Shown in pieces: positions 1 to 64,000 of a DNA stretch of 64,000 nt. Origin of the DNA: Cupriavidus phytohabitans (GTDB lineage Bacteria > Pseudomonadota > Gammaproteobacteria > Burkholderiales > Burkholderiaceae); assembly GCF_000426345.1 (NCBI RefSeq), contig NZ_AUFE01000002.1, forward strand, positions 186,001-250,000. The letters are read 5' to 3'. Position numbers and translations under genes: made by a program. Numbering within the stretch: position 1 is the stretch's first letter; each line of letters starts with the position of its first letter. The notes under the pieces are model-generated. The model saw only the letters and a program-made list of their open reading frames with translations, was not told the origin of the DNA and did not search any database.

Positions 1-265
1 GCAGCGCACCATCACCGTCAACGGCCGCCCGCAGCCGATGACCACGCAGCTGTTCTGGGCCGGCCATTCCGGGCTGTGCGGCTTGCCTTCGGCCGTTGCA
101 CCAATCGGGCCGGGCGCCAGCGGCCTGCCGGTCGGCGTGCAGATTGTCGCCGGCCGCTACCAGGATCTCACTGCCTTGCGTTTTGCCAGCCTGCTGGAGC
201 AGGCGGGCCATGCCTGCCGGCCGCCGCCGGTGCCAGCCGCCTGGCCAGCGGACCACCGCAACTAA
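1..265 (+). CDS. Amidase, C-terminal end (partial)
   Basis: Only the last 87 or so codons are present, because the gene runs in from before the window. The reading frame starts at base 2 and ends in TAA at 263-265. The visible segment GLPSAVAPIGPGASGLPVGV is the usual C-terminal strand-loop of amidase-signature (AS) family hydrolases, which cleave amides or carbamoyl groups with a Ser-Ser-Lys triad. That triad lies outside the window, so activity and substrate cannot be judged. An MFS transporter starts 35 bases downstream on the same strand, so the two are probably one transcription unit, with the transporter importing the amide or exporting the product. Confidence 0.75.
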   Translation, partial: QRTITVNGRPQPMTTQLFWAGHSGLCGLPSAVAPIGPGASGLPVGVQIVAGRYQDLTALRFASLLEQAGHACRPPPVPAAWPADHRN

Positions 266-300
266 CCACACCACATCACACACCACTGGGGAGGGGAATC

Positions 301-1605
301 ATGTTCGATTGGTTCCGTGATTTGTCGCGCATGGAGCGCAAGGGATTCTATGGCGCGTTCCTGGGGCATGCCGTCGACGTGTTCGACTTCATGATCTATT
401 CCTTCCTCATCTCCACGCTGCTGGGGCAGTGGGGCATGAGCAAATCCACGGCAGGCGCCATCGTCACGTGGACGCTGGTGTCGTCGCTGGTCGGCGCGAT
501 CGGCGCCGGTATCCTGGCCGACCGCTACGGGCGCGTGCGCGTGCTGCGCTGGACCATCATCGTGTTCGCGGGTGCCTGCTTCCTGTGCGGGCTGGCGCAG
601 TCGCCAGAGCAGCTGATGCTGTTCCGCATGATCCAGGGGCTGGGCTTCGGCGGCGAGTCGTCGCTGTGCATGGTGCTGGTGACGGAGATGATCCGCAACC
701 CGGCGCATCGCGGCAAGTACTCGGGCTTTACCGCCAGCAGCTATTCCTTCGGCTGGGGCGCGGCGGCAATCGTGTATGCGATCACCTTCAGCGTGCTGCC
801 GGCGGAAACGGCATGGCGCGTCTGCTTCTTCCTCGGCATCCTGCCGGCGCTGGTGGTGATCTACCTGCGCCGCAACCTGGAGGAGCCGGAGATTTTCCTG
901 AAGAGCCGCGCGGCGGGCCGGCAAGGCTCTGCGCTGGCCGGGCTCGGCCGCTTGTTCCGCGGTCCGCTGCTGTCGAAGACGCTGCTGTGCAGCCTGCTTT
1001 CGGGCGGCATGCTCGGGGCGTACTACGCCATTGCCACGTGGCTGCCGACCTTCCTCAAGACTGAGCGCGGCCTGTCGGTGTTCGGCACCAGTTCCTACCT
1101 GACGGTCACCATCATCGGCTCGTTGGTCGGCTACGTGGCGGGGGCCTACGCCACGGACCGCTGGGGCCGGCGGCTGACCTACATCGTGTTCGCGGCGGGC
1201 GCGTTCGTGGCCGCGCTGGTCTACATGGTGATCCCGGTGTCGAACACGTCGATGCTGTTCCTGGGCTTCCCGCTGGGGGTGCTGATGCAGGGCGTGTTCG
1301 CCGGCATCGGTGCAACCATCTCCGAGTCCTATCCCAACGATATCCGCGCGACGGGCTATGGCGTCTCGTACAACGCCGGCCGCGTGATCGGCTCGCTGTT
1401 CCCGCTCTCGGTCGGGTGGCTGAGTTCGGGGCACACCTCGCTGCCGATCGCGATCGCGATCGTGGCCGGGGTCGGCTATGCGATGGTCGTGGTCGCCGCG
1501 GTGCTGCTGCCGGAAACCACCGGCATGGACCTGGAGCAGGCCGGCGGCAGCGGGGAGAAGGAAGAGGCCGCACCGCTGGCGCAGCCCGCGGGCACGGTCG
1601 CCTGA
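301..1605 (+). CDS. MFS transporter, organic/aromatic acid type
   Basis: A 434-residue inner-membrane permease of the major facilitator superfamily with about 12 hydrophobic segments. The loop 2-3 signature GILADRYGRVR lies near residue 78 and the related TDRWGRR loop follows the seventh segment, both typical of the AAHS/sialate-like sugar and acid:proton symporters. The ATG at 301 is preceded by GAGGGG at suitable spacing. Upstream in-frame codons would only extend into the amidase gene. It probably forms an operon with the amidase that ends just before it. The substrate cannot be read from sequence; an organic acid or amide fits the neighbour. Confidence 0.85.
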   Translation: MFDWFRDLSRMERKGFYGAFLGHAVDVFDFMIYSFLISTLLGQWGMSKSTAGAIVTWTLVSSLVGAIGAGILADRYGRVRVLRWTIIVFAGACFLCGLAQSPEQLMLFRMIQGLGFGGESSLCMVLVTEMIRNPAHRGKYSGFTASSYSFGWGAAAIVYAITFSVLPAETAWRVCFFLGILPALVVIYLRRNLEEPEIFLKSRAAGRQGSALAGLGRLFRGPLLSKTLLCSLLSGGMLGAYYAIATWLPTFLKTERGLSVFGTSSYLTVTIIGSLVGYVAGAYATDRWGRRLTYIVFAAGAFVAALVYMVIPVSNTSMLFLGFPLGVLMQGVFAGIGATISESYPNDIRATGYGVSYNAGRVIGSLFPLSVGWLSSGHTSLPIAIAIVAGVGYAMVVVAAVLLPETTGMDLEQAGGSGEKEEAAPLAQPAGTVA

Positions 1606-1614
1606 TCGAGTGGG

Positions 1615-1635
1615 AAGGGCGCCGCCGGCGCCCTT
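1615..1635. terminator. Bidirectional hairpin between convergent genes
   Basis: A nine-base-pair perfect stem, AAGGGCGCC and GGCGCCCTT, closes on a GCC loop midway between the end of the MFS gene and the end of tauE, which converge here. There is no T-run, so intrinsic termination would be weak, but position and symmetry suit a shared transcript end. Confidence 0.5.
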
Positions 1636-1652
1636 GCCGCAAATTAGCGCAC

Positions 1653-2423
1653 TTACCGCACCCATGCCGAGATCGCCGGCAGCATCAGGCTGACGCCGAT
1701 CCCGATCAGCACGCCGAACGCGACGCGCCGCGTCGTGGTCGGCGAGAACGGGGGCGGAAAGCGCCGCCCCAGCAGGGTGGCGACCACCACTACCGGCACG
1801 CCGAGCGCCGCCTGCAGCCAGATCGCGGCATCGAGCTGGCCCTGCCACGCCGAGAACAGCGTGCGCACGCTCGATGTGACGGTGAATACCAGGATCAGCG
1901 CGCAGCGGATCTCCACCGGTTTCATCGGCTGCCGGTAGAACTGGAAGATCAGCGGCGGCCCGGACACGCCGAACATGCCGCTCAGCAGCCCGCCGAAGAC
2001 GCCGCTCATGAAGAAGCTGCCGTCGCCGGAGCGTTGCGGCAGCGGTTCGGGTTTGAACGCGGCGCTCAGGCCGCCGTACAGGATCACCGCGCCGAGCAGC
2101 AGTTGCAGCAGCGTGGCGGCGCTGGAACTCAGGTATTCCAGCACCAGCACGCCGACCAGCACCGACGGCAGGATGCCGATGGCGGCCGCGCCCACGGCGC
2201 GCCAGTCGATATGCTCCAGCTTGCCGGGCAGCGCGCAGGCGCTGTTGGCCAGCGTCACCAGGCTGACCACGGCCGCAACGGTGGCCACCGGCGCGAGTCC
2301 CAGCCCGCTGGTGGCGCCCATCACGATCATGCCCAGGCCGAAGCCGGTCACCGTCTGGAAATAGGTACCCGCGCCAAGCAGGGCTTGCAGCCCCAGCAGC
2401 GGCAATAACAACTCCGCTTTCAT
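1653..2423 (-). CDS. tauE: Sulfite exporter, TauE/SafE family (DUF81)
   Basis: A 256-residue membrane protein with seven to eight hydrophobic segments. Its N-terminal GTYFQTVTGFGLGMIVMG region is characteristic of the TauE/SafE (formerly DUF81) permeases. The start ATG overlaps the stop of pta in an ATGA arrangement, so the two are translationally coupled. In Cupriavidus necator a DUF81 protein encoded with xsc and pta has been reported as the sulfite exporter of C2-sulfonate metabolism. The same job is inferred here: removing the sulfite that Xsc releases from sulfoacetaldehyde. Family membership is clear from sequence; the substrate rests on gene context. Confidence 0.85.
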   Translation of the reverse strand: MKAELLLPLLGLQALLGAGTYFQTVTGFGLGMIVMGATSGLGLAPVATVAAVVSLVTLANSACALPGKLEHIDWRAVGAAAIGILPSVLVGVLVLEYLSSSAATLLQLLLGAVILYGGLSAAFKPEPLPQRSGDGSFFMSGVFGGLLSGMFGVSGPPLIFQFYRQPMKPVEIRCALILVFTVTSSVRTLFSAWQGQLDAAIWLQAALGVPVVVVATLLGRRFPPPFSPTTTRRVAFGVLIGIGVSLMLPAISAWVR

Positions 2424-3451
2424 GCCGCCTGCTCGCCCTTGGTGGCCTGTTCCGCGCTGGCTTGCGCCTGGACCACGGTGACGGCGATGACATGGAACAC
2501 ATCGTCGGCGCTGCAGCCGCGCGACAGGTCGTTGGCGGGTTTGCTCAGTCCTTGCAGCATCGGCCCGATGGCCTTGGCGCCGCCGACGCGCTCGGCCAGC
2601 TTGTAGCCGATATTGCCGCTCTCGAGGTTGGGGAACACCAGCACGTTGGCGCGGCCGTTGACCTGCGAATGCGCGACCTTGCGCGCGGCGATCTCGGCGA
2701 CGATGGCGGCATCGAGCTGCACGTCGCCATCGATGGCCAGGCCGGGGCGCTGCGCGCGCACGCGCTCGGTTGCGGCTACGACCTTGTCCACGGCGGCGTG
2801 GTGCGCGCTGCCGCTGGTGGAGAACGACAGCATCGCAACGCGCGGTTCGTCGTTCAGCAGGGCACGTGCGCTGTCGGCGGCGGCCATGGCGATATCGGCC
2901 AGCGCATCGGCATCGGGATCGACCACCAGTCCGCAGTCAGAGAAGATCAGCCCGCCCTTGAGCGTATGGAAGGGCTCGCACAGCATCATCAGGAAGAAGC
3001 TGGATACCAGCCGGAATCCGGGCGCCAGCCCGATCAGCTGGATCGCGTTGCGCACCACGTCGGCGGTGGTGTGGTCGGCGCCGGCCACCGAGCCATCTGC
3101 GTGGCCCAGCCGCACCATCAGGTTGGCGAAGCACAGCGGGTCGAGTACCGCGCGTTTGGCTTCGTCCAGCGTCATGCCCTTCTTCTGGCGCAGCGCGTAG
3201 AGCTGCTGCGCGAAGGAGGGCGCGAGCGCCGAGGTGGCGGGATCGACCAGCGTGATACCGTCCAGCGCGATGCCGTGGATAGCGGCAGCCGCGTTGATCT
3301 GGCGCGGGTTGCCGACCAGCACGATGCGCGCGATGCCTTCCTGCGTGGCGCGTTGCGCGGCCTGCAGTATGCGCGGGTCTTCGGCCTCGCACAGCACGAT
3401 GCGGCGGGGGGCGGCGCGGGCGCGGTCGATGATGCGGAGGATGGGTTTCAT
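2420..3451 (-). CDS. pta: Phosphate acetyltransferase
   Basis: A 343-residue short-form phosphotransacetylase (PTA_PTB family) converting acetyl phosphate plus CoA to acetyl-CoA. Family features include IVLCEAEDPRI near the N-terminus, the NLMVRLGHADGSVAGA segment, and the C-terminal VFPNLESGNIGYKLAERVGGA with GPMLQGLSKPANDLSRGCS. The ATG at 3451 follows GAAAGAAGAA and gives the length normal for this form; an upstream in-frame codon at 3562 would run through a palindromic repeat and is rejected. It lies between xsc and tauE. The role inferred is recovery of the acetyl phosphate made by Xsc, which avoids dependence on the housekeeping Pta. Confidence 0.93.
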   Translation of the reverse strand: MKPILRIIDRARAAPRRIVLCEAEDPRILQAAQRATQEGIARIVLVGNPRQINAAAAIHGIALDGITLVDPATSALAPSFAQQLYALRQKKGMTLDEAKRAVLDPLCFANLMVRLGHADGSVAGADHTTADVVRNAIQLIGLAPGFRLVSSFFLMMLCEPFHTLKGGLIFSDCGLVVDPDADALADIAMAAADSARALLNDEPRVAMLSFSTSGSAHHAAVDKVVAATERVRAQRPGLAIDGDVQLDAAIVAEIAARKVAHSQVNGRANVLVFPNLESGNIGYKLAERVGGAKAIGPMLQGLSKPANDLSRGCSADDVFHVIAVTVVQAQASAEQATKGEQAA

Positions 3452-3509
3452 GGTTCTTCTTTCAGAAATGAAGAAAGGGCCGAAGCCCTTGCTATGCCGG
3501 TGGTTTGCT

Positions 3510-3535
3510 CCCCTCTCCCGCATGCGGGAGAGGGG
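3510..3535. repeat. REP-like palindrome, copy 1
   Basis: A perfect 26-base palindrome with arms CCCCTCTCCCGCA and TGCGGGAGAGGGG. It is flanked on the right by CCGGGGGTGAGGGC, a tail shared in inverted form with the copies at 3609 and 41218. It lies in the pta-xsc gap and could stabilise or end the xsc message. Confidence 0.85.
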
Positions 3536-3608
3536 CCGGGGGTGAGGGCGGGCCTGTGGCAAGCACGGCAGCGGTTCACTTTGTGGACATGCCGGCCCTC
3601 ACCCCAAG

Positions 3609-3630
3609 CCTCTCCCGCAAGCGGGAGAGG
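3609..3630. repeat. REP-like palindrome, copy 2 (inverted)
   Basis: Arms CCTCTCCCGC and GCGGGAGAGG around AA. Its flanks (CCGGCCCTCACCCC on the left, GAGCACC on the right) are the reverse of copy 1, so copies 1 and 2 form an inverted pair about 75 bases apart, in the manner of a BIME. The rest of 3452-3672 holds no gene. Confidence 0.85.
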
Positions 3631-3672
3631 GAGCACCCCGGTCGCAAGCGAGGGTTCTGGGCTAGCTCAGGA

Positions 3673-5529
3673 TCAGACGTAGTCCTTGTACTTGTCCAGA
3701 TACCGCACCGGCTTGGCCAGCGCATCGCGGCGGAACGGGTCGCCCAGTTCACGCGTGCACATGATCTCGATGATCGTGGTCTTGCCATGATTCATCTGCA
3801 GGTCGATGGCGCGCTTCAGTGCCGGGCCCACGTCTTCCAGGCGGTCCACCACGATGCCTTCGGCACCCATTGCCTTGGCGATGCCGGCAAAGCTCTGGTT
3901 GTCGAGCTCGCCCGCGACGAAGCGGCGGTTGTAGAAGTCCACCTGGTTCTTCTTCTCCGCGCCCCACTGGCGGTTGTGGAATACCACCGCGGTCACCGGG
4001 ATGTTGTGGCGCACGCAGGTCATGGTTTCCATCAGGCTCATGCCCCAGGCGCCGTCACCGGCGTACGACACCGCCGGGCGGTGCGGCGCCGCGACCTTGG
4101 CGCCGATGATGGTCGGGAAGGCGTAGCCGCAGTTGCCCCAGCTCATCGCCGCAAAGAAGCTGCGCGGCTTTTCGAAGCGCAGGTAGCTGTTGGCCACCGA
4201 GTTGATGTTGCCGATGTCGGTGGACACCATCACATCTTCCGGCATGGCCTTTTCCAGCTCGCGCAGCACCTGGCGCGGGTGCAGGTAGTGGCCGCCGGTG
4301 GGCGTGCGTTCCTGCTTCTGTTCTTCGATCATGTCCAGGCTGTACGGGTCGCGCTCGTGCGTCCAGTCGTCCAGCTCCTTCTCCCAGGCCGCCTTCTCGT
4401 TGGCGATTTCGGTAGCGCGGCCATCGCGGCTGGCGTCGCATGCCAGCGTGCGGCCGGCCAGGCGCTGGGTCAGCGCGATGGCGGCAGCCTTGGCGTCGCC
4501 GCAGATGCCCACCGAGATCTTCTTCACCAGGCCCAGCATCTTGTGGTCGGCATCGATCTGGATGATCTTGGCGTTCTTCGGCCAGTAGTCCATGCCGTGC
4601 TGCGGCAGCGTGCCGAACGGTCCCAGGCGCGAGCCCAGGGCCACCACCACGTCGGCGCGCGAGATCAGCTTCATCGCGGCCTTGGAGCCCTGGTAGCCCA
4701 GCGGGCCGCACCACAGCGGGTGGCTGGCGGGGAACGAGTCGTTATGCAGGTAGCTGTTCACCACCGGCGCGCCCAGGCGCTCGGCCAGGGCCTTGCATTC
4801 CTCGATCGCATCGGCCATCACCACGCCGCCGCCGGAGATGATCACCGGGAACTTGGCGTTGGCCAGCAGCTCGGCCGCCTCGTTCAGGCTCTGCTCGCCG
4901 CCGGGGCCGCGATCAAGGTTCTGCGGCTTCGGAATCTCGGCGGTGATCTTGCCGTAGAAGTGGTCGCGCGGGATGTTCAGCTGCGTCGGGCCCATTTCGG
5001 CCTTGGCGCGGTCGAAGCAGCGCGCGGTGAACTCGGCCATGCGCGCCGGGTTGGTGACGTGGCCCTGGTACTTGGTGAACTCCTGGAACATCGGCAGCTG
5101 GTTGGCTTCCTGGAAGCCGCCCAGGCCGATGCCCATGGTGCCGGCTTCGGGGGTGACGATCACCACCGGGCTGTGGGCCCAGTAGGCGGCGGCGATCGAG
5201 GTCACGCAGTTGGAGATGCCGGGGCCGTTCTGGCCGATGACCACGCCGTGGCGGCCCGACACGCGGGCATAGCCGTCGGCCATGTGGCCGGCGCCTTGCT
5301 CGTGCACCACCGGGATCAGGCGGATGCCGGCGGGGGCGAAGATGTCCATGGCGTCCATGAAGGCCGAGCCCATGATGCCGAACATGTCGGTCACGCCGTT
5401 GGCGGCCATCGTTTCGACGAAGGCTTCGGACGGGGTCATGGTCTGCGGGCCAGCCGGAACCTGGCTGTCCTTCGCGGCGGCCGAGCCACCGGAAACGGCG
5501 GGCTGCTTGGTGGTTTCGAGGTCGCGCAT
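3673..5529 (-). CDS. xsc: Sulfoacetaldehyde acetyltransferase
   Basis: A 618-residue thiamine-diphosphate enzyme that converts sulfoacetaldehyde and phosphate to acetyl phosphate and sulfite. The N-terminal pyrimidine-binding domain carries the catalytic glutamate in VVHEQGAGHMADG (E77). The central domain follows, then the C-terminal diphosphate domain with GDG at 491-493. The usual closing NN of the ThDP motif reads HN (518-519) here, as I recall for Xsc homologues. RBS AGGAGA precedes the ATG. The first 30 residues, rich in Ser, Ala and Lys before MTPSEAFVET, are an extension beyond the conserved fold. Genes for making sulfoacetaldehyde (taurine dehydrogenase or Tpa) are not in the window. 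Confidence 0.95.
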   Translation of the reverse strand: MRDLETTKQPAVSGGSAAAKDSQVPAGPQTMTPSEAFVETMAANGVTDMFGIMGSAFMDAMDIFAPAGIRLIPVVHEQGAGHMADGYARVSGRHGVVIGQNGPGISNCVTSIAAAYWAHSPVVIVTPEAGTMGIGLGGFQEANQLPMFQEFTKYQGHVTNPARMAEFTARCFDRAKAEMGPTQLNIPRDHFYGKITAEIPKPQNLDRGPGGEQSLNEAAELLANAKFPVIISGGGVVMADAIEECKALAERLGAPVVNSYLHNDSFPASHPLWCGPLGYQGSKAAMKLISRADVVVALGSRLGPFGTLPQHGMDYWPKNAKIIQIDADHKMLGLVKKISVGICGDAKAAAIALTQRLAGRTLACDASRDGRATEIANEKAAWEKELDDWTHERDPYSLDMIEEQKQERTPTGGHYLHPRQVLRELEKAMPEDVMVSTDIGNINSVANSYLRFEKPRSFFAAMSWGNCGYAFPTIIGAKVAAPHRPAVSYAGDGAWGMSLMETMTCVRHNIPVTAVVFHNRQWGAEKKNQVDFYNRRFVAGELDNQSFAGIAKAMGAEGIVVDRLEDVGPALKRAIDLQMNHGKTTIIEIMCTRELGDPFRRDALAKPVRYLDKYKDYV

Positions 5530-5562
5530 GGCGGGTGTCTCCTGGTTGGGGTGTTATAAAGT

Positions 5563-5577
5563 GGAACAGTACGTTCC
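5563..5577 (-). promoter_or_regulatory. Candidate operator in xsc leader
   Basis: The arms GGAAC and GTTCC are separated by five bases, with an overlapping TTCCGGAA palindrome. The site lies 15-30 bases downstream of the predicted xsc transcription start. The position would suit a repressor; no obvious TauR-type regulator is encoded nearby. Confidence 0.35.
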
Positions 5578-5599
5578 GGAAAATTGATGCGTTGGTCGA

Positions 5600-5628
5600 A
5601 ATGTAGGTGGAAGATCGTCTGGCGTCAA
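5600..5628 (-). promoter_or_regulatory. Sigma-70-type promoter of xsc-pta-tauE
   Basis: Read on the minus strand, TTGACG (5628-5623), a 17-base spacer and TACATT (5605-5600) match a housekeeping promoter in 5/6 and 4/6 positions. They lie about 70 bases before the xsc start codon in a locally AT-richer stretch. Confidence 0.6.
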
Positions 5629-5741
5629 TAAGAAGTTTTGGTTTACGGAATGAATTGAGCAAAAAAATGAGACGAAATGCGTTACTGAGTGCCGTGTGGG
5701 GCACTTTGACGTTTGCAAGAGCAGGGGCGGGAAGCAAGACA

Positions 5742-5761
5742 GCGCCGGCAGGAGCCGGCGC
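5742..5761 (-). terminator. Hairpin downstream of hppD
   Basis: A perfect eight-base-pair stem, GCGCCGGC/GCCGGCGC, with an AGGA loop about 50 bases past the hppD stop. A strong T-run is absent, so termination is probable, not certain. The rest of 5530-5812 is the xsc leader and hppD trailer. Confidence 0.45.
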
Positions 5762-5812
5762 AGGGGGAAAGCAGGGGAGGAGGGTGCCGCGCCTACGCCG
5801 CGGCGCAGGGGG

Positions 5813-6883
5813 TCAGCGCGTCGACAGCGCTTCGAGTACCGGGAGGTTGCCCTCGCCGAAGCCCTCATGACCGTCACGCTGGACGATCTCGAAGAAAAAC
5901 TCGCCTGCCTCGCGTTTCAGGAAGGCTTGCTGGAAGCGCTCGCGAGGGCCGGTGCCATCCACCAGGATGCCGTAGCGTTGCAGTGCGGCAAGGTCCAGTC
6001 CATGGCCTGGCACGCGCGCTGGTACGGAATCATAGTAAGCCGGCGGCGGCTGCACGAACTGCACGCCACGGCTGGCCAGTGCCGCGGCGCTGGCCAGGAT
6101 GTCCTCGCTGGCTAATGCAATGTGCTGGATGCCTTCCCCATGCTGATCTGACAGGTAATGCCGCATCTGGTCGTGCCGCGGCGTTCCCTTCTCGTATAGC
6201 GGGATGCGAATGCGGCCGCACGGCGATACCAGCGCGTGTGACTCGCCGCCGCCTCGCAGCTCCCGGAATCCCAGCACCTTGCGGTAGAACTCCAGCCATT
6301 CATCCAGGTGACCGGGATCGACCGCCTGGGTCAGGTGGTCGACGCGGACAAGGCCGGCGTCGGACATGTCGCCGGCTGGCGGCAGCGGCCGGAAATCCAC
6401 GTCGTAGATCGAGATATCCCCGACATCTCCCGGCCGCCCCTCCTTCCCGCGCCAGCGGTCGATGAAATACAAGACCGACTGGCCGATCCCCTGGATGGCG
6501 GGAATATTGAGCTCCATCGGCCCCACCGTGCCGCCCTCGAACGGCCATGCGCCGGCCTCCAGCGCTCGCGCAAACGCAAGCGCCGCATCGTCGACGCGAA
6601 TTCCGATCGCACAAATCGACAAGCCGTACCGCGCCGCATACCGCGTGGCGAATGACTCCGGCTCGGCATCGACGATGAAATTCATCTCGCCCTGCCGGTA
6701 CAGCTTCACCGCCTTGTGGCGGTGCCGCGCGATGGCGGCGAAGCCGAGGCGTTCCAGCGTCCGGCCCAGCGCGGCGGGATCTGGCGAAGCGAACTCGATG
6801 AACTCGTAGCCTCGGATGCCGAGCGGGTTGTCCCACGGTTGGACATCATCGGCGCGCGGGGAAGAGTCGGTTGCGGCGCTCAT
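5813..6883 (-). CDS. hppD: 4-hydroxyphenylpyruvate dioxygenase
   Basis: A 356-residue non-haem iron dioxygenase of the vicinal-oxygen-chelate fold that turns 4-hydroxyphenylpyruvate into homogentisate in tyrosine catabolism. The iron facial triad is visible as H183 (VDHLTQAV), H254 (GIQHIAL) and E332 (FFFEIVQR). The N-terminal GYEFIEFASPDP and C-terminal GFGEGN match true HPPDs, and both VOC halves are complete. The ATG at 6883 follows GGAGCCCATAC; upstream in-frame codons are poorer. It is divergent from an AroE-like gene. No homogentisate dioxygenase follows, so the rest of the pathway lies elsewhere. The alternative, a stand-alone relative of the HPPD-like half of fused QuiC1, is less likely. 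Confidence 0.88.
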   Translation of the reverse strand: MSAATDSSPRADDVQPWDNPLGIRGYEFIEFASPDPAALGRTLERLGFAAIARHRHKAVKLYRQGEMNFIVDAEPESFATRYAARYGLSICAIGIRVDDAALAFARALEAGAWPFEGGTVGPMELNIPAIQGIGQSVLYFIDRWRGKEGRPGDVGDISIYDVDFRPLPPAGDMSDAGLVRVDHLTQAVDPGHLDEWLEFYRKVLGFRELRGGGESHALVSPCGRIRIPLYEKGTPRHDQMRHYLSDQHGEGIQHIALASEDILASAAALASRGVQFVQPPPAYYDSVPARVPGHGLDLAALQRYGILVDGTGPRERFQQAFLKREAGEFFFEIVQRDGHEGFGEGNLPVLEALSTR

Positions 6884-7220
6884 GGTATGGGCTCCTGTCT
6901 GGGTATTGCGGGGTATTGCGGGGGCGGCGCATTGCGGGCGCGGTGCCGGGCCTTGCGGCGACGACCGATAGTAGCAACGGCGCCGCGGCAACCCGCGCAT
7001 TGGCCCCCTGCGCAAGGACTCGTAGAAACCCGCATTCGGCGCCTTGATCGCGCATGGGCGTTCATTAATCGCGCCAAGTGCCATATAAGACAGTTGGCTG
7101 TGCGCGAGGCGGCTACTAATCTCCGGTCAACGACGCGCCCCCGTCCTCCCTGCCAGGTCCATACAGAGGCCACGCATGCCGGAGTCCGGGAAGCGCGAAT
7201 CACCGGAACCCAGGCACACC
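6884..7220. other. Divergent intergenic region hppD / aroE-like
   Basis: No gene is seen. Three direct copies of ATTGCGGG lie at about 6904-6938 near the hppD start. A TATAAG hexamer at 7084-7089 could be the -10 of the rightward gene, but I find no good -35. Confidence 0.4.
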
Positions 7221-8054
7221 ATGATCCACGGCAAGACCACGCTAATCCCCCACATCGGCTACCCGACGGAATCGTTCAAGGCGCCGATGATCTACAACCC
7301 CTGGTTCGACCGGCAGGGCATCGACGCCGCCGTGATCCCGATGGGGATCAAGCCGGACGACTACGCGACGGTGTTCCCGGCGCTGTTCCGCATGACCAAT
7401 ATCCGCGGCGCCCTGGTCACCATGCCGCACAAGGTTGCCACCGTCGAGCTGGTCGACGAACTGACGCCCGCCGCCCGCATCGCCGGTGCCTGCAACGCCG
7501 TGCTGAGGCGCGACGACGGCACGCTGGTCGGCGACCAGTTCGACGGTGAGGGCTTCGTTCGCGGCATCCGGCGCAAAGGCTGCCGGCTGGAAGGCGCGCG
7601 CGCCATCGTGTCGGGCAGCGGCGGGGTGGGCAGCGCGATCGCCGCCTCGCTGGCGGCGGCCGGCGTGGCCGAGCTGGCGCTGTTCGACGCCCGCGAGGCA
7701 GCCGCGCGCGCCCTGGCGCAGCGCCTCGCCGCGCACTACCCGGCGCTGCGCGTCAGTACCGGCTCGGCCGACCCGGCGGGCTTCGATGTGGTGGTCAATG
7801 CCACGCCGCTGGGCATGCAGCCCGGCGATCCGCTGCCGTTCGACGTGGCGCGCATCGCCCCCGGCGCCATGGTCGGCGAGGTGGTGATGAAGCAGGAATA
7901 CACGCCGCTGCTGCAGTCCGCGCTGGCCCGCGGCTGCAAGGTGCAGGTGGGCACGGACATGCTGTTCGAGATGATCCCGGCCTACCTGGAGTTCTTCGGC
8001 TATGGCACGGCAACGCCCGACGCGCTGCGGGAGGTGGCGCAGATCCGTTACTGA
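7221..8054 (+). CDS. Shikimate/quinate dehydrogenase family (AroE-like)
   Basis: A 277-residue NAD(P)-dependent oxidoreductase of the AroE fold. The substrate-binding half has GYPTESFKAP and the catalytic Lys71 (VTMPHK) and Asp108 (GDQFDGEGF, where classical AroE has GDNTDG). The nucleotide-binding half has VSGSGGVGSAIAAS. The neighbouring dehydroquinase, QuiC-type dehydratase, MFS transporter and porin suggest a catabolic role, oxidising shikimate to 3-dehydroshikimate or quinate to 3-dehydroquinate, not aromatic biosynthesis. The start is uncertain. ATG 7221 matches the family N-terminus, but an in-frame ATG at 7176 has the better AGAGG ribosome site and would add 15 residues. Confidence 0.85.
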   Translation: MIHGKTTLIPHIGYPTESFKAPMIYNPWFDRQGIDAAVIPMGIKPDDYATVFPALFRMTNIRGALVTMPHKVATVELVDELTPAARIAGACNAVLRRDDGTLVGDQFDGEGFVRGIRRKGCRLEGARAIVSGSGGVGSAIAASLAAAGVAELALFDAREAAARALAQRLAAHYPALRVSTGSADPAGFDVVVNATPLGMQPGDPLPFDVARIAPGAMVGEVVMKQEYTPLLQSALARGCKVQVGTDMLFEMIPAYLEFFGYGTATPDALREVAQIRY

Positions 8055-8165
8055 CGCATCGACTGGTGCAGGGGCGCAAGCCCTTGCCGCAAGCCGCGCG
8101 CGGGCCACCATCAAAAAGGCACGCCGGCAAGCAAGACTTCTTTTCCATTGGTGGAGACAGACAAC

Positions 8166-9494
8166 ATGACAACGACTCACAAGGAGCTGCCAGCGGCTTC
8201 CGCGTTCGGCAACTCGCTCGGCGACAAGGTGCGTGCCGCCTTTGCCTTCGGCAAGGTGCGCTGGGGCATGCTGGCGCTGGTGTTTTTCGCAACCACGCTG
8301 AATTATGTGGACCGCGCCGCGCTGGGCGTGCTGCAGCCGGTGCTGGCCAAGGCCATGGCCTGGACCGCGCAGGACTACGCCAATATCAATTTCTGGTTCC
8401 AGGTCGGCTATGCCATCGGCTTCGCGCTGCAGGGCCGCTTTATCGACCTGGTCGGCGTCAAGCGCGCCTTTGCGCTGGCGGTGCTGCTGTGGAGCATTGC
8501 CTGCGGCGCGCATGCGTTCGCGGCGTCGGCGGTCGGCTTCATGATCTGCCGCTTCTTCCTCGGCTTGTCGGAAGCGGCCAACTACCCGGCGTGCGTCAAG
8601 ACCACGCGCATCTGGTTCCCGGCCAGCGAGCGCGCGATCGCCACCGGCATCTTCAATGCCGGCACCAACGTCGGCGCGATGCTGACGCCGATCATGCTGC
8701 CGCTGATCCTGCAGGCATGGGGCTGGCAGGCCGCGTTCCTGGTGATCGCCTCGCTGGGCGCGATCTGGCTGGCGTTCTGGTTCAAGCGCTACCACAACCC
8801 GGAGCAGCACCCGACCGTCACCGCCGCGGAACTGGCGCACGTCACCCGCGACACCGATCCGCCGGCCCAGCGCATCCGCTATGCGCAGATCCTGCGCATG
8901 CGCGGCACCTGGGCCTTTGCGCTGGCCTACGCCATTACCGCGCCGGTGTTCTGGTTCTACCTGTACTGGCTGCCGCCATTCCTCAACCAGCAATACCAGC
9001 TCGGCATCAGCGTGACGCAGATGGGCATTCCGCTGATCGTGATCTACCTGTGCGCTGATGTGGGCAGCGTGGGCGGCGGGGCACTGTCGTCGTGGCTGAT
9101 CGCGCGTGGCATGCCCGCGGTGCGGGCGCGGCTGCTGTCGATGCTGGTCTTTGCCGTGTGCATCATTTCGGTGGTGATGGCCGCCGGTGCCAGCAGCCTG
9201 TGGATGGCCGTGGCCGCGATCTCGGTGGCGATCGGCGCGCACCAGGCATGGACCGCGAACATCTGGAGCATGGTGATGGACTACACGCCCAAGCACGTGG
9301 TCAGCTCGGTGTTCGGCTTCGGCGGCATGATCGGCGCGATCGGCGGCATGTTCATGACGCAACTGGTGGGCTACGTGCTGACCGTGACCAACAACAACTA
9401 TGCGGTGCTGTTCACGATGATCCCGTGCGCTTACTTCATCGCGCTGACGTGGATGTTCTTCCTCGCGCCGCGCAAGGTGCCTGACGCCGTCTGA
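8166..9494 (+). CDS. MFS transporter, anion:cation symporter type
   Basis: A 442-residue inner-membrane permease with about 12 transmembrane segments. The N-terminal ATTLNYVDRAALGVLQPV segment is the hallmark of the ACS branch (hexuronate, glucarate and phthalate carriers), and the fourth segment shows GLSEAANYPACVKTTRIWFP. RBS GGTGGAG precedes ATG 8166; TTG 8148 overlaps that site and is not favoured. It lies between the AroE-like dehydrogenase and a porin on the same strand, so it probably imports the cluster's substrate, with quinate or shikimate the leading guess. Confidence 0.88.
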   Translation: MTTTHKELPAASAFGNSLGDKVRAAFAFGKVRWGMLALVFFATTLNYVDRAALGVLQPVLAKAMAWTAQDYANINFWFQVGYAIGFALQGRFIDLVGVKRAFALAVLLWSIACGAHAFAASAVGFMICRFFLGLSEAANYPACVKTTRIWFPASERAIATGIFNAGTNVGAMLTPIMLPLILQAWGWQAAFLVIASLGAIWLAFWFKRYHNPEQHPTVTAAELAHVTRDTDPPAQRIRYAQILRMRGTWAFALAYAITAPVFWFYLYWLPPFLNQQYQLGISVTQMGIPLIVIYLCADVGSVGGGALSSWLIARGMPAVRARLLSMLVFAVCIISVVMAAGASSLWMAVAAISVAIGAHQAWTANIWSMVMDYTPKHVVSSVFGFGGMIGAIGGMFMTQLVGYVLTVTNNNYAVLFTMIPCAYFIALTWMFFLAPRKVPDAV

Positions 9495-9557
9495 CCACAT
9501 CCCCCGGCGGCACGGCTCGTGCCGCGCGACGACAACAAAGACCGAGACAACACTCCA

Positions 9558-10622
9558 ATGCATAAACGATTCATTGCGCTGCTCGCGCTGGGCGCGGGCA
9601 GCGTGCCCGCTGTCGCCCAGACTTCCGGTGGCGTCACGCTCTACGGGCTGCTCGATACCACCATCCGCTACAGCACCAACGAAGACGCGGCCGGCCACAG
9701 CCGCACGCAGATGACTGACGGCGTGCTGACCGGCAGCCGCTGGGGCATCCGCGGCACCGAGGATATCGGCGGCGGCAACAAGGCGTGGTTCATCCTGGAA
9801 TCAGGCTTCTCGCCAGACACGGGGACCAGCCAGCAGGGCGGACGGCTGTTCGGGCGTACCGCGGTAGTCGGCTTCGACGGTCCCTACGGCAAGCTCGCGC
9901 TCGGCCGCCAATACACGCTGGCGCATGAAGTGCTGTCGTCGTACGAGGCGATGGCCTTTGCCAACAACTCCATCGTCGGCTACCAGGGCGGCAACTATAC
10001 GGGGCTGCGCTACGACAACACGCTCAAGTACATCAAGAGCTTTGGCGGCCTGCAGGTGGCGGCGGCCTATACCTTCGGCGAGGTGCCGGGCAGCATGAAG
10101 GCCAGTTCCGCAGCGGCCGGCTCGCTGGTGTACAGCTCGGGCCCGCTCGAGATCGGCGCGGTCTACCAGCAGACGCAGAACGTCACCTCGGCCTACTTCG
10201 GCGCCGTGCCGGCGGCGCAGGCGAGCAAGCAGACGGTGTGGGGCGTGGGCGGGACGTGGAAGGCGGCGCGGTCGCAATACTACCTGGGCTACACCAACAA
10301 CCGGCTCGACGTGGCGGACTACCGCAACAACGTGGGCTATGTCGGCACGCGTTTCAGCCTGACGGATGCGCTGGCGTTTATCGGCACGTTCCAGGTCGAC
10401 TGGCTGCGGCACGCGGGGCAGGGCGGCAAGCGGCTGACCACCGCGGGCATGCTCGACTACAACTTCAGCAAGCGTACCGATGTGTATGTGGAGGTGGACT
10501 ACACCCACCTGCAGGGGCAGTGGATTGCGCTGAACAGCGGAGCGGGGTTTGTGAGCAGCGGGAATACGTATGGGAACAAGACGCGGCTGGGGGTGATGGC
10601 GGGGGTGAGGCATAAGTTCTGA
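9558..10622 (+). CDS. Outer-membrane porin, Burkholderiales type
   Basis: A 354-residue beta-barrel porin. A signal peptide (MHKRFIALLALGAGSVPAVA) is followed by the typical first strand GVTLYGLLDTTIRYSTN. Repeating aromatic strands follow, with RWGIRGTEDIGGGNKAWFILE near residue 70 and a C-terminal strand ending in RHKF. Its length is normal for these trimeric porins. It follows the MFS gene by 63 bases and should share its transcript, giving the outer-membrane entry for the same substrate. A REP-like palindrome lies just after it. Confidence 0.9.
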   Translation: MHKRFIALLALGAGSVPAVAQTSGGVTLYGLLDTTIRYSTNEDAAGHSRTQMTDGVLTGSRWGIRGTEDIGGGNKAWFILESGFSPDTGTSQQGGRLFGRTAVVGFDGPYGKLALGRQYTLAHEVLSSYEAMAFANNSIVGYQGGNYTGLRYDNTLKYIKSFGGLQVAAAYTFGEVPGSMKASSAAAGSLVYSSGPLEIGAVYQQTQNVTSAYFGAVPAAQASKQTVWGVGGTWKAARSQYYLGYTNNRLDVADYRNNVGYVGTRFSLTDALAFIGTFQVDWLRHAGQGGKRLTTAGMLDYNFSKRTDVYVEVDYTHLQGQWIALNSGAGFVSSGNTYGNKTRLGVMAGVRHKF

Positions 10623-10660
10623 GCGCGCAGTGCAAGCCTATCCATCGCTGCGGGTGTGCT

Positions 10661-10684
10661 CCCTCTCCCGCACGCGGGAGAGGG
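10661..10684. repeat. REP-like palindrome, copy 3
   Basis: Arms CCCTCTCCCGC and GCGGGAGAGGG around AC, between the convergent ends of the porin and aroQ genes. It could serve both as a transcript end. It lacks the CCGGGGGTGAGGG tail of the other copies. Confidence 0.85.
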
Positions 10685-10722
10685 GAGCAAGCCGCCGGCA
10701 TGCGACGGCGGCCGGACAGCGC

Positions 10723-11199
10723 TCACGCCGGATCTGTTTGCGCCGCCACCCCCGTCACCTGCGCCACCGCCGCCACCGCCAGCCCATACCCGTTCACCCC
10801 CAGCCCCGCCATCACCCCCACCGCCACTGGCGAAATCCACGACTTGTGCCGGAACGCCTCGCGCGCATGCACGTTGGAGACGTGGTACTCGATCACCGGC
10901 ACTGCTGCGCCCTTGATGGCATCGTGCAGTGCAATCGACGTATGCGTGAGCGCGCCCGCGTTCAGCACCACGCCGGCCATCTCGCCGCTCGCGCACAGCT
11001 TGCCCGCCTCATGGATCCAGTCGATCAGCTGCCCTTCGTGATTGCTTTGCCGGCACTCGGCCTGCAGCCCGAGCCGCTGCGCGGCCTGCTGGCAGATGCG
11101 TTCCACGTCGGCCAGGGTCTCGCTGCCGTAGACGGCCGGCTCGCGCGTGCCGAGCAGGTTGAGGTTGGGCCCGTTGAGCACCAGTACTGTCTTCATCAT
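10723..11199 (-). CDS. aroQ: Type II 3-dehydroquinate dehydratase
   Basis: A 158-residue dodecameric-type dehydroquinase interconverting 3-dehydroquinate and 3-dehydroshikimate. LNGPNLNLLGTREP with catalytic Tyr24, the SNHEG motif, LNAGALTHTS and the catalytic EYHVSNVHARE with His106 and Arg113 are all present. The family usually has NPGAYTHTS, so the A and L substitutions suggest a diverged, probably catabolic paralogue. RBS GGAGAC precedes ATGATG, so either ATG (11199 or 11196) may serve. It is divergent from a LysR gene and lies in a block with QuiC, which would use its product. Confidence 0.93.
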   Translation of the reverse strand: MMKTVLVLNGPNLNLLGTREPAVYGSETLADVERICQQAAQRLGLQAECRQSNHEGQLIDWIHEAGKLCASGEMAGVVLNAGALTHTSIALHDAIKGAAVPVIEYHVSNVHAREAFRHKSWISPVAVGVMAGLGVNGYGLAVAAVAQVTGVAAQTDPA

Positions 11200-11220
11200 G
11201 TCTCCTTCATGTCCCGTGTC

Positions 11221-11253
11221 ATCGGCCGCGATGCTGGCGCGGCCACGGCCGAT
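11221..11253. promoter_or_regulatory. Candidate LysR operator
   Basis: Perfect eight-base inverted arms ATCGGCCG (11221-11228) and CGGCCGAT (11246-11253) lie in the 91-base gap between divergent aroQ and lysR, the place where a LysR protein would control both itself and aroQ. Confidence 0.45.
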
Positions 11254-11290
11254 AGCCTATCGTTTAGCCCTCGTCCCATCATCCACTGCC

Positions 11291-12244
11291 ATGGAAACTC
11301 AGCATGCGCCCAGCGCGAACAATGACCCGTTCCTGCGCGACCTGCGGCTGTTCTGCACGGTGGCGCGGCGCGCCAGCTTTATCGCCGCGGCCCAGGAGAC
11401 GGGCATTTCGCCGGCCCATGTGAGCAAGCGCATCGCCATGCTGGAGGCAATGCTCGGCGCAAGGCTGTTCCATCGCACCACGCGCCGCGTCAGCGTCACC
11501 GCCGAAGGCGAGAGCGCGTTTGCGTGGGCGCAGAAGATCCTGGAAGACGTGGATGGCATGCTGGAAGCGGTCGGCGGTGCCGGTGGCGAAGCGCGCGGGC
11601 AGTTGCGCATCGCCACCAGCCTGCGGCTGGGGCGCCGGCATGTGGCGCCGGTGCTGTCGCTGCTGCGGCAGCAGCATCCGGGGCTGGAGGTGTGGCTGGA
11701 GCTGCTCGACCGCCGCGTCGACCTGATCGGCGAGCAGTTCGACCTCGATATCCGCGTGGGCGAGGTGCACGAGCCGCACCTGATCGCCAGCCGCATCGCC
11801 ACCGGCAGCCGCGTGCTGTGCGCGGCGCCGGCTTACCTGGCGCGGCGCGGCATGCCGGAGCATCCGTCCGACCTGCCGCGCCATGACTGCCTGCTGCTGC
11901 GCGAGCGCGACCAGGCCTTCGGCGTGTGGCGGCTGCAGGGACAGGACGGCGCCTGGGAGACCACGAAAGTCACCGGCCCGATGGCATCGAATGTTGCCGA
12001 CGTGACGCACGAGTGGGCCCTGGAGAGCTACGGCATCATCATGGCGTCGGTCTGGGACGTGGCCGCCGCCGTGCGCGCGGGCGATCTGGTGCGCGTGCTG
12101 CCCGGCTGGCAGCATCCGTCCGACATCTGGGCCGTGACCAGCGCGCGGGCATCGGCCTCGGCGCGCATGCGCGTGTGCCTGGCCTTCCTGAAGGCGCAAC
12201 TGACACAAGGGCCGCACGCGCTGGCGACGTCGCTGGAAGGCTAG
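11291..12244 (+). CDS. LysR-family transcriptional regulator
   Basis: A 317-residue LysR regulator. An N-terminal winged helix-turn-helix at about residues 16-75 (RDLRLFCTVARRASFIAAAQ, then ISPAHVSKRIAMLEAMLGARLFHR) is followed by the effector-binding domain. The ending TRRVSVTAEGE and the C-terminal half resemble the DsdC/AaeR-like group. It is transcribed away from aroQ across a gap carrying a perfect inverted repeat, so it is the likely regulator of that gene. It ends five bases before the convergent IclR gene. Its inducer is unknown; a quinate, shikimate or dehydroshikimate pathway intermediate is inferred. Confidence 0.9.
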   Translation: METQHAPSANNDPFLRDLRLFCTVARRASFIAAAQETGISPAHVSKRIAMLEAMLGARLFHRTTRRVSVTAEGESAFAWAQKILEDVDGMLEAVGGAGGEARGQLRIATSLRLGRRHVAPVLSLLRQQHPGLEVWLELLDRRVDLIGEQFDLDIRVGEVHEPHLIASRIATGSRVLCAAPAYLARRGMPEHPSDLPRHDCLLLRERDQAFGVWRLQGQDGAWETTKVTGPMASNVADVTHEWALESYGIIMASVWDVAAAVRAGDLVRVLPGWQHPSDIWAVTSARASASARMRVCLAFLKAQLTQGPHALATSLEG

Positions 12245-12249
12245 GCGCG

Positions 12250-13017
12250 CTACAGCACGCGCATGATCAGCAGCGCCGTGTCCTGCATCACCTGCAGCAC
12301 GCGGTCCAGCGCCTGCTGCGGGGTCTCGTCGCCGATCGGCATGTTGACCGACAGCGCGGCGATCACCTTGCCGTGGCGATCGCGCAGCGGTACCGCCACG
12401 CCGCGCACGCCGGTCTGCAGCTGCTGCTCCAGCATCGCGTAGCCCTGCGCGCCGGCCTTGCGGATCTCTTCCAGCAGCCGGTCGTGCTGCAGGATGGTGT
12501 AGGGCGTGTAAGGCGCCAGCACCACGTTTTCCAGCCATGTCCTGACTTGCTCTTCCGGCCGCGACGCCAGCATCATCACGCCCGCCGAGCCCAGCGGCGC
12601 CGGCACCCGCGCTCCCAACACAAAGCCCGTGCTCATCACGCGGTTGGTGCTGGTGCGGGCGATGAACACCAGCTCCCAGCCATCGAGCACGCTCAGGTAG
12701 GCGGCCTCGCCAAGCTGCGCGGTGATCTGCTGCAGGAACGGCTGCACCGTGCGTGGCAGCCGCGCCGAATCGAAGTACGACCAGCCCACCTTGAGCACGC
12801 GCGGCGTCAGGCTGAACAGCGTGCCGTCGCTGGTGGTGTAGCCCAGGTGCTCCAGCGTCAGCAGGTAACGGCGCGCCGCGGTGCGCGTCAGGCCGGTGCG
12901 CTCGGCCGCCTGCGTCGGGGTCAGGCGCGGATGGTCGTGGTCGAAGGCCTCCAGGATGGCCAGGCCTTTCTCCAGCCCGGCGATCCAGTCGCGCCGGTTC
13001 AGCGGTTCGTTTTCCAT
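12250..13017 (-). CDS. IclR-family regulator, PcaR/PobR-like
   Basis: A 255-residue regulator. The N-terminal winged helix (GLEKGLAILEAFDHDHPRLTPTQAAERTGLTRTAARRYLLTLEHLGY) has the spacing of the PcaR/PcaU/PobR group, and the C-terminal IclR effector domain includes GVRGVAVPLRDRHGKVIAALS. Members of this group usually activate protocatechuate or 4-hydroxybenzoate genes on binding an aromatic acid. It is divergent from the quiC-type gene, whose product would be protocatechuate, so protocatechuate is the expected effector. The ATG at 13017 is chosen because upstream in-frame codons would run into the shared regulatory gap. Confidence 0.9.
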   Translation of the reverse strand: MENEPLNRRDWIAGLEKGLAILEAFDHDHPRLTPTQAAERTGLTRTAARRYLLTLEHLGYTTSDGTLFSLTPRVLKVGWSYFDSARLPRTVQPFLQQITAQLGEAAYLSVLDGWELVFIARTSTNRVMSTGFVLGARVPAPLGSAGVMMLASRPEEQVRTWLENVVLAPYTPYTILQHDRLLEEIRKAGAQGYAMLEQQLQTGVRGVAVPLRDRHGKVIAALSVNMPIGDETPQQALDRVLQVMQDTALLIMRVL

Positions 13018-13056
13018 GGTTAACCCTTGCTTCGCGCGATATATGACCGTAGTGGA

Positions 13057-13067
13057 GCGATTGTCGC
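13057..13067. promoter_or_regulatory. Candidate IclR (PcaR-type) operator
   Basis: GCGA and TCGC arms flank TTG in the 134-base divergent gap between the iclR and quiC genes. It is short and only suggestive, but lies where this regulator group normally binds. Confidence 0.3.
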
Positions 13068-13151
13068 ACGCATACGCGCGAATGACGGTTGTTGCAGGCA
13101 ATGATGGCTCATAACCTTGGGACATCCAAGCCGCAACCTCGACTGACCGCC

Positions 13152-14033
13152 ATGACCCTCTTTCCTGCCCCGCTGCGCAAATCGATCGCCACCGTCACCT
13201 TGTCGGGATCGCTGCCGGAGAAGCTGCAAGCCGCTGCCGGCGCTGGTTTCGACGGCGTGGAGATCTTCGAGGACGACCTGCTGCAATTCCCCGGCACGCC
13301 TGCCGAGGTCCGGCGCATGGCCGCCGACCTCGGCCTGCAGATCCTGCTCTACCAGCCGCTGCGCGATTTCGAGGCCATGCCGGGCGGCCTGTCCGCCGCG
13401 GAGCTGGCGCGCGCGGAGCGGAAGTTCGACGCAATGGAGCAACTCGGTGTGGAACTGGCGCTGGTCTGCAGCAACGTGCAGGAAGCGGCGCTAGACGATC
13501 CCGCACGCGCCGCCGCCGACCTGCACGCGCTGGCCGAAGCCGCGGCCCGCCGCGGCCAGCGCCTGGGTTACGAGGCGCTGGCCTGGGGCCGCCATGTGCG
13601 CCGCTGGCGGCAGGCCTGGGACATCGTGCAGCGCGCCGGACATCCCGCGCTGGGGCTGATGCTGGACAGCTTCCACACGCTCGCGCTGGGCGATACGCTG
13701 CATGGCCTCGACGCCGTGCCGGCCGAGCGGATCTTCTTCGTCCAGCTCGCCGACGCGCCGCGCATGTCGCTGGACGTGCGCACCTGGAGCCGCCACCACC
13801 GCAATTTCCCCGGCCAGGGCGACCTGCCGGTGGTCGGCTTCACGCGTGCCGTGCTGCGGGCCGGCTATTGCGGACCGCTGTCGCTCGAGGTGTTCAACGA
13901 TGCCTTCCGCGTGGCGCCCCCGTTGCCGGTCGCGCAGGACGGGCTGCGCTCGCTGGAATGGCTGGAGGCGGTGACGAACGGCGTGCCCATGGCCGCAGCG
14001 CGCGCCGGCGGCGCTGCCCTCGCGGCACGCTAA
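13152..14033 (+). CDS. quiC: 3-dehydroshikimate dehydratase, QuiC TIM-barrel type
   Basis: A 293-residue xylose-isomerase-like TIM-barrel protein. The opening RKSIATVTLSGSLPEKLQAAAG and the metal set E141, D172 (LDSFHT), Q198 (FVQLADAP) and E246 (LSLEVFND) match the E-D-Q-E divalent metal site of QuiC-type dehydratases, which turn 3-dehydroshikimate into protocatechuate. Pseudomonas QuiC1 carries an extra HPPD-like half; this protein is the TIM domain alone. AroQ and an AroE-like dehydrogenase nearby supply dehydroshikimate, and a PcaR/PobR-like regulator is divergent. The start is inferred from the family; ATGs at 13101 and 13104 also lie in frame. Confidence 0.85.
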   Translation: MTLFPAPLRKSIATVTLSGSLPEKLQAAAGAGFDGVEIFEDDLLQFPGTPAEVRRMAADLGLQILLYQPLRDFEAMPGGLSAAELARAERKFDAMEQLGVELALVCSNVQEAALDDPARAAADLHALAEAAARRGQRLGYEALAWGRHVRRWRQAWDIVQRAGHPALGLMLDSFHTLALGDTLHGLDAVPAERIFFVQLADAPRMSLDVRTWSRHHRNFPGQGDLPVVGFTRAVLRAGYCGPLSLEVFNDAFRVAPPLPVAQDGLRSLEWLEAVTNGVPMAAARAGGAALAAR

Positions 14034-14053
14034 AAGGCCAACACGCCGACACG

Positions 14054-14965
14054 CTATACCGCGCCCGCATGTTGCGCCGCCGGCCTTGCCGGCAAGGCGC
14101 GTTCGCGGGCCGCCACCGCAGTGCCGGCCACGCCGCTGACGGCAATCATCGCCACGCCCAGCAGCGACCAGGCGTCGGGCAGCCAGCCGAATACCAGCCA
14201 GCCGCCCAGCATGGCGAAGGCAATCTGCAGGTAGAGATAGGGCGTCAGCACGCCAACGGGCGCACGCGCATAGGCCAGCACCAGGAACATGTGCCCGGCG
14301 CAGCCGGCGAGCGCCATGCCCGCCAGCAGCCACCAGTGCAGCGCCTCGACGTGCCAGGTCCAGGCCAGCGGCAGCGCCGCCGACAGGAGCAGCGCAGCAA
14401 TGCAGCCGGTATAGAAATGCGTGGTGCCGGCGCCGTCGGTCCGGGTCAGCACGCTGGTCAGCAACTGGTAGGCGGCATTGAGGCAGACCGCCGCGAGCGG
14501 CAGCAGCATGGCCGGCTCCAGGTCGGCGCCGGGCCGGATTACCATCAGCGCGCCGGCAAATCCGGCCAGCAGGCAGAGCCAGCGCAGCGCCGACATGCGC
14601 TCGCCGAACAGCGTCGCCGCCGCCAGCGCGATCGCCAGCGGCGTCAGGCTGACCACCGCGGTGAACTCGCCCACAGGCAGCACCTGCAGGCTGAAGAACG
14701 CGCAAGCGCTGGACAGCAGCATGGTCACCGCGCGCGTGGCCTGCAGCCACGGCCGGCGCGTGCGCAGCAGGATGCGGCCGCGCGCCGGCAGCAGCACCGC
14801 GCCGGTCAGTGCTGCCTGCGCGAGATAGCGCACCCACAGCGCCATCACCACCGGCACGGCGGCGCCGGTGATCTTGGTCATCGTATCGAGCGCGGCAAAG
14901 CATGCCACCGCGGCAACCATCAGTGCGATGCCCTGCAGGGGCCGCGAACTTCCCATGGCGCTCAT
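14054..14965 (-). CDS. EamA/DMT-family transporter
   Basis: A 303-residue inner-membrane protein with ten hydrophobic segments in two EamA repeats. The first holds FAALDTMTKI and the GERMSALRWLCLLAGFAGALMVI turn; the second ends with FGWLPDAWSLLGVAMIAVSGV. DMT permeases of this sort export amino acids, purines or other metabolites. The ATG at 14965 has GAGGG at eight bases; the GTG at 14983 and ATG at 14956 are alternatives. It converges on the quiC gene and faces the sulfur relics on its other side. Substrate unknown. Confidence 0.85.
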   Translation of the reverse strand: MSAMGSSRPLQGIALMVAAVACFAALDTMTKITGAAVPVVMALWVRYLAQAALTGAVLLPARGRILLRTRRPWLQATRAVTMLLSSACAFFSLQVLPVGEFTAVVSLTPLAIALAAATLFGERMSALRWLCLLAGFAGALMVIRPGADLEPAMLLPLAAVCLNAAYQLLTSVLTRTDGAGTTHFYTGCIAALLLSAALPLAWTWHVEALHWWLLAGMALAGCAGHMFLVLAYARAPVGVLTPYLYLQIAFAMLGGWLVFGWLPDAWSLLGVAMIAVSGVAGTAVAARERALPARPAAQHAGAV

Positions 14966-15197
14966 GGCGCCACCCTCAACCACAACATGTCAGCGTTCCA
15001 GGCTGGTCCTTCATGAAGCCGAGGGTACTGTCCCGGGCGAGGCCGATGGCGGCTGCGGCTGGAAAGTCAGAATTCGCTGCCAGCGAACAATCCACTCAAT
15101 GGATGAATCCGCCCTTGACGAAGCGTACCGGCTCGGCGTCGATGCGCAGTAACAGCGCCTCCGTAAGTCCCTGCGGCTTTCAACCGCTCCACCACAC

Positions 15198-15302
15198 TCA
15201 CCATTTCACCGTCCCCTTCTGCCACGACAACACCCGGTCCCGCGCCACGAACAGCAGCGTAATCACCCCGGAAAACAGGAGCGCCATCACGATCAGCGCC
15301 GC
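15198..15302 (-). pseudogene. 3' remnant of ABC transporter permease
   Basis: Only the last 35 codons remain, up to TGA at 15198-15200. They encode a hydrophobic helix (IVMALLFSGVITLLFVARDR) followed by VLSWQKGTVKW, a typical ending of SsuC/TauC-like permeases for sulfonate, taurine or nitrate. The open frame stops resembling a permease at about 15302, where the 3' part of an opposite-strand gene begins. The bases to its left (15067-15197) contain a short minus-strand coding-like tail ending RFVKGGFIH, perhaps the trace of the next gene in the same lost operon. The family call rests on this short stretch. Confidence 0.6.
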
Positions 15303-15643
15303 AGCCTGGGCGCGCCGCTGGCGACGCCGCCGCGCGTGCAGGAAACCATCGGCGAGATCGCCGCGCTGTTGCGGACCAACCAGGTCCTGCTCGACGATGC
15401 CGCCGCGCGCACCGACGCCAATGCGCCGCCCGCCGCCGCCCCGACAGCGGCCTGCTCACGTTCACCGTGACCGGCAATGCGATCCGCGCGGTGGAACTGG
15501 CGCTGCGGCTGGCCGGCAACCACGGCCTGAGCCGCAACCATCCGCTCGAGCGGCACTATCGCGACGTGCTGTGCAGCCGCATCCATACGCCGCAGAACGA
15601 TTCGATCCTGGTCGCCGCCGGCAAGCACCACCTGGGCTTGCAG
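15303..15643 (+). pseudogene. 3' remnant of SfnB/DszC-like flavin monooxygenase, frameshifted
   Basis: Codons from 15303 read TPPRVQETIGEIAALLRTNQ until a frameshift in the C-rich run near 15440. The other frame then reads GLLTFTVTGNAIRAVELALR and LAGNHGLSRNHPLERHYRD, ending close to 15643. This is the C-terminal helical domain of the acyl-CoA-dehydrogenase-like enzymes (SfnB, DszC and relatives) that are usually encoded with sulfonate or sulfone transporters. The N-terminal two thirds are missing. With the opposite-strand permease remnant it marks a deletion that removed the 5' halves of a divergent gene pair. Confidence 0.65.
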
Positions 15644-15773
15644 GGCGGGGCTTGCAGGGAGGACATGCGGGATGTGCGCCACTGGCATGAACCTGGCCGC
15701 CGCGCCGTGTTATGTTTGCAGCGGCAGCGCCCCGCAGAGGGCCCGAAGACAGAACCACCCCCGGAGGCATTCC

Positions 15774-16382
15774 ATGAGCAGTTCTCCCGAAGCCAGCGGG
15801 CTCGCACCGCTGCGCGATTTCATCACCGGCCTGGCCGCACTGCTGGACCAGCATCCCGACGAGCCGCGCATCCTGCGCGAAGGCGGGGCGCTGCTGGCGC
15901 GGCTGGTGGCACGCGACGACTGGCTGCCCGAGGCATGGGCCGAGCCGCACCCCGAGTATTACCAGCAGCACCTGCTGCATTGCGATTCCGCCGAGCGCTT
16001 CTCGGTCGTCAGCTTTGTCTGGGGCCCGGGGCAGCGCACGCCCATCCACGACCACACCGTGTGGGGGCTAATCGGCATGCTGCGCGGGGCGGAGGAGTCG
16101 CAGCCCTTCGTGCTCGACGCCGCAGGCCGCCCCGTGCCGAAGGGCGAACCGGTGCGATTGCTGCCCGGGCAGGTCGAAGCCGTGTCGCCGACGCTAGGCG
16201 ATATCCATCGCGTCAACAACGTGCACGACGACCGCGTCTCGGTCAGCATCCACGTGTACGGCGCCAATATCGGCGCGGTGCGCCGCTCGGTCTACGCCGA
16301 GGACGGCACCCGCAAGCCCTTTATTTCCGGGTATTCCAACCCGACCCTGCCCAACCTTTGGGACCGTTCCCGCGAAGCCTAG
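15774..16382 (+). CDS. Thiol dioxygenase (cysteine / 3-mercaptopropionate dioxygenase family)
   Basis: A 202-residue cupin iron dioxygenase that oxidises a thiol to its sulfinate. The three-His iron site is H92 and H94 (PIHDHTVWG) and H145 (GDIHRVNN). The residue aligning with Arg60 of mammalian cysteine dioxygenase is Gln65 (YYQQHLL). From general knowledge of the family this marks the Gln-type enzymes, several of which prefer 3-mercaptopropionate. So the name cysteine dioxygenase would be unsafe. RBS GGAGG lies before ATG 15774. A rhodanese gene follows five bases later, so sulfur chemistry is shared by the pair. Confidence 0.88.
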   Translation: MSSSPEASGLAPLRDFITGLAALLDQHPDEPRILREGGALLARLVARDDWLPEAWAEPHPEYYQQHLLHCDSAERFSVVSFVWGPGQRTPIHDHTVWGLIGMLRGAEESQPFVLDAAGRPVPKGEPVRLLPGQVEAVSPTLGDIHRVNNVHDDRVSVSIHVYGANIGAVRRSVYAEDGTRKPFISGYSNPTLPNLWDRSREA

Positions 16383-16387
16383 AAGTC

Positions 16388-18025
16388 ATGACCATCCAGC
16401 ACGCCACGCCAGCCGCCACGCCAGCTACCACGGCATTCCCGACCTTCACCCGCGCGCAGGTGCGCCAGGCCCTGCTGGCCGGCGCCGAGATTGCGCTGAT
16501 CGACGTGCGCGAGGAAGATCCTTTCGCGCAGGAGCATCCGCTGTGGGCCGCGAACTTCCCGCTGTCGAAGCTCGAACTGGAAGCGTGGCCGCGCATCCCG
16601 CGCCGCGACACGCTGATCGTGGTCTACGGCGAACATGCCGGGGAGGACCTGGCGCCGCGCGCTGCGTCGGTGCTGCAAACGCTGGGCTATACCAACGTGC
16701 ACCGGCTTGAAGGCGGACTGGCGGCCTGGATCGCCGGCGGCGGTGAAGTGTTCCGCGACGTCAACGTGCCGAGCAAGTCGTTCGGTGAAGTGGTCGAGGC
16801 AAAGCGCCATACGCCGTCCCTGTCCGCCGAGGAAGTGCAGGCGCTGATCGACAGCAAGGCCGATGCGGTGATCATCGACGCGCGCCGCTTCGACGAGTAC
16901 CAGACCATGAGCATTCCCACTGCCACCAGCGTGCCCGGTGCCGAACTGGTGCTGCGCGTGCGCGAGCTGGCGCCCGACCCGCGCACGCAGGTGATCGTCA
17001 ACTGCGCCGGCCGCACGCGCAGCATCATCGGCACGCAGTCGCTGGTCAACGCCGGCATTCCCAACCCGGTGGCGGCGCTGCGCAACGGCACCATCGGCTG
17101 GACACTGGCGGGGCAGCAGCTCGACCACGGCGCCAGCCGCCGCGCGCCTGCCGCGGTCGGCGCCGACAACCGCGACAGCGCCCGTCGCGGCGCACGCGAG
17201 ATCGCCGACCGCGCCGGCGTGCGCCGCATTGCGCTGGCCGCGTTGCCTTCGCTGCAGGAGCCCGGCCGTACCGTGTACCGCTTCGACGTGCGCACGCCAG
17301 AGGAATTTGCCGAGGGCCACCTCCCGGGCTTCGTCAATGCGCCGGGCGGGCAGCTGGTGCAGGAAACCGACCACAACGCCCCCGTGCGCGGCGCGCGCAT
17401 CGTGCTCGCCGATGACGACGACGTGCGCGCCAGCATGACCAGCTCATGGCTGGCGCAGATGGGCTGGGAGGTCTGGGTGGTGGAGCCGGTCGATGCCACC
17501 GCGCGCGGCGAGGCCGGCGCGGTGGCGGCCAATGTGCCGGTGCCGCCAGAGGTGCCGACGGTGACGCCCGCCGAACTGGCGGCGTGGCTCGGCAAGAACG
17601 CGGACGGCGGCACCGTGGTGCTCGATTTCACCGCCAGCGCCAACTACGTCAAGCACCATGTCCCGGGCGCGTACTTCGTCATCCGCGCGCAGCTGGCCGA
17701 CGCGCTGGCGCGCATCCCGCAGGCACGGCGCTATGTGCTGACGTGCGGCTCCAGCCTGCTCGCGCGCTTTGCCGCCGCCGACCTGCAGCGGCTGACGGAC
17801 GCGGAGGTGGCGGTGCTGGAAGGCGGCACGCGGGCGTGGATCGCGGCCGGGCTGCCGCTGGAGTCTGGCGAGACGCACCTGGCGTCAGAGCGCACCGACC
17901 GCTATCGCCGGCCGTACGAAGGCACCGACAATCCGCGGGAAGCGATGCAGGGCTATCTCGACTGGGAGTTCGGGCTGATCTCGCAACTGGAGCGCGACGG
18001 CACACATGGGTTCAGGGTGGTATAG
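16388..18025 (+). CDS. Four-domain rhodanese-like sulfurtransferase
   Basis: A 545-residue cytoplasmic protein made of four rhodanese modules at about residues 20-125, 143-250, 275-375 and 390-490. Catalytic cysteines stand in module 2 (VNCAGRTRS, C206) and module 4 (LTCGSSLLAR, C453). Module 1 has VVYGEHAGED and module 3 has VLADDDDVRAS at the same loop, so both lack the cysteine and are probably structural. The C-terminal tail of about 60 residues is outside the repeats. It starts five bases after the thiol dioxygenase and should move sulfane sulfur in the same pathway. The acceptor is unknown. Confidence 0.88.
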   Translation: MTIQHATPAATPATTAFPTFTRAQVRQALLAGAEIALIDVREEDPFAQEHPLWAANFPLSKLELEAWPRIPRRDTLIVVYGEHAGEDLAPRAASVLQTLGYTNVHRLEGGLAAWIAGGGEVFRDVNVPSKSFGEVVEAKRHTPSLSAEEVQALIDSKADAVIIDARRFDEYQTMSIPTATSVPGAELVLRVRELAPDPRTQVIVNCAGRTRSIIGTQSLVNAGIPNPVAALRNGTIGWTLAGQQLDHGASRRAPAAVGADNRDSARRGAREIADRAGVRRIALAALPSLQEPGRTVYRFDVRTPEEFAEGHLPGFVNAPGGQLVQETDHNAPVRGARIVLADDDDVRASMTSSWLAQMGWEVWVVEPVDATARGEAGAVAANVPVPPEVPTVTPAELAAWLGKNADGGTVVLDFTASANYVKHHVPGAYFVIRAQLADALARIPQARRYVLTCGSSLLARFAAADLQRLTDAEVAVLEGGTRAWIAAGLPLESGETHLASERTDRYRRPYEGTDNPREAMQGYLDWEFGLISQLERDGTHGFRVV

Positions 18026-18152
18026 CAAACCTGGTTCTCCGGGGGGCGCGCGCTGTCCGAAACGCCCGGCCTAGGGTTATCCCGGGCCCTCCAACGATCT
18101 GCTGGTAAAATTCGCCTATTGACATGCATCTTTTCGCTGCATTGCGGAACGA

Positions 18153-18187
18153 ACGTAACGATTCTCTGTCAATCGTAATCGCTACGT
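18153..18187. promoter_or_regulatory. Inverted repeat before the metal-efflux genes
   Basis: ACGTAACGATT (18153-18163) and AATCGCTACGT (18177-18187) are inverted with one mismatch, followed directly by the -10-like TACAAT at 18188-18193. Its place in the 237-base gap upstream of the RND genes suggests the operator of a metal-responsive regulator, which is not in the window. Confidence 0.45.
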
Positions 18188-18262
18188 TACAATGCTGTCC
18201 CGCAGCACGACCGGCGCCCGTCCGAAACGGCGCGGCCGCCTCGTGCCCGACGCCCCCGACCC

Positions 18263-18667
18263 ATGCGATTGTTGTTCCTGCTGCTGACTGCCATGTGCCT
18301 GTCACTGCTCTCCTTTGGAGCGGTGGCGGACGCGCGCGCGTCCGTGCAGCCGGAGGTCCAGGCAGCCAGTAACGAACTGGCCGCGCTGCAGTCGGTGGAC
18401 GACATGGGCCGCGTCATCGTTCCTGGCGACGATGGCCTGAGTGACGACGACATCTGCGCAGAGCCGCCGCCCGGGTACTGCAATATCTGGTCGGCCGACC
18501 TGCTCGATCCGCTGGACCTGCTGGATGAAATCGAGGAATCCAGCGCCCTTATTGCCTTGCCCCCGGTGAAGTTTCTGCTGCCCGCCGGGGAGGTCGCGCA
18601 ACATCCCCACGGCCGCGCCGAACCGCCGCCTTCGGCCTTCTTCCGGCCGCCAATTTCCCGCTCCTGA
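18263..18667 (+). CDS. Small secreted protein, CzcI-like position
   Basis: A 134-residue protein with an N-terminal signal sequence (MRLLFLLLTAMCLSLLSFGAVADA). It then has an acidic middle (DDMGRVIVPGDDGLSDDDIC, two cysteines and LLDPLDLLDEIEE) and a Pro-rich tail with two His residues. I recognise no domain. It lies directly upstream of an outer-membrane factor/adaptor/RND set, the place where CzcI or related small periplasmic proteins are found in Cupriavidus metal-resistance operons, so a metal-sensing or modulating role is inferred from position only. It follows the inverted-repeat promoter region. Confidence 0.6.
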   Translation: MRLLFLLLTAMCLSLLSFGAVADARASVQPEVQAASNELAALQSVDDMGRVIVPGDDGLSDDDICAEPPPGYCNIWSADLLDPLDLLDEIEESSALIALPPVKFLLPAGEVAQHPHGRAEPPPSAFFRPPISRS

Positions 18668-18880
18668 GCGCCGGGCGTTCACACGCCTTGCCGCTCCCCC
18701 GCACGCACGCGCTGCCTCCGCAGCCGCCGTGCCGCGGGCCGCGCCCCCTTGCCTGATATCGCCAGCCTGCCCGCCGCCATCGCGCGCGGGCAAGCCGCTG
18801 CCGTAGTTCGTCCCGCCGTGACTCGCGCCGGGGCGCGCGGCGGCATGGCGCAGGCGTCGCATTGCTTGCATTCCGGACTC

Positions 18881-20356
18881 ATGACAACAACCAAGCTGAC
18901 CCTGATCGCGTCGCTTTCGCTGCTCGCGTTCGCCGCTGCCCCGGCCCATGCCGGTGAGCAGGGCGCCGCCACGGCGAAGGCCGCGGGGGCGGCGGGCACC
19001 GTGCCCGCCGCCCCGGCCGCACCGCTCTCCAAGCCTTCTTCGAGGACTTCCGCCGCCACGGCGCCCACTCCCGGCGCCGAGCTGCTGGCCGCCACGGCCG
19101 TGCCCAAGGCTGCCTCCGCACGCCCCGCGGGTGCCGCGGCTGGCCCCGCTTTCTCGCTGCCGCAACTGCTCGACATGGCGCAGTCGACCAACAAGGGCGT
19201 CGCCGTGGCCGAGGCCAATGTCGATGCCGCCAGCGCCGCCATCAGCAGCGCGCGCGCCTATCCCAATCCGCAGGTCGAAGTGATGTACGGCCGCCTGTCC
19301 GGCAAGCAACCCGGCGTGACCAGCGGCAATGCGCCGAGCTACGCCGTGGTGCAGAAGCTGGACTACCCGCACCAGCGCAGCCTGCGCGAGGCCATGGCCT
19401 CGCGCGGCCTGGAGTCGTCGCAGGCGGCCCGCCAGGGTTTCCGCGCCGACCTCGCCGCGCGCGTCAAGACCTCCTACTACGACGTGCTGCGGCGCGAAAG
19501 CGAGCTGCATGCCGCCGAGGAAGACCTGGCGATGATGCGGCAGATCCATTCGCGCGCACGCCTGCGCGTGGAGGTGGGCGAAGCGCCGCGCTATGAACTG
19601 ATCAAGGCCGAGACTGAACTGCTGGCCTCGCAGAAGAACCAGCAGACCGCCGAGTTGCGCGTGAACCAGGCCAAGGCCGCGCTGCGCCAGCAGGTCGGCG
19701 GCGCCATGCCGGGCCAGTTCTCGCTGGACGGCACGCTGGCACAGTCGCCGGACGTGCCGCCGCTGCCGGTGCTGCGCGACACCATGACCGCGAGCAATGC
19801 CGAGCTGGTCCAGCGCCGCACGGAACTGGAGCGCGCCCGCCTGGGCGTCGACTACCAGCGCTCGCTGCGCTGGCCGGAAGTGGCGGTGCGCGCCAGCACC
19901 GACCGCCAGCCCGACAACAACGTCTCGCAGATCGGCCTGGTCATGACCATCCCGCTGTGGGACCGCCGCCGCGGCCCGATGGGCGAGGCCACTGCGCAGG
20001 CGACGCAGGCGCAGAGCGCGCTGGAAATGCGCGAGTTCGAGCTGGCGCAGGAACTGGAATCCGCCTACCGCCAGTACGAGATCACGCAGGCGCAGGTGAC
20101 CGCGCTGGAGTCCGGCATCGTGCGTGAGGCCGAGTCGGCGCTGGGCGTGGCCGAGGCCGCCTACCGCTTCGGCGAGCGCGGCATCCTTGACTTCATCGAT
20201 GCCCAGCGCGTGCTGCGCAGTGCGCGCAACGAGCTGATCGCCGCCCAGTACGAGCAGCAGCTGGCCGCCATCCAGATCGAAAAGCTCATGTCGACCGCCC
20301 CGGGCGCCACCGCCGCGCCAGGCCTGCCGCCGACCTCCACCATCGAACAGAAATAA
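18881..20356 (+). CDS. Outer-membrane factor of HME-RND efflux (CzcC-like)
   Basis: A 491-residue TolC-family protein. The signal peptide (MTTTKLTLIASLSLLAFAAAPAHA) is followed by an unusually long Ala/Pro-rich linker to about residue 85. Two outer-membrane-efflux repeats come next: the first starts FSLPQLLDMAQ and includes AYPNPQVEV, and the second is marked by VVMT-like strands and IPLWDRRRGPMGEA near residue 360. It ends two bases before the adaptor gene. The start at 18881 is chosen for its signal peptide; an upstream frame is open but not secretory. It forms the outer-membrane duct of the tripartite pump. Confidence 0.9.
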   Translation: MTTTKLTLIASLSLLAFAAAPAHAGEQGAATAKAAGAAGTVPAAPAAPLSKPSSRTSAATAPTPGAELLAATAVPKAASARPAGAAAGPAFSLPQLLDMAQSTNKGVAVAEANVDAASAAISSARAYPNPQVEVMYGRLSGKQPGVTSGNAPSYAVVQKLDYPHQRSLREAMASRGLESSQAARQGFRADLAARVKTSYYDVLRRESELHAAEEDLAMMRQIHSRARLRVEVGEAPRYELIKAETELLASQKNQQTAELRVNQAKAALRQQVGGAMPGQFSLDGTLAQSPDVPPLPVLRDTMTASNAELVQRRTELERARLGVDYQRSLRWPEVAVRASTDRQPDNNVSQIGLVMTIPLWDRRRGPMGEATAQATQAQSALEMREFELAQELESAYRQYEITQAQVTALESGIVREAESALGVAEAAYRFGERGILDFIDAQRVLRSARNELIAAQYEQQLAAIQIEKLMSTAPGATAAPGLPPTSTIEQK

Positions 20357-20358
20357 CC

Positions 20359-21519
20359 ATGCGTCCCAATTTCCTGCTTTCGCTGACGGCCGCTGCCGTC
20401 CTGACGTTCAGCCTGGCGGCCTGTTCCGACAAGCCTGAACCCGTTGCCGAGGCGCCCAAGCTGCCGCCCGGCGTGATCCAGCCGGAAGGCAACCTGCAGC
20501 AGTCGCTGAAGGTGGCGCCGGTCACCACGTCCCCGTTCAGCGAGATGCTGCGCGTGGCCGGCCGCATCGACTTCGACGAACAGCGCGTATCGCGTATCGG
20601 CGCCAGCGTGACCGGCCGCGTCACCGACCTGTATGCCACGCTCGGCCAGGAAGTGAAGGCCGGCCAGGTGCTGGCGCGCCTGCACAGCAGCGAGCTGGGC
20701 GCGGCGCAGATGTCGTTCCTGAAGAGCGAGGCGCAGCACGACCTGCAGGTGCGCAACGCCGAGCGCGCACGCCAGCTGTTTGCCGCCGACGTGATCGGCC
20801 GCGGCGAGCTGCAGCGCCGCGAGAGCGAACTGGCGATCGCCTCCGCCGAGATGCGCGCCTACCGCGACCAGCTGCGCGTGCTCGGCATGTCGCAAGGCTC
20901 GATCGCCGAGCTGGCGAAGAATGGCAGCATCAACTCGCATTCGCCGGTGTATTCGAGCATCAGCGGCACCGTGGTCGAGCGCAACGTGGCGCAGGGCCAG
21001 GTGGTGCAGCCGGCCGACGCGCTCTACACCGTGGCAGACCTGTCGCGCGTGTGGGTCGTGGCCGAGGTGCCCGAGCAGCAGGCCGCGCAGGTCGCCGAAG
21101 GGCAGAGCGTGGAGATCGAGGTGCCGTCGCTGGCCAACGGCAAGGGCGGCAACACCATCACCGGCAAGCTGATCTACGTGGGCCGCACGGTCAGCCCGCA
21201 GTCGCGCACGGTGCTGGTCCGTACCGAGCTGGAGAACCGCGAAGGGCGCCTGAAGCCCGCCATGCTGGCCAGCATGCTGATCGCCGGCAAGCCGCAGGAC
21301 CAGCTGGTGATTCCCGCCGCCGCGGTGGTGCGCGAAGGCAACGACGAGCTGGTCTATGTCGAGATGCCGGGCAACAAGTTCCGCCTGACCAAGGTCAAGC
21401 TGGGCGCCGAGAGCGACGGCATGCGCGTGGTGCAGAACGGCGTGAAGGCCGGCGACCGCATCGTGGTCGATGGCGCGTTCCACCTGGACAACGAGCGCAA
21501 GCGCATCGAGCAAGGGTAA
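20359..21519 (+). CDS. RND periplasmic adaptor lipoprotein (CzcB-like)
   Basis: A 386-residue membrane-fusion protein. The N-terminus is a lipoprotein signal with lipobox LAAC and Cys22 as the predicted acylation site. It is followed by a beta-barrel start (VAGRIDFDEQRVSRIGASVTGRV), a lipoyl half (GQEVKAGQVLARLHS), an alpha-helical hairpin to about residue 200, and the second lipoyl half (SPVYSSISGTVVERNVAQGQ). No His-rich metal-binding N-terminal tail of the CzcB type is seen. It links the outer-membrane factor to the RND pump and is cotranscribed with both, with gaps of two and six bases. Confidence 0.9.
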   Translation: MRPNFLLSLTAAAVLTFSLAACSDKPEPVAEAPKLPPGVIQPEGNLQQSLKVAPVTTSPFSEMLRVAGRIDFDEQRVSRIGASVTGRVTDLYATLGQEVKAGQVLARLHSSELGAAQMSFLKSEAQHDLQVRNAERARQLFAADVIGRGELQRRESELAIASAEMRAYRDQLRVLGMSQGSIAELAKNGSINSHSPVYSSISGTVVERNVAQGQVVQPADALYTVADLSRVWVVAEVPEQQAAQVAEGQSVEIEVPSLANGKGGNTITGKLIYVGRTVSPQSRTVLVRTELENREGRLKPAMLASMLIAGKPQDQLVIPAAAVVREGNDELVYVEMPGNKFRLTKVKLGAESDGMRVVQNGVKAGDRIVVDGAFHLDNERKRIEQG

Positions 21520-21525
21520 TCGGAC

Positions 21526-24500
21526 ATGATGAAATCCCTAGTCGAAGCCGCCATCAAGCAGCGGCTGGTGGTTTGCGTGCTGGCCGTGGTGCTGTTCTTC
21601 TTCGGCCTGCGCGCTGCCACCAAGCTGTCGGTGGACGCCTTCCCCGATGTGACCAACGTGCAGGTGCAGATCGCCACCGAAGCCGCGGGCCGTTCGCCCG
21701 AGGAAGTCGAGCGCTTTGTCACCGTACCGGTGGAAATGGCGATGACGGGCCTGCCCGGCCTGGAAGAGATGCGCTCGCTGAACAAGGCGGGCCTGTCGCT
21801 GATCACGCTGGTCTTTACCGACGCCACCGACGTGTACTTTGCACGCCAGCTGGTGATGGAGCGCCTGATCGAAGTGGGCGGGCGCATGCCGGAAGGCGTG
21901 TCGCCGGTGCTGGGCCCGGTCTCGACCGGCCTGGGCGAGGTCTACCAGTACACGCTGGATCGTGCCGATGACGGCAACCGCGAACTGACCCAGGAAGAGC
22001 TGGCCGAGCGCCGCATCGCCCAGGACTGGGTGGTGCGCCCGCTGCTGCGCTCGATCCCGGGCGTGGCCGAGATCAACTCGCAGGGCGGCTACGTGCGGCA
22101 GTACCAGGCGCTGGTCAACCCGGAGCGCATGCGCCACTACGGTGTGTCGATCCAGCAGGTCTACCAGGCGCTGGCGCGCAACAACGCCAACTCCGGCGGT
22201 GGCGTGCTGCCGCATTACGCCGAGCAGTACCTGATCCGCGGCGTCGGCCTGGCCAAGGGCGTGGAGGACCTCGGCAGCATCGTGCTGAAGGAAGTCGACG
22301 GCACGCCGGTCTACCTGCGCGACGTGGCCAATGTCACCATCGGCCATGAGGTGCGGCAGGGCGCGCTGGTCAAGAACGGCCAGACCGAAGCCGTCGGCGG
22401 CATCGTCATGATGATGCGCGGCGGCAATGCCAAGGAAGTGGTCAGCCGCGTGAAGGCGCGCGTGGCCGAGATCAACGAGCGCGGCATGCTGCCCGGCAAG
22501 CTGCAGATCGTGCCGTACTACGACCGCAGCGAGCTGGTCGATGCCGCGCTGTGGACCGTGACCAAGGTGCTGCTCGAAGGCGTGGTGCTGGTGGTGATCG
22601 TGCTGTTCCTGTTCCTGGGCGACGTGCGCTCGTCGGTCATCGTGCTGGCCACGCTGGTGCTGACGCCATTGCTGACCTTCATGGTGATGAACCACGTCGG
22701 GCTGTCGGCCAACCTGATGTCATTGGGGGGGCTGGCGATCGCTATCGGCCTGATGGTCGACGGCTCGGTGGTGGTGGTCGAGAACGCGTTCGAGCGATTG
22801 GGGCACAAGGAGCCGGGGCTGACCAAGACCGAGATCCTGGTGAAGGCCGTGCAGGAAGTGGCCACGCCGGTGATCGTCGGCGTGGGCATCATCATCCTGG
22901 TGTTCCTGCCGCTGATGACGCTGTCCGGCATGGAAGGCAAGATGTTCGCGCCGCTGGCGTTCACCATCTCGATCGCGCTGGCGATCTCGCTGTTCCTGTC
23001 GCTGACGCTGTCGCCGGTGCTGTCGTCGTACCTGCTCAAGGGCGGCGCCGAGCATGACACGTTCCTGATTGCCTTCATGAAGCGCCACTACCTGCGGATG
23101 CTGCACTGGGCGCTGGGCAACAGCCGCAAGACCGTGCTCAGCGCGGTGGGCGCGTTTGTCGCCACGCTGCTGATCGTGCCGCTGCTGGGTACCTCGTTCA
23201 TCCCCGAGATGAAGGAAGGCTCGATCGTTCCCGCGATCGACCGCGTGCCGAACATCTCGCTGGAAGAGTCGATCAAGCTGGAGAAGGAAGCCAACAAGCT
23301 GGTGCTGGGCGTGCCGGGCGTCAAGTCGGTGGTGTCCGGCGTGGGCCGCGGCGAAAGCCCGGCCGACCCGCAGGGCCAGAACGAATCGACCCCGATCGCC
23401 AGCCTGAAGGACCGCGACCAGTGGCCCGACGGCTGGACCCAGGACGATATCGCCAACGCGATCCGCGAGAAGCTCAAGGCCATCCCCGGCGTGCAGATCG
23501 TGATGGCGCAGCCGATCTCGGACCGCGTCGACGAAATGGTCAGCGGGGTGCGCTCGGACGTGGCGGTGAAGGTGTTCGGCGACGACCTGGACAAGCTGCG
23601 CGAGCTGGCCGGCGAGATCTCGCGCGTGGCCGGCGGCATCCAGGGGTCGCAGGATATCCGTATCGAGCGCGTCTCGGGCCAGCAGTACCTGTCGATCGAG
23701 ATCGACCGCCAGGCGATCGCGCGCTACGGGCTGAACGTCTCCGACATCCACGATGTGATCGAGATCGCGATCGGTGGCAAGCGCGCCACGGATATCTTCG
23801 AAGGCGAACGCCGCTTTGCAGCGTCGGTGCGCTTGCCGGACGATTTCCGCAACAATGTCCAGGCGATCCGCCAACTGCTGGTGAACACCCCTGCCGGCAT
23901 GCAGGTGCCGCTGCAGAGCGTGGCGAAGATCGAGGTCAACGACGGCCCGGCCCAGATCAGCCGCGAAATGGCCAAGCGCCGCGTCGTGGTGATGATCAAC
24001 GTGAAGGACCGCGACCTCGGCGGCTTCGTGGCCGAGCTGCAGCAGGCCACGGCATCCAAGGTCAAGCTGCCGGAAGGCTACTACCTCGAATGGGGCGGCC
24101 AGTTCCAGAACATGGAACGCGCCATGGGCCACCTGAAGATCATCGTGCCGGTCACCATCGCCGCGATCTTCTTCCTGCTGTTCCTGCTGTTCAACTCGCT
24201 GCGCTTTGCCACGCTGATCATCACGGTGCTGCCGTTCGCATCGATCGGCGGCATCATCGGGCTGTTCGTCACCGGCGAATACCTGTCGGTGCCGGCCTCG
24301 GTGGGCTTTATCGCGCTGTGGGGCATGGCGGTGTTGAACGGCGTGGTGCTGGTGTCGTATATCCGTTCGCTGCGCGATTCGGGCTTGTCGCTCGACGAGG
24401 CGGTGGTGCAGGGCGCGACGCAGCGATTCCGTCCGGTGATGATGACCGCGACCATCGCGATGCTGGGCCTGGTGCCGTTCCTGTTCTCTACCGGCCCCGG

Positions 24501-24642
24501 ATCCGAGGTGCAGCGTCCGCTGGCGGTGGTGGTGATCGGCGGGCTGATTACGTCGACGCTGCTGACGCTGGTGATGGTGCCCACGCTGTACCGGTGGTTC
24601 GATGACAGCAAGCCGGATCCGACGAGGGATGTGCCGGTTTAA
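21526..24642 (+). CDS. HME-RND heavy-metal efflux pump (CzcA-like)
   Basis: A 1038-residue inner-membrane proton-driven transporter with 12 transmembrane helices and two large periplasmic loops. The N-terminus (SVDAFPDVTNVQVQI) and the NxxSGGGVLPHYAEQYLIRG segment are classical for the CzcA/CusA branch. The fourth-helix motif reads AIAIGLMVDGSVVVVEN. Asp412 and Glu419 are present, but the first acid of CzcA's DFG motif is replaced (AIG, residues 406-408). The pump therefore differs from the Co/Zn/Cd (DFG) class and its metal cannot be assigned from sequence. It closes the three-gene operon and a terminator follows. Confidence 0.92.
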   Translation: MMKSLVEAAIKQRLVVCVLAVVLFFFGLRAATKLSVDAFPDVTNVQVQIATEAAGRSPEEVERFVTVPVEMAMTGLPGLEEMRSLNKAGLSLITLVFTDATDVYFARQLVMERLIEVGGRMPEGVSPVLGPVSTGLGEVYQYTLDRADDGNRELTQEELAERRIAQDWVVRPLLRSIPGVAEINSQGGYVRQYQALVNPERMRHYGVSIQQVYQALARNNANSGGGVLPHYAEQYLIRGVGLAKGVEDLGSIVLKEVDGTPVYLRDVANVTIGHEVRQGALVKNGQTEAVGGIVMMMRGGNAKEVVSRVKARVAEINERGMLPGKLQIVPYYDRSELVDAALWTVTKVLLEGVVLVVIVLFLFLGDVRSSVIVLATLVLTPLLTFMVMNHVGLSANLMSLGGLAIAIGLMVDGSVVVVENAFERLGHKEPGLTKTEILVKAVQEVATPVIVGVGIIILVFLPLMTLSGMEGKMFAPLAFTISIALAISLFLSLTLSPVLSSYLLKGGAEHDTFLIAFMKRHYLRMLHWALGNSRKTVLSAVGAFVATLLIVPLLGTSFIPEMKEGSIVPAIDRVPNISLEESIKLEKEANKLVLGVPGVKSVVSGVGRGESPADPQGQNESTPIASLKDRDQWPDGWTQDDIANAIREKLKAIPGVQIVMAQPISDRVDEMVSGVRSDVAVKVFGDDLDKLRELAGEISRVAGGIQGSQDIRIERVSGQQYLSIEIDRQAIARYGLNVSDIHDVIEIAIGGKRATDIFEGERRFAASVRLPDDFRNNVQAIRQLLVNTPAGMQVPLQSVAKIEVNDGPAQISREMAKRRVVVMINVKDRDLGGFVAELQQATASKVKLPEGYYLEWGGQFQNMERAMGHLKIIVPVTIAAIFFLLFLLFNSLRFATLIITVLPFASIGGIIGLFVTGEYLSVPASVGFIALWGMAVLNGVVLVSYIRSLRDSGLSLDEAVVQGATQRFRPVMMTATIAMLGLVPFLFSTGPGSEVQRPLAVVVIGGLITSTLLTLVMVPTLYRWFDDSKPDPTRDVPV

Positions 24643-24667
24643 GGTTTGCCTTGTGTTTATGTCGTGG

Positions 24668-24706
24668 AACGCCCTATGCGCTGGTTGTGTGTGGGGCGTT
24701 TTTTTT
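24668..24706 (+). terminator. Rho-independent terminator of the RND operon
   Basis: AACGCCC (24668-24674) pairs with GGGCGTT (24694-24700) and runs into a T-tract to 24706, 26 bases after the pump gene's stop. The rest of 24643-24775 holds nothing else. Confidence 0.8.
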
Positions 24707-24775
24707 GCTGGGTTTTGGTGCCTTGCGGCTTGGCAGCCGCAGCCCGAGCCCGAGCCCGAGCCCCAAATTCCCCCC

Positions 24776-25360
24776 TCAAGCCAACCTCATCTCCAACCGC
24801 CTGGACCACAAATCCATCGTGAAATCCGGCTCCTGATGATGAATATGCCGATACAACCCAGGCTGCGCACCGATCGCATCATGCACCGCCTGCGCAGTGA
24901 TCTGCTGCTCCGCGAACAGGTGCCGGAAATGGCAGGCGACAACGACGCCATCTTCGCTCAATGCCCCCGCCGCAAGCGCCGCGACCTCATGCCAGTCGGA
25001 CTTCGGGAAGTAATACCCCAGTTCGGAAAACACGATCAGATCGAATGAGCCCTCGGGCCATTGCTGCGGCAGTTCCCCCGTCAGCACCTGCACGTGCGCA
25101 AACTCCGCCACGCGTTGGCGCGCCTGCCCGGCCGCGCTGTCGGCCAGTTCCATTGCCACCAGCGCATCGCAGCGCGGTGCCAGCTCAACGGTAAGATGCC
25201 CGCCGCCGCAGCCGGGCTCGAACGCGCGTGCGAAGCGTTCGCGCGGCAGCGTGGCCATCAGCAGCGCGCGCTTGCGTGCCTCGTACCAGCGCGTGCCCAT
25301 GCCCCAGGGGTCGTCCTGCCGGCCATACAGCCGGCTGAAATAATCGCGGTCGACCGGCAT
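24776..25360 (-). CDS. SAM-dependent methyltransferase (NodS-like)
   Basis: A 194-residue class I methyltransferase. It opens with YFSRLYGRQDDPWGMGTRWYEARKRALLMATLP, the usual start of NodS-family proteins. Motif I, FEPGCGGGHLTVELAP (about residues 47-62), binds SAM, and the acidic motif II is VAMELADSA. FDLIVFSELGYYF at about 107 is motif IV. ATG 25360 is the only start that gives the family N-terminus. It is encoded next to a frameshifted small exported protein. NodS itself N-methylates chitooligosaccharide; the substrate here is unknown and nothing nearby suggests nodulation. Confidence 0.85.
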   Translation of the reverse strand: MPVDRDYFSRLYGRQDDPWGMGTRWYEARKRALLMATLPRERFARAFEPGCGGGHLTVELAPRCDALVAMELADSAAGQARQRVAEFAHVQVLTGELPQQWPEGSFDLIVFSELGYYFPKSDWHEVAALAAGALSEDGVVVACHFRHLFAEQQITAQAVHDAIGAQPGLYRHIHHQEPDFTMDLWSRRLEMRLA

Positions 25361-25362
25361 GA

Positions 25363-25667
25363 TCAATAGCCGTAGTACGGCGCCTGCTGGTAGTAGCCGG
25401 ACGGCTGCGGGCCGCACGGCACGTACGCGCGGTCGTAGTCGCGGTAGCAATAGCCCGGCGGCACCGCCGGCGCCGCATACGAGACCGGCGCGGGGGCGTA
25501 GGTGACCGGCGGCGGCGCCACCGCGACCGGGGCGGCCACGACTGGCGCCGATGCAAGCGCCGCACCGAAGGCCAGGCCGACCAGTGCGCCGACGGCGAGG
25601 ACCGCGCCGGCATTCGACCCGCCGCCATGATGGCGGCCGCGGCGACGATTCGGGTGGAGGGGCGCAT
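25363..25667 (-). pseudogene. Small exported Pro/Tyr-rich protein, apparent frameshift
   Basis: From ATG 25667 the frame encodes a signal-like start, MRPSTRIVAAAAIMAAG. Within the GGCGGCGGG tract the sensible frame changes to GSNAGAVLAVGALVGLAFGA, a second hydrophobic stretch. A Val/Pro/Ala-rich linker and GYCYRDYDRAYVPCGPQPSG follow, then QQAPYYGY and TGA. The C-terminal frame has no start codon of its own. The composition resembles the small Tyr/Pro-rich surface proteins common in this family of bacteria. A one- or two-base indel in a G-run explains the break, either real or from the assembly. It lies just upstream of the methyltransferase. Confidence 0.45.
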
Positions 25668-25930
25668 GTCGGACTCCTAGTGATGCAGCTCGTGTTCCTG
25701 AATGATGGATGCAAACTGCCCGGCGAGGTGTTTCGCCGCGGATGCCGACTTGTTAGCTTTGTAACAGGGGCTTTTTACCGGACCGGTTTTTAACGGGCTG
25801 TAATACACCCCCTCTAACGGGCCCTGTCCGGAAGCCCTCTCTCAGGGTTTGGGCCAGCCCGCGCGCGCCCGCGCAGGGCGGGCGTACCGATGTTCTGAGC
25901 CGGACCAGCGGGGCACAGCGAGCGGCGGAC

Positions 25931-28390
25931 TTATCCCGCCGCGTACGCGCGCTGCGATGCTTCACCGAACGGCGGCAGGTTCTCCAGCCGCAGCGATTGC
26001 GGTTCGGTCAGCGCAATGTCGGCTGCGCGCAACCGCTTGAGGATCTCGAACAGCAGGTCGCTGCGCGTAGTCGCGGCGATGCGCGGGCTGCTGACGTAGC
26101 CCGTCACCGACAGCGTAATGCCGTTGGGCGCCAGCTGGCTGAACATGACCGACGGCGCCGGCACGTCCAGGATGGATTCGTTTTCCTTGTAGACATCGAT
26201 CAGCAGGTCGCGCAGCTGTTCCGGATCGGTATTGAGCGGGAACGTCAGCTGCAGCGACGCCACGCCCTGCGTGCTGTTGCTCATGGTCACGTTGCGCACG
26301 TTCTGCGAGATCAGCTGCGAATTGGGCACGATCACGGTCGAGCGATCGCCCAGCTGGATCTCGGTTGCGCGCACGTTGATGCGGCGGATGTCGCCCTCCA
26401 CGCCGGACAGGCTGACCATGTCGCCGACCTTGACCGGGCGCTCGGTCAGCAGGATCAGGCCCGAGACAAAGTTCTTCACGATCTCCTGCAGGCCAAAGCC
26501 GATGCCCACCGACAGCGCGCTGACGATCCAGGCCAGGTTGTCCCAGCGCACGCCCAGCAGCGACAGCGTCAGCAGCACCAGCAGCACATAGCCGACATTG
26601 CTGAACAGCGTGATCAGCGAGGCGCGCAGCCCCGGCTCCTTGCACACCTTGGGCAGGAGCTCCGCGTCGAGCCAGCGCCGCACCGAACGCAGCAGCCAGA
26701 TGCCCACGCCGAGCGCCAGCACCGCATTCAGGATGCGCTCCGGCATGATGTTCAGGCTGCGCAGCTTTTCGCCGCCCAGCACCATCAGCAGGCTGTTGAG
26801 CAGGTCCGCCGGCGTGGTGCCGAAGCCACCGGTCAGCAGCGCCACCACCGCGACCAGCAGCAGCACGCTGGCGCCGATGCCGGACAGGATGGTCGAGGCC
26901 TGCTCCAGGTGCGAATCGTCGACGCCGAACAGCTGCTTGATGACGCGGCCGCTGGCGTGGTTGGTCGACAGCACGGCCTCGCACACATCGCGCGTGACCT
27001 GCGTCAGCAGGTACAGGCTGCACAGTACGATGTCGAACCAGACCAGCTCATAGGTCAGGAAGCGCGCGAAGCTGATATAGCCGGCCAGCAGCGCGACCAT
27101 CGACACAATCACCAGCACCGTCACGGCGGCGTGGATCATGCCGGCCAGCGTGGCGCGCGCCTCCGGGCGTTCGCCCGCGGCGGCGAGTTCGTTGCGCACG
27201 CGGTTGGCGCGCAGCAGCGCCGCGCCGATAGTCAGCACCACCACAAGCGACACCAGCCCGCGGCCCAGCAGCGTGACCTGCACGGTGGTGTCGGCGATGC
27301 GGTTGATCTGCTCGAGCGTGCCGGCCAGCAGCAACAGGCCGGCCAGCACGGCGGGGAATGGCTTCATCGCCAGCGCGACCGGATCGGCCAGCGCGGGCAG
27401 GCGCCAGCTGGGATGCCGCGTGCACAGCAACGCGCGCCCCAGCCCGACGATCAGCGCGCTGGTCAGCGTCAGCTTGACCAGCTGCGCATAGATTGCCATC
27501 ACGTCGGGCGGCAATTCATAGTTGCGCGCGAAGGCGTGGTAGACCAACTGCACCGCCAGCCCGGTGGTGCAGACCGTCGCCAGCGTGGTCGCCAGCGCCA
27601 GCGCGCTGCGGCGCAGGCGCGTCTCGGGCAGCCGGGTCAGGCAGAACCACGCCAGCGCGCGCTCGGCCAGGCGCCGTCCCAGCGTCCATACCGCCAGCGC
27701 GAGCAGCAGCAGCGCCACCGTGGCCGCGCGCTGCGACGGCTGCCACGCCAGCTGCAGCATCGGCACCACCTGGTCGCGGAAGCCGTCCAGGCGCGCCTGG
27801 TCCTCCGGCGGCGGGCTGAACAGCGGCTGCCAGAACTGCGGGTTCAGGATGCTTTCCGAGCGCAGCGCGAGCTGGTCTTTCAGGTGGCCGCGCTCCAGGC
27901 GAGCCAGCTGTTCGCTCAGGTTGGCGATATTCTTCTTGCTCTCCGCCGCCTGCTTGAGATGCGCGTCGAGCTGCGTGCGGCGCGTGTTCAGTCCGGCGCG
28001 CTGCTTTACCACCGCGGGGGCTTCCCTGGTGGTGCCGTCGACCGGCGGCGGACCGAGCACGTCGAGCTGTGCCTGCAACTGCTCGCGTTGTGGCGCCAGG
28101 GCCGCGCTGAGCTTGTCGGCGTCGGCATCCAGCTGCCGCAGCGTCTCTTGCAGGTCATGCAGCTTGGTATTCCCGTCGGGGTCTGAAGCCTGCTGCTTGA
28201 CGCTGTCCTGCTCGGTCTGCAGGCGCTTGAGTTCGGCGGTGGCCTCGGCGTGGGTCAGCGCGGGCGCTTGCGCGGCGGCCTCGGCTTCCGATGCGGTCTC
28301 TGCGGCATAGGCGGCGGGCAGCGTGACCGGCATCAGGTGGCATAGCGCAGCGAGCGCAACGCCCAGTGCGAGCCGTGAAGCTTTGTTCAT
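25931..28390 (-). CDS. Large MscS-family mechanosensitive channel
   Basis: An 819-residue protein. A signal peptide (to about residue 29) leads into a periplasmic coiled-coil region rich in Gln, Glu and Leu (about 35-190). About eight further transmembrane segments follow, then the MscS core near residues 590-700, with ALSVGIGFGLQEIVKNFVSG in TM3 and the beta domain GDMVSLSGVEGDIRRINVRATEI. The carboxyl cage ends near 800. The layout is that of MscK/YbiO-like extended channels, which release solutes on osmotic downshock. The start at 28390 is set by the signal peptide. Nothing adjacent suggests an operon. Confidence 0.9.
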   Translation of the reverse strand: MNKASRLALGVALAALCHLMPVTLPAAYAAETASEAEAAAQAPALTHAEATAELKRLQTEQDSVKQQASDPDGNTKLHDLQETLRQLDADADKLSAALAPQREQLQAQLDVLGPPPVDGTTREAPAVVKQRAGLNTRRTQLDAHLKQAAESKKNIANLSEQLARLERGHLKDQLALRSESILNPQFWQPLFSPPPEDQARLDGFRDQVVPMLQLAWQPSQRAATVALLLLALAVWTLGRRLAERALAWFCLTRLPETRLRRSALALATTLATVCTTGLAVQLVYHAFARNYELPPDVMAIYAQLVKLTLTSALIVGLGRALLCTRHPSWRLPALADPVALAMKPFPAVLAGLLLLAGTLEQINRIADTTVQVTLLGRGLVSLVVVLTIGAALLRANRVRNELAAAGERPEARATLAGMIHAAVTVLVIVSMVALLAGYISFARFLTYELVWFDIVLCSLYLLTQVTRDVCEAVLSTNHASGRVIKQLFGVDDSHLEQASTILSGIGASVLLLVAVVALLTGGFGTTPADLLNSLLMVLGGEKLRSLNIMPERILNAVLALGVGIWLLRSVRRWLDAELLPKVCKEPGLRASLITLFSNVGYVLLVLLTLSLLGVRWDNLAWIVSALSVGIGFGLQEIVKNFVSGLILLTERPVKVGDMVSLSGVEGDIRRINVRATEIQLGDRSTVIVPNSQLISQNVRNVTMSNSTQGVASLQLTFPLNTDPEQLRDLLIDVYKENESILDVPAPSVMFSQLAPNGITLSVTGYVSSPRIAATTRSDLLFEILKRLRAADIALTEPQSLRLENLPPFGEASQRAYAAG

Positions 28391-29076
28391 GGCGGATTCT
28401 CGGCGGATGGTGACGGCTTGCGGGCGCTCCGGCGGCGGATGGAAATGGCAAGGCACGTTGCGGGCAGGGCCACATGGCGCTGCGTCGCGATTGCGCTGCG
28501 GAACGGCCGGGACACCGGCGATGAACACGGGAAGCGAGGGCTGCGTACAGTCCATCGCTTCGGCGAATTTGGGTCAGCCACGAGAAAGGCCTGCGGGCGA
28601 AGCCGCAAGCCGGCAATGCGTGGCACGGGTCGTGCTGACCGATCGCGGCAGGTCCGTTCCCCGGAGCCGCCGCGGCTCGGGCCATTATACGAAAGCGTTC
28701 AGGTCACATGCCCCGTACGGGCGGCGCATGAAGCACCGCGGGGCAGAATTTTGCGCAACGGCGCCGGGCGCAGCGCTGACGCGGGCGGCATGTTCGCCAC
28801 AATCACACTACCATCACGGCATTCGCGGGCCGGCGGCCCGCAGCGACAGTGCAAGGAGCATTCATGGGAGTACCGGCAAGCTGCCGTTGCCTGGTGCGCA
28901 TTGTCGGCCAGTATCTCGACCGGCCCGCCGCGGACGGACGAAGCGCATGACGTTGTTGCGCATTGTGTAAAAACTGCGTCCCGCGGCGCTCGCCGGAGCG
29001 CCACGCGGCCGCATCGGCGCAAGGGCATGTTTCCTGCTTCCGGTATCAGGCTAGGACGTCAGATCGGAGGCAATCC
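28391..29076. other. 686-base gap, no gene seen
   Basis: The gap separates the divergent mscS-like and BON genes. I see no credible protein gene in it. A seven-base-pair hairpin (GGCGCTC at 28985-28991, GAGCGCC at 28996-29002) stands about 75 bases before the BON gene. The TTATACGAAAG stretch near 28684 could be part of an mscS promoter. Confidence 0.4.
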
Positions 29077-29835
29077 ATGAAAGACTACCCACCGTCGGAA
29101 ATCCGGGGAACCTGGCGCCACCGCGGCTACGATGAGCCCGACGATACCCGCCAGGCACGCCACTGGCGCAGTGGCGACACCGGCGGCTCGCCGTATGGCT
29201 ATGGCGAGGCCCGCTATGGCATGGAGGATGAAGACGACGAGCGGCCCACGCGTCCTTCGCGCTGGGCCGCGCAAGCGGGGTCGCGCCGCATGCCCAGGGG
29301 CTACCAGCGCACCGACGCCCGCATTCGCGATGATCTGTGCGAACGGCTCGCACACGCCGATGACGATGTCTCGGATGTCACCGTCGACGTCGTCTCGGGC
29401 ATCGTCACGCTGGCCGGCACCGTCCGGGACCGCGACGCCAAGTTCCACATCGAGCAGATGGCCGAGGATGTGCTGGGCGTCAGTGAAGTGCGCAACAACA
29501 TCCAGATGGCGCGGCCGGGCAGCAGCGCCGACAGCGGCGGCATGGGCAAGATCGGCGAGCGGGGCGGCGGCGCAGCGCATGGCGAGGGCCAGGGCCAGGG
29601 TGAGCAGCGGGTCGGCCAGTCCACCGGCGAGCGCCGGCAGGTCGGCTCCCCGGCCGGCGACGTGCTGTACATCGTGCAAGGCTGGGACGGGCGGTTCCTC
29701 GCCAACGAGCGCGGCGAGGGGGTGATGGTGAAGTCGATCGCGCAGGCCGGCCTGTTCGACGATGCCGACGTGGCCCGCGCCGCTGCCGCCGAGCACTGCG
29801 GACGCGGCTACCGCCTGCTGGCCACGCGCCGCTAG
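29077..29835 (+). CDS. BON-domain protein
   Basis: A 252-residue soluble protein without a signal peptide. Residues 1-78 are hydrophilic and rich in Arg, Asp, Gly and Tyr (likely disordered). A single BON domain follows at about 80-145 (TDARIRDDLCERLAHADDDVSDVTVDVVSGIVTLAGTVRDRDAK). A Gly/Gln linker leads to a C-terminal 65-residue module (YIVQGWDGRFLANERGEG) that I do not recognise. BON domains bind phospholipid or partner proteins and often occur in stress or envelope proteins. RBS CGGAGG precedes the ATG. No operon partner is obvious; the aldolase-like gene starts 91 bases on. Confidence 0.8.
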   Translation: MKDYPPSEIRGTWRHRGYDEPDDTRQARHWRSGDTGGSPYGYGEARYGMEDEDDERPTRPSRWAAQAGSRRMPRGYQRTDARIRDDLCERLAHADDDVSDVTVDVVSGIVTLAGTVRDRDAKFHIEQMAEDVLGVSEVRNNIQMARPGSSADSGGMGKIGERGGGAAHGEGQGQGEQRVGQSTGERRQVGSPAGDVLYIVQGWDGRFLANERGEGVMVKSIAQAGLFDDADVARAAAAEHCGRGYRLLATRR

Positions 29836-29926
29836 CGCTGCTGCGCGCGCAAGCCTGTGCGCAAGGCCACGCCGGTGTTATCGTGAGGGCTCACGGCAAG
29901 CTCTGCCGCCACCGGGCCCTCACACC

Positions 29927-31066
29927 ATGCATGAAGCCAGCGTTCTCAGGCCGCCGCACGCGGCGCCAGGCCAATCGTTGTCAGCGCTGTCTACGCCCGC
30001 GCTGCTGATCGAGCTCGATGCCTTTGAAGCCAACCTGGCGCGCATGGCGGAACTTGCCGAACGCGCCGGCGTGGCGCTGCGCCCCCATGCCAAGGCGCAC
30101 AAGTCCGTGGCGATCGCGCAGCGGCAGGTCGATGCGGGCGCGGTCGGCATCTGCTGCCAGAAGCTGTCCGAGGCGTATCCCTTTGCCGCCGCCGGCATCG
30201 GCAGCATCCACCTGAGCAATGAATTCGTTGGCGCCGACAAGGCCGCGATGGCGGCCGAACTGGCCCGCCACACGCGCCTGTCGATCTGCGTGGACGATGT
30301 GCGCCAGGTCAGCCAGGCCGGCGTCGCCGCGGCGCGCGCCGGCGTTCGCATCGCGGTATTGCCTGAGGTCGACGTGGGGCAGGGCCGCTGCGGCGTGGCC
30401 AGCGACGAGGCCTTGCTGGCGCTGATCGACGCGATCGACGCCGAAGACGCGCTGGATTTTGGCGGCCTGCAGGGCTATCACGGCGGCATCCAGCATATCG
30501 AGGCATGGGCACAGCGGCGCGAGGCCGCTCAGCGCGCGGCCGAGGCCACCGCCGGCTACCTGCGCGCGCTGGAGCGGCGCGGGCTGCGCTGCCCGGTGGT
30601 GACCGGCGGCGGCACCGGCACCGCCGAGTTCGACCTGGAGAGCGGCGTCTACACCGAAATCCAGCCGGGCTCGTACCTGTTTCTCGACGGCCATTACGGC
30701 TCGCTCGAATGGGAAGGCGCGCTGCGGCCGCTGCATTCCCTGTTCGTGGCATCGACCGTGATGAGCGCGGCGCGCGCTGGCGTGGCCGTGTGCGATGTGG
30801 GCCTGAAGTCGGTCGCGGTCGATTCCGGCCTGCCGCACGTGTGGCCGCGCGATGCCGATGGCGGGCTGGAGTACGTTGCCGCCAACGACGAGCACGGCGT
30901 GCTGGCGGTAACCGGCGCCGACAGCCGTGACCTGCTGGGCGAGCGGCTGTGGCTGGTGCCGGGCCATTGCGATCCCACCGCCAACCTGCACGATGCCTAT
31001 GCCTGCGTGCGCGGCGAGCGCGTGGAAGCGGTATGGGCCATCGAAGCGCGCGGGCTCAGCCGTTGA
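29927..31066 (+). CDS. D-threonine aldolase-like PLP enzyme (DSD1 family)
   Basis: A 379-residue fold-type III PLP enzyme. The PLP lysine is Lys56 in LRPHAKAHKS. The barrel includes PEVDVGQGRCG and GGLQGYHGG. The C-terminal metal motif PGHCDPTANLHD places H347 and D349 as in characterised D-threonine aldolases, which split D-3-hydroxy amino acids into glycine and an aldehyde. 3-Hydroxy-D-aspartate aldolase and D-serine deaminase are the alternatives in this family. ATG 29927 gives the expected length. It stands alone on this strand, with a UDG-fold gene 100 bases downstream. Confidence 0.88.
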   Translation: MHEASVLRPPHAAPGQSLSALSTPALLIELDAFEANLARMAELAERAGVALRPHAKAHKSVAIAQRQVDAGAVGICCQKLSEAYPFAAAGIGSIHLSNEFVGADKAAMAAELARHTRLSICVDDVRQVSQAGVAAARAGVRIAVLPEVDVGQGRCGVASDEALLALIDAIDAEDALDFGGLQGYHGGIQHIEAWAQRREAAQRAAEATAGYLRALERRGLRCPVVTGGGTGTAEFDLESGVYTEIQPGSYLFLDGHYGSLEWEGALRPLHSLFVASTVMSAARAGVAVCDVGLKSVAVDSGLPHVWPRDADGGLEYVAANDEHGVLAVTGADSRDLLGERLWLVPGHCDPTANLHDAYACVRGERVEAVWAIEARGLSR

Positions 31067-31146
31067 TGCTTGCCTGGTGCGCTCAGCGCACCGTGGCGGG
31101 CGAACGTGCCCTGGCGGGAGACGCGCTTACACTGGGAAGCCTTTCG

Positions 31147-31176
31147 CATTGACCCGCATTGACCCGCATTGACCCG
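31147..31176. repeat. Triple 10-base tandem repeat
   Basis: CATTGACCCG occurs three times in a row. The last copy contains the TTG that is the probable start of the next gene, so the repeat array sits where its ribosome binding site would be. Confidence 0.9.
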
Positions 31177-31780
31177 GCCCTCCGATTTGCCTCGACCCCG
31201 ATCCGCCGGGCTTGACCGGCTCCTCGCCGACATCGCTTCCTGCCGCGCCTGCGCCTTGCCGCACGAACCGCGGCCGGTGGTGCAGGCCGGCGCCCATGCG
31301 CGCCTGCTGATCGTCGGCCAGGCGCCCGGACGGCGCGTGCATGAAACCGGCATCCCCTGGAACGACCCTTCCGGCGACCTGCTGCGCAGCTGGCTGCAGC
31401 TGACGCCGGAGCAGTTCTATGACGCCGGCAAGGTGGCGATCGTGCCGATGGGGCTGTGTTATCCGGGCAAGGGTGCCAGCGGCGACCTGCCGCCGCGGCG
31501 CGAATGCGCGCCGCTGTGGCATGCGCCGCTGCTGGCGTCCATGCCGGATATCCGGCTGACGCTGCTGGTCGGCCGCCACGCACAGGCCTGCTACCTCGGC
31601 AGCCGGGCCGGAGCGACGCTGGCCGATACCGTCGCCGCCTGCGCCGACTACCTGCCGGCATTCTTCCCGCTGCCGCACCCCAGCCCGCGCAACCGCTTCT
31701 GGCTGCGGCGCCACCCGTGGTTCGACACCGACGTGCTGCCACTGCTGCGGCAGCAGGTGGCGCTGGCGCTGTCCGGCTGA
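31169..31780 (+). CDS. Uracil-DNA glycosylase-superfamily protein
   Basis: A 203-residue protein of the UDG fold. The catalytic-loop motif is LLIVGQAPGRRVHETGIPWND (about residues 47-67) and the C-terminal LPHPSPRNRFWLRRHPWF resembles motif II (HPSPRN). An N-terminal CRAC (residues 25-28) recalls the Fe-S cluster cysteines of family 4/5 enzymes, but the remaining two are not evident. Function may be uracil excision or something derived from it. No ATG fits; TTG 31169 or TTG 31187 starts the protein. It converges with the quorum-sensing kinase 20 bases away. Confidence 0.75.
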   Translation: MTRPSDLPRPRSAGLDRLLADIASCRACALPHEPRPVVQAGAHARLLIVGQAPGRRVHETGIPWNDPSGDLLRSWLQLTPEQFYDAGKVAIVPMGLCYPGKGASGDLPPRRECAPLWHAPLLASMPDIRLTLLVGRHAQACYLGSRAGATLADTVAACADYLPAFFPLPHPSPRNRFWLRRHPWFDTDVLPLLRQQVALALSG

Positions 31781-31799
31781 CGCCGCTCAGTGGTCCTTC

Positions 31800-33128
31800 T
31801 CAGTAGTCCTTGTGCGGGAAGCGGATGTCGAACTCCGTGAACTCGTGCTCGACGGAACGGCAACTGATGCCGGCCCCCCAGCTGGTCAGCACGTTCTGGC
31901 AGAACGCCAGCCCGATGCCGGTGCCACGGTGCGCCGGGTAGGAGAAGAAGGGCTGGAACATGCGCGCCAGCACCTTCGGCGGCACCCCCGTCGCGGTGTC
32001 GCGGAAGGTGACGTGCACCCCGTCCGGCCGCACCTCGCAGTGGATCCGGATATCACCCTTGCCGGCGCGCTTGATCGCTTCGAGCGCGTTCTTCAGCAGG
32101 TTGGTCATGACCAGCCCGAACAGCTGCGCGTTGCCGAAAACGCGCACCGGGCCGGGCAGATCGAACGTGACGATGTCGCGGCCTGGTTCATCGAACGGAA
32201 ACCGGGCGATGGTGTCGCGGATCACGCCCCCCAGATCGAACAGCTCTCGCGTGGCCTTTTCCGGATTCTTGGAGTTGGCCACCAGCAGTTCGATGCTGTT
32301 GCTGATGTGCGCGATGTCGGACTCCATGCGCGCCACCGCCTGCATCAGCCCCTCGCGGCGCGGCGCGTCCTGGTCCAGCGCTGCCGGCAGCCGCGCCTTG
32401 AGGCCGCTCGCGCTGATGCTCAGGCTGGTCAGCGGCGTACGCAGCTCATGCGCGACGGTGGCCAGCGCCGCCGCCATGCCGCGCCGCTTCTGCTCGACCA
32501 GCAACTGGCGGTCGAGCTTGATCACCACCAGCACCGAGATCACGAAGCCGATGATCGGCAGCTGCAGCAGCACCGGCTGCCATGGGATCCCGCCCATGGA
32601 ATTGCCGGCCAGCACGAACAGCGCCACCGCGGCCGCGGCGCCGGACAGCAGCGAGATGGTCGCGAACGCCGTATTGAAGTGATAGAGGATCACCACGGCA
32701 ATGATGACCGACTCCGCCCAGGCCATCGACCCGCCGTTCTCCAGGTACAGGAAGATGAAGGCGAACGGCATGCCCACCGTGATCGCAAACAGCGCGTACG
32801 GCGGCAGCCAGCGCCGGTGCGAGAACGCCCTCGCAAACAGCAGCGGCACGAACAGCGCGGTGCAGACCAGGCGCAGCCACAGGTTCTCGTAGGGCTGCGG
32901 GAATACATACGACCAGATCAGGTAGTAGAGCGGGTGGCCGATGACCCCCAGCGCGCCCACCATCTGGATCCGCCGCAGGCGGATGACGCTCTCCTCGTCG
33001 AGCAGGATGGCCCGTGCCGCGGTATCGAACACCAACTGCCAGGTCCGGCGGGCGAGGCCGGCAAGTCCTGACAGGCCGGCGCGGCGCTTGCGGCCGCCCG
33101 GGTCCGCCAACTCTGCTTCCATCTCCAA
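31800..33128 (-). CDS. Sensor histidine kinase, LqsS/CqsS-like (alpha-hydroxyketone sensing)
   Basis: A 442-residue inner-membrane kinase. Six hydrophobic segments occupy about residues 55-205, with no periplasmic domain to speak of. The dimerisation box AHELRTPLTSLSIS follows with the phosphorylated His227, then N-box NLLKNALEAI and the GTGIGLAFCQN ATP-lid motif. The membrane-sensor layout, and a quorum-signal synthase ending three bases upstream, identify it as a CqsS/LqsS/JqsS-type receptor for alpha-hydroxyketones. It lacks the receiver domain of CqsS. TTG 33128 has AGGAG at six bases; ATG 33122 lacks proper spacing. The cognate response regulator is not beside it. Confidence 0.85.
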   Translation of the reverse strand: MEMEAELADPGGRKRRAGLSGLAGLARRTWQLVFDTAARAILLDEESVIRLRRIQMVGALGVIGHPLYYLIWSYVFPQPYENLWLRLVCTALFVPLLFARAFSHRRWLPPYALFAITVGMPFAFIFLYLENGGSMAWAESVIIAVVILYHFNTAFATISLLSGAAAAVALFVLAGNSMGGIPWQPVLLQLPIIGFVISVLVVIKLDRQLLVEQKRRGMAAALATVAHELRTPLTSLSISASGLKARLPAALDQDAPRREGLMQAVARMESDIAHISNSIELLVANSKNPEKATRELFDLGGVIRDTIARFPFDEPGRDIVTFDLPGPVRVFGNAQLFGLVMTNLLKNALEAIKRAGKGDIRIHCEVRPDGVHVTFRDTATGVPPKVLARMFQPFFSYPAHRGTGIGLAFCQNVLTSWGAGISCRSVEHEFTEFDIRFPHKDY

Positions 33129-33131
33129 CGG

Positions 33132-34436
33132 CTACTCCTCGCGGGAGCTTGCGGCGAGCTCCTCCTTGGGATTGGGGGATTTGCGCCGGCTGCGGCGCGT
33201 CGATGACCATTCTTCCAGACGCACCTCGTCGCGGATACTGGCGAGAACGCTGACCAGCCGGTCGATTTCACCGGCGCTAAGTTTCGCATGCAGGGTAAGT
33301 CGCATCAATGCCCGATTTTTGGGGGTTGCCGGCGAGCAGAATACCGCGCCGAAGATGCCGCGCTGCTGCAGCGCGTTGCGCAGGACCATCACCTGCGGCT
33401 CGGTGCCGGCCTCCAGCCCGATGATCTGCTCGGAGCCGTCGCTGATGTTGTATCCCAGGGCACTGATCGCTTCGCGGGTTGCGCGGGTGATCGCATGCAG
33501 CTGTTCGCGCCGGTGGTCCGCCGCGGCGATGAAGTCGATGGCGCCGTCGAACCACGCGATCTCGTGGCGCAGCAGCCCCGAACTGAAAATGGCCGGCCGC
33601 GATTCGACCGCGAAGAAGTCCTTGAACATGCTGGAGCAGGTGACGAAGCCAGCGCGCCCGGCGAAGGCCTTGGCCAGCGACGCGGTGCGGAAATGCACCC
33701 GCTCCGACAGCCCCAGCGCCGGCACCAGCCCGCCGCCCGACGGCCCGTGGGTGCCGAGCGAGTGCGACTCATCCACGACCAGCACCGAACCCGACGCTTC
33801 CGCCACCGCGACGTATTCCTCCAGCGGCGCTACGCTGCCGGTGGTGGAGTACACCGCGTCGACCATGATCACGCCGGGGCCAAAGCGCTCGGCCTGGCGG
33901 CGCGCATGGCCCACGTCGTTGTGGCGGATCGGCACGGCCTGCGCGCCGGCGGCGGTGATGCCTTCCCACAGCGAGGCGTGGCCGTTCATGTCGATATAGA
34001 CCGGCACCCCCGGCCCGGCGATGCATTGCACCAGGCCGACGTTGGCGGCCCAGCCGGACTGCGCGATCAGCCCATCCTCCGCCTGCATCAGGTTGGCCAG
34101 CTTGCGCTCGACGTGGCGCTGCGGCGTCTCGCCGTACTGGAACACGGACGACATCAGCAGCTCGGGCGGCTCATCCAGCAGCGCGCGGGCCTGCGCCTCC
34201 AGCAGCGGCCGCTCGCCCAGCAGGCACAGGTAGTCGTTGCTGCTCAGGTGCAGCGCGTCGGAACCCGGCTTGCGCCCGTGCAGCAGGTGGTCGCCGCCCC
34301 ACAGCTTGCCCAGCCGGGCATCGAAGTGCTCTGACATGCGGGCTGCGATCCACTGCGGCAGCGGCGGCGTGGCCACGCTGCGGGGGGAGCAGGGAACGGG
34401 GTGAGTCGGCTGCGGACGCTGGACGGCAGAGAACAT
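33132..34436 (-). CDS. Alpha-hydroxyketone autoinducer synthase (CqsA/LqsA/JqsA-like)
   Basis: A 434-residue PLP-dependent alpha-oxoamine synthase. Signs of the AONS fold are SSNDYLCLLG (66-74), SVFQYGE (97-103), VVDESHSLGTHGPSGGG with the PLP-contacting Asp222 and His225, and TASLAKAFAGRAG with PLP Lys256. The N-terminus and the adjoining CqsS/LqsS-like kinase separate it from biotin or haem synthases: enzymes of this set condense an acyl-CoA with an amino acid or SAM to give a CAI-1 or LAI-1-type signal. The C-terminal 30 residues are Arg/Lys-rich. RBS AGAGGA precedes the ATG. It leads a two-gene operon with the kinase. Confidence 0.87.
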   Translation of the reverse strand: MFSAVQRPQPTHPVPCSPRSVATPPLPQWIAARMSEHFDARLGKLWGGDHLLHGRKPGSDALHLSSNDYLCLLGERPLLEAQARALLDEPPELLMSSVFQYGETPQRHVERKLANLMQAEDGLIAQSGWAANVGLVQCIAGPGVPVYIDMNGHASLWEGITAAGAQAVPIRHNDVGHARRQAERFGPGVIMVDAVYSTTGSVAPLEEYVAVAEASGSVLVVDESHSLGTHGPSGGGLVPALGLSERVHFRTASLAKAFAGRAGFVTCSSMFKDFFAVESRPAIFSSGLLRHEIAWFDGAIDFIAAADHRREQLHAITRATREAISALGYNISDGSEQIIGLEAGTEPQVMVLRNALQQRGIFGAVFCSPATPKNRALMRLTLHAKLSAGEIDRLVSVLASIRDEVRLEEWSSTRRSRRKSPNPKEELAASSREE

Positions 34437-34885
34437 CGGATTTCCTCTGATAGGTAGGGCTTGTCGGAGAGGATCGCTGGCGGCATTGCCAGGGACCTGG
34501 GGATTGCAGGCAAGTCGGGGCGTCTGCACGTCAGCGATCACTGTGGCAAGTCCTCGGTGTCGATTGTGACCCGGCTTCCACCAGTTCAACGCTTGTTTGA
34601 GCGGGAAGGGCCACGCTGCCGTTGCATTGTGGCGCGGCCGGCGCTCGCTGGCATGTCAGTTCATCCCGATTCGTCAATGAGTGCCTGTTAAGGCATATAT
34701 AGGCAGTTGTACTCACAAATACCACCCTCCGCCCAGGCGGAACCCGCCTAGGGTTTGTCCTGAAAACAACGCGTAGCGGCTTGTTTTGATTGCGATTTCT
34801 GGCGACGCGAGGGGCCTCGGGCGGCCACCTGGCCGAACTTTTGCCTTGACCTCCGGCGCCGGCCGCCGATAATGCTGCAAATCAC
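34437..34885. other. Divergent region between synthase and dioxygenase
   Basis: About 450 bases without a gene. It contains an AT-rich patch (GCATATATAGG near 34695) and a hairpin-like CCGCCCAGGCGG element near 34730. Promoters for the leftward quorum-sensing operon and the rightward dioxygenase operon must lie here; I cannot fix their hexamers. Confidence 0.4.
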
Positions 34886-34899
34886 TGCAAACGTTTGCA
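34886..34899 (+). promoter_or_regulatory. LacI-family operator O1
   Basis: TGCAAACGTTTGCA is a perfect 14-base palindrome with the central CG typical of LacI/GalR operators. It ends 13 bases before the dioxygenase ATG and abuts its AGGAGG site. An extra half site, CTGCAAATC, lies just upstream. The operator at 38954 differs by one base, and a LacI gene stands at 41772. Confidence 0.75.
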
Positions 34900-34912
34900 A
34901 AGGAGGTATGAC

Positions 34913-35857
34913 ATGGAGACATCGATCGCGCGGCAGGGATCGCCGGTATGGCCGGCCCCGCGCCCCACGCTGATAGACGACGAGCATTCGGTCACCGGCA
35001 TCGTCCAGGCGGCGATGGCGGGCACCGCCAGCCCGCGCCTGCGCTTCGTCATGGACACGCTGGTCCGGCATCTGCACGGCTTCCTGCGCGAGGCGCGCCT
35101 GACCGATGAAGAGTTCGAGTTCGCGCTGGAATGGCTCGCCAGCATTGGCCAGGCTACGCACGCCACGCACAACGAGGTTGTGCTCGCGGCCGATGTGCTG
35201 GGTTTGTCGACGCTGGTGACGGTGATGAACAACAGCACCCGCGACGGCCGCACGCCGGGTGCCTTGCTGGGACCGTTCTACCGCGCCAACGCGCCGCGCT
35301 ATGCCTGCGGCGACTGCGTAGTGCAGGACGATGCGCCCGGCCTGCCGCTGCTGGTCAGCGGCACCGTGCGTGGTACCGACGGCGCACCGCTGGCCGGCGC
35401 GCTGGTCGAGGTATGGCAGGCCTCTCCGGTGGGCTTGTACGACAACCAGGACCCGACCCAGCCCGACCGCAATTTGCGCGGCTGCTTCCATGCCGATGCC
35501 GACGGCGGCTATCGCTTCCGCACCGTGCGCCCGGCCGGCTATCCGGTGCCGACCGATGGCCCGGTCGGCGCGCTGCTGGCCGCGCAACAGCGCCATCCGT
35601 ACCGGCCGGCGCATATCCACTTCATCGTCGCGGCGCCGGGTTATCGGACCCTGGTGACGCAGGTGTTTGCGGACGAGCCCGACAAGCTCGCCTCGGATGT
35701 CACCTTCGGCGTGCACCGGCAACTGGTCGGCACCCTGCAGCTGCACGACCAGGGCCGCAGCCCGTGGGGCGAGGTGCCGGCGCCGTTCTACACGCTGGAC
35801 TTCGACTTCACGCTGGAGCCGGGGCAGCAGACGTTCCCCAAGCCGCCGATCGACTGA
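34913..35857 (+). CDS. Intradiol ring-cleavage dioxygenase (hydroxyquinol/catechol 1,2-type)
   Basis: A 314-residue iron(III) dioxygenase cleaving an aromatic ring between its hydroxyl-bearing carbons. An N-terminal helical dimerisation domain (to about residue 105) precedes the beta-sandwich. The iron ligands are Y176 (GLYDNQ), Y210 (PAGYPVP), H234 and H236 (PAHIHF). Length and N-terminal domain fit catechol or hydroxyquinol 1,2-dioxygenases, not the shorter PcaGH subunits. RBS AGGAGG follows a LacI operator directly. It leads a run of four metabolic genes plus a porin and receptor. A 6-oxo-muconate or maleylacetate product is inferred, depending on substrate. Confidence 0.88.
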   Translation: METSIARQGSPVWPAPRPTLIDDEHSVTGIVQAAMAGTASPRLRFVMDTLVRHLHGFLREARLTDEEFEFALEWLASIGQATHATHNEVVLAADVLGLSTLVTVMNNSTRDGRTPGALLGPFYRANAPRYACGDCVVQDDAPGLPLLVSGTVRGTDGAPLAGALVEVWQASPVGLYDNQDPTQPDRNLRGCFHADADGGYRFRTVRPAGYPVPTDGPVGALLAAQQRHPYRPAHIHFIVAAPGYRTLVTQVFADEPDKLASDVTFGVHRQLVGTLQLHDQGRSPWGEVPAPFYTLDFDFTLEPGQQTFPKPPID

Positions 35858-35898
35858 GCGTCGGCCGATCTTCTTTCACGTGAATTTCAACTCCGAAC

Positions 35899-36648
35899 AT
35901 GAGCCCATCCCCACTTTCCGGCAAGGTTGCCGTGATCCTCGGCGGCACCGGCAGCATCGGCTTTGCCGCCGGTGAAACGCTGGCCCGCCTCGGCGCGTGC
36001 ATCGTCCTGGCTGGCCGCGGCGCCGACAAGGCGGCCAGCGCGGCGGCCGCGCTGCCGGCCGGCAACCACCTTGCCGCCGTCGCGGAAATCGCCGACAGCG
36101 CCTCGCTGCGCGCGCTGGCCGACGAAGTCATGTGCCATTACGGCCGCGTCGACATGCTGGTCAATACCGCCGGCTTTACGCGGGCGATCCCGCATGCCGA
36201 CCTCGACGCGCTCGACGACGCGCTGATCGACGAACTCTTCACCATCAACTGGCGCGGCCAGTTCGCCGCGATCCGCGCCTTTGCGCCGCACCTGCGCGCC
36301 AACGGCGACGGGCTGGTGGTCAATGTCGGCTCCATCGCGGGGCGCAACGGGCAGGGCAGCAACGTGGCGTACTGCGCGGCCAAGGCGGGGCTCGACGTCA
36401 TGGCAATGTCGCTCGGGCGCGCACTGGCGCCGCAGATCCGCGTGCTGAATGTCTCGCCCGGCGTGGTCGACAGCGCGTTCGTGCCCGGCCGCGACAGCGG
36501 CTTCAATGAGCGCGCCGCGAGGACGACGCCGCTGCAGCGTATCGGCCAGGCGCAGGACGTGGCCGATGCCATCGCCGCGTGCGCGACCTCGCTGCGCTTT
36601 GCCACCGGCACCACCATCGTCGTCGACGGCGGCCGGCAACTCGGCTAG
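35899..36648 (+). CDS. Short-chain dehydrogenase/reductase
   Basis: A 249-residue classical SDR. Cofactor motif GGTGSIG at 15-21, NTAG near residue 89, catalytic Ser (NVGSIAGRNG) and the YCAAK active site (Tyr and Lys at about 154 and 158) are all present, followed by SPGVVDSAF. An acidic residue after the second strand is missing (LAGRGAD), which favours NADP(H). It follows the dioxygenase by 41 bases and precedes the BKACE gene. A role in making the dioxygenase substrate, for example oxidising a diol to the aromatic or reducing a keto group, is inferred only from context. Confidence 0.9.
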   Translation: MSPSPLSGKVAVILGGTGSIGFAAGETLARLGACIVLAGRGADKAASAAAALPAGNHLAAVAEIADSASLRALADEVMCHYGRVDMLVNTAGFTRAIPHADLDALDDALIDELFTINWRGQFAAIRAFAPHLRANGDGLVVNVGSIAGRNGQGSNVAYCAAKAGLDVMAMSLGRALAPQIRVLNVSPGVVDSAFVPGRDSGFNERAARTTPLQRIGQAQDVADAIAACATSLRFATGTTIVVDGGRQLG

Positions 36649-36695
36649 GCCGGCGCCACGCTCCTTTTTCTCTTGTCCTTAACCAACGTTCGCTC

Positions 36696-37580
36696 ATGCA
36701 CGCACGCAAGACCATCATCACCTGCGCGGTGACCGGCAATATCGTCACACCCGAGCAGCATCCCGGCCTGCCGGTCACGCCGGCGCAGATCGCCGATGCC
36801 GCGCTCGAAGCCGCCGAAGCCGGCGCCGCCGCCGCCCACATCCACGTGCGCGATCCCGAAACGGGCCGCCCGTCGATGGCGCTCGAGTACTACGCGGATG
36901 TCATCGACCGCATCCGCGCGCGCAACCGCACGCTCATTATCAATCTCACCACGGGTCCCGGCGGCCGCTTCGTGCCCAGCGAAGACGAGCCACGCGTGGC
37001 GGCGCCGGGCACCACGCTGCTGCATCCGGCAAAGCGCGTCGAGCACATCACCGCGTTGCGCCCGGACGTGTGTTCGCTCGACCTCAACACCATGAATTCC
37101 GGCGGCGACGTGGTCATCAACACGCCCGCCAACGTACGCAAGATGGCTGCCGCGATCCGCGCCGCCGGCGTCATGCCGGAACTGGAGATCTTCGATTCGG
37201 GCGACCTCAACATGGCGCTCGATTTCATCCGCGACGGCGTGCTTGAAGGGCCCGGCCTGTGGACCTTCGTGCTGGGCGTCAAGTACGGCTTCGCGCCCAC
37301 GCCCGAGACGATCTTCTACGCGCGCAACATGCTGCCCGCCGGCGCGCACTGGTCTGCCTTCGGCATCGGCCGCGCCGAGTTCCCCGTCGTGGCGCAGGCA
37401 TGGCTGGCCGGCGGCCACGTGCGTGTCGGGCTGGAAGACAACATTTACCTGGAGAAGGGTGTGCTGGCACCCAGCAACGCCGCGCTGGTCGCCAAGGCCC
37501 GCGACATCGTGCGCTCGCTCGGCGGCGAAATCGCGTCGCCGGCGGAGGCGCGCCGCACGCTGGGGCTGCGCGAAGCCTGA
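36696..37580 (+). CDS. Beta-keto acid cleavage enzyme (BKACE / Kce family)
   Basis: A 294-residue zinc TIM-barrel enzyme. Motifs are ITCAVTGN (8-15), the zinc ligands H48 and H50 in AHIHVRDPETG, NLTTGPGG, and the metal glutamate in RVGLEDNIYL near 248. BKACEs condense acetyl-CoA with a beta-keto acid and release acetoacetate and a new acyl-CoA. Near an intradiol dioxygenase the obvious candidate substrate is beta-ketoadipate, which would give acetoacetate and succinyl-CoA; this is inference. ATG 36696 gives the family N-terminus. Confidence 0.9.
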   Translation: MHARKTIITCAVTGNIVTPEQHPGLPVTPAQIADAALEAAEAGAAAAHIHVRDPETGRPSMALEYYADVIDRIRARNRTLIINLTTGPGGRFVPSEDEPRVAAPGTTLLHPAKRVEHITALRPDVCSLDLNTMNSGGDVVINTPANVRKMAAAIRAAGVMPELEIFDSGDLNMALDFIRDGVLEGPGLWTFVLGVKYGFAPTPETIFYARNMLPAGAHWSAFGIGRAEFPVVAQAWLAGGHVRVGLEDNIYLEKGVLAPSNAALVAKARDIVRSLGGEIASPAEARRTLGLREA

Positions 37581-37622
37581 GTCCCGCCAACCGTATTGCC
37601 GAACCCTGAAAGGACAAACCTT

Positions 37623-38600
37623 ATGAACACCATCCGAGTGAACCAGAAAGCCGCCGACATCGAAGCGCTACAGATCGAACTGCTCGGCGTGGCGCGCCCC
37701 GATGCCGCGGCGGACCAATGCATCATTGAAGTCGCCAGTGCCGGGGTCAATCCCAGCGACGTGAAGGCAACGCTGGGCCTGATGCCGCATGCGGTGTGGC
37801 CGCGCACGCCGGGCCGCGACTATGCCGGCCTGGTGGTCGACGGGCCCGCGGCGCTGCTGGGCCTGCAGGTGTGGGGCAGCGGCGGAGAGCTGGGCATCCG
37901 CCGCGACGGCACGCATGGCAAATACCTGCGCATCCAGGCCAGCGCGGTGCGCGCCAAGCCGGCCTCGGTGTCGCTGCTGGAGGCCGGAGCCGTCGGCGTG
38001 CCGTTCATCACGGCCTATGAGGGCCTGCGCCGCGCCGGCATGCCGCAGGCCGGCAGCACCGTGCTGGTCTGCGGCGGCAACGGCAAGGTCGGGCAGGCCA
38101 CCATCCAGATCGCCACGGCACTGGGCGCGCGCGTCTTTGCCGTCGAGCGCACGGCCGAGACTTACCGCGGCCATGCCAGCGGCGAAGTGCGCATGATCGA
38201 TGCCAGCCGCGAAGCGATCGCCGAGGTGGTGCGCGACGAGACCGGCGGCCATGGTGCCGACATCGTGTACAACACCGTCGGCAGCCCGTACTTCGAACAG
38301 GCCAACCAGGCGATGGCCGTCGGCGCGACGCAGATCTTCATCTCGACCATCGAGAAGCCGGTGCCGTTCGACATCTTCGCCTTCTACCGTGGCCAGCATA
38401 CCTATGTCGGTGTCGACACGCTGGCGCTGGACAGCGGCGCCTGCGCGCAGATCCTGGACCAGCTTGCGCCGATGTTCGCCTCGGGCGCGCTGCGGCCGTT
38501 CCCGGTGCTGTCCGATTACACCTATGCCCTGGCCAATGCCAAGGACGCGTACCGCGCGGTCCTGCAAGGCGCCACCGAGCGCGTGGTGCTCAAGCCATGA
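37623..38600 (+). CDS. MDR-superfamily NAD(P)H oxidoreductase
   Basis: A 325-residue medium-chain reductase/dehydrogenase of the quinone-oxidoreductase type. The GroES-like half has GVNPSDVKATLG and the TPGRDYAGLVVDG strand; the Rossmann half has VLVCGGNGKVGQATIQIA. Zinc-ligand cysteines of alcohol dehydrogenases are absent, so it should reduce activated C=C bonds. In this cluster a candidate task is reduction of a ring-cleavage product such as maleylacetate to beta-ketoadipate, ahead of the BKACE step; sequence alone does not show this. RBS AAAGGA precedes the ATG. Its stop overlaps the cupin start (ATGA). Confidence 0.88.
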   Translation: MNTIRVNQKAADIEALQIELLGVARPDAAADQCIIEVASAGVNPSDVKATLGLMPHAVWPRTPGRDYAGLVVDGPAALLGLQVWGSGGELGIRRDGTHGKYLRIQASAVRAKPASVSLLEAGAVGVPFITAYEGLRRAGMPQAGSTVLVCGGNGKVGQATIQIATALGARVFAVERTAETYRGHASGEVRMIDASREAIAEVVRDETGGHGADIVYNTVGSPYFEQANQAMAVGATQIFISTIEKPVPFDIFAFYRGQHTYVGVDTLALDSGACAQILDQLAPMFASGALRPFPVLSDYTYALANAKDAYRAVLQGATERVVLKP

Positions 38601-38938
38601 ACACGACCCGGTTTGTCCAGGCGCCGGCGTATTTCCCGCCCAACCACGACGGCATGCATTGCCTGCGGCTGCAGGGGCACGAGGCCGGGCCGTCGGAGGC
38701 ACTGTGGCTCGGGGTCTCGGTGCTGCTGCCAGGCGGCCATACCGCGCTGGATGCCTCACCGGTGGAAAAGCACTACGTCGTGCTCGAAGGCGAAGTCTGC
38801 GTGCGCACGCCGGAACAGGCCGTCACTCTGGGACAGTACGACTCGGTGCGGCTCGCGCCGGGCGAGGCGCGGCAGGTGTCCAATCCCGGCAACCGGCCTG
38901 CCATGCTGCTGCTGGCGATGCCATATCCGAAGGCGTGA
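38597..38938 (+). CDS. Single-domain cupin
   Basis: A 113-residue cupin. The first cupin motif contains GGHTALDASPVEKHYVVLEGE and the second runs LAPGEARQVSNPGN. Of the usual His-His-Glu metal set, one His and Glu residues are seen, and the second motif has no His, so metal binding may be weak or absent. The ATG overlaps the stop of the MDR gene, so the two are translationally coupled. Small cupins in catabolic operons often act as isomerases or lactone-handling accessory enzymes; no such role can be proved here. Confidence 0.85.
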   Translation: MNTTRFVQAPAYFPPNHDGMHCLRLQGHEAGPSEALWLGVSVLLPGGHTALDASPVEKHYVVLEGEVCVRTPEQAVTLGQYDSVRLAPGEARQVSNPGNRPAMLLLAMPYPKA

Positions 38939-38953
38939 TTCCTTGCCCCGGAA

Positions 38954-38967
38954 TGCAAACGATTGCA
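38954..38967 (+). promoter_or_regulatory. LacI-family operator O2
   Basis: TGCAAACGATTGCA matches O1 at 34886 in 13 of 14 positions and is palindromic save for one central pair. It stands 73 bases before the porin start, after the cupin stop. This suggests a second repressor-controlled promoter for porin and receptor. Confidence 0.75.
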
Positions 38968-39039
38968 GTGCCGAACGTACACAGTACTGACCACAGAAGT
39001 GACTACAAGAAGAATGACCACAACCAAAGGGGTAGACCA

Positions 39040-40143
39040 ATGACATCCGTTCCGAAGCGGTACCGCTTGCTGCTGCTTGCCATGGGCGCGGCCTGCAGCG
39101 GCCACGCTGGCGCGCAGTCGTCCGTGACGCTGTACGGGCGCCTGAACACCGCGCTGGAGTATTCCTATGCCAATACGGCGACCGACGGCACGCGCCTTGG
39201 CGGCGTGGGCCGCCTGACCAACAACCGCTCCGTGTTCGGCATGCGCGGCGAGGAAGGGTTGGGCGGAAGCCTCAAGGCGATCTGGCAGATCGAGAGCAAC
39301 GTCTCGCTCGACACCGGCCAGGGCCAGATTGCCGGGCGCAACTCGCGCATCGGGCTGCAGGGCAGCGCCGGCACGCTGTTCATGGGGCACTGGCAGACGC
39401 CTTATACCGAGGCGACGTCGACCTACGATCCGTATTACCCGACCACCGCCGGCTATATGGCGCTGATCGGCAACGGCTCCACGTCGAGCTCGGACAACGT
39501 GCAGGACACCAGCGCGTTCGACCGCCGGCAGAAAAACATCATCGTCTACAAGACGCCGTCGCTGGCGGGCTTCAGCGGCGCGGCCGCGTGGGGCATCAAC
39601 GAGGAAAAGACCACGGTGCCGCGCAATCCGGGGCTGTACTCGTTCTCCGCCGCCTACGACAACGGTCCGCTCAACGTGGTGCTGGCCTATGAGATCCACC
39701 AGCATTACCAGACCGCGGGCCGCAACGACGATGCGATGAAGGCGGGCGTTTCCTACAAGTTCCCGAGCACCACCGTCGCGTTGCTCTATGAACGGCTGCA
39801 CTACCGCACCGCCACCGGCGACCTGACGCGCAACGGCTACTACGCGTCGGTCGTGCAGAAGCTCGGGCCCGGCAGCGTGCGGGTCGGCTTTGGCCTGGCC
39901 AGCAACGGCGCCGGCAATGCCACCGAGACCGTCGGCTTCTTTCGCAGCGGCGCGGAGACGGGCGCGACGCAGGTCACGGTGGGCTACGACTATCCGTTGT
40001 CCAAGCGCACCGCGCTGTATGCGTACTACAGCCGCATCAACAACAAGCGCAACGCCATCTATGACTTCGCCATCAATGAGCTGGGCGTAAGCGCGGGCGC
40101 CGACCCGCAGACCGTCGCGCTCGGCATGCGGCATTTCTTCTGA
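39040..40143 (+). CDS. Outer-membrane porin
   Basis: A 367-residue trimeric porin of the Burkholderiales type. A signal peptide (MTSVPKRYRLLLLAMGAACSGHAGA) leads to QSSVTLYGRLNTALEYSY. The barrel includes SVFGMRGEEGLGGSLKAIWQIE and closes with LGMRHFF, whose terminal Phe is the usual outer-membrane assembly signal. It follows the O2 operator and precedes a Bug receptor by 42 bases, so the pair should be induced with the intradiol-cleavage genes. It probably admits the aromatic acid or its precursor. Confidence 0.9.
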   Translation: MTSVPKRYRLLLLAMGAACSGHAGAQSSVTLYGRLNTALEYSYANTATDGTRLGGVGRLTNNRSVFGMRGEEGLGGSLKAIWQIESNVSLDTGQGQIAGRNSRIGLQGSAGTLFMGHWQTPYTEATSTYDPYYPTTAGYMALIGNGSTSSSDNVQDTSAFDRRQKNIIVYKTPSLAGFSGAAAWGINEEKTTVPRNPGLYSFSAAYDNGPLNVVLAYEIHQHYQTAGRNDDAMKAGVSYKFPSTTVALLYERLHYRTATGDLTRNGYYASVVQKLGPGSVRVGFGLASNGAGNATETVGFFRSGAETGATQVTVGYDYPLSKRTALYAYYSRINNKRNAIYDFAINELGVSAGADPQTVALGMRHFF

Positions 40144-40185
40144 GGCGCGGCACACGCGCCCCAACCGGCAATGAGGAGACAAAGA

Positions 40186-41178
40186 ATGATTCGATCCATC
40201 CAGGGCGCCGTGCTGGCGCTGACTTCGACGTTGATGCTGGCGGCCGCCCCCGCCGCCTCCGCCGCCAGTATGCAGCCCCAGTACCCCAGCAAGCCGATCC
40301 GGCTGGTGGTGCCGTTTTCCGCCGGCAGCGCCACCGATATCCTGGCGCGCATCCTCGGCAGCAAGATGGCCGAGGGCGGCAGCTACCAGGTGATCGTCGA
40401 CAACCGGCCCGGCGCGGGCGGCACCGTCGGCGCCACCGGCGTGGCCAAGGCGGCGCCGGACGGCTACACGCTGATCCTGGTGTCGGTCGGGCACGCGATC
40501 AACGCCACGCTGTATCCGAAACTCGGCTATGACACGGTGAAGGACTTCGCGCCGGTCTCGCTGGTGGCGAGCGTGCCCAACGTGCTGGTGGTCAATGCGG
40601 CCAGCAAGTACAAGTCGGTGCGCGACGTGGTGGCGGCGGCCAAGGCCACGCCGGGCGCACTGAACTTCGACTCCGCGGGCTCCGGCAGCTCCACGCACCT
40701 GAGCGGCGAGATGTTCAAGATGCAGGCCGGTATCGACATCACGCATATCCCGTACAAGGGCACCGGCGAAGCGCTGACCGACGTCATGGCCGGCCGCGGC
40801 GACATGATGTTTGCGCCGACGGTCTCGGCCATGCCATTCGTCAGGCAAGGCAAGCTGCGCGCGCTGGCGGTGACCACGGCCAGGCGGGCCAGCGCGCTGC
40901 CGGATATCCCGACCGTCGCGGAATCGGGCTTCCCCGCCTATGCCTTCGATTCCTGGTTCGGCATCCTTGCGCCGGCCGGAACGCCGCGCGAGATCGTCGA
41001 CGCCCTCAATGCCGAGATCGGCAAGGCGCTGTCGTCCCCCGACGTGCGCGAGCGCCTGGCCGCGCAGGGCGCCGAGCCGCGGCGTTCGTCGCCGCAGGAG
41101 TTTGCCGCGCATATCCAGGCGGAAATCGGCAAGCTGGCGCCGGTGGTGCGGCAGTCCGGCGTGAGGGCGGGAGAGTAA
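40186..41178 (+). CDS. Bug-family tripartite tricarboxylate solute receptor
   Basis: A 330-residue periplasmic binding protein. A signal peptide ending near ASAAS (about residue 28) precedes YPSKPIRLVVPFSAGSATDILARI, the family's opening. APDGYTLILVS and the ligand loops around residues 140-165 and IPTVAESGFPAY complete the pattern. RBS AGGAG precedes the ATG; an in-frame ATG at 40171 is an alternative. No TctA/TctB membrane subunits are nearby, so it must work with distant partners or as a signalling receptor. It ends the LacI-controlled unit before a REP copy. Confidence 0.88.
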   Translation: MIRSIQGAVLALTSTLMLAAAPAASAASMQPQYPSKPIRLVVPFSAGSATDILARILGSKMAEGGSYQVIVDNRPGAGGTVGATGVAKAAPDGYTLILVSVGHAINATLYPKLGYDTVKDFAPVSLVASVPNVLVVNAASKYKSVRDVVAAAKATPGALNFDSAGSGSSTHLSGEMFKMQAGIDITHIPYKGTGEALTDVMAGRGDMMFAPTVSAMPFVRQGKLRALAVTTARRASALPDIPTVAESGFPAYAFDSWFGILAPAGTPREIVDALNAEIGKALSSPDVRERLAAQGAEPRRSSPQEFAAHIQAEIGKLAPVVRQSGVRAGE

Positions 41179-41217
41179 CGCGCTGCACTTCGTGGAAGCC
41201 CCGGCCCTCACCCCCGG

Positions 41218-41243
41218 CCCCTCTCCCGCAAGCGGGAGAGGGG
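41218..41243. repeat. REP-like palindrome, copy 4
   Basis: Arms CCCCTCTCCCGC and GCGGGAGAGGGG around AA, with the CCGGCCCTCACCCC tail on the left and GAGCAAAC on the right, the inverse of copy 1. It follows the Bug receptor gene by 39 bases. Confidence 0.85.
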
Positions 41244-41771
41244 AGCAAACAAGCAGTCAGGACAAGCTGTTGGGTTCACCAGCGATAGCGCCTAGCGAGC
41301 GCAGCGATGCGTTCCGTGCCAGGGCCAGTGACCTGAGATACTGCCGGTGCGCAGCGCAGCCGTAGGCGTTCCTACGTTGACATCAGCAGCAGGGGCCACG
41401 CACAGCTCCGGGCTCGTTCAATCACCGCGTCAATCCCAAGCGCCGTGGTGCACCTTGCGGCAGGCAGCCCTGCACGCGACGAAGCCCAGCCCCGTACGAA
41501 AGCCCGGGCACAAGACGATAAAAGTGGCCGCCCGCCCAGGGCAAAAAACGCGCTTTTGGTTACTTTTGCCGCTCGGGCAAAAGTGACTCGCCCCTTCAGG
41601 GGCGAAACCTGGGCATATCAAATAGCCATCAGATGCCCACCCGCAGCGACGCCAGGACGCAAGAGCAGACCATGTCCTACAAGTGAAGCGCTGGAATTCA
41701 TTCCCACGGCTAATGCACCGTAAAATGTCGCATCCCACCATTCCCGGGCCGCCGCCCAGCCACCTGCCGTC
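41244..41771. other. 528-base gap with structured repeat
   Basis: No gene is seen before the LacI start. The stretch 41500-41610 is rich in palindromes (see the twin hairpins) and looks like a dispersed non-coding repeat. The start of the LacI gene has no clear ribosome site. Confidence 0.4.
41562..41604. repeat. Twin-hairpin element
   Basis: ACTTTTGCC (41562-41570) pairs with GGCAAAAGT (41576-41584), and CGCCCC (41589-41594) with GGGGCG (41599-41604). Two perfect stems side by side in a gene-free stretch suggest a member of a dispersed repeat family. Confidence 0.7.
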
Positions 41772-42809
41772 ATGTCCGAGCGCAAGCGCCTCACCCTCAA
41801 AGACCTGGCCGCCGAGATCGACGTGCATTACTCGACGGTCTCGCGGGTCATGAATCCGGCCACGCGGCACCTGGTCGCGCAGGACGTGGCGGCGCGCATC
41901 CTGGAGGTGGCCGAGGCGCGCGGCTTCCGCCCGAACCGCATCGCCGCGGGTTTGCGCACGCAGCGTTCGGGGCTGGTAGGCGTGGTGCTGCCCGATATCG
42001 CCAACCCGGTGTTCCCGCCAATCCTGGCGGGGATCGAGTCGGTGCTGGCGCAACAGGGCTACGTGCCCATCGTCGTCAACGCAGGCACTGACAAGAGCCG
42101 GCAGCGCTTCATCATCGACCAGATGATCGGCCGGCAGGTCGAAGGGCTGGTGCTGGCGACGGCGGAGCGCGAGGACGCGGTGCTCGACTACTGCATCCGG
42201 CAGCATATCCCGGTCGTCACGGTCAACCGCGGCGAAGAGGCGGGACGGGTCTCGTGCGTGGTCAGCGACAACTTGCTGGCGATGCGGCTGACGGTAGACC
42301 ACCTGGTCGGCCTCGGCCATCGCCATATCGGCCATATCGCGGGCCCGGCCGCGCTGTCGACCGGCTTCCTGCGGCGCGAGGGCTTTGTCCAGGCGGTCAG
42401 GCGGCATCGCCTGCGCCGTGACGCCTGGCACGTGATCGAGGCCGCCAGCTATTCGCGCGAGGCCGGCAAGCTGGCGTGCGCGCAACTGCTGGAAGCCTTT
42501 CCGGCGGTTACCGCCATCGCCGCCGGCAACGACCTGGTGGCGATGGGCTGCTACGACCTGCTGCGCGAACGCGGACTGGATTGCCCCGCCGACATTTCGG
42601 TGGTGGGCCACAACGACATGCCGTTCGCCGATGCGCTGACCCCGCCGCTGACCACGGTGCGCATCGCCGTCCATGAAATGGGCGAGGAGGCTGCGCGGCT
42701 GCTGCTCCGCCAGATCGACAAGCCGGGATCCGATGCCGTCACCGTGCAGCTGACGCCGCAGCTGATCGTGCGCGGCTCCACCGCTGCGCCGCACGACAGC
42801 GCCTCTTAG
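41772..42809 (+). CDS. LacI-family transcriptional regulator
   Basis: A 345-residue repressor-type regulator. The N-terminal helix-turn-helix (LTLKDLAAEIDVHYSTVSRVMNPATRH, residues 7-33) and hinge precede a periplasmic-binding-like core (GVVLPDIANPVFPPILAG, VVSDNLLAMRL, ISVVGHNDMPFADALTPPLTTV). In the hinge/recognition region it is close to the standard CG-centred operator class, and two such operators stand before the dioxygenase and porin genes of the same cluster. It is therefore the likely local repressor. The inducer is unknown, presumably the aromatic substrate or a ring-cleavage intermediate. It converges with a LysR gene. Confidence 0.9.
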   Translation: MSERKRLTLKDLAAEIDVHYSTVSRVMNPATRHLVAQDVAARILEVAEARGFRPNRIAAGLRTQRSGLVGVVLPDIANPVFPPILAGIESVLAQQGYVPIVVNAGTDKSRQRFIIDQMIGRQVEGLVLATAEREDAVLDYCIRQHIPVVTVNRGEEAGRVSCVVSDNLLAMRLTVDHLVGLGHRHIGHIAGPAALSTGFLRREGFVQAVRRHRLRRDAWHVIEAASYSREAGKLACAQLLEAFPAVTAIAAGNDLVAMGCYDLLRERGLDCPADISVVGHNDMPFADALTPPLTTVRIAVHEMGEEAARLLLRQIDKPGSDAVTVQLTPQLIVRGSTAAPHDSAS

Positions 42810-42827
42810 CCTGGGAGGACGGCAGCT

Positions 42828-43736
42828 CTAGCGTGCCGCCGCCACCAGTGCCGCCATGAAGGCCTGCCGCAGTGGCGTCTGCTCGGCATCGCGATGCCGG
42901 AGCACGCCTACCGTGCCTTCGCGCCGGTATGGCAGCGGCAATGGCACTACCTGTCCCAGCGCGCGGAAGAACTCGGTCATCCTCCCCGACATCACCGCCA
43001 GCAATTCGCTTTGCTGCAGCAGCGCCACGTTCGCCAGCACCGTGGCGCTCTCGATGCGCACCGTCGGCGCCGGTTCGCCCGCCAGTGCCAGTTCGTAGTC
43101 CAGCTCGCGCCGGATCTGGCTGGTGGCGGGCGGGCCGATCCATGTATAGGCGCGCGTCTCGTCCCAGCGCAGCTTGCGCCGGCGCGCCAGCGGATGCGCC
43201 GGGCCGGCAATGACGCGGATGGTCTCGGGATAGAGCAGGTCGCAGCGCAGCGGCGCGTCGATGCCCTGCACCTCGGTGCGCCCGACCACGAAATCCAGCC
43301 GCCCTTCGCGCAGGGCCGGCAGCATGTCTTCCACGGTGCCCTCGGAAAGCGTCAGGTGCGCCTCGGGAAACGCCTCGCGGAATTGCCGTACCGCTGCGGG
43401 GAGCAGGTCGACCGCAACCGTTGGCGTCGCGCCGACCGCCAGCTGGCCGGCCGCGCCGTCCGCCATCACGCGGATGGTGGCCTGGGTGCGTTCGATCTCG
43501 CTGAGGATGGTGCGCGCGTGGACCACCAGCGCTTCGCAGAAACGCGTCGGCATCAGGCCGCGCGAATGCCGCTCGAACAGCGCGACGCCGAGTTCACTTT
43601 CCAGCTCGGCCAGCCAGCGCGACAGCGCCGGCTGCGTCATGCTGAGCCGCTCCGCGGTATGGCTGACATTGCGGGTTTCGTAGAGCGCCACCAGCACATG
43701 CAGTTGCCGGATGCGCAGGCGCTGGGTCCATTCCAT
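42828..43736 (-). CDS. LysR-family regulator
   Basis: A 302-residue LysR protein. The DNA-binding helix (QLHVLVALYETRNVSHTAERLSMTQPALSRWLAELESELGVALFERHSRG, residues 11-60) is close to the GbpR/CbbR-like group. The effector domain opens LAVGATPTVAVDLLPAAV. It is divergent from a sulfatase gene, which is followed by a Bug receptor, so control of those two by a sulfate ester or its alcohol is likely. The gap of about 150 bases to the sulfatase start would hold the operator; I cannot pick it out. Confidence 0.88.
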   Translation of the reverse strand: MEWTQRLRIRQLHVLVALYETRNVSHTAERLSMTQPALSRWLAELESELGVALFERHSRGLMPTRFCEALVVHARTILSEIERTQATIRVMADGAAGQLAVGATPTVAVDLLPAAVRQFREAFPEAHLTLSEGTVEDMLPALREGRLDFVVGRTEVQGIDAPLRCDLLYPETIRVIAGPAHPLARRRKLRWDETRAYTWIGPPATSQIRRELDYELALAGEPAPTVRIESATVLANVALLQQSELLAVMSGRMTEFFRALGQVVPLPLPYRREGTVGVLRHRDAEQTPLRQAFMAALVAAAR

Positions 43737-43890
43737 GGCTCTGTTTCCGGTATGCCAGAGAGGTTATAGCAGTGCCTATTTTAATCATTTCAATGTCATC
43801 TCGGCCAATGCCATACTTTTCGCACGTGGCGCCATGTCGCCTCGACAGCGTCCCCGACCGCCCCCTGAGCCGCCCCCTGAGCCGCCCCAC

Positions 43891-45528
43891 ATGTCCGACC
43901 CGACACCGCTTCCGCGCACCGATTCGCGTCCCGACTCGCGTCCCGATCCGCGCCCCAATTTCCTGCTCTTCATCACCGACCAGCACCGCGCCGACCACCT
44001 CGGCATTTATGGCAACGATGTCGTGCGCACGCCCAATATCGACCGCCTGGGAAGCTGGGTGGCGCAGCGTTGCTACGTAGCCTCGCCGATCTGCATGCCC
44101 AACCGCTCGTCGCTGATGACCGGGCGCATGCCGTCGGCTCATGGCGCGCGCCACAACGGCATTCCGCTGCCGCTGTCGCAGGTGACCTTCGTCGAGCGGC
44201 TGCGCGAGGCGGGCTACCGCACCGGACTGGTCGGCAAGTCGCACCTGCAGAACATGACGGGGCTGCCGCCGGTGTGGCCGCGCCCGCAGGATCCGCGCAC
44301 CGAAGGCGAGGCGCGCCGGCCCGAGGCCGGGCGCTTCGATCAGGAATGGGGGCCGGCGTGGCGCGACGATGCCAGCTTCGACATGTCGCTGCCGTTCTAT
44401 GGCTTCGGCGACGTGCAGCTGGTCATCGACCATGGCGACACGGCCGGCGGCCATTACCGCCGCTGGCTTGAACAACACCATCCGGAAGTGGCTGCGCTGT
44501 GCGGGCAGCAGCACGCCATCCCGACGCCGGAATACGCGCTGTGCGCCGCACGGCAGGCCTGGCGCACACGCGTGCCGGAGACGTTGTCGACCACCGCCTG
44601 GATCGGCGACCGCACCATCGACCTGCTGGAGCAATACGCCAGTGCCGACGCGCCGTTCATGATCCAGTGCTCGTTCCCCGATCCGCACCACCCGTTCACG
44701 CCCCCCGGCCGGTACTGGGACATGTACCGTCCCGAGGACATGGTGCTGCCCGCGTCGTTCCATGACGATCCCGCGCTGGCGCCGCCGCACCTCAAATGGA
44801 TGCACGCGCAGCGCGATGCCGGCCGCGCGGTCAAGCACACGCCGGCGATGTTCGCCTGCACCGGGCGCGAGGCGCGCGAGGCGCTGGCGCTGAACTATGG
44901 CTCGATTGCGCATATCGACGACACCATCGGCCGGGTGATGGCACGGCTGGCGGCCCTGGGGCTGGACCACAATACCGTGGTGCTGTTCACCAGCGACCAC
45001 GGCGATTTCTTCGGCGACCACCAGCTGCTGTGGAAGGGACCGCTGCACTACCAGGGCCTGATCCGCACGCCGCTGCTGTGGTCCGAGCCGGCCGCGCGGG
45101 CCGCACACAAGGCACCGGCCGTGCGCAGCCAGGCGTTGTGTTCGACCATCGACATCGCGCCGACCATCCTGGCGCGCGCCGGCTGCCTGCCCTACAACGG
45201 CATGCAGGGCTTGTCGCTGCTGCCGGCCATGGCGGGCGAGCCGCTGCCGCGCAAGGCCGTGCTGGTCGAAGAAGAAAACCAGCGCACGCTGTTCGATTTC
45301 CCGATGCGCACCCGCATGCGCACGCTGCAGACCGCGCGCTACCGGCTCAGCCTCTATGAAGGCGCGGACTGGGGCGAACTGTACGACCTGGAGAGCGACC
45401 CGGCCGAATCGCACAACCTGTGGTATGAGCCCGCCCTGGCGGGCGTGCGCCAGGAACTGCTGCACCAGCTGGTACTGGCGATGATCGCGCACAGTGATGC
45501 CAGCCCGAACCCGACCGCACTGGCCTGA
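43891..45528 (+). CDS. Sulfatase / phosphonate-ester hydrolase family, CxPxR type
   Basis: A 545-residue alkaline-phosphatase-superfamily hydrolase. Metal ligands Asp30-Gln31 (ITDQHRADH) and a later SDHGDFFGDH are visible. The formylglycine motif is C68-M-P-N-R (SPICMPNRSSLMTGR), so Cys68 must be matured by an FGE-type enzyme, which is not in the window. No signal peptide is seen, so it acts in the cytoplasm, as choline-O-sulfatase-like and phosphonate monoester hydrolases do. The start is uncertain: ATG 43834 adds a Pro/Arg-rich tract encoded by a duplicated CCGCCCCCTGAG unit. It should be co-expressed with the Bug receptor 92 bases on. Confidence 0.85.
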   Translation: MSDPTPLPRTDSRPDSRPDPRPNFLLFITDQHRADHLGIYGNDVVRTPNIDRLGSWVAQRCYVASPICMPNRSSLMTGRMPSAHGARHNGIPLPLSQVTFVERLREAGYRTGLVGKSHLQNMTGLPPVWPRPQDPRTEGEARRPEAGRFDQEWGPAWRDDASFDMSLPFYGFGDVQLVIDHGDTAGGHYRRWLEQHHPEVAALCGQQHAIPTPEYALCAARQAWRTRVPETLSTTAWIGDRTIDLLEQYASADAPFMIQCSFPDPHHPFTPPGRYWDMYRPEDMVLPASFHDDPALAPPHLKWMHAQRDAGRAVKHTPAMFACTGREAREALALNYGSIAHIDDTIGRVMARLAALGLDHNTVVLFTSDHGDFFGDHQLLWKGPLHYQGLIRTPLLWSEPAARAAHKAPAVRSQALCSTIDIAPTILARAGCLPYNGMQGLSLLPAMAGEPLPRKAVLVEEENQRTLFDFPMRTRMRTLQTARYRLSLYEGADWGELYDLESDPAESHNLWYEPALAGVRQELLHQLVLAMIAHSDASPNPTALA

Positions 45529-45620
45529 CACATCCGGGCCAGCCCGCCGGCCTGCGGCGACACCGATGACAGCCCAGCCGGTAACAGCCCCACCGATAAC
45601 GAGAGAAACGGAGACAACGC

Positions 45621-46640
45621 ATGACCCGCCCCATGGCTACCCGCCCCATTGGTTTCCCCACCGCTTCGCACCGCGCCCGACGGGGCTTGCTGGCCGCCCT
45701 TGCCGGCATCGCATTGCTGGCCGCATTGCCCGCGCACGCCCAGGACGCCTACCCGTCGCGGCCGGTCCGCATCATCGTCAACTTCCCTGCCGGCGGGCCG
45801 CTCGATAGCGTGGCCCGGCTGGTCGCCGAGCGCGCGGGCCGTGACCTGAAGCAGCCGGTAGTGGTGGAAAACCGCGCCGGTGCCGGCGGCAACGTCGGTG
45901 CCGAAGCCGCCGCGCGCGCTACCGCTGACGGCTACACGCTGCTGATGTCGACCGACACGCTGGTGACGGTCAACCCGTTCGCCTATCGCAAGATGTCGTT
46001 CGACCCGCTGCGCGACCTGCAGCCGGTGGGCCTGGCCGGCACCTTCAACCAGGTGCTGGTGACGCACCCGGCCATCAAGGTCGCAAGCCTGGACAACTTC
46101 CTGGCCATGGCGAAGACGCAGGACCTGTCGTATGCCTCGGCAGGAATCGCGTCGCCGGGGCATGTCGCCTTCGAAATGCTGAAAGCGCGCACGCAGATCC
46201 AGGGCACGCACGTGCCATACAAGGGCAACGCCCCGGCGCTCAGCGACGTGCTGGCCGGGCAGGTGCCGGCCGGATTCCTGGCGACACCGACCGCGGTGCA
46301 GTACATCCGCAGCGGCAAGCTGGTGCCGCTGGCTGTATCCGGGCTGCGGCGCGATCCCTTGCTGCCCGACGTGCCCACCGTGGCGGAGACCGGCGTATCC
46401 GGCTTCGACGCCGAGTTCGCTTTTGTGATGCTGGTGCCGTCCGGCACGCCCGCACCGATCCGCGCGCGCTGGGAGCAGGAGCTGAAGACGATCTTCGCGG
46501 ACGCGGGATTCCAGAAGAAGCTGCTGGCGCAAGGCGTCAGGCCGCAGGCCACCGACGGCGCCCAGGCCACGGCGTGGCTGGCCGCCGGCAGCAAGCGCTG
46601 GGGCGAGTTGATCCGCAAGCTTGGGGTGTCGCTGGACTGA
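45621..46640 (+). CDS. Bug-family solute receptor
   Basis: A 339-residue periplasmic receptor. A long basic N-terminus (MTRPMATRPIGFPTASHRARRG) leads to a hydrophobic core and an AHAQD cleavage site near residue 41. YPSRPVRIIVNFPAGGPLDSVARL follows, with TADGYTLLMSTDTLVTVNP and LPDVPTVAETGVSGFD. RBS CGGAGA precedes the ATG. Its neighbour is a sulfatase, so a sulfate ester or sulfonate is a plausible ligand; the acidic-ligand loop of classical carboxylate Bugs cannot be confirmed by eye. No membrane components adjoin it. Confidence 0.88.
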   Translation: MTRPMATRPIGFPTASHRARRGLLAALAGIALLAALPAHAQDAYPSRPVRIIVNFPAGGPLDSVARLVAERAGRDLKQPVVVENRAGAGGNVGAEAAARATADGYTLLMSTDTLVTVNPFAYRKMSFDPLRDLQPVGLAGTFNQVLVTHPAIKVASLDNFLAMAKTQDLSYASAGIASPGHVAFEMLKARTQIQGTHVPYKGNAPALSDVLAGQVPAGFLATPTAVQYIRSGKLVPLAVSGLRRDPLLPDVPTVAETGVSGFDAEFAFVMLVPSGTPAPIRARWEQELKTIFADAGFQKKLLAQGVRPQATDGAQATAWLAAGSKRWGELIRKLGVSLD

Positions 46641-46829
46641 CAGGAACCGCCCGCACGGTATTCTGGCAGGCACATCCCGCACAGGTAAAAAGGCACGGCT
46701 GGTAATTCTGGAAGTGCTCGTTACAACCTGGAACGCGAGGATGCCGCCACAGGCGGCGCATTGCGGGTGCCGGTGCTCTGGAATGGGATTTGCTATTCCC
46801 ATGCAGGACACGTCGCGACAGCACCTCGC

Positions 46830-48095
46830 ATGCCTTCCCTTGACCCCGTGTCGCCGCGCGCCGCCTTCGAGCTGATCCGCGAGAGCATCAAGTCGTGGAT
46901 CGACGACTATGCCCCGAGCATGGGCGCGGCGCTGGCGTACTACACCGTCTTCTCGATCGCCCCGCTGCTGATGATCGTCATCACCGTGGCGGGTGTGATA
47001 TTCGGCGCGGAGGCGGCGCGCGGCGAGGTCGTCAGCGAGCTGAACGGGCTGATCGGCGCCGAAGGGGCGGAGGCGGTCGAAGAGATGCTGGTCGCGGTCA
47101 GCGAACCGGCCACCAGCACGATTACCGCCACCCTGGGCGTGGTGGCATTGCTGGTGGGCGCGACCACGGTGTTTGCCGAACTGCAGTCGGCGCTCGACCG
47201 CATCTGGCGCGTGCCGCAGCGCCAGAAGAGTTCGGGCCTGTTTTCGCTGTTGCGCGCTCGGCTGCTCTCGTTCGGCATGATCCTGGGCATCGGCTTCCTG
47301 CTGGTGGTTTCGCTGCTGCTCAGTGCCGGCATCTCGGCGCTGGGGCGTGAGTGGGGGCCGCTGCTGGGCATCGACGAGGCGGTCGGGCATGCGCTGGACA
47401 CCGTCATCAGCCTGGTGCTGACGACCGTGGTATTCGCGATGATCTACAAGATCATGCCGCGCACCAAGATCCGCTGGTTCGACGTCTGGCTGGGCGCGGT
47501 CGTCACGGCGCTGCTGTTCACGCTGGGCAAGTTCCTGATCGGCCTGTATATCGGCAAGAGTGGCGTGGCCAGCGGGTATGGCGCCGCCGGGTCGCTGGTG
47601 GTGTTGCTGTTATGGGTGTACTACGCCGCGCAGATTTTTCTGCTGGGTGCCGAATTTACCTGGCATTTTGCCCAGCGTTTCGGCTCGCTGCGGCACAGCG
47701 GCCAGCCGCAGCCGACTGCGCCGATACGTGGGCGGGCGCAGGTGGTCGTGGACGAGCATGCCCAAGGCGAGGCGGCACGCCATCCGGTAAAGGCCGGCGA
47801 CGACGGCGTGACGCCGATCGTGGCGCTCTATGTCGACGAGATCGTGACCGCCGCCGTCAAGGCGGGAGAGCAGGGGCAGGCGACGGCGGTCGCCATCGCG
47901 GACGCTGCCGAGAAAGCCTTTACCCACTTCAGGAGCGCCGCGGGCTCGGACAGGCAGGCATTGCGTAACCGCCTGCGGGAACTGGCGCAGGCACTGGTCG
48001 TGTCTGCCGAGGCGGGGCATCATTCAGGCGATACCCGCAACCTGATCAAGTTCGGCGTGAGCTACGTCGAAGCTTGCCTGCACCGGACGCACTGA
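46830..48095 (+). CDS. YihY/UPF0761-family inner-membrane protein
   Basis: A 421-residue membrane protein. Six hydrophobic segments fill residues 30-280 and contain the family marks SMGAALAYYTVFSIAPLLMIVI, FAELQSALDRIWRVP and KFLIGLYIGKSGVASGYGAAGSLVVLLLWVYYAAQIFLLGAEFTW. The last 140 residues are soluble and probably cytoplasmic, an addition absent from short YihY proteins. The family was once called ribonuclease BN (BrkB) in error; its role, perhaps virulence or envelope transport, is unknown. ATG 46830 gives the normal N-terminus. A convergent GGDEF gene follows. Confidence 0.85.
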   Translation: MPSLDPVSPRAAFELIRESIKSWIDDYAPSMGAALAYYTVFSIAPLLMIVITVAGVIFGAEAARGEVVSELNGLIGAEGAEAVEEMLVAVSEPATSTITATLGVVALLVGATTVFAELQSALDRIWRVPQRQKSSGLFSLLRARLLSFGMILGIGFLLVVSLLLSAGISALGREWGPLLGIDEAVGHALDTVISLVLTTVVFAMIYKIMPRTKIRWFDVWLGAVVTALLFTLGKFLIGLYIGKSGVASGYGAAGSLVVLLLWVYYAAQIFLLGAEFTWHFAQRFGSLRHSGQPQPTAPIRGRAQVVVDEHAQGEAARHPVKAGDDGVTPIVALYVDEIVTAAVKAGEQGQATAVAIADAAEKAFTHFRSAAGSDRQALRNRLRELAQALVVSAEAGHHSGDTRNLIKFGVSYVEACLHRTH

Positions 48096-48104
48096 GGCGC
48101 CGCA

Positions 48105-49640
48105 TCAGATGGCCAGCGCCGCCGGCGTGGCCTCGCCCAATACCACCACGCGGTTGCGGCCGTCGCGCTTGGCCAGGTAGAGCGCCTGGTCGCCGCCATG
48201 CAGGAAGGCGCGCAGGTCCGCGAACGGCTGGGCGTCCCCGCCGCTGGCCGAGCTGGTGGCAACGCCGATGCTGACCGTCACCGCGCCGAGCGGGCTGGCC
48301 GCGTTCGGGATCTCGAGTGCCTGCACCGCATGGCGAATGGCCTCGGCGACCCTGGCGGCGCCGGCGGCAGGCGTGCCGGGCAGCAGGATCGCGAATTCCT
48401 CGCCGCCGTAGCGGCCGGCATAGTCGCCCGGGCGGCGGATATGTCTCTGGATGCTGTCGCCGACCGCGGCCAGCGCATCATCACCGGCAAGGTGGCCATA
48501 GCGGTCGTTGAACTGCTTGAAGTGGTCGACATCGACCATCAGCAGCGACAGCGGCTGGCCCTCGCGCCGTGCCCGCCGCCACTCCTTGTCGGCGGCGTCA
48601 TCCAGCGCGCGCCGGCTGCCCAGGCCTGTCAGGCCATCGGTATTCACCATCAGACGCAGGTGCGCTTCCATGTCGAGGCGGCGGCGCCACTGGCGCGACA
48701 GCAGCACTGCCAGCGCCACGATCAGCCCATCGACCACGGCGATCAGCCCGGCGAACCACCACGCGCGCTTGTACCAGGGGGCCAGCACGTCGTGGACCGA
48801 GAGCCCGACCACCACCATGAGCGGGAAGTCGGGCAGGCGCCGGTAGCTATACAGCCGCCGCACGCCGTCGACCGCGGCGACGCCGATAAAGCTGCCTTCG
48901 GTGCCCCGCAGCAGCGGCGCGAAGGAAGGGCTGGCCGAGATATTGCGGCCCACCGACGAATCGTCGTAGGGGCGGCGCATGATGATGGTCCCGTCGTTGC
49001 GCAGCAGCGTCAGCGTACCGCCTGCGCCGAGGCTGACGCCATCGAACAGCTTGCGGAAGTAGTTCAGGCGCAGGGTGCCGACGACGATGCCGCGGAAAGC
49101 GCCGTCAGGCCTTGACACCCGGCGGCTCAGGCCGATGGACTTGTTGTCCGCGGTGAGCCGTGGCTGGAACGGCTGGCTGAGGAAGATGCCGGCGTTGGCG
49201 TTGTGCACGTGGGCCTGGAAATAGTCGCGGTCCGCAAGGTTTACGGCGCGGGGCGGCCATTTGTGCGAATCGAGCACGAGATTGCCGCTGGTATCGGTGG
49301 CCAGCAGCGAGCCCATGTCTTCGGCATTGATCGAACGGTCGAACAGCACGCGCTGCCGCAAGGCGGTCGGCAGCTGCATCACTTCCGGGTCCTGCATGGC
49401 ATCGGCGACGCCGGCGATGGCGAACTGGTAGATATGCAGGTTGCGCGAGATGCTGCGCTCCAGCGTGAGCGCGAGGTTGGCCGAGGCTTCGCTGGCGCTG
49501 GCCAGGGCGTCGCTTCGCATCTGGGCCAGTGCCGCGGCGCCCAGTCCGGCAATGGCAATCGCCAGGACGATGGTCGCCGGGACGATCATCGCAGCGGGGT
49601 TCAGGCGTACGCGCAGGCGTCGTCTTGCAAGGTCGATCAT
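48105..49640 (-). CDS. Membrane diguanylate cyclase (dCache-GGDEF)
   Basis: A 511-residue signalling protein. A first transmembrane helix (about 18-40) leads to a periplasmic dCache_1-type sensor (45-280, with FDRSINAEDMGSLLATDTSGN and DRDYFQAHV). The second helix is near 300 and a GGDEF domain spans 340-500. The active site is GGEEF (412-416), which is catalytically competent, and the I-site R403-P-G-D406 lies five residues before it, so c-di-GMP product inhibition is expected. No EAL domain is present. The ligand may be a small acid or amine. Confidence 0.9.
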   Translation of the reverse strand: MIDLARRRLRVRLNPAAMIVPATIVLAIAIAGLGAAALAQMRSDALASASEASANLALTLERSISRNLHIYQFAIAGVADAMQDPEVMQLPTALRQRVLFDRSINAEDMGSLLATDTSGNLVLDSHKWPPRAVNLADRDYFQAHVHNANAGIFLSQPFQPRLTADNKSIGLSRRVSRPDGAFRGIVVGTLRLNYFRKLFDGVSLGAGGTLTLLRNDGTIIMRRPYDDSSVGRNISASPSFAPLLRGTEGSFIGVAAVDGVRRLYSYRRLPDFPLMVVVGLSVHDVLAPWYKRAWWFAGLIAVVDGLIVALAVLLSRQWRRRLDMEAHLRLMVNTDGLTGLGSRRALDDAADKEWRRARREGQPLSLLMVDVDHFKQFNDRYGHLAGDDALAAVGDSIQRHIRRPGDYAGRYGGEEFAILLPGTPAAGAARVAEAIRHAVQALEIPNAASPLGAVTVSIGVATSSASGGDAQPFADLRAFLHGGDQALYLAKRDGRNRVVVLGEATPAALAI

Positions 49641-49771
49641 GGAGGCGGGCGCTGCCGGTGCATTTTTCGCAGCATTGTAGTGCCCGCGGGTACTTCGGCT
49701 GAGCCGTGGGAAAAAATGTCACAACTGAGTTTAACGGCCTGCAAATCACCTCGGGGCGTGCCGGTCCGGCC

Positions 49772-50761
49772 TCATGTCACCAGATCGCCACTTGCAAACG
49801 GCGCCGGGTCGCACGCCGGCGGCGCAGCGCCGGGCCGCCGCAGCGGACTGTCCGGCATGTTGACCAGGTAGTGCGCCTCGCGCCTGAGCTGCGCGGCAAA
49901 GCTGGCCGCGACGGGCGGCAGCGGCGAGTCGGCACGGTAGATCAGGCACACGGTATGGCTGGGCAGGACGTCCTCGATCGGCAGGACAGCCAATCCGGTC
50001 GAAGCCGAAGCCCGGGCCTGCATCAGCTGGCGCGCCACCATGCACAGGAGCTTCCGGTCCTGCAGCAGCGCCTGGATCATGCCAAAGGTATCGCAGCGCA
50101 CCGCCACGCGCGGCAGCGGCAGGCTGCGCGCCCGGAACGCATCCATGATGGCCGCGCCCGGGCCGTGCATGCCGGCGGTCGTCAGGATCCATTCGGATCC
50201 CACCAGCTCGCGCAGCGACCGCGCATGGCGCAGCGGATGCTCCTGGTGCGCAACGACCACCGAGTCGTTGTTGTAGAGCGGCTCGCAGATAAAGTCGTGG
50301 TCGATGCCTGCGTCGGGAACCGGGCTCACCGCCATGTCGATCAGGCCCGCGCGCAAATCCTGCAGGTGCACCGCATACCGGCCGCTGTCGATGCAGAGCT
50401 GGACTTCCGGGTGTTGCCGCCGGAAGCGGTTCAGCGCCGCGGGCACGAGCAGGTGCGCCGGTCCGCCCGTGACGCCGAGGCGGACCGTGCCGGTGCGGGC
50501 GCCCAGCATCTGCGTCATCTCCTCGGCGGCCCTGCGGGCCTCCGCTGCGATCAGGCGTGCGCGGCGCAGGAACGCCTCGCCGTAGTTCGACAGCACCACG
50601 CCACGCGTGGTGCGCGTGAGCAGCGGCACATGCAGCTCGTCCTCCAGTTGCCGGATGCTCTTGGTGAGCGCGGGCGCCGATACGTCGCGCGTCCGGGACG
50701 CGGCACGGATGCTGCCGCCTTCCGCCACCGCGATGAAGTCCTGGATCTGGCTGAGCCGCAT
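49772..50761 (-). CDS. LysR-family regulator
   Basis: A 329-residue LysR protein with the helix-turn-helix (MRLSQIQDFIAVAEGGSIRAASRTRDVSAPALTKSIRQLEDELHVPLLTRTTRGV) and an effector domain beginning VRLGVTGGPAHLLVPAAL. It follows a Bug receptor gene by 22 bases on the same strand, so both share a promoter. It resembles the TsaR/CbbR-like aromatic-acid regulators in the C-terminal half; this is a weak impression. With an IclR gene divergent to the receptor, the region has two regulators for one set of catabolic genes. Confidence 0.88.
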   Translation of the reverse strand: MRLSQIQDFIAVAEGGSIRAASRTRDVSAPALTKSIRQLEDELHVPLLTRTTRGVVLSNYGEAFLRRARLIAAEARRAAEEMTQMLGARTGTVRLGVTGGPAHLLVPAALNRFRRQHPEVQLCIDSGRYAVHLQDLRAGLIDMAVSPVPDAGIDHDFICEPLYNNDSVVVAHQEHPLRHARSLRELVGSEWILTTAGMHGPGAAIMDAFRARSLPLPRVAVRCDTFGMIQALLQDRKLLCMVARQLMQARASASTGLAVLPIEDVLPSHTVCLIYRADSPLPPVAASFAAQLRREAHYLVNMPDSPLRRPGAAPPACDPAPFASGDLVT

Positions 50762-50783
50762 GGCAGGCGCTCCGGTTGGGGCG

Positions 50784-51782
50784 TCAGTCGAGCGTGACCC
50801 CGGTGTCGGCGGTCAGTTTCAGCACCACTGGCAGGTAGGCCGTGTAGGCGCTGGCCGCTTCGGACGGGATGTTGCCGATGGGTTCGGCGCCCATGTCTTC
50901 CACGCGTTTGGCGAAGGCCGGGCTTTTCACCAGCGCGCTGACCTCGCGGCCGAGGCGGTCGATGATGGGTTGTGGTGTCCTGGCAGGGGCCATCAACGTG
51001 ATCGGCCCGGTCAGCCGGTAGGCTTCATCGGGAAAGCCGGCCTCGGCAAAGGTGGGCACGTCGGGCAGCGACCTCGCGCGGCGCGGGCCTGTCACGGCGA
51101 TCGGCCGCAGCTTGCCGCCCGCGAAGTGCTGCTGCAGCGCGGTGACCGAGCCCACCGTGACGTTGACCTGGCCAGCCAGCAGGTCGGTCACCATCGGTCC
51201 CTCGCCGCGGTAGGGCACGTGCAGGATGTCGACGCCATACTTTTTGGCCATGTAGGTCTGGATGGTATGCGGCTGGGTGCCCGGTCCCCACGAACCCATG
51301 CGCAGCTTGCCGGGTTCCTTCTTCGCATAGTCGATCAGATCGGCCACGGTCCTCACCGGGACGGCGGCATTGACCGCCAGCACGGTGCGTGCGGTGGCGA
51401 TATCCGAAATCGGCCGCAGGTCGGTGCGCGGATCGTAGGGCAGCTTCTTGTACAGCGCCAGGTTGGCGGTGATCGGGCCGGGAATGGTGAGCAGCAGGGT
51501 GTAGCCGTCGGGCGCTGCCTTGGCCGCCTGGTCAGTGCCGATGATGCCGCCCGCGCCGCCCTTGTTCTCGACCACGATGGTCTGGCCCAGCCGCTTGCCA
51601 AGGCCGTCCGCCAGCGCGCGCGCCAGCGTGTCGGTCAGGCCGCCTGCCGGGTACGCCACCACCAGCCGCACGGGCTTGGCCGGGTAGGCATCCTCGGCGC
51701 CTGCGCCAGACGGCAGCAGGCACAAGGCCGCGGCTGTGATCAGCACGGCACGCCGGCCGCGGACAAGGGTGCGTTGCTTCAT
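50784..51782 (-). CDS. Bug-family solute receptor
   Basis: A 332-residue periplasmic binding protein. The signal peptide (MKQRTLVRGRRAVLITAAALCLLPSGAGA) is followed by EDAYPAKPVRLVVAYPAGGLTDTLARAL and APDGYTLLLTIPG; RSLPDVPTFAEAGFPDEAYR lies near residue 240. RBS AGGAGA precedes the ATG. It is divergent from the IclR gene across a gap with a clear IclR-type palindrome, and cotranscribed with the LysR gene. It is one of three Bug receptors in this catabolic island, which points to several related uptake ligands or to sensing. Confidence 0.88.
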   Translation of the reverse strand: MKQRTLVRGRRAVLITAAALCLLPSGAGAEDAYPAKPVRLVVAYPAGGLTDTLARALADGLGKRLGQTIVVENKGGAGGIIGTDQAAKAAPDGYTLLLTIPGPITANLALYKKLPYDPRTDLRPISDIATARTVLAVNAAVPVRTVADLIDYAKKEPGKLRMGSWGPGTQPHTIQTYMAKKYGVDILHVPYRGEGPMVTDLLAGQVNVTVGSVTALQQHFAGGKLRPIAVTGPRRARSLPDVPTFAEAGFPDEAYRLTGPITLMAPARTPQPIIDRLGREVSALVKSPAFAKRVEDMGAEPIGNIPSEAASAYTAYLPVVLKLTADTGVTLD

Positions 51783-51864
51783 TGTTTTGTCTCCTTTTCG
51801 AATCTGTGTCCGATGCGGAGAACCTTATGGTCGGCGCGCCGGAGGGGTCAACACGATGGCCTAT

Positions 51865-51883
51865 ATTTCCAATATGTGGAAAT
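51865..51883. promoter_or_regulatory. IclR-type operator
   Basis: Six-base inverted arms ATTTCC (51865-51870) and GGAAAT (51878-51883) surround AATATGT in the gap between divergent receptor and iclR genes. The TTTCC-N-GGAAA style is familiar for IclR regulators of this kind. It lies 60 bases before the iclR ATG. Confidence 0.6.
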
Positions 51884-51943
51884 TGATTCCGCTTTTTGAC
51901 ACTGGATGACGTGCTGTCCAGACTGGGTAAAGAGGAAAACGCC

Positions 51944-52750
51944 ATGAACCTGCCAGTCGAACAATTCATCGCCGAACGCCGCCGCGAGGACCCGTCCTTC
52001 GGCGGCCTGCTGGCCAAGGGCTTTGCCCTGCTGCGCTGCTTTATCGACGAGCCGCGCCCGCTCGGCAACGGCGAGCTGGCGCAGCGGCTGCAGCTGCCGC
52101 GCGCCACCGTCTCGCGCATCTGCCGCACGCTGTTCGAGCTGGGCTACCTCGACTGGGACCCGAAGCTCGACAAGTATTTCGTCAGCGCCCAGGTGTTGGC
52201 GCTGGGCTACCCGTACCTGACCGGGCTGCAGGTGCGCCACGTGGCTCGTCCGCTGATGCAGGCGCTGGCGGACCGCGTGGAGGGCGCTGTGTCGATGGGC
52301 GTGGCGCACCGGCTCGACGTGACCTACCTGCAGTCCTGCACCCACAACGAGGGCACCCCGGCGCGGCCGGGAACCGGCGCCGTGCGCTCGGTGCTGAGCA
52401 CGGCCATGGGCCGGGCCTACCTGTGCACCTTGTCGAAGGCGCAGTTCGAAAACCTGATGGCAGCCGCCCGCGAGGAGCGGCCCGAGGAATACGCGGCGTT
52501 CTACGACACGCTGTGCCACAACGTGGCGCACTACCCCAAGCGCGGCTTCGCGCTCAACGAGGGCGATGCCGGCATCGGCGTGTACGGCGTGGGCGTCTAT
52601 TCGCGCATCAAATACCTGAACCGTCCGCTGCTGTTCAACTGCGCCGTGCCCGGCTCGCAGGTGAAGCGCGGGATGATGGAAAAGAAGGTGGCGCCGCTGC
52701 TGATGGAGATGGTCCGTTCCATCGAGGCCGCCACCGGCCTGCGGCAATAG
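51944..52750 (+). CDS. IclR-family regulator
   Basis: A 268-residue regulator. Winged helix-turn-helix (FGGLLAKGFALLRCFIDEPRPLGNGELAQRLQLPRATVSRICRTLFELGYLDWD, about residues 24-78) and IclR effector domain (GAVSMGVAHRLDVTYLQSC, GFALNEGDAGIGVYGVGVYS). ATG 51944 has AGAGGA at eight bases and is preferred over the earlier in-frame GTG/TTG region. It stands at the head of the acyl-CoA-synthetase, Bug and DUF1254 run and, with the operator upstream, is the probable local repressor or activator of both directions. Confidence 0.9.
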   Translation: MNLPVEQFIAERRREDPSFGGLLAKGFALLRCFIDEPRPLGNGELAQRLQLPRATVSRICRTLFELGYLDWDPKLDKYFVSAQVLALGYPYLTGLQVRHVARPLMQALADRVEGAVSMGVAHRLDVTYLQSCTHNEGTPARPGTGAVRSVLSTAMGRAYLCTLSKAQFENLMAAAREERPEEYAAFYDTLCHNVAHYPKRGFALNEGDAGIGVYGVGVYSRIKYLNRPLLFNCAVPGSQVKRGMMEKKVAPLLMEMVRSIEAATGLRQ

Positions 52751-52802
52751 CCCGCCAGGCCCGACCGAAACTATCCAGAAAACAAGACCCGGAGACTGCC
52801 AC

Positions 52803-54968
52803 ATGGTTGACCTGAATTCCCTGCTGTACCCGCGTTCGATCGCGGTGGTCGGTGCTTCCACCCAGCCGGACAAGGTGGGCGGCATGCCGATCCGGCTGCT
52901 GCGCGAACTGGGCTATGCGGGACGCGTCTATCCGGTCAACCCGTCCGCTGCCGAAGTGCAGGGCCTGCGCGCCTATGGCTCGCTGGCGGACATCGGCGAG
53001 CCCGTCGACCTGGCGATCGTGGCGGTGCCCGCCAGCGCCAGCCAGGACGTGATGGCGCAGCTGGCCGGCAACGGCACGCGCGCGGCGGTGGTCTTCACTT
53101 CCGGCTTCGCGGAAGCCGGCGAGGGCGGCGTGCGCATGCAGGACATGCTGGCCCGCAGTGCGCGCGATGCGGGCGTGACGCTGCTGGGCCCGAACTGCCT
53201 CGGCGCAATGAACCTGCGCGAGCGCATGTTCGCCACCTTCTCGCCGATCCCGCTCAGCGGCGTGCCGCCGGTCGGCGAAGTCGGGCTGGTCAGCCAGAGC
53301 GGTGCCTTCGGTGCCTATGCGTACGCGCTGGCGCGCGAGGCGGGGCTGGGCCTGAGCCACTGGGTCACCACCGGCAACGAGGCCGGGCTGCAGGTGGCAG
53401 ACGTGATCGCATGGCTGGCCAATGACCCGAACACGCGCGTGATCCTCGCCTACATCGAAGGCTGCCGCGATGGCGCGCGCCTGCGCCAGGCGCTGGCCGC
53501 GGCCCGCGCGGCAGGCAAGCCGGTGGTGGTCACTAAGGTTGGCACCACGGCGGCCGGCGCGCGCTCGGCCCAGTCGCACACGGCCAGCCTGACCGGCGAG
53601 GACGCGGTCTACCAGGTGGTGTTCGACGCCTACGGCGTGCACCGGGCCCATACGCTGGAAGAGTTCTTCCGGCTCGGCTACGTGCTGTCGCGCGGCCGGC
53701 GGCCGGCGACCTCGCAGCGCGCGGCCGGTGCCGATGGCGGCGCCGCTACGCCGCTGGCGATCGTCACCGTGTCGGGCGGGGTGGGCATCATGATGGCCGA
53801 CCGCGCCGAACAGCTGGGTTTGCCGCTGCCGCCGATGCCGGATGACGCGGCCGAGGCGCTGCGCACCGCGATCCCGTTCGCCAGCACCGCCAATCCCATC
53901 GACGTGACGGGGCAGGTGGTGGCGCAGCCGCGCGTGTTCATGGATGCCCTCGCGGGCGTGGCGCGCAGCGGCGCCTATGGCTGCGTGGCGGCCTTCCTGG
54001 CCGGGGGCGCCAATGCGCCGCGGCTGTGGCCGGAACTGCAGCAGACCATCGGTGCGTTGAGCGAAGACGCGAATGCCGCGCCGCTGCTGCTGGCCGGCAT
54101 CGTCGACGACGACAAGCGCGCATGGCTGGAAGCGCGCGGCTGCCTGGTGTTCCGCGAACCGGGCCATGCGGTCGAAGCCGTCGCCACGCTGGCGCGGGCG
54201 GCGGCGCTGGGAGCCGGCCCGTGTACGTCGTCAGGGACCGAGCCGCGGCGCGATGGCCTCGTGCGCGAGCTGCCAGCCGAAGCCACGGCGCTGTCCGAAT
54301 ACGAGGCCATGCGCCTGCTCGCCGACGCCGGGGTGCCAGTGGCACCGCACGGGCTCGCGCGCGATGCGGACGAGGCGGTGCGCATCGCCGAGGGCCTTGG
54401 CTATCCCGTGGTGGTCAAGCTGTGCTCGCGCGAGATCCTGCACAAGAGCGATGTCGGCGGGGTCGCCCTCAACCTCGCCGATGCGCAGGCCGTGCGCGAA
54501 GCCTTTGCCCGCATGGCGCAAGCGATCGCCCTGGCGCGCACCGAAAGCGGCGCTCCGGTGCCGTTCGAGGGCGTGCTGGTGGCGCGCATGGTGCGCGGCT
54601 GGGGCGAGGTGATGGTCGGCGTGCGGCGCGACCCGGTGTTTGGGCTGGTGGCGCTGGCGGGCATCGGCGGCACCGCCGTCGAGATCTTCCGCCAGACCGC
54701 CTGCGGGCTGGCACCGCTGTCGCGCGCGCAGGCGCGCGCGATGCTGCGCGACAGCCGCGCCGCCGCGCTGTGCGAAGGGCATCGCGGCAACCCCGAGGTG
54801 GATCTCGATGCCGCCGCGCAGGTGCTGGCCACGGTATCGCAACTCGCCGCCGATCTGGGCGAGCGCCTGGACACGCTCGAGATCAATCCTTTCATCGTCA
54901 CCGCGCAGGGGCTGGTCGCCGCCGACGCGGTGGTCACGCTTCGCGCGGATCGTTGCAGCGCTTCATAG
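52803..54968 (+). CDS. Acyl-CoA synthetase, NDP-forming type
   Basis: A 721-residue protein of the ADP-forming acetyl-CoA-synthetase family. A CoA-binding Rossmann domain (SIAVVGASTQPDKVGG, 13-28) is followed by the succinyl-CoA-ligase-like domains, with the phosphorylated His259 in SAQSHTASLTGED. A C-terminal ATP-grasp half begins near residue 490 (LSEYEAMRLLADAGVPV, with KSDVGGVALNL). No GNAT domain is fused, so it is not a Pat-type lysine acetyltransferase. It should activate a carboxylic acid to its CoA thioester at the cost of ATP to ADP. RBS GGAG precedes the ATG. Confidence 0.9.
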   Translation: MVDLNSLLYPRSIAVVGASTQPDKVGGMPIRLLRELGYAGRVYPVNPSAAEVQGLRAYGSLADIGEPVDLAIVAVPASASQDVMAQLAGNGTRAAVVFTSGFAEAGEGGVRMQDMLARSARDAGVTLLGPNCLGAMNLRERMFATFSPIPLSGVPPVGEVGLVSQSGAFGAYAYALAREAGLGLSHWVTTGNEAGLQVADVIAWLANDPNTRVILAYIEGCRDGARLRQALAAARAAGKPVVVTKVGTTAAGARSAQSHTASLTGEDAVYQVVFDAYGVHRAHTLEEFFRLGYVLSRGRRPATSQRAAGADGGAATPLAIVTVSGGVGIMMADRAEQLGLPLPPMPDDAAEALRTAIPFASTANPIDVTGQVVAQPRVFMDALAGVARSGAYGCVAAFLAGGANAPRLWPELQQTIGALSEDANAAPLLLAGIVDDDKRAWLEARGCLVFREPGHAVEAVATLARAAALGAGPCTSSGTEPRRDGLVRELPAEATALSEYEAMRLLADAGVPVAPHGLARDADEAVRIAEGLGYPVVVKLCSREILHKSDVGGVALNLADAQAVREAFARMAQAIALARTESGAPVPFEGVLVARMVRGWGEVMVGVRRDPVFGLVALAGIGGTAVEIFRQTACGLAPLSRAQARAMLRDSRAAALCEGHRGNPEVDLDAAAQVLATVSQLAADLGERLDTLEINPFIVTAQGLVAADAVVTLRADRCSAS

Positions 54969-55062
54969 CGACAGCGCGCAACGCGGTGGTCAAGGATGCC
55001 CGCGCAGACGGGCGCCGCCACCGCGGCAGGACGTCATACCTCAAACAAGACAGGAGACAAGC

Positions 55063-56061
55063 ATGCAAAGGCACACGCACTTGCCGGCGCGGCGCATGGC
55101 GCTGCGCGGACTGGGCGCGCTGGCCGTGGCGCTGTGCGGGATAACATCCCCCGCGCACGCCGGCCCCTATCCCGACAAGCCGATCCGGCTGGTGGTACCG
55201 TTCCCGCCGGGCGGCGGCACCGACGTGGTCGGCCGGCTGCTCGCGGCGGGCCTGTCGAAGGAACTCGGCAAGACCGTGGTGGTGGAGAACGTGGCGGGTG
55301 CTACCGGCACCATCGGCTCGGCACAGGTCGCGCGCGCCGCGCCCGACGGCTACACGCTGGTGCTGGGCATCTCCGCCACGCATGCGATTGCACCGGCCAT
55401 CTTCCCCAAGCTGCCCTATGACCCGCTGCGCGACTTCGTGCCCGTCAGCCGCCTCTTCTACGGCGGCAATGTGCTGATCGCCGGCCCCGGCTTTACCGGC
55501 CGCGACCTGCCCGCGCTGATCGCTGCCGCAAAGCGGCCGGGCGCCGACCTGACCTACGGCTCGTGGGGCAACGGCTCCGGCGGCCATCTCGCCGGCGAAA
55601 GCCTCAACGTGCTGGGCGGCATCCATCTGCGCCACGTTCCCTACAAGGGCGTCAGCCCGATGCTGACCGACGTGATGGGCGGCACGCTGCCCGTGGCCAT
55701 GTCCGACCTTGCCGGCACGCTGCCGCTGATCCGCGGCGGCAAGGTGAGGGCGCTGGCGGTCACCGGCTCCGAGCGCTCACCCGCGCTGCCCGACGTACCC
55801 ACCTTTACCGAGGCGGGCGTGGCGTTCGGCGTGGACAGCTGGTTTGCGCTGTTCGCCCCCGCGCGCACGCCGGCCGAGATCGTCGACAAGCTCGAACGCG
55901 CCACCAACGCCGCCATGCGCGATCCCGCCATCAAGGCGCAGGCAGAAGCGCTCGGCATGCGCTACACCCCCCAGCCGCGCAGCGCCTTCGCCGCGCAGAT
56001 GCGCAGCGACGTGCCCGCCTGGGCCGCGCTGGTCAAGTCGAGCGGCGCGGCCCAGGAATGA
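55063..56061 (+). CDS. Bug-family solute receptor
   Basis: A 332-residue periplasmic receptor. The signal peptide ends SPAHAG near residue 34; YPDKPIRLVVPFPPGGGTDVVGRL, APDGYTLVLGISATHAIAPAIFP and LPDVPTFTEAGVAFGVDSW follow the family pattern. RBS AGGAGA precedes the ATG. It lies between the acyl-CoA synthetase gene and the two DUF1254 genes on one strand, so it should bind the compound handled by this cluster. No TctA/TctB-like subunits adjoin. Confidence 0.9.
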   Translation: MQRHTHLPARRMALRGLGALAVALCGITSPAHAGPYPDKPIRLVVPFPPGGGTDVVGRLLAAGLSKELGKTVVVENVAGATGTIGSAQVARAAPDGYTLVLGISATHAIAPAIFPKLPYDPLRDFVPVSRLFYGGNVLIAGPGFTGRDLPALIAAAKRPGADLTYGSWGNGSGGHLAGESLNVLGGIHLRHVPYKGVSPMLTDVMGGTLPVAMSDLAGTLPLIRGGKVRALAVTGSERSPALPDVPTFTEAGVAFGVDSWFALFAPARTPAEIVDKLERATNAAMRDPAIKAQAEALGMRYTPQPRSAFAAQMRSDVPAWAALVKSSGAAQE

Positions 56062-56109
56062 GCCGCCACGCATTTCCGCTATTTCCGCCCATTTTTCCGG
56101 AGTCCCTGC

Positions 56110-57420
56110 ATGAACCATCCCGCGCCACAGCTCTTCTCCGCACCTGTCTACAGTTCCGGCCAGGAAGCGCTGGTCGCCGCCGCCGCCATCCCGCTGGCGA
56201 TCTACGGCTATCCGCTGGTCGAAACGATCCGTACCTGCAAGGTGCAGACCGCGGTCAGCGAGGCCACCGGTTATGGCCGCGCGCCGGTCAATACGCTGTC
56301 GGCGAGCGAGCGCCAGTGGACGCATGAAGACCGCGACGTCGTCACGCCCGCCAATGACCTGCTGTATTTCTGCGGCTGGGCCAACCTGGCCGACGGGCCG
56401 GTCACGCTGCGGGTGCCGCCGCTGCCGCAACGCGACCGCTACTACGTGGTGGAGCTGCTGGATGCCTTCACCAACAACTTCGAGAACCTGGGCCCGCGCA
56501 ACGTGCCGGCAGAAGGCGGCACGGTGACCCTGGTCGGCCCGGGCCAGCATGCCGAAGGCGGGCATGTGGTGGCGTGCCCCACCTCGCTGGTCTGGCTGCT
56601 GGGCCGCGTGCTGGTGGAGGGCCCCGACGACCTGGCCGCGGCCCATGCATTCGAAAGCGGCTTTGCGCTGGACGCAGCGGGCAAGACCATGCCGCACTGC
56701 GTGCGCGACTGGTGCGAGTCCGGCAACGAGGCGCTCGACTTCTTCCAGAACCTGTTCAACGCGATGCGCGAGTATCCGCCCACCGAACGCGAGCTGGGCG
56801 CGTTCACACTGCTGCGCAAGGCCGGCCTGAAGCTGGAGGGCGAGATCGATGTCACGGCATTGCGCGCGGAGGTCCGCGCCGGCCTGGAGAACGCATATCG
56901 CCAGGCCATGCAGCTGATCGAGGCGCATACGCGCAGCCAGGGCCGCAAGAGCTGGGGCTACAGCCTGAAGCTCGGCGTCTATGGCGACGACTGGCTGCAG
57001 CGCGCCTGCACCGCGATGAAGGGCCTCGGCGCGCTGCGCGCCGACGAGGCCATCTACGCGATGGCCGATTTCGATGCCGACAGCGAGCCGCTGCATGGGG
57101 CACGGGCGTACGAACTGCGCTTCCCGCCCGGCATGCTGCCGCCGGCGCAGGCGTTCTGGTCGGTCTCGCTGTACGGCGAGGACCGCTTCTTCTGCGCCAA
57201 CGAGATCGGCCGCTACGCGGTGGGAGACCGCACGCCGGGCCTGCGCATGGAGCCCGACGGCAGCCTCATCATCCCGATCTCGCACCGGCGGCCCGAACAG
57301 GCCGACAACTGGCTGCCGGCGCCCGCGGGCCCGTTCTACCTGATCCTGCGCCTGTACCATCCCGCGCCGGCCTTTATCGCGGGCGAGTACCGCATTCCGC
57401 CGGTGCGCCGGGTTGCCTGA
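56110..57420 (+). CDS. DUF1254/DUF1214 protein A
   Basis: A 436-residue protein with an N-terminal DUF1254 half (PLAIYGYPLVETIRTC and TPANDLLYFCGWANLADGPV) and a C-terminal DUF1214 half (FPPGMLPPAQAFWSVSLYGEDRFF, NWLPAPAGPFYLILRLY). No signal peptide is seen, unlike many secreted family members. The biochemical role of the family is not established to my knowledge. It shares the layout of protein B 14 bases after it, and the pair is an old gene duplication. Flanking Bug receptors and CoA enzymes suggest a catabolic function. RBS GGAG precedes the ATG. Confidence 0.85.
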   Translation: MNHPAPQLFSAPVYSSGQEALVAAAAIPLAIYGYPLVETIRTCKVQTAVSEATGYGRAPVNTLSASERQWTHEDRDVVTPANDLLYFCGWANLADGPVTLRVPPLPQRDRYYVVELLDAFTNNFENLGPRNVPAEGGTVTLVGPGQHAEGGHVVACPTSLVWLLGRVLVEGPDDLAAAHAFESGFALDAAGKTMPHCVRDWCESGNEALDFFQNLFNAMREYPPTERELGAFTLLRKAGLKLEGEIDVTALRAEVRAGLENAYRQAMQLIEAHTRSQGRKSWGYSLKLGVYGDDWLQRACTAMKGLGALRADEAIYAMADFDADSEPLHGARAYELRFPPGMLPPAQAFWSVSLYGEDRFFCANEIGRYAVGDRTPGLRMEPDGSLIIPISHRRPEQADNWLPAPAGPFYLILRLYHPAPAFIAGEYRIPPVRRVA

Positions 57421-57433
57421 GGAGCGAAATTCC

Positions 57434-58771
57434 ATGACGCCATCCACCGCCGATTCCCGCACGCTCGCCCTTGCCCGCGAGGCCGTGCTGTACACGCTGC
57501 CGCTGTATGAAATGGCGCGCATGCGCGCCGCCACCTGCCCGCGCCGCCGCCGCGAAGGCGCCTTTGCCGATGCACGCCCCGACGGCACGCTGCGCTGGGT
57601 CAACCAGTTCTTCCACACGCGCCAGCTGCTGGGCCCGCAGCACCGGCAGGTGGTCACGCCCAACAACGACACGCTGTACAGCAACGCCTGGCTCGACCTG
57701 TCGCAGGGGCCGCTGCTGCTGGAGGTGCCGGACAGCGCCGGCCGCTACTACGTGCTCGGGCTGCTCGATTTCTACACCAACCCCTTTGCCTACATTGGCA
57801 GCCGCACCACCGGCACGCAGGCCGGGCGCTTCCTGCTGCACGGTCCCGGCTGGCAGGGCGAAGCGCCGGCTGGCGCCACCGCCATCGCCTGTCCTACCGA
57901 TGCGGTGTGGCTGCTGGGCCGGCTGCTGGTGGACGGGCCCGACGACCTGCCCGCGGTGCATGCGCTGCAGGACCGCTTCCGGCTGACGCTGCCGGACGGC
58001 GGCGACCCGGTGCGCGCCTGCGACGTCGGCATGCAGCCCAACGAACACCTCGGCGCGTCGGCGCAGCAGGTGCGGCGCTACGCCGAAGTGGTGAACCGCG
58101 CGCTGCGCGAGAACCCGCCCCCGGCGGACGAGGCGGCGACCGTGCAGGCCTTCGCCGCGCTCGGCCTCGGTGCCGCGTGCGAGGGCGTGCCGCTGAAAGA
58201 AACGCAGGTGGCGCTGCTGGCCGCTGCCATGGAGCAGGTGCTGGCCGAACTGGCCCGGCCGATGCCTTCCGCACTGGGTGGCGGCTGGAGCTTGCCGGTC
58301 GAGATCGGCGCGTCATTCGGCACGCGCTATGCCGAGCGCGCGCAGGTGGCGCGCAACTACATCGGCGCGCTCGGCATGGAAGAGGCCATGTACATCATCG
58401 CCGACTGCGACGCGCAGGGACGCCCGCTTGACGGCAACGATCCGCACGAGCTGGTGTTCCCCGCCGGAAAGCTGCCGCAGGTGGGCGCGTTCTGGTCGCT
58501 GACCATGTATGACAAGGGCGACTGCATGCTGGTGGAGAACCCGATCGGCCGCTATTCGCTGGGCGACCGCTCGCCGAGCCTGCGCTACGAGCCGGACGGC
58601 AGCCTGCGCCTGCACCTGGGTGCCGCGGCGCCGCGCGACGCGGCGCGCCACGGCAACTGGCTGCCGGCGCCGGCGGGGCCCTTCTACGTGGCGCTGCGGC
58701 TCTACGTGCCCGGCGAGGCGCACCTTGGCAAGACCTTCCCGTACCCGGGCATCCAGGCCATGGAGGCATGA
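57434..58771 (+). CDS. DUF1254/DUF1214 protein B
   Basis: A 445-residue paralogue of the preceding gene product: DUF1254 half with RQVVTPNNDTLYSNAWLDLSQGPLLLEVPD and GRYYVLGLLDFYTNPF, DUF1214 half with FPAGKLPQVGAFWSLTMYD and GNWLPAPAGPFYVALRLYVPG. The conserved TPxNDxLY and GNWLPAPAGPFY signatures are shared by both. No signal peptide is visible. GGAG lies eight bases before ATG 57434. Its stop overlaps the next Bug start (ATGA), so expression is coupled. Function unknown; a heterodimer of A and B is possible. Confidence 0.85.
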   Translation: MTPSTADSRTLALAREAVLYTLPLYEMARMRAATCPRRRREGAFADARPDGTLRWVNQFFHTRQLLGPQHRQVVTPNNDTLYSNAWLDLSQGPLLLEVPDSAGRYYVLGLLDFYTNPFAYIGSRTTGTQAGRFLLHGPGWQGEAPAGATAIACPTDAVWLLGRLLVDGPDDLPAVHALQDRFRLTLPDGGDPVRACDVGMQPNEHLGASAQQVRRYAEVVNRALRENPPPADEAATVQAFAALGLGAACEGVPLKETQVALLAAAMEQVLAELARPMPSALGGGWSLPVEIGASFGTRYAERAQVARNYIGALGMEEAMYIIADCDAQGRPLDGNDPHELVFPAGKLPQVGAFWSLTMYDKGDCMLVENPIGRYSLGDRSPSLRYEPDGSLRLHLGAAAPRDAARHGNWLPAPAGPFYVALRLYVPGEAHLGKTFPYPGIQAMEA

Positions 58772-59775
58772 CGATGACTGCTGACAAGATATCGCGCAGG
58801 GCCCTGCTGGCACGCATGCGCGACGTGGCGCTGCTGGGCGCGGCGCCGGCGCTGGCGCCGCTGGCTGCACTGGCGCAGGCGTATCCGGCGCGCACGGTGC
58901 GCCTGCTTTCCCCGTATGGTCCCGGCGGGTCCAACGACACCTCGGCACGGCTGCTGGCCGAAGCGCTGAGCCGCAAGTATGGCCAGCAGTTCGTGGTCGA
59001 GAACAAGCCGGGCGCCGGCACCCGGGTCGCCAACGAAACGCTGGCCCGCGCCGCTCCCGATGGCTACACGCTGCTGTGGGCGGCCGCGCCGTTTGCCATC
59101 AATACGGCGGCCGGCCTGCCGCAGCAATACGACATCCACAAGGACTTCGTCGCGGTGGGGCCGCGCGTGCTCGGGCCGGTGTTCCTGATCGTCAAGGCGG
59201 ATTCGCCGGCGCGTTCGGTGGCGGATTTCGTGAAGCTGGCGCGGGCCAAGGCGGACGGCGTCACCTTCGCCTCGCCCGGTGCCGGGTCCGGGCCGCACCT
59301 GACCGCGGAACTGTTCGGCGCGCAGGCTAAGTTCAAGGTGCTGAACGTGCACTACCGTGGCGACGCCACTGCCTATACCGAGCTGCTGGCCGGCCGTGTC
59401 GACGCCACGCTCACCGCCATCACGACGGCGCTGCCGTTCATCAAGGCAGGGCAGCTGCGCGTGCTGGCGGTAGCGTCCGAGCAGCGCACGCCGGTCTATC
59501 CCGATGCGCCCACCTTCGTCGAGCAGGGCTATCCCGGCGTGACCGGCTACGGCTGGTTCGGCCTGATGGCGCCGGCAGGCACGCCCGCGGCGATCGTGCG
59601 CCAGCTCAACCAGGATGCCAGCGCGGTGCTGTCCGGCGCGGACGTGCGCAGCAAGCTGGCGGGGCTGGGATTGCAGCCCGAGCCGGGCGACAGTGCCGGC
59701 TTTGCGCGGTTCATCGATGCGGAAGTGCGCAAGTGGGCGGCGGTGATCAAGGCCAGCGGCGTGGTGCTGGAGTAG
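58768..59775 (+). CDS. Bug-family solute receptor with Tat-like signal
   Basis: A 335-residue periplasmic receptor whose N-terminus has twin arginines in SRRALLARM before a hydrophobic core and ALAQA cleavage site (about residue 37), which would direct it to the Tat pathway. The mature start is YPARTVRLLSPYGPGGSNDTSARL. APDGYTLLWAAAPFAIN and YPDAPTFVEQGYPGVTGYGW complete the family pattern. The ATG overlaps the stop of DUF1254 protein B. It is the third Bug receptor of the island and probably the one tied most closely to the DUF1254 genes. Confidence 0.88.
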   Translation: MTMTADKISRRALLARMRDVALLGAAPALAPLAALAQAYPARTVRLLSPYGPGGSNDTSARLLAEALSRKYGQQFVVENKPGAGTRVANETLARAAPDGYTLLWAAAPFAINTAAGLPQQYDIHKDFVAVGPRVLGPVFLIVKADSPARSVADFVKLARAKADGVTFASPGAGSGPHLTAELFGAQAKFKVLNVHYRGDATAYTELLAGRVDATLTAITTALPFIKAGQLRVLAVASEQRTPVYPDAPTFVEQGYPGVTGYGWFGLMAPAGTPAAIVRQLNQDASAVLSGADVRSKLAGLGLQPEPGDSAGFARFIDAEVRKWAAVIKASGVVLE

Positions 59776-59823
59776 CGGCATGCACGCCGCACGCAGGCGT
59801 GCGTGTGGCGTGCGGGCAGGCAT

Positions 59824-61077
59824 TCAGTGGATGCCGAAGGTGTCGTCCGCGCCGTGTTCCAGCATGTCGGCGGCGGCGCCATACAGGCTGCGCGACACAT
59901 AGCTCCTGACCTGTCCGGCGCGCTGGCGCAGCCACGCGGCCTTGAACCGGCGCGCCTCGGCCAGCGCGGGCGCATTCCCCGGGGCCAGCGCGAGCACGTC
60001 GATCACATGCAGCGCGAGCTGCGTTTCGCCGCGTTCGGCCAGCGCTTGCGCATGGCGGATCAGCGCGCCGTGGTCGGCCACCGCCGCGGCAATCTCCGCG
60101 GCGGCATCCTGCGGCGCGGCCGGGTGCAGCGTGGTCGCGTTGCGGTCCCACCAGCCGTTTTCCGAGCGGTAGATGTCGCGCGCGATATAGCTGGGATCGC
60201 CGTACGTCGGCCGCATCCACGGCTGCTCGAACAGCTCCGCAGGCGGCTTCAGCGCGGCCAGCATCTGGCGCTCGTTGCACCCGGCGTTCATCAGCCGCAC
60301 CACCTCGGCGCGCAGCCAGCGCAGCGCGCGCGCGGTCTGGCCCAGCACGCGTTCGCATTCCGCTTCGCCATGCAGCATGGGACCGAACTCACGCACCACG
60401 ATACGCGGCTGCAGCGCGGCCATGCGCTCCAGCGTCTCGGCCCAGCGCACGGTATCGCGCAGCGTGCGGAAGGGCGTGCCGACATTGGGAATGGAATCGA
60501 TCACGGCCGGTCCGCCGTACAGCACGCGCCGCCCCGGCAGCCAGACCGCGATCGCATCGTCGGTCTCCGAGGGCGCCCACAGCAGCTCGGCGCGACGCTC
60601 GCCGTGGCCGAGCGTCAGGCCATCCGCGAAGGTCTCGGTCGGCGCGGTATGGTTGAGCTTGCCCGCCAGCGCGCCGGCCGGGCGGCGGAACTGGATCTCC
60701 GCCATCCGTTCCTGCATGCGGGCGGTCTCGCGATAGCGCGCCTGGCGCGCCAGCACGTTGACGTGGGCAAGCACGCGCGGCGCCGGCTCGCCGCGCGCGG
60801 CGGCATGGTCGAGCCATTGCCGCACGCCGGCGTTGTAGCCCATATGGCCGTGGCTGTAGCACAGCGCCAGCACCGGCAGGCTGGTCTGCGTGCGCAGCGC
60901 CTCGATCATGCCGGCGGTGACGCGGCCGCCCGGGCCGCTGTCGACCACCAGCAGTCCGCCGCCAACGTCGGCGACGAAGCTCTGTCCCTGTCCGTGCAAC
61001 AGCCAGACGCCGTCCTCGACCGGTTCGATCCCGGCGCCGGTGACCAGCGCGGCGGGCCTGTCCTCGAAATCCTGCAT
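59824..61077 (-). CDS. Alkylsulfatase-like metallo-beta-lactamase-fold protein
   Basis: A 417-residue protein. An MBL core occupies the first 270 residues (FVADVGGGLLVVDSGPGG, then YSHGHMGYNAG). The alkylsulfatase dimerisation domain follows (DPSYIARDIYRSENGWWDRN, about 310-340). The HxHxDH metal motif reads HGHMGY: two His remain, while Asp and the last His are replaced. One metal site may therefore be lost and sulfatase activity is doubtful. It is divergent from the CoA-transferase gene. ATG 61077 gives the family N-terminus; no signal peptide. Confidence 0.8.
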   Translation of the reverse strand: MQDFEDRPAALVTGAGIEPVEDGVWLLHGQGQSFVADVGGGLLVVDSGPGGRVTAGMIEALRTQTSLPVLALCYSHGHMGYNAGVRQWLDHAAARGEPAPRVLAHVNVLARQARYRETARMQERMAEIQFRRPAGALAGKLNHTAPTETFADGLTLGHGERRAELLWAPSETDDAIAVWLPGRRVLYGGPAVIDSIPNVGTPFRTLRDTVRWAETLERMAALQPRIVVREFGPMLHGEAECERVLGQTARALRWLRAEVVRLMNAGCNERQMLAALKPPAELFEQPWMRPTYGDPSYIARDIYRSENGWWDRNATTLHPAAPQDAAAEIAAAVADHGALIRHAQALAERGETQLALHVIDVLALAPGNAPALAEARRFKAAWLRQRAGQVRSYVSRSLYGAAADMLEHGADDTFGIH

Positions 61078-61454
61078 GCGTGGCTCCCTGAGCAAAAGAA
61101 TGGATGCGGCTGCCGCCATCGGCCGGATGCATGCGGCTTGCCCTGACGGCAATGTCGCGCAAGCGGATGGCGCATGGGATTGGGGAAACTCCCCGCAAGC
61201 CGACGCGCATCGCCCGTCGGGCCAGCGCCGGCGCGGTGCGGGAGCCGGCCACGCTGGCGCGGTGTGAACCGGTGGTTAGCAGCCGGCGTTGCGCGGCAGT
61301 TCCCGGTTGTCGCCTGGTGCGCTAAGGCGGCAGCGAAGCCCGGGATTGCCCGCGGTGCTAACCGTGGGTTTACGCCCCCGCGATCCGGGCATCTGCCGCA
61401 AAAGGCGCGGCTGCCACATGATGTCTCCGCATCAACGGAACGGGAGTGGAACGC
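61078..61454. other. Divergent gap with inverted GGTTAGC sites
   Basis: No gene is seen. GGTTAGC (61274-61280) and GCTAACC (61357-61363) are inverted, with another GCTAA near 61321. They are candidate binding sites for the regulator of the divergent MBL and CoA-transferase genes. Confidence 0.45.
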
Positions 61455-62672
61455 ATGGCAAGCCGGCAAGACCTGCCCCTGGCAGGCATTCGGGTAGCGG
61501 AGTTCGGGCAGTTCATCGCGGCGCCAGGCGCGGCCATGATGCTGGCCGACCTGGGCGCCGACGTGGTCAAGGTGGAAGCGCTGCGCGGCGACAGCGCGCG
61601 GCGCTTCGACGGCACCAGCCCGCAGAGCCCGATGTTCCTGGCGTACAACCGCGGCAAGCGCGGCATCGCGCTGGACCTGCGCAGCAGCGCTGGCGTGGAG
61701 GCGGCGCGCCGGCTGGCACTGTCCAGCGATGTGGTGCTGCATAACACCCGCCACGGGGTGATGGAAGCGCTGGGCCTCGACGCCGGCACGCTGCGCGCAG
61801 CGAAACCGGAACTGGTCTATGCCGCGATCAGCGGCTTCGGTACGCGCGGCCCGTCGCGCTCGCGCCCCGGGCTGGACATCGCCGCGCAGGCCGAAAGCGG
61901 CATGATGTCCGTCACCGGCGAGGCCGGCGGGCAACCGCTGAAGGCCGGCTTCGCGCTGATCGACGCGGCCACCGCGCTGGCCGCTGGCAACGCCATCCTC
62001 GCCGCGCTGTTCCGCCGCGTGCGCACCGGCATGGGCGAGACCGTCGAGACCTCGCTGCTGCGGGTCGGCATCCAGCTGCAGGCGCAGCTGTGGGCCGAGT
62101 ACCAGTGTTCCGGCGCGCTGCCGGTGCGCAGCGGCAACAGCCAGCCCAAGGCCGCGCCCGCGGCCGACGTGATCGCGGTGGCGGACGGGCACGTGGTGCT
62201 GTCGGCATACCTGGACGAGCACTTCGGCCGCCTGTGCCAGGCCATCGGCCAGCCCGCGCTGGCGCATGACCCGCGCTTCGCCAGCAATGCGCTGCGCGTG
62301 CAGAACCGCCCCGCGTTGCTGGCCATCCTGCGGAAAGCGCTGCGCCACCTCAGTGGCGATGCCGCGCGAGCGTTGCTGGAGCACCATCACGTCGTCGTCG
62401 GTGTGGTGCGCGACTACCGCCAGGTCGGCGCCAGCGACGACGTGCGCGCCGGCGGCATCCTGCGCGCGGTCGGCAACGGCGAGGGCGGCCAGCTGGAGCT
62501 GCCGGGACTGCCGTTCACGCTGGCAAGCATGAAGACTGACGACATAGCCGTCGTGCCACGGCTCGGCCAACACACTGCCGAGGTGCTGGCCGAACTCGGC
62601 TACGACGCCGCGCAGATCAACGATCTGGTCCGCGCCGGTGCGATCGGCTGCGAACAAACGGAGGCGGCATGA
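61455..62672 (+). CDS. Class III CoA-transferase (CaiB/BaiF)
   Basis: A 405-residue family III CoA transferase moving CoA between carboxylic acids. It opens LAGIRVAEFGQFIAAPGAAMMLADLGADVVKVE. The catalytic Asp region is RPGLDIAAQAESGMMSVTGEAGGQP, and YNRGKRGIALDLRS with AFNPxx-type loops are typical. RBS GGGAG precedes ATG 61455. Its stop overlaps the enoyl-CoA hydratase ATG. With the hydratase and dehydrogenase it forms a short beta-oxidation-like route, fed either by CoA transfer here or by the synthetase at 52803. Confidence 0.92.
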   Translation: MASRQDLPLAGIRVAEFGQFIAAPGAAMMLADLGADVVKVEALRGDSARRFDGTSPQSPMFLAYNRGKRGIALDLRSSAGVEAARRLALSSDVVLHNTRHGVMEALGLDAGTLRAAKPELVYAAISGFGTRGPSRSRPGLDIAAQAESGMMSVTGEAGGQPLKAGFALIDAATALAAGNAILAALFRRVRTGMGETVETSLLRVGIQLQAQLWAEYQCSGALPVRSGNSQPKAAPAADVIAVADGHVVLSAYLDEHFGRLCQAIGQPALAHDPRFASNALRVQNRPALLAILRKALRHLSGDAARALLEHHHVVVGVVRDYRQVGASDDVRAGGILRAVGNGEGGQLELPGLPFTLASMKTDDIAVVPRLGQHTAEVLAELGYDAAQINDLVRAGAIGCEQTEAA

Positions 62673-63349
62673 GCGCAACCCCGGCCACATCGCCGGTGCT
62701 GCTGGTGCGCCATGCCGGCTGGGCCGAGATCGTGCTGAACCGCCCGGCGCGCCGCAACGCCATCGACGCTGCGCTGGCCCGCGCGCTGGCCGATGCCGTC
62801 GACACCATCAACGCCGATGCCGAAACGCGCGCCGTGCTGCTGCGCGGCGCCGATGGCGCCTTCTGTTCGGGCCTGGACCTGAAGGCCCTGCAGGCGGAGC
62901 CCGGTGGCATGGCCGCGTTTGCGCGGATTTGGGAACGGGTACACGAGTCCCTGTTGCAAAGCCGCAAGGCCTGGATCGTCGCGCTGGAGCGCCATGCGGT
63001 CAACGGCGGCGCGGCACTGGCGCTGGCCGGCGACCTGATGGTCTGCGGTGCCGGCGCCTTCCTGCAGATCGGCGAGATCCGCCTCGGCATGGCCGCACCG
63101 CGCAACGCGGCGTGGCTCGCGCTGCGGCATTCCGAAGCGGTGGCGGCGCGGCTGTGCCTGCTGGGCGACCGGGTGCCGGCCGCCGAACTGTTGCGGCTGG
63201 GCATTGCCACCGAAGTCACCGACGACGCCCAGGTGCTGGACCGCGCGCGCGAACTGGCCGCGACCATCGCCGGCTTCCCCGCCGACGGCGTCGCTGCGAT
63301 CAAGGGCGGCATGCGCGCCGCCAGCACCCGCCGCCATATCCATCACTGA
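62669..63349 (+). CDS. Enoyl-CoA hydratase/isomerase
   Basis: A 226-residue crotonase-fold enzyme. The oxyanion-hole segments LLRGADGAFCSGLDLKAL and HAVNGGAALALAGDLMVC are clear. It is shorter than the usual 255-260 residues at the C-terminus. Of the two catalytic glutamates of a hydratase, one candidate lies at QIGEIRLGM, and the second is less plain, so isomerase or hydrolase activity is possible. It is translationally coupled to the CoA-transferase (ATGA) and followed 13 bases on by an acyl-CoA dehydrogenase. Confidence 0.88.
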   Translation: MSATPATSPVLLVRHAGWAEIVLNRPARRNAIDAALARALADAVDTINADAETRAVLLRGADGAFCSGLDLKALQAEPGGMAAFARIWERVHESLLQSRKAWIVALERHAVNGGAALALAGDLMVCGAGAFLQIGEIRLGMAAPRNAAWLALRHSEAVAARLCLLGDRVPAAELLRLGIATEVTDDAQVLDRARELAATIAGFPADGVAAIKGGMRAASTRRHIHH

Positions 63350-63362
63350 AGCGAGACCCCGC

Positions 63363-64000
<638 letters not shown>

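What the first reader, a model, noticed from the sequence alone, without database searches (positions are those of the whole stretch)
31800..34436. Alpha-hydroxyketone quorum-sensing pair without a response regulator
A CqsA/LqsA/JqsA-like PLP synthase (Lys256, DESHSLG) is followed three bases on by a six-helix histidine kinase (His227) lacking the receiver domain of CqsS. In Legionella and Janthinobacterium an LqsR/JqsR regulator accompanies the pair; here neighbours are a UDG-fold gene and an intradiol dioxygenase. The signal and output are therefore open. The divergent 450-base gap may let density sensing touch ring-cleavage genes.
Basis: partly seen in the sequence, partly recalled or inferred. 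Interest (0 to 1): 0.75.

Follow-up and report, generated by a model that had tools for sequence, protein, structure and literature searches.

The report
Cupriavidus hydroxyketone quorum-sensing gene pair
These two genes are the signal maker and signal receptor of a known kind of bacterial density sensing; the regulator that seemed to be missing is present, but sits elsewhere in the genome, as is already reported for Cupriavidus.

Summary
The pair is real. The synthase (33132-34436, -) is an alpha-hydroxyketone (AHK) autoinducer synthase, far above the curated cut-off. The kinase (31800-33128, -) is its LqsS-type partner without a receiver domain. The window lies in a Cupriavidus genome; 38 of 60 Cupriavidus genomes carry the synthase.

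"Without a response regulator" holds only for the locus. The genome encodes a full-length LqsR-family regulator on another contig, as do 59 of 60 Cupriavidus genomes. It is PhcX, and its separation from lqsA-lqsS in Cupriavidus is already published (PMC10653808). The ring-cleavage link is not supported: that neighbourhood occurs at 4 of 37 other Cupriavidus loci, all near-identical, and the dioxygenase has its own LacI-type palindrome.

Leads not found in print: (1) LqsR-family genes became linked to phc genes more than once (one phc-linked clade rejected, p-AU 3.5e-10). (2) A 7-helix kinase with an LqsS-like catalytic half occurs only in genomes with an LqsR-family regulator (77 of 77 in a 299-genome sample); 45 of 51 second-class LqsR-like genes lie within 2.7 kb of one. 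In Cupriavidus it is unlinked and may be PhcX's second input.

The parts
33132..34436 (-). AHK autoinducer synthase (LqsA/CqsA family)
   Evidence: NF005526 573 bits vs cut-off 428; CqsA best in PDB; tree with Vibrio CqsA; Lys256, DESHSLG
31800..33128 (-). LqsS-type membrane histidine kinase, no receiver domain (TTG start as listed; ATG at 33122 possible)
   Evidence: HisKA + HATPase_c only; His227; within 1.6 kb (start to start) of the synthase in 36 of 37 other Cupriavidus loci, the exception L104 ending at a contig edge
34437..34912 (.). divergent intergenic region; a block near 34530-34592 resembles the upstream region of C. necator-type synthases, which have other neighbours
   Evidence: k-mers shared by four C. 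necator-type loci and the printed upstream sequences; the likeness to the window was read by eye, not scored
34886..34899 (.). 14-base perfect palindrome TGCAAACGTTTGCA just before the dioxygenase start, LacI-operator-like
   Evidence: 2 found against 0.07 expected at up to 2 mismatches in the window; exact in 5 of 5 clade loci, window included
34913..35857 (+). intradiol dioxygenase, first gene of a catabolic run; neighbour, not part of the sensing system
   Evidence: Dioxygenase_C and _N; ATG at 34913 read from sequence
38954..38967 (.). second copy of the palindrome (1 mismatch), before a gene that I read as a porin (not family-tested)
41772..42809 (+). LacI-family regulator, likely owner of the palindromes
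   Evidence: Pfam LacI and Peripla_BP_3; binding is inference
31169..31780 (+). UDG-superfamily gene, neighbour only
   Evidence: PF03167 87 bits; beside the pair at 4 of 37 other loci

Best explanation
This is the Lqs (in C. taiwanensis called Tqs, a name I recall) alpha-hydroxyketone quorum-sensing pair of Cupriavidus. Shown by sequence: the synthase is an AHK synthase; the kinase is its LqsS-type partner; the only LqsR-family match in the genome (PhcX) is on another contig, and in relatives with few contigs on another contig too, 11-28 kb from phcB where both are on one contig. Inferred: the synthase makes an AHK from an acyl-CoA and an amino donor; the AHK binds the membrane part of the kinase and changes its kinase/phosphatase balance; phosphate flows in trans to Asp111 of PhcX. 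Output would then merge with that of the Phc (3-hydroxy fatty acid methyl ester) system. The neighbouring dioxygenase operon is a passenger under its own LacI-type regulator.
For: Family score and structures; kinase domains. PhcX in 59 of 60 genus genomes, 380-401 bits over nearly the whole profile; LqsR profile and PhcX both match PDB 6sy9 best. In 14 of 16 synthase loci outside Cupriavidus an LqsR-like gene is in the fetched stretch; the other two contigs are 3.2 and 5.3 kb. Trees of synthase, kinase and regulator each place Cupriavidus with the f8 genomes in which all three genes are linked (synthase 100/99, kinase 89/87, regulator 93/94; the kinase tree carries long-branch warnings), and G458 has a linked triad whose synthase, kinase and regulator are 64, 43 and 53% identical to ours. 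Order-wide, outside the genus: 13 genomes with both synthase and LqsR-like gene, 3 synthase only, 9 regulator only, 371 neither. In G036 the pair lies between phcQ and secF, with PhcX 23 kb away. PMC10653808 states that Lqs and Phc are both functional in C. taiwanensis.
Against: PhcX is also in all 22 synthase-minus genomes, so it must have inputs other than the AHK kinase; G006 has a synthase and no PhcX match (its contamination is 8% and its contigs about 730). No phosphotransfer or co-evolution test was run. PMC10653808 says that the C. taiwanensis Lqs system has little effect on growth, motility, biofilm or EPS, unlike PhcX in Ralstonia; that fits partial uncoupling. Of the 3 synthase-only order genomes, G108 and G380 have a much weaker LqsR-like gene beside the synthase and G329 has a truncated contig.
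Confidence: 0.68

Rival explanations
1. The pair is intact, but its kinase has been rewired to another regulator (for example PhcQ or PhcR), while PhcX now serves only the Phc system or another kinase.
For: PhcX is kept in 22 of 22 genomes without the synthase and shares a contig with phcB in 48 of 59; weak Lqs phenotypes in C. taiwanensis as told in PMC10653808.
Against: PhcX is the only LqsR-family match in G000, and that family is what sits beside LqsS wherever the genes are linked. PhcQ and PhcR have their own kinase PhcS in the same run of genes.
Confidence: 0.22
2. The divergent position lets density sensing control the ring-cleavage operon.
For: Only the shared 476-base gap.
Against: Arrangement found at 4 of 37 other Cupriavidus loci, all near-identical; LacI-type palindromes before the dioxygenase and before a downstream gene, with a LacI gene in the window; the LqsR-family proteins scanned show only a receiver domain in Pfam, no DNA-binding domain.
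Confidence: 0.05
3. The synthase belongs to primary metabolism (KBL, BioF or ALA synthase) and the kinase is a chance neighbour.
For: Same fold and PLP chemistry; secondary matches to those families.
Against: 573 bits for the AHK family against 217 or less for the others; separated from two same-genome paralogues by a 100/100 branch together with Vibrio CqsA; synthase and kinase adjacent at 36 of 37 other loci.
Confidence: 0.02

Closest known systems
Lqs/Tqs AHK system of Cupriavidus (C. taiwanensis, C. necator; PMC3566124, PMC10653808)
   Same: Same genus, synthase plus LqsS kinase adjacent, LqsR/PhcX elsewhere near phc genes
   Different: Nothing essential seen; the window is one more strain, synthase 97% identical to that of Cupriavidus sp. 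LEh25. C. taiwanensis itself was not fetched by name
LqsA-LqsR-HdeD-LqsS of Legionella pneumophila
   Same: AHK synthase, receiver-less kinase, LqsR-family regulator (from PMC3376566 and PMC5289986 passages; Legionella genes not fetched)
   Different: There the regulator is in the cluster; here it is unlinked
JqsA-JqsS-JqsR of Janthinobacterium HH01 (PMC3566124)
   Same: Synthase 59% identical to that of C. necator as told in the paper
   Different: JqsR is linked
CqsA/CqsS of Vibrio
   Same: Synthase 40-43% identical in three Vibrio records
   Different: CqsS is a longer hybrid kinase with a receiver, feeding LuxU-LuxO (PMC3376566 passages)
PhcX of Ralstonia (PMC10653808)
   Same: LqsR family, beside phcBSRQ
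   Different: In Cupriavidus an AHK pair survives in 38 of 60 genomes

Membership tests
CqsA/LqsA AHK synthase | curated family score | tested here: met
   573 bits vs cut-off 428
CqsA/LqsA AHK synthase | PLP lysine and DESHSLG motif | tested here: met
CqsA/LqsA AHK synthase | groups with CqsA, not with KBL/BioF-like paralogues | tested here: met
   Vibrio CqsA used, no labelled Legionella LqsA or Janthinobacterium JqsA; the two outgroups were not family-typed and have long branches
CqsA/LqsA AHK synthase | makes an alpha-hydroxyketone | not testable with these tools
   needs LC-MS
LqsS kinase | adjacent to the synthase | tested here: met
   window; 36 of 37 other Cupriavidus loci
LqsS kinase | HisKA and HATPase without receiver | tested here: met
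LqsS kinase | six membrane helices | tested here: inconclusive
   hydropathy over 83-211, count not resolved
CqsS hybrid kinase | C-terminal receiver domain | tested here: not met
LqsR/PhcX regulator (G000:C25) | full-length family match beyond the receiver | tested here: met
   388 bits, profile positions 4-329 of 333; PDB 6sy9 E 9e-48 (that 6sy9 is LqsR is recalled, the record says 'Response regulator')
LqsR/PhcX regulator (G000:C25) | receiver aspartate | tested here: met
   Asp111 in VVDYSMP
complete Lqs cluster | lqsR linked to lqsA-lqsS | tested here: not met
   no LqsR-family gene in the window nor in the fetched stretches of 37 other Cupriavidus loci; the one weak match, L102, lies in phcQ
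complete Lqs circuit | phosphate flows from LqsS to LqsR/PhcX | not testable with these tools
   needs biochemistry

The most novel reading that the evidence does not exclude
In Cupriavidus, PhcX is a shared output node for up to three senses: the AHK kinase of this window, the neighbouring Phc methyl-ester system, and an orphan 7-helix kinase (G000:C16:96670-98091) whose catalytic half is LqsS-like and which, elsewhere in the family, is paired with a second class of LqsR-like regulators. LqsR-family regulators were drawn into Phc sensing more than once.
Probability: 0.36. Interest if true: 0.55.

Novelty: already known. Interest (0 to 1): 0.32.

Why it matters
The AHK pair itself adds one more strain to a described system. 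What could matter is its regulator. In the passages of PMC10653808 that I read, the kinase that drives PhcX is not named; the genome comparison points to two concrete candidates, the AHK kinase and a 7-helix kinase, and shows that LqsR-family regulators have been joined to Phc genes more than once. That turns the question of how two or three density signals are merged into a phosphotransfer and deletion test in a harmless laboratory strain.

Tried and rejected
Searched for an LqsR-like gene beside the pair: none. The weak match in L102 lies in phcQ. A hydropathy count did not settle the number of helices. A third class of kinase matches, 125-140 bits, is PhcR in G000 and not a second LqsS; I did not check that for every genome. 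The claim that all phc-linked LqsR-family proteins of the tree form one clade was tested and rejected (p-AU 3.5e-10); Cupriavidus with the G511 and G458 phc-linked copies alone is not rejected (p-AU 0.29), and whether the two G458 copies are sisters could not be decided (p-AU 0.47), so 'relocation' versus 'duplication and loss' in Cupriavidus stays open. Seven of the 33 regulator rows and five Cupriavidus rows were left out of the tree (L130, L131, L188, L189, L190, L082, L083; L122, L126, L128, L132, L133). Fisher values ignore kinship between genomes and are not used as probabilities. On re-checking I lowered the probability of the novel case from 0.40 to 0.36, because of the unlinked Paraburkholderia plasmid kinases and the Shk pull-down. 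The original C. taiwanensis paper (Wakimoto 2020) is not held; I know it only through PMC10653808. Searches for the 7-helix kinase/LqsR pairing in print; none seen in the listings of this open-licence library.

Full report
What is there. The window is G000:C2:186001-250000, a 7.58-Mb draft in 260 contigs; the nearest named relatives are Cupriavidus, 97% identical in the synthase to Cupriavidus sp. LEh25. On the minus strand a synthase (33132-34436) is followed by a histidine kinase (31800-33128). The synthase scores 573 bits against NF005526, the AHK-type autoinducer synthase (cut-off 428), and no more than 217 against BioF, KBL, serine palmitoyltransferase or ALA synthase models; the best solved structures are CqsA. 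In a tree of 47 synthases the Vibrio CqsA and all NF005526-type proteins are split from two paralogues of the same genome by a 100/100 branch (the outgroups have long branches and were not family-typed). The kinase has HisKA and HATPase_c only.

How common. 38 of 60 Cupriavidus genomes hold a synthase above the cut-off; 19 of 399 genomes of the order do, three of them Cupriavidus. I compared the window with the 37 other Cupriavidus loci (14, 23) plus a second synthase copy in G007 (L109). A kinase starts within 1.6 kb of the synthase start at 36 of 37; at L104 the contig ends, and that genome's kinase match is on another contig. In the main group kinase and synthase read in one direction. Six other Cupriavidus genomes have synthases that form a separate clade; in the five of these with the kinase on the same contig it is convergent. 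The dioxygenase and UDG neighbours are found at 4 of 37 loci, all with 97%-identical synthases.

The missing regulator. In 14 of 16 synthase loci outside Cupriavidus an LqsR-like gene lies in the fetched stretch; the two others are contigs of 3.2 and 5.3 kb. An alignment of 11 of these regulators (A1) finds a near-full-length relative in 59 of 60 Cupriavidus genomes, 380-401 bits, G000 included (C25:3020-3997); G006 is the exception, and seven genomes have a further, weaker match. It is not a generic receiver protein: in G000 the match spans positions 4-329 of 333, and the profile's best PDB hit is 6sy9 at E 6e-115, the next at 5e-10. All 22 synthase-minus genomes have it. In 12 of 12 inspected loci, one of them the query, it sits in one core neighbourhood (the gene names pntAB, proA, holA, leuS are my reading of translations). 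It shares a contig with phcB in 48 of 59 genomes, 11.3-28.4 kb apart start to start; with the synthase in only 1 of 37 (G036, 23 kb); in 16 of 16 synthase-bearing genomes of at most 10 contigs the two are on different contigs. In G000 itself PhcX and phcB are on different contigs, so their closeness there is by analogy. The labels phcB, S, R, Q rest on domain make-up and gene order and on PMC10653808, not on a family model: NCBIfam has no match for PhcB. A PhcB relative is in 60 of 60 Cupriavidus genomes.

Already in print. PMC3566124 (section 22 read) lists Cupriavidus homologues of the synthase; PMC5289986 (passages) lists Cupriavidus too. PMC3376566 (passages) names Ralstonia eutropha and says most such clusters have only lqsA and lqsS. 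[quoted passage not shown] taiwanensis. So the finding is explained.

Tests of the triad. Trees of synthase, kinase and regulator each join Cupriavidus with the f8 genomes G066 and G411, where all three genes are linked (synthase 28-row clade 100/99, kinase 89/87, regulator 93/94; roots are midpoints and the kinase tree has long-branch warnings). G458, of the same family, has both arrangements: a linked AHK triad with a PhcX-like regulator (53% identical to PhcX) and a phcBSRQ run followed by a second PhcX-like gene (50%). In three f37 genomes the LqsR-like gene is divergent from phcB and next to it, yet these group with an f8 linked regulator (97/97); forcing all phc-linked copies into one clade is rejected, p-AU 3.5e-10. 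Linkage to phc therefore changed at least twice, or one change was followed by transfer or reversal.

A second candidate input. Searching the genus with a kinase alignment (A2) found, besides the paired kinases, a kinase whose catalytic half alone matches at 196-219 bits in 29 of 60 genomes, 15 of 22 synthase-minus and 14 of 38 synthase-plus; a third class reaches 125-140 (PhcR in G000). In G000 the 29-genome kinase is C16:96670-98091, with Pfam HisKA_7TM, HisKA and HATPase_c. In a 299-genome sample of the family it occurs in 77 genomes, and all 77 also have an LqsR-family regulator at E 1e-30; 33 genomes have the regulator alone and 189 neither (kinship not corrected, 6 of 25 genera). Of 51 second-class LqsR-like genes (133-173 bits), 45 lie within 2.7 kb (start to start) of such a kinase; counted from the kinases, 45 of 46 copies outside Cupriavidus and g176 have one, and none of 16 in Cupriavidus or 18 in g176. 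In G463 the AHK triad and this pair are side by side. In five Cupriavidus stretches (L183, L191-L193, L204) no LqsR-like gene was found beside it. In the 16 g176 genomes listed, only the PhcX class is present; G511, the one inspected, has phcX 0.7 kb from phcB as in Ralstonia.

Against this lead. Of four named Burkholderia and Paraburkholderia plasmid loci with the kinase, two (L200, L202) have the LqsR-like gene near, with a thioesterase gene between, and two (L201 P. phymatum, L203 P. largidicola) do not within 3 kb; a search with the L200 regulator lists no Paraburkholderia plasmid at all among its 20 listed records of 21, so there the regulator is not on that replicon or is more diverged. 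Five well-completed Cupriavidus genomes (G015, G017, G031, G037, G058) have neither the AHK synthase nor this kinase but keep PhcX, so PhcX must have still another role. PMC12993560 (abstract and passages) describes Shk, a seven-helix kinase acting on the PhcA regulon in Ralstonia; whether it is this kinase I did not test, and the regulators pulled down there were PhcR, VsrC, RSc0291 and RSc0040, with RSc0040 confirmed; PhcX is not mentioned. If Shk is this kinase, that speaks against PhcX as its main partner.

Ring cleavage. TGCAAACGTTTGCA precedes the dioxygenase and recurs with one mismatch before a gene that I read as a porin; 2 found against 0.07 expected, exact in 5 of 5 clade loci. A LacI-family gene lies at 41772-42809. 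This is a simpler control of that operon than quorum sensing; binding is inferred.

Verdict. A known system in one more strain; the regulator is split off, as published. Remaining interest lies in what feeds PhcX.

Noticed in passing
L183:5671-7092 (G000:C16:96670-98091): 7-helix histidine kinase with an LqsS-like catalytic half, paired with second-class LqsR-like regulators in many Burkholderiaceae genomes (in two annotated Burkholderia plasmids with a thioesterase gene between), unlinked in Cupriavidus and in two Paraburkholderia plasmids.
   Followed up: partly
L239 and L240 (G458): One genome holds both an AHK triad with a PhcX-like regulator and a phcBSRQ run with its own PhcX-like gene.
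   Followed up: partly
L102 with L123 (G036): AHK pair between phcQ and secF, with PhcX 23 kb away: the only Cupriavidus genome of 37 with synthase and PhcX on one contig.
   Followed up: yes
L109 and L130 (G007): G007 has a second AHK synthase (59% identical) without a kinase match in the fetched stretch, and elsewhere a divergent kinase plus LqsR-like pair (27 and 30% identical).
   Followed up: no
window 38954-38967 and 34886-34899: Matching LacI-type palindromes before a porin-like gene and before the dioxygenase.
   Followed up: partly
L190 (G100, f41 g46): Small genomes of one genus carry LqsR-like genes (four in G100) and no synthase match.
   Followed up: no
L070 (G313), L109 (G007): Rieske-type oxygenase and reductase genes (my reading of translations) lie close to AHK synthases in both loci.
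   Followed up: no
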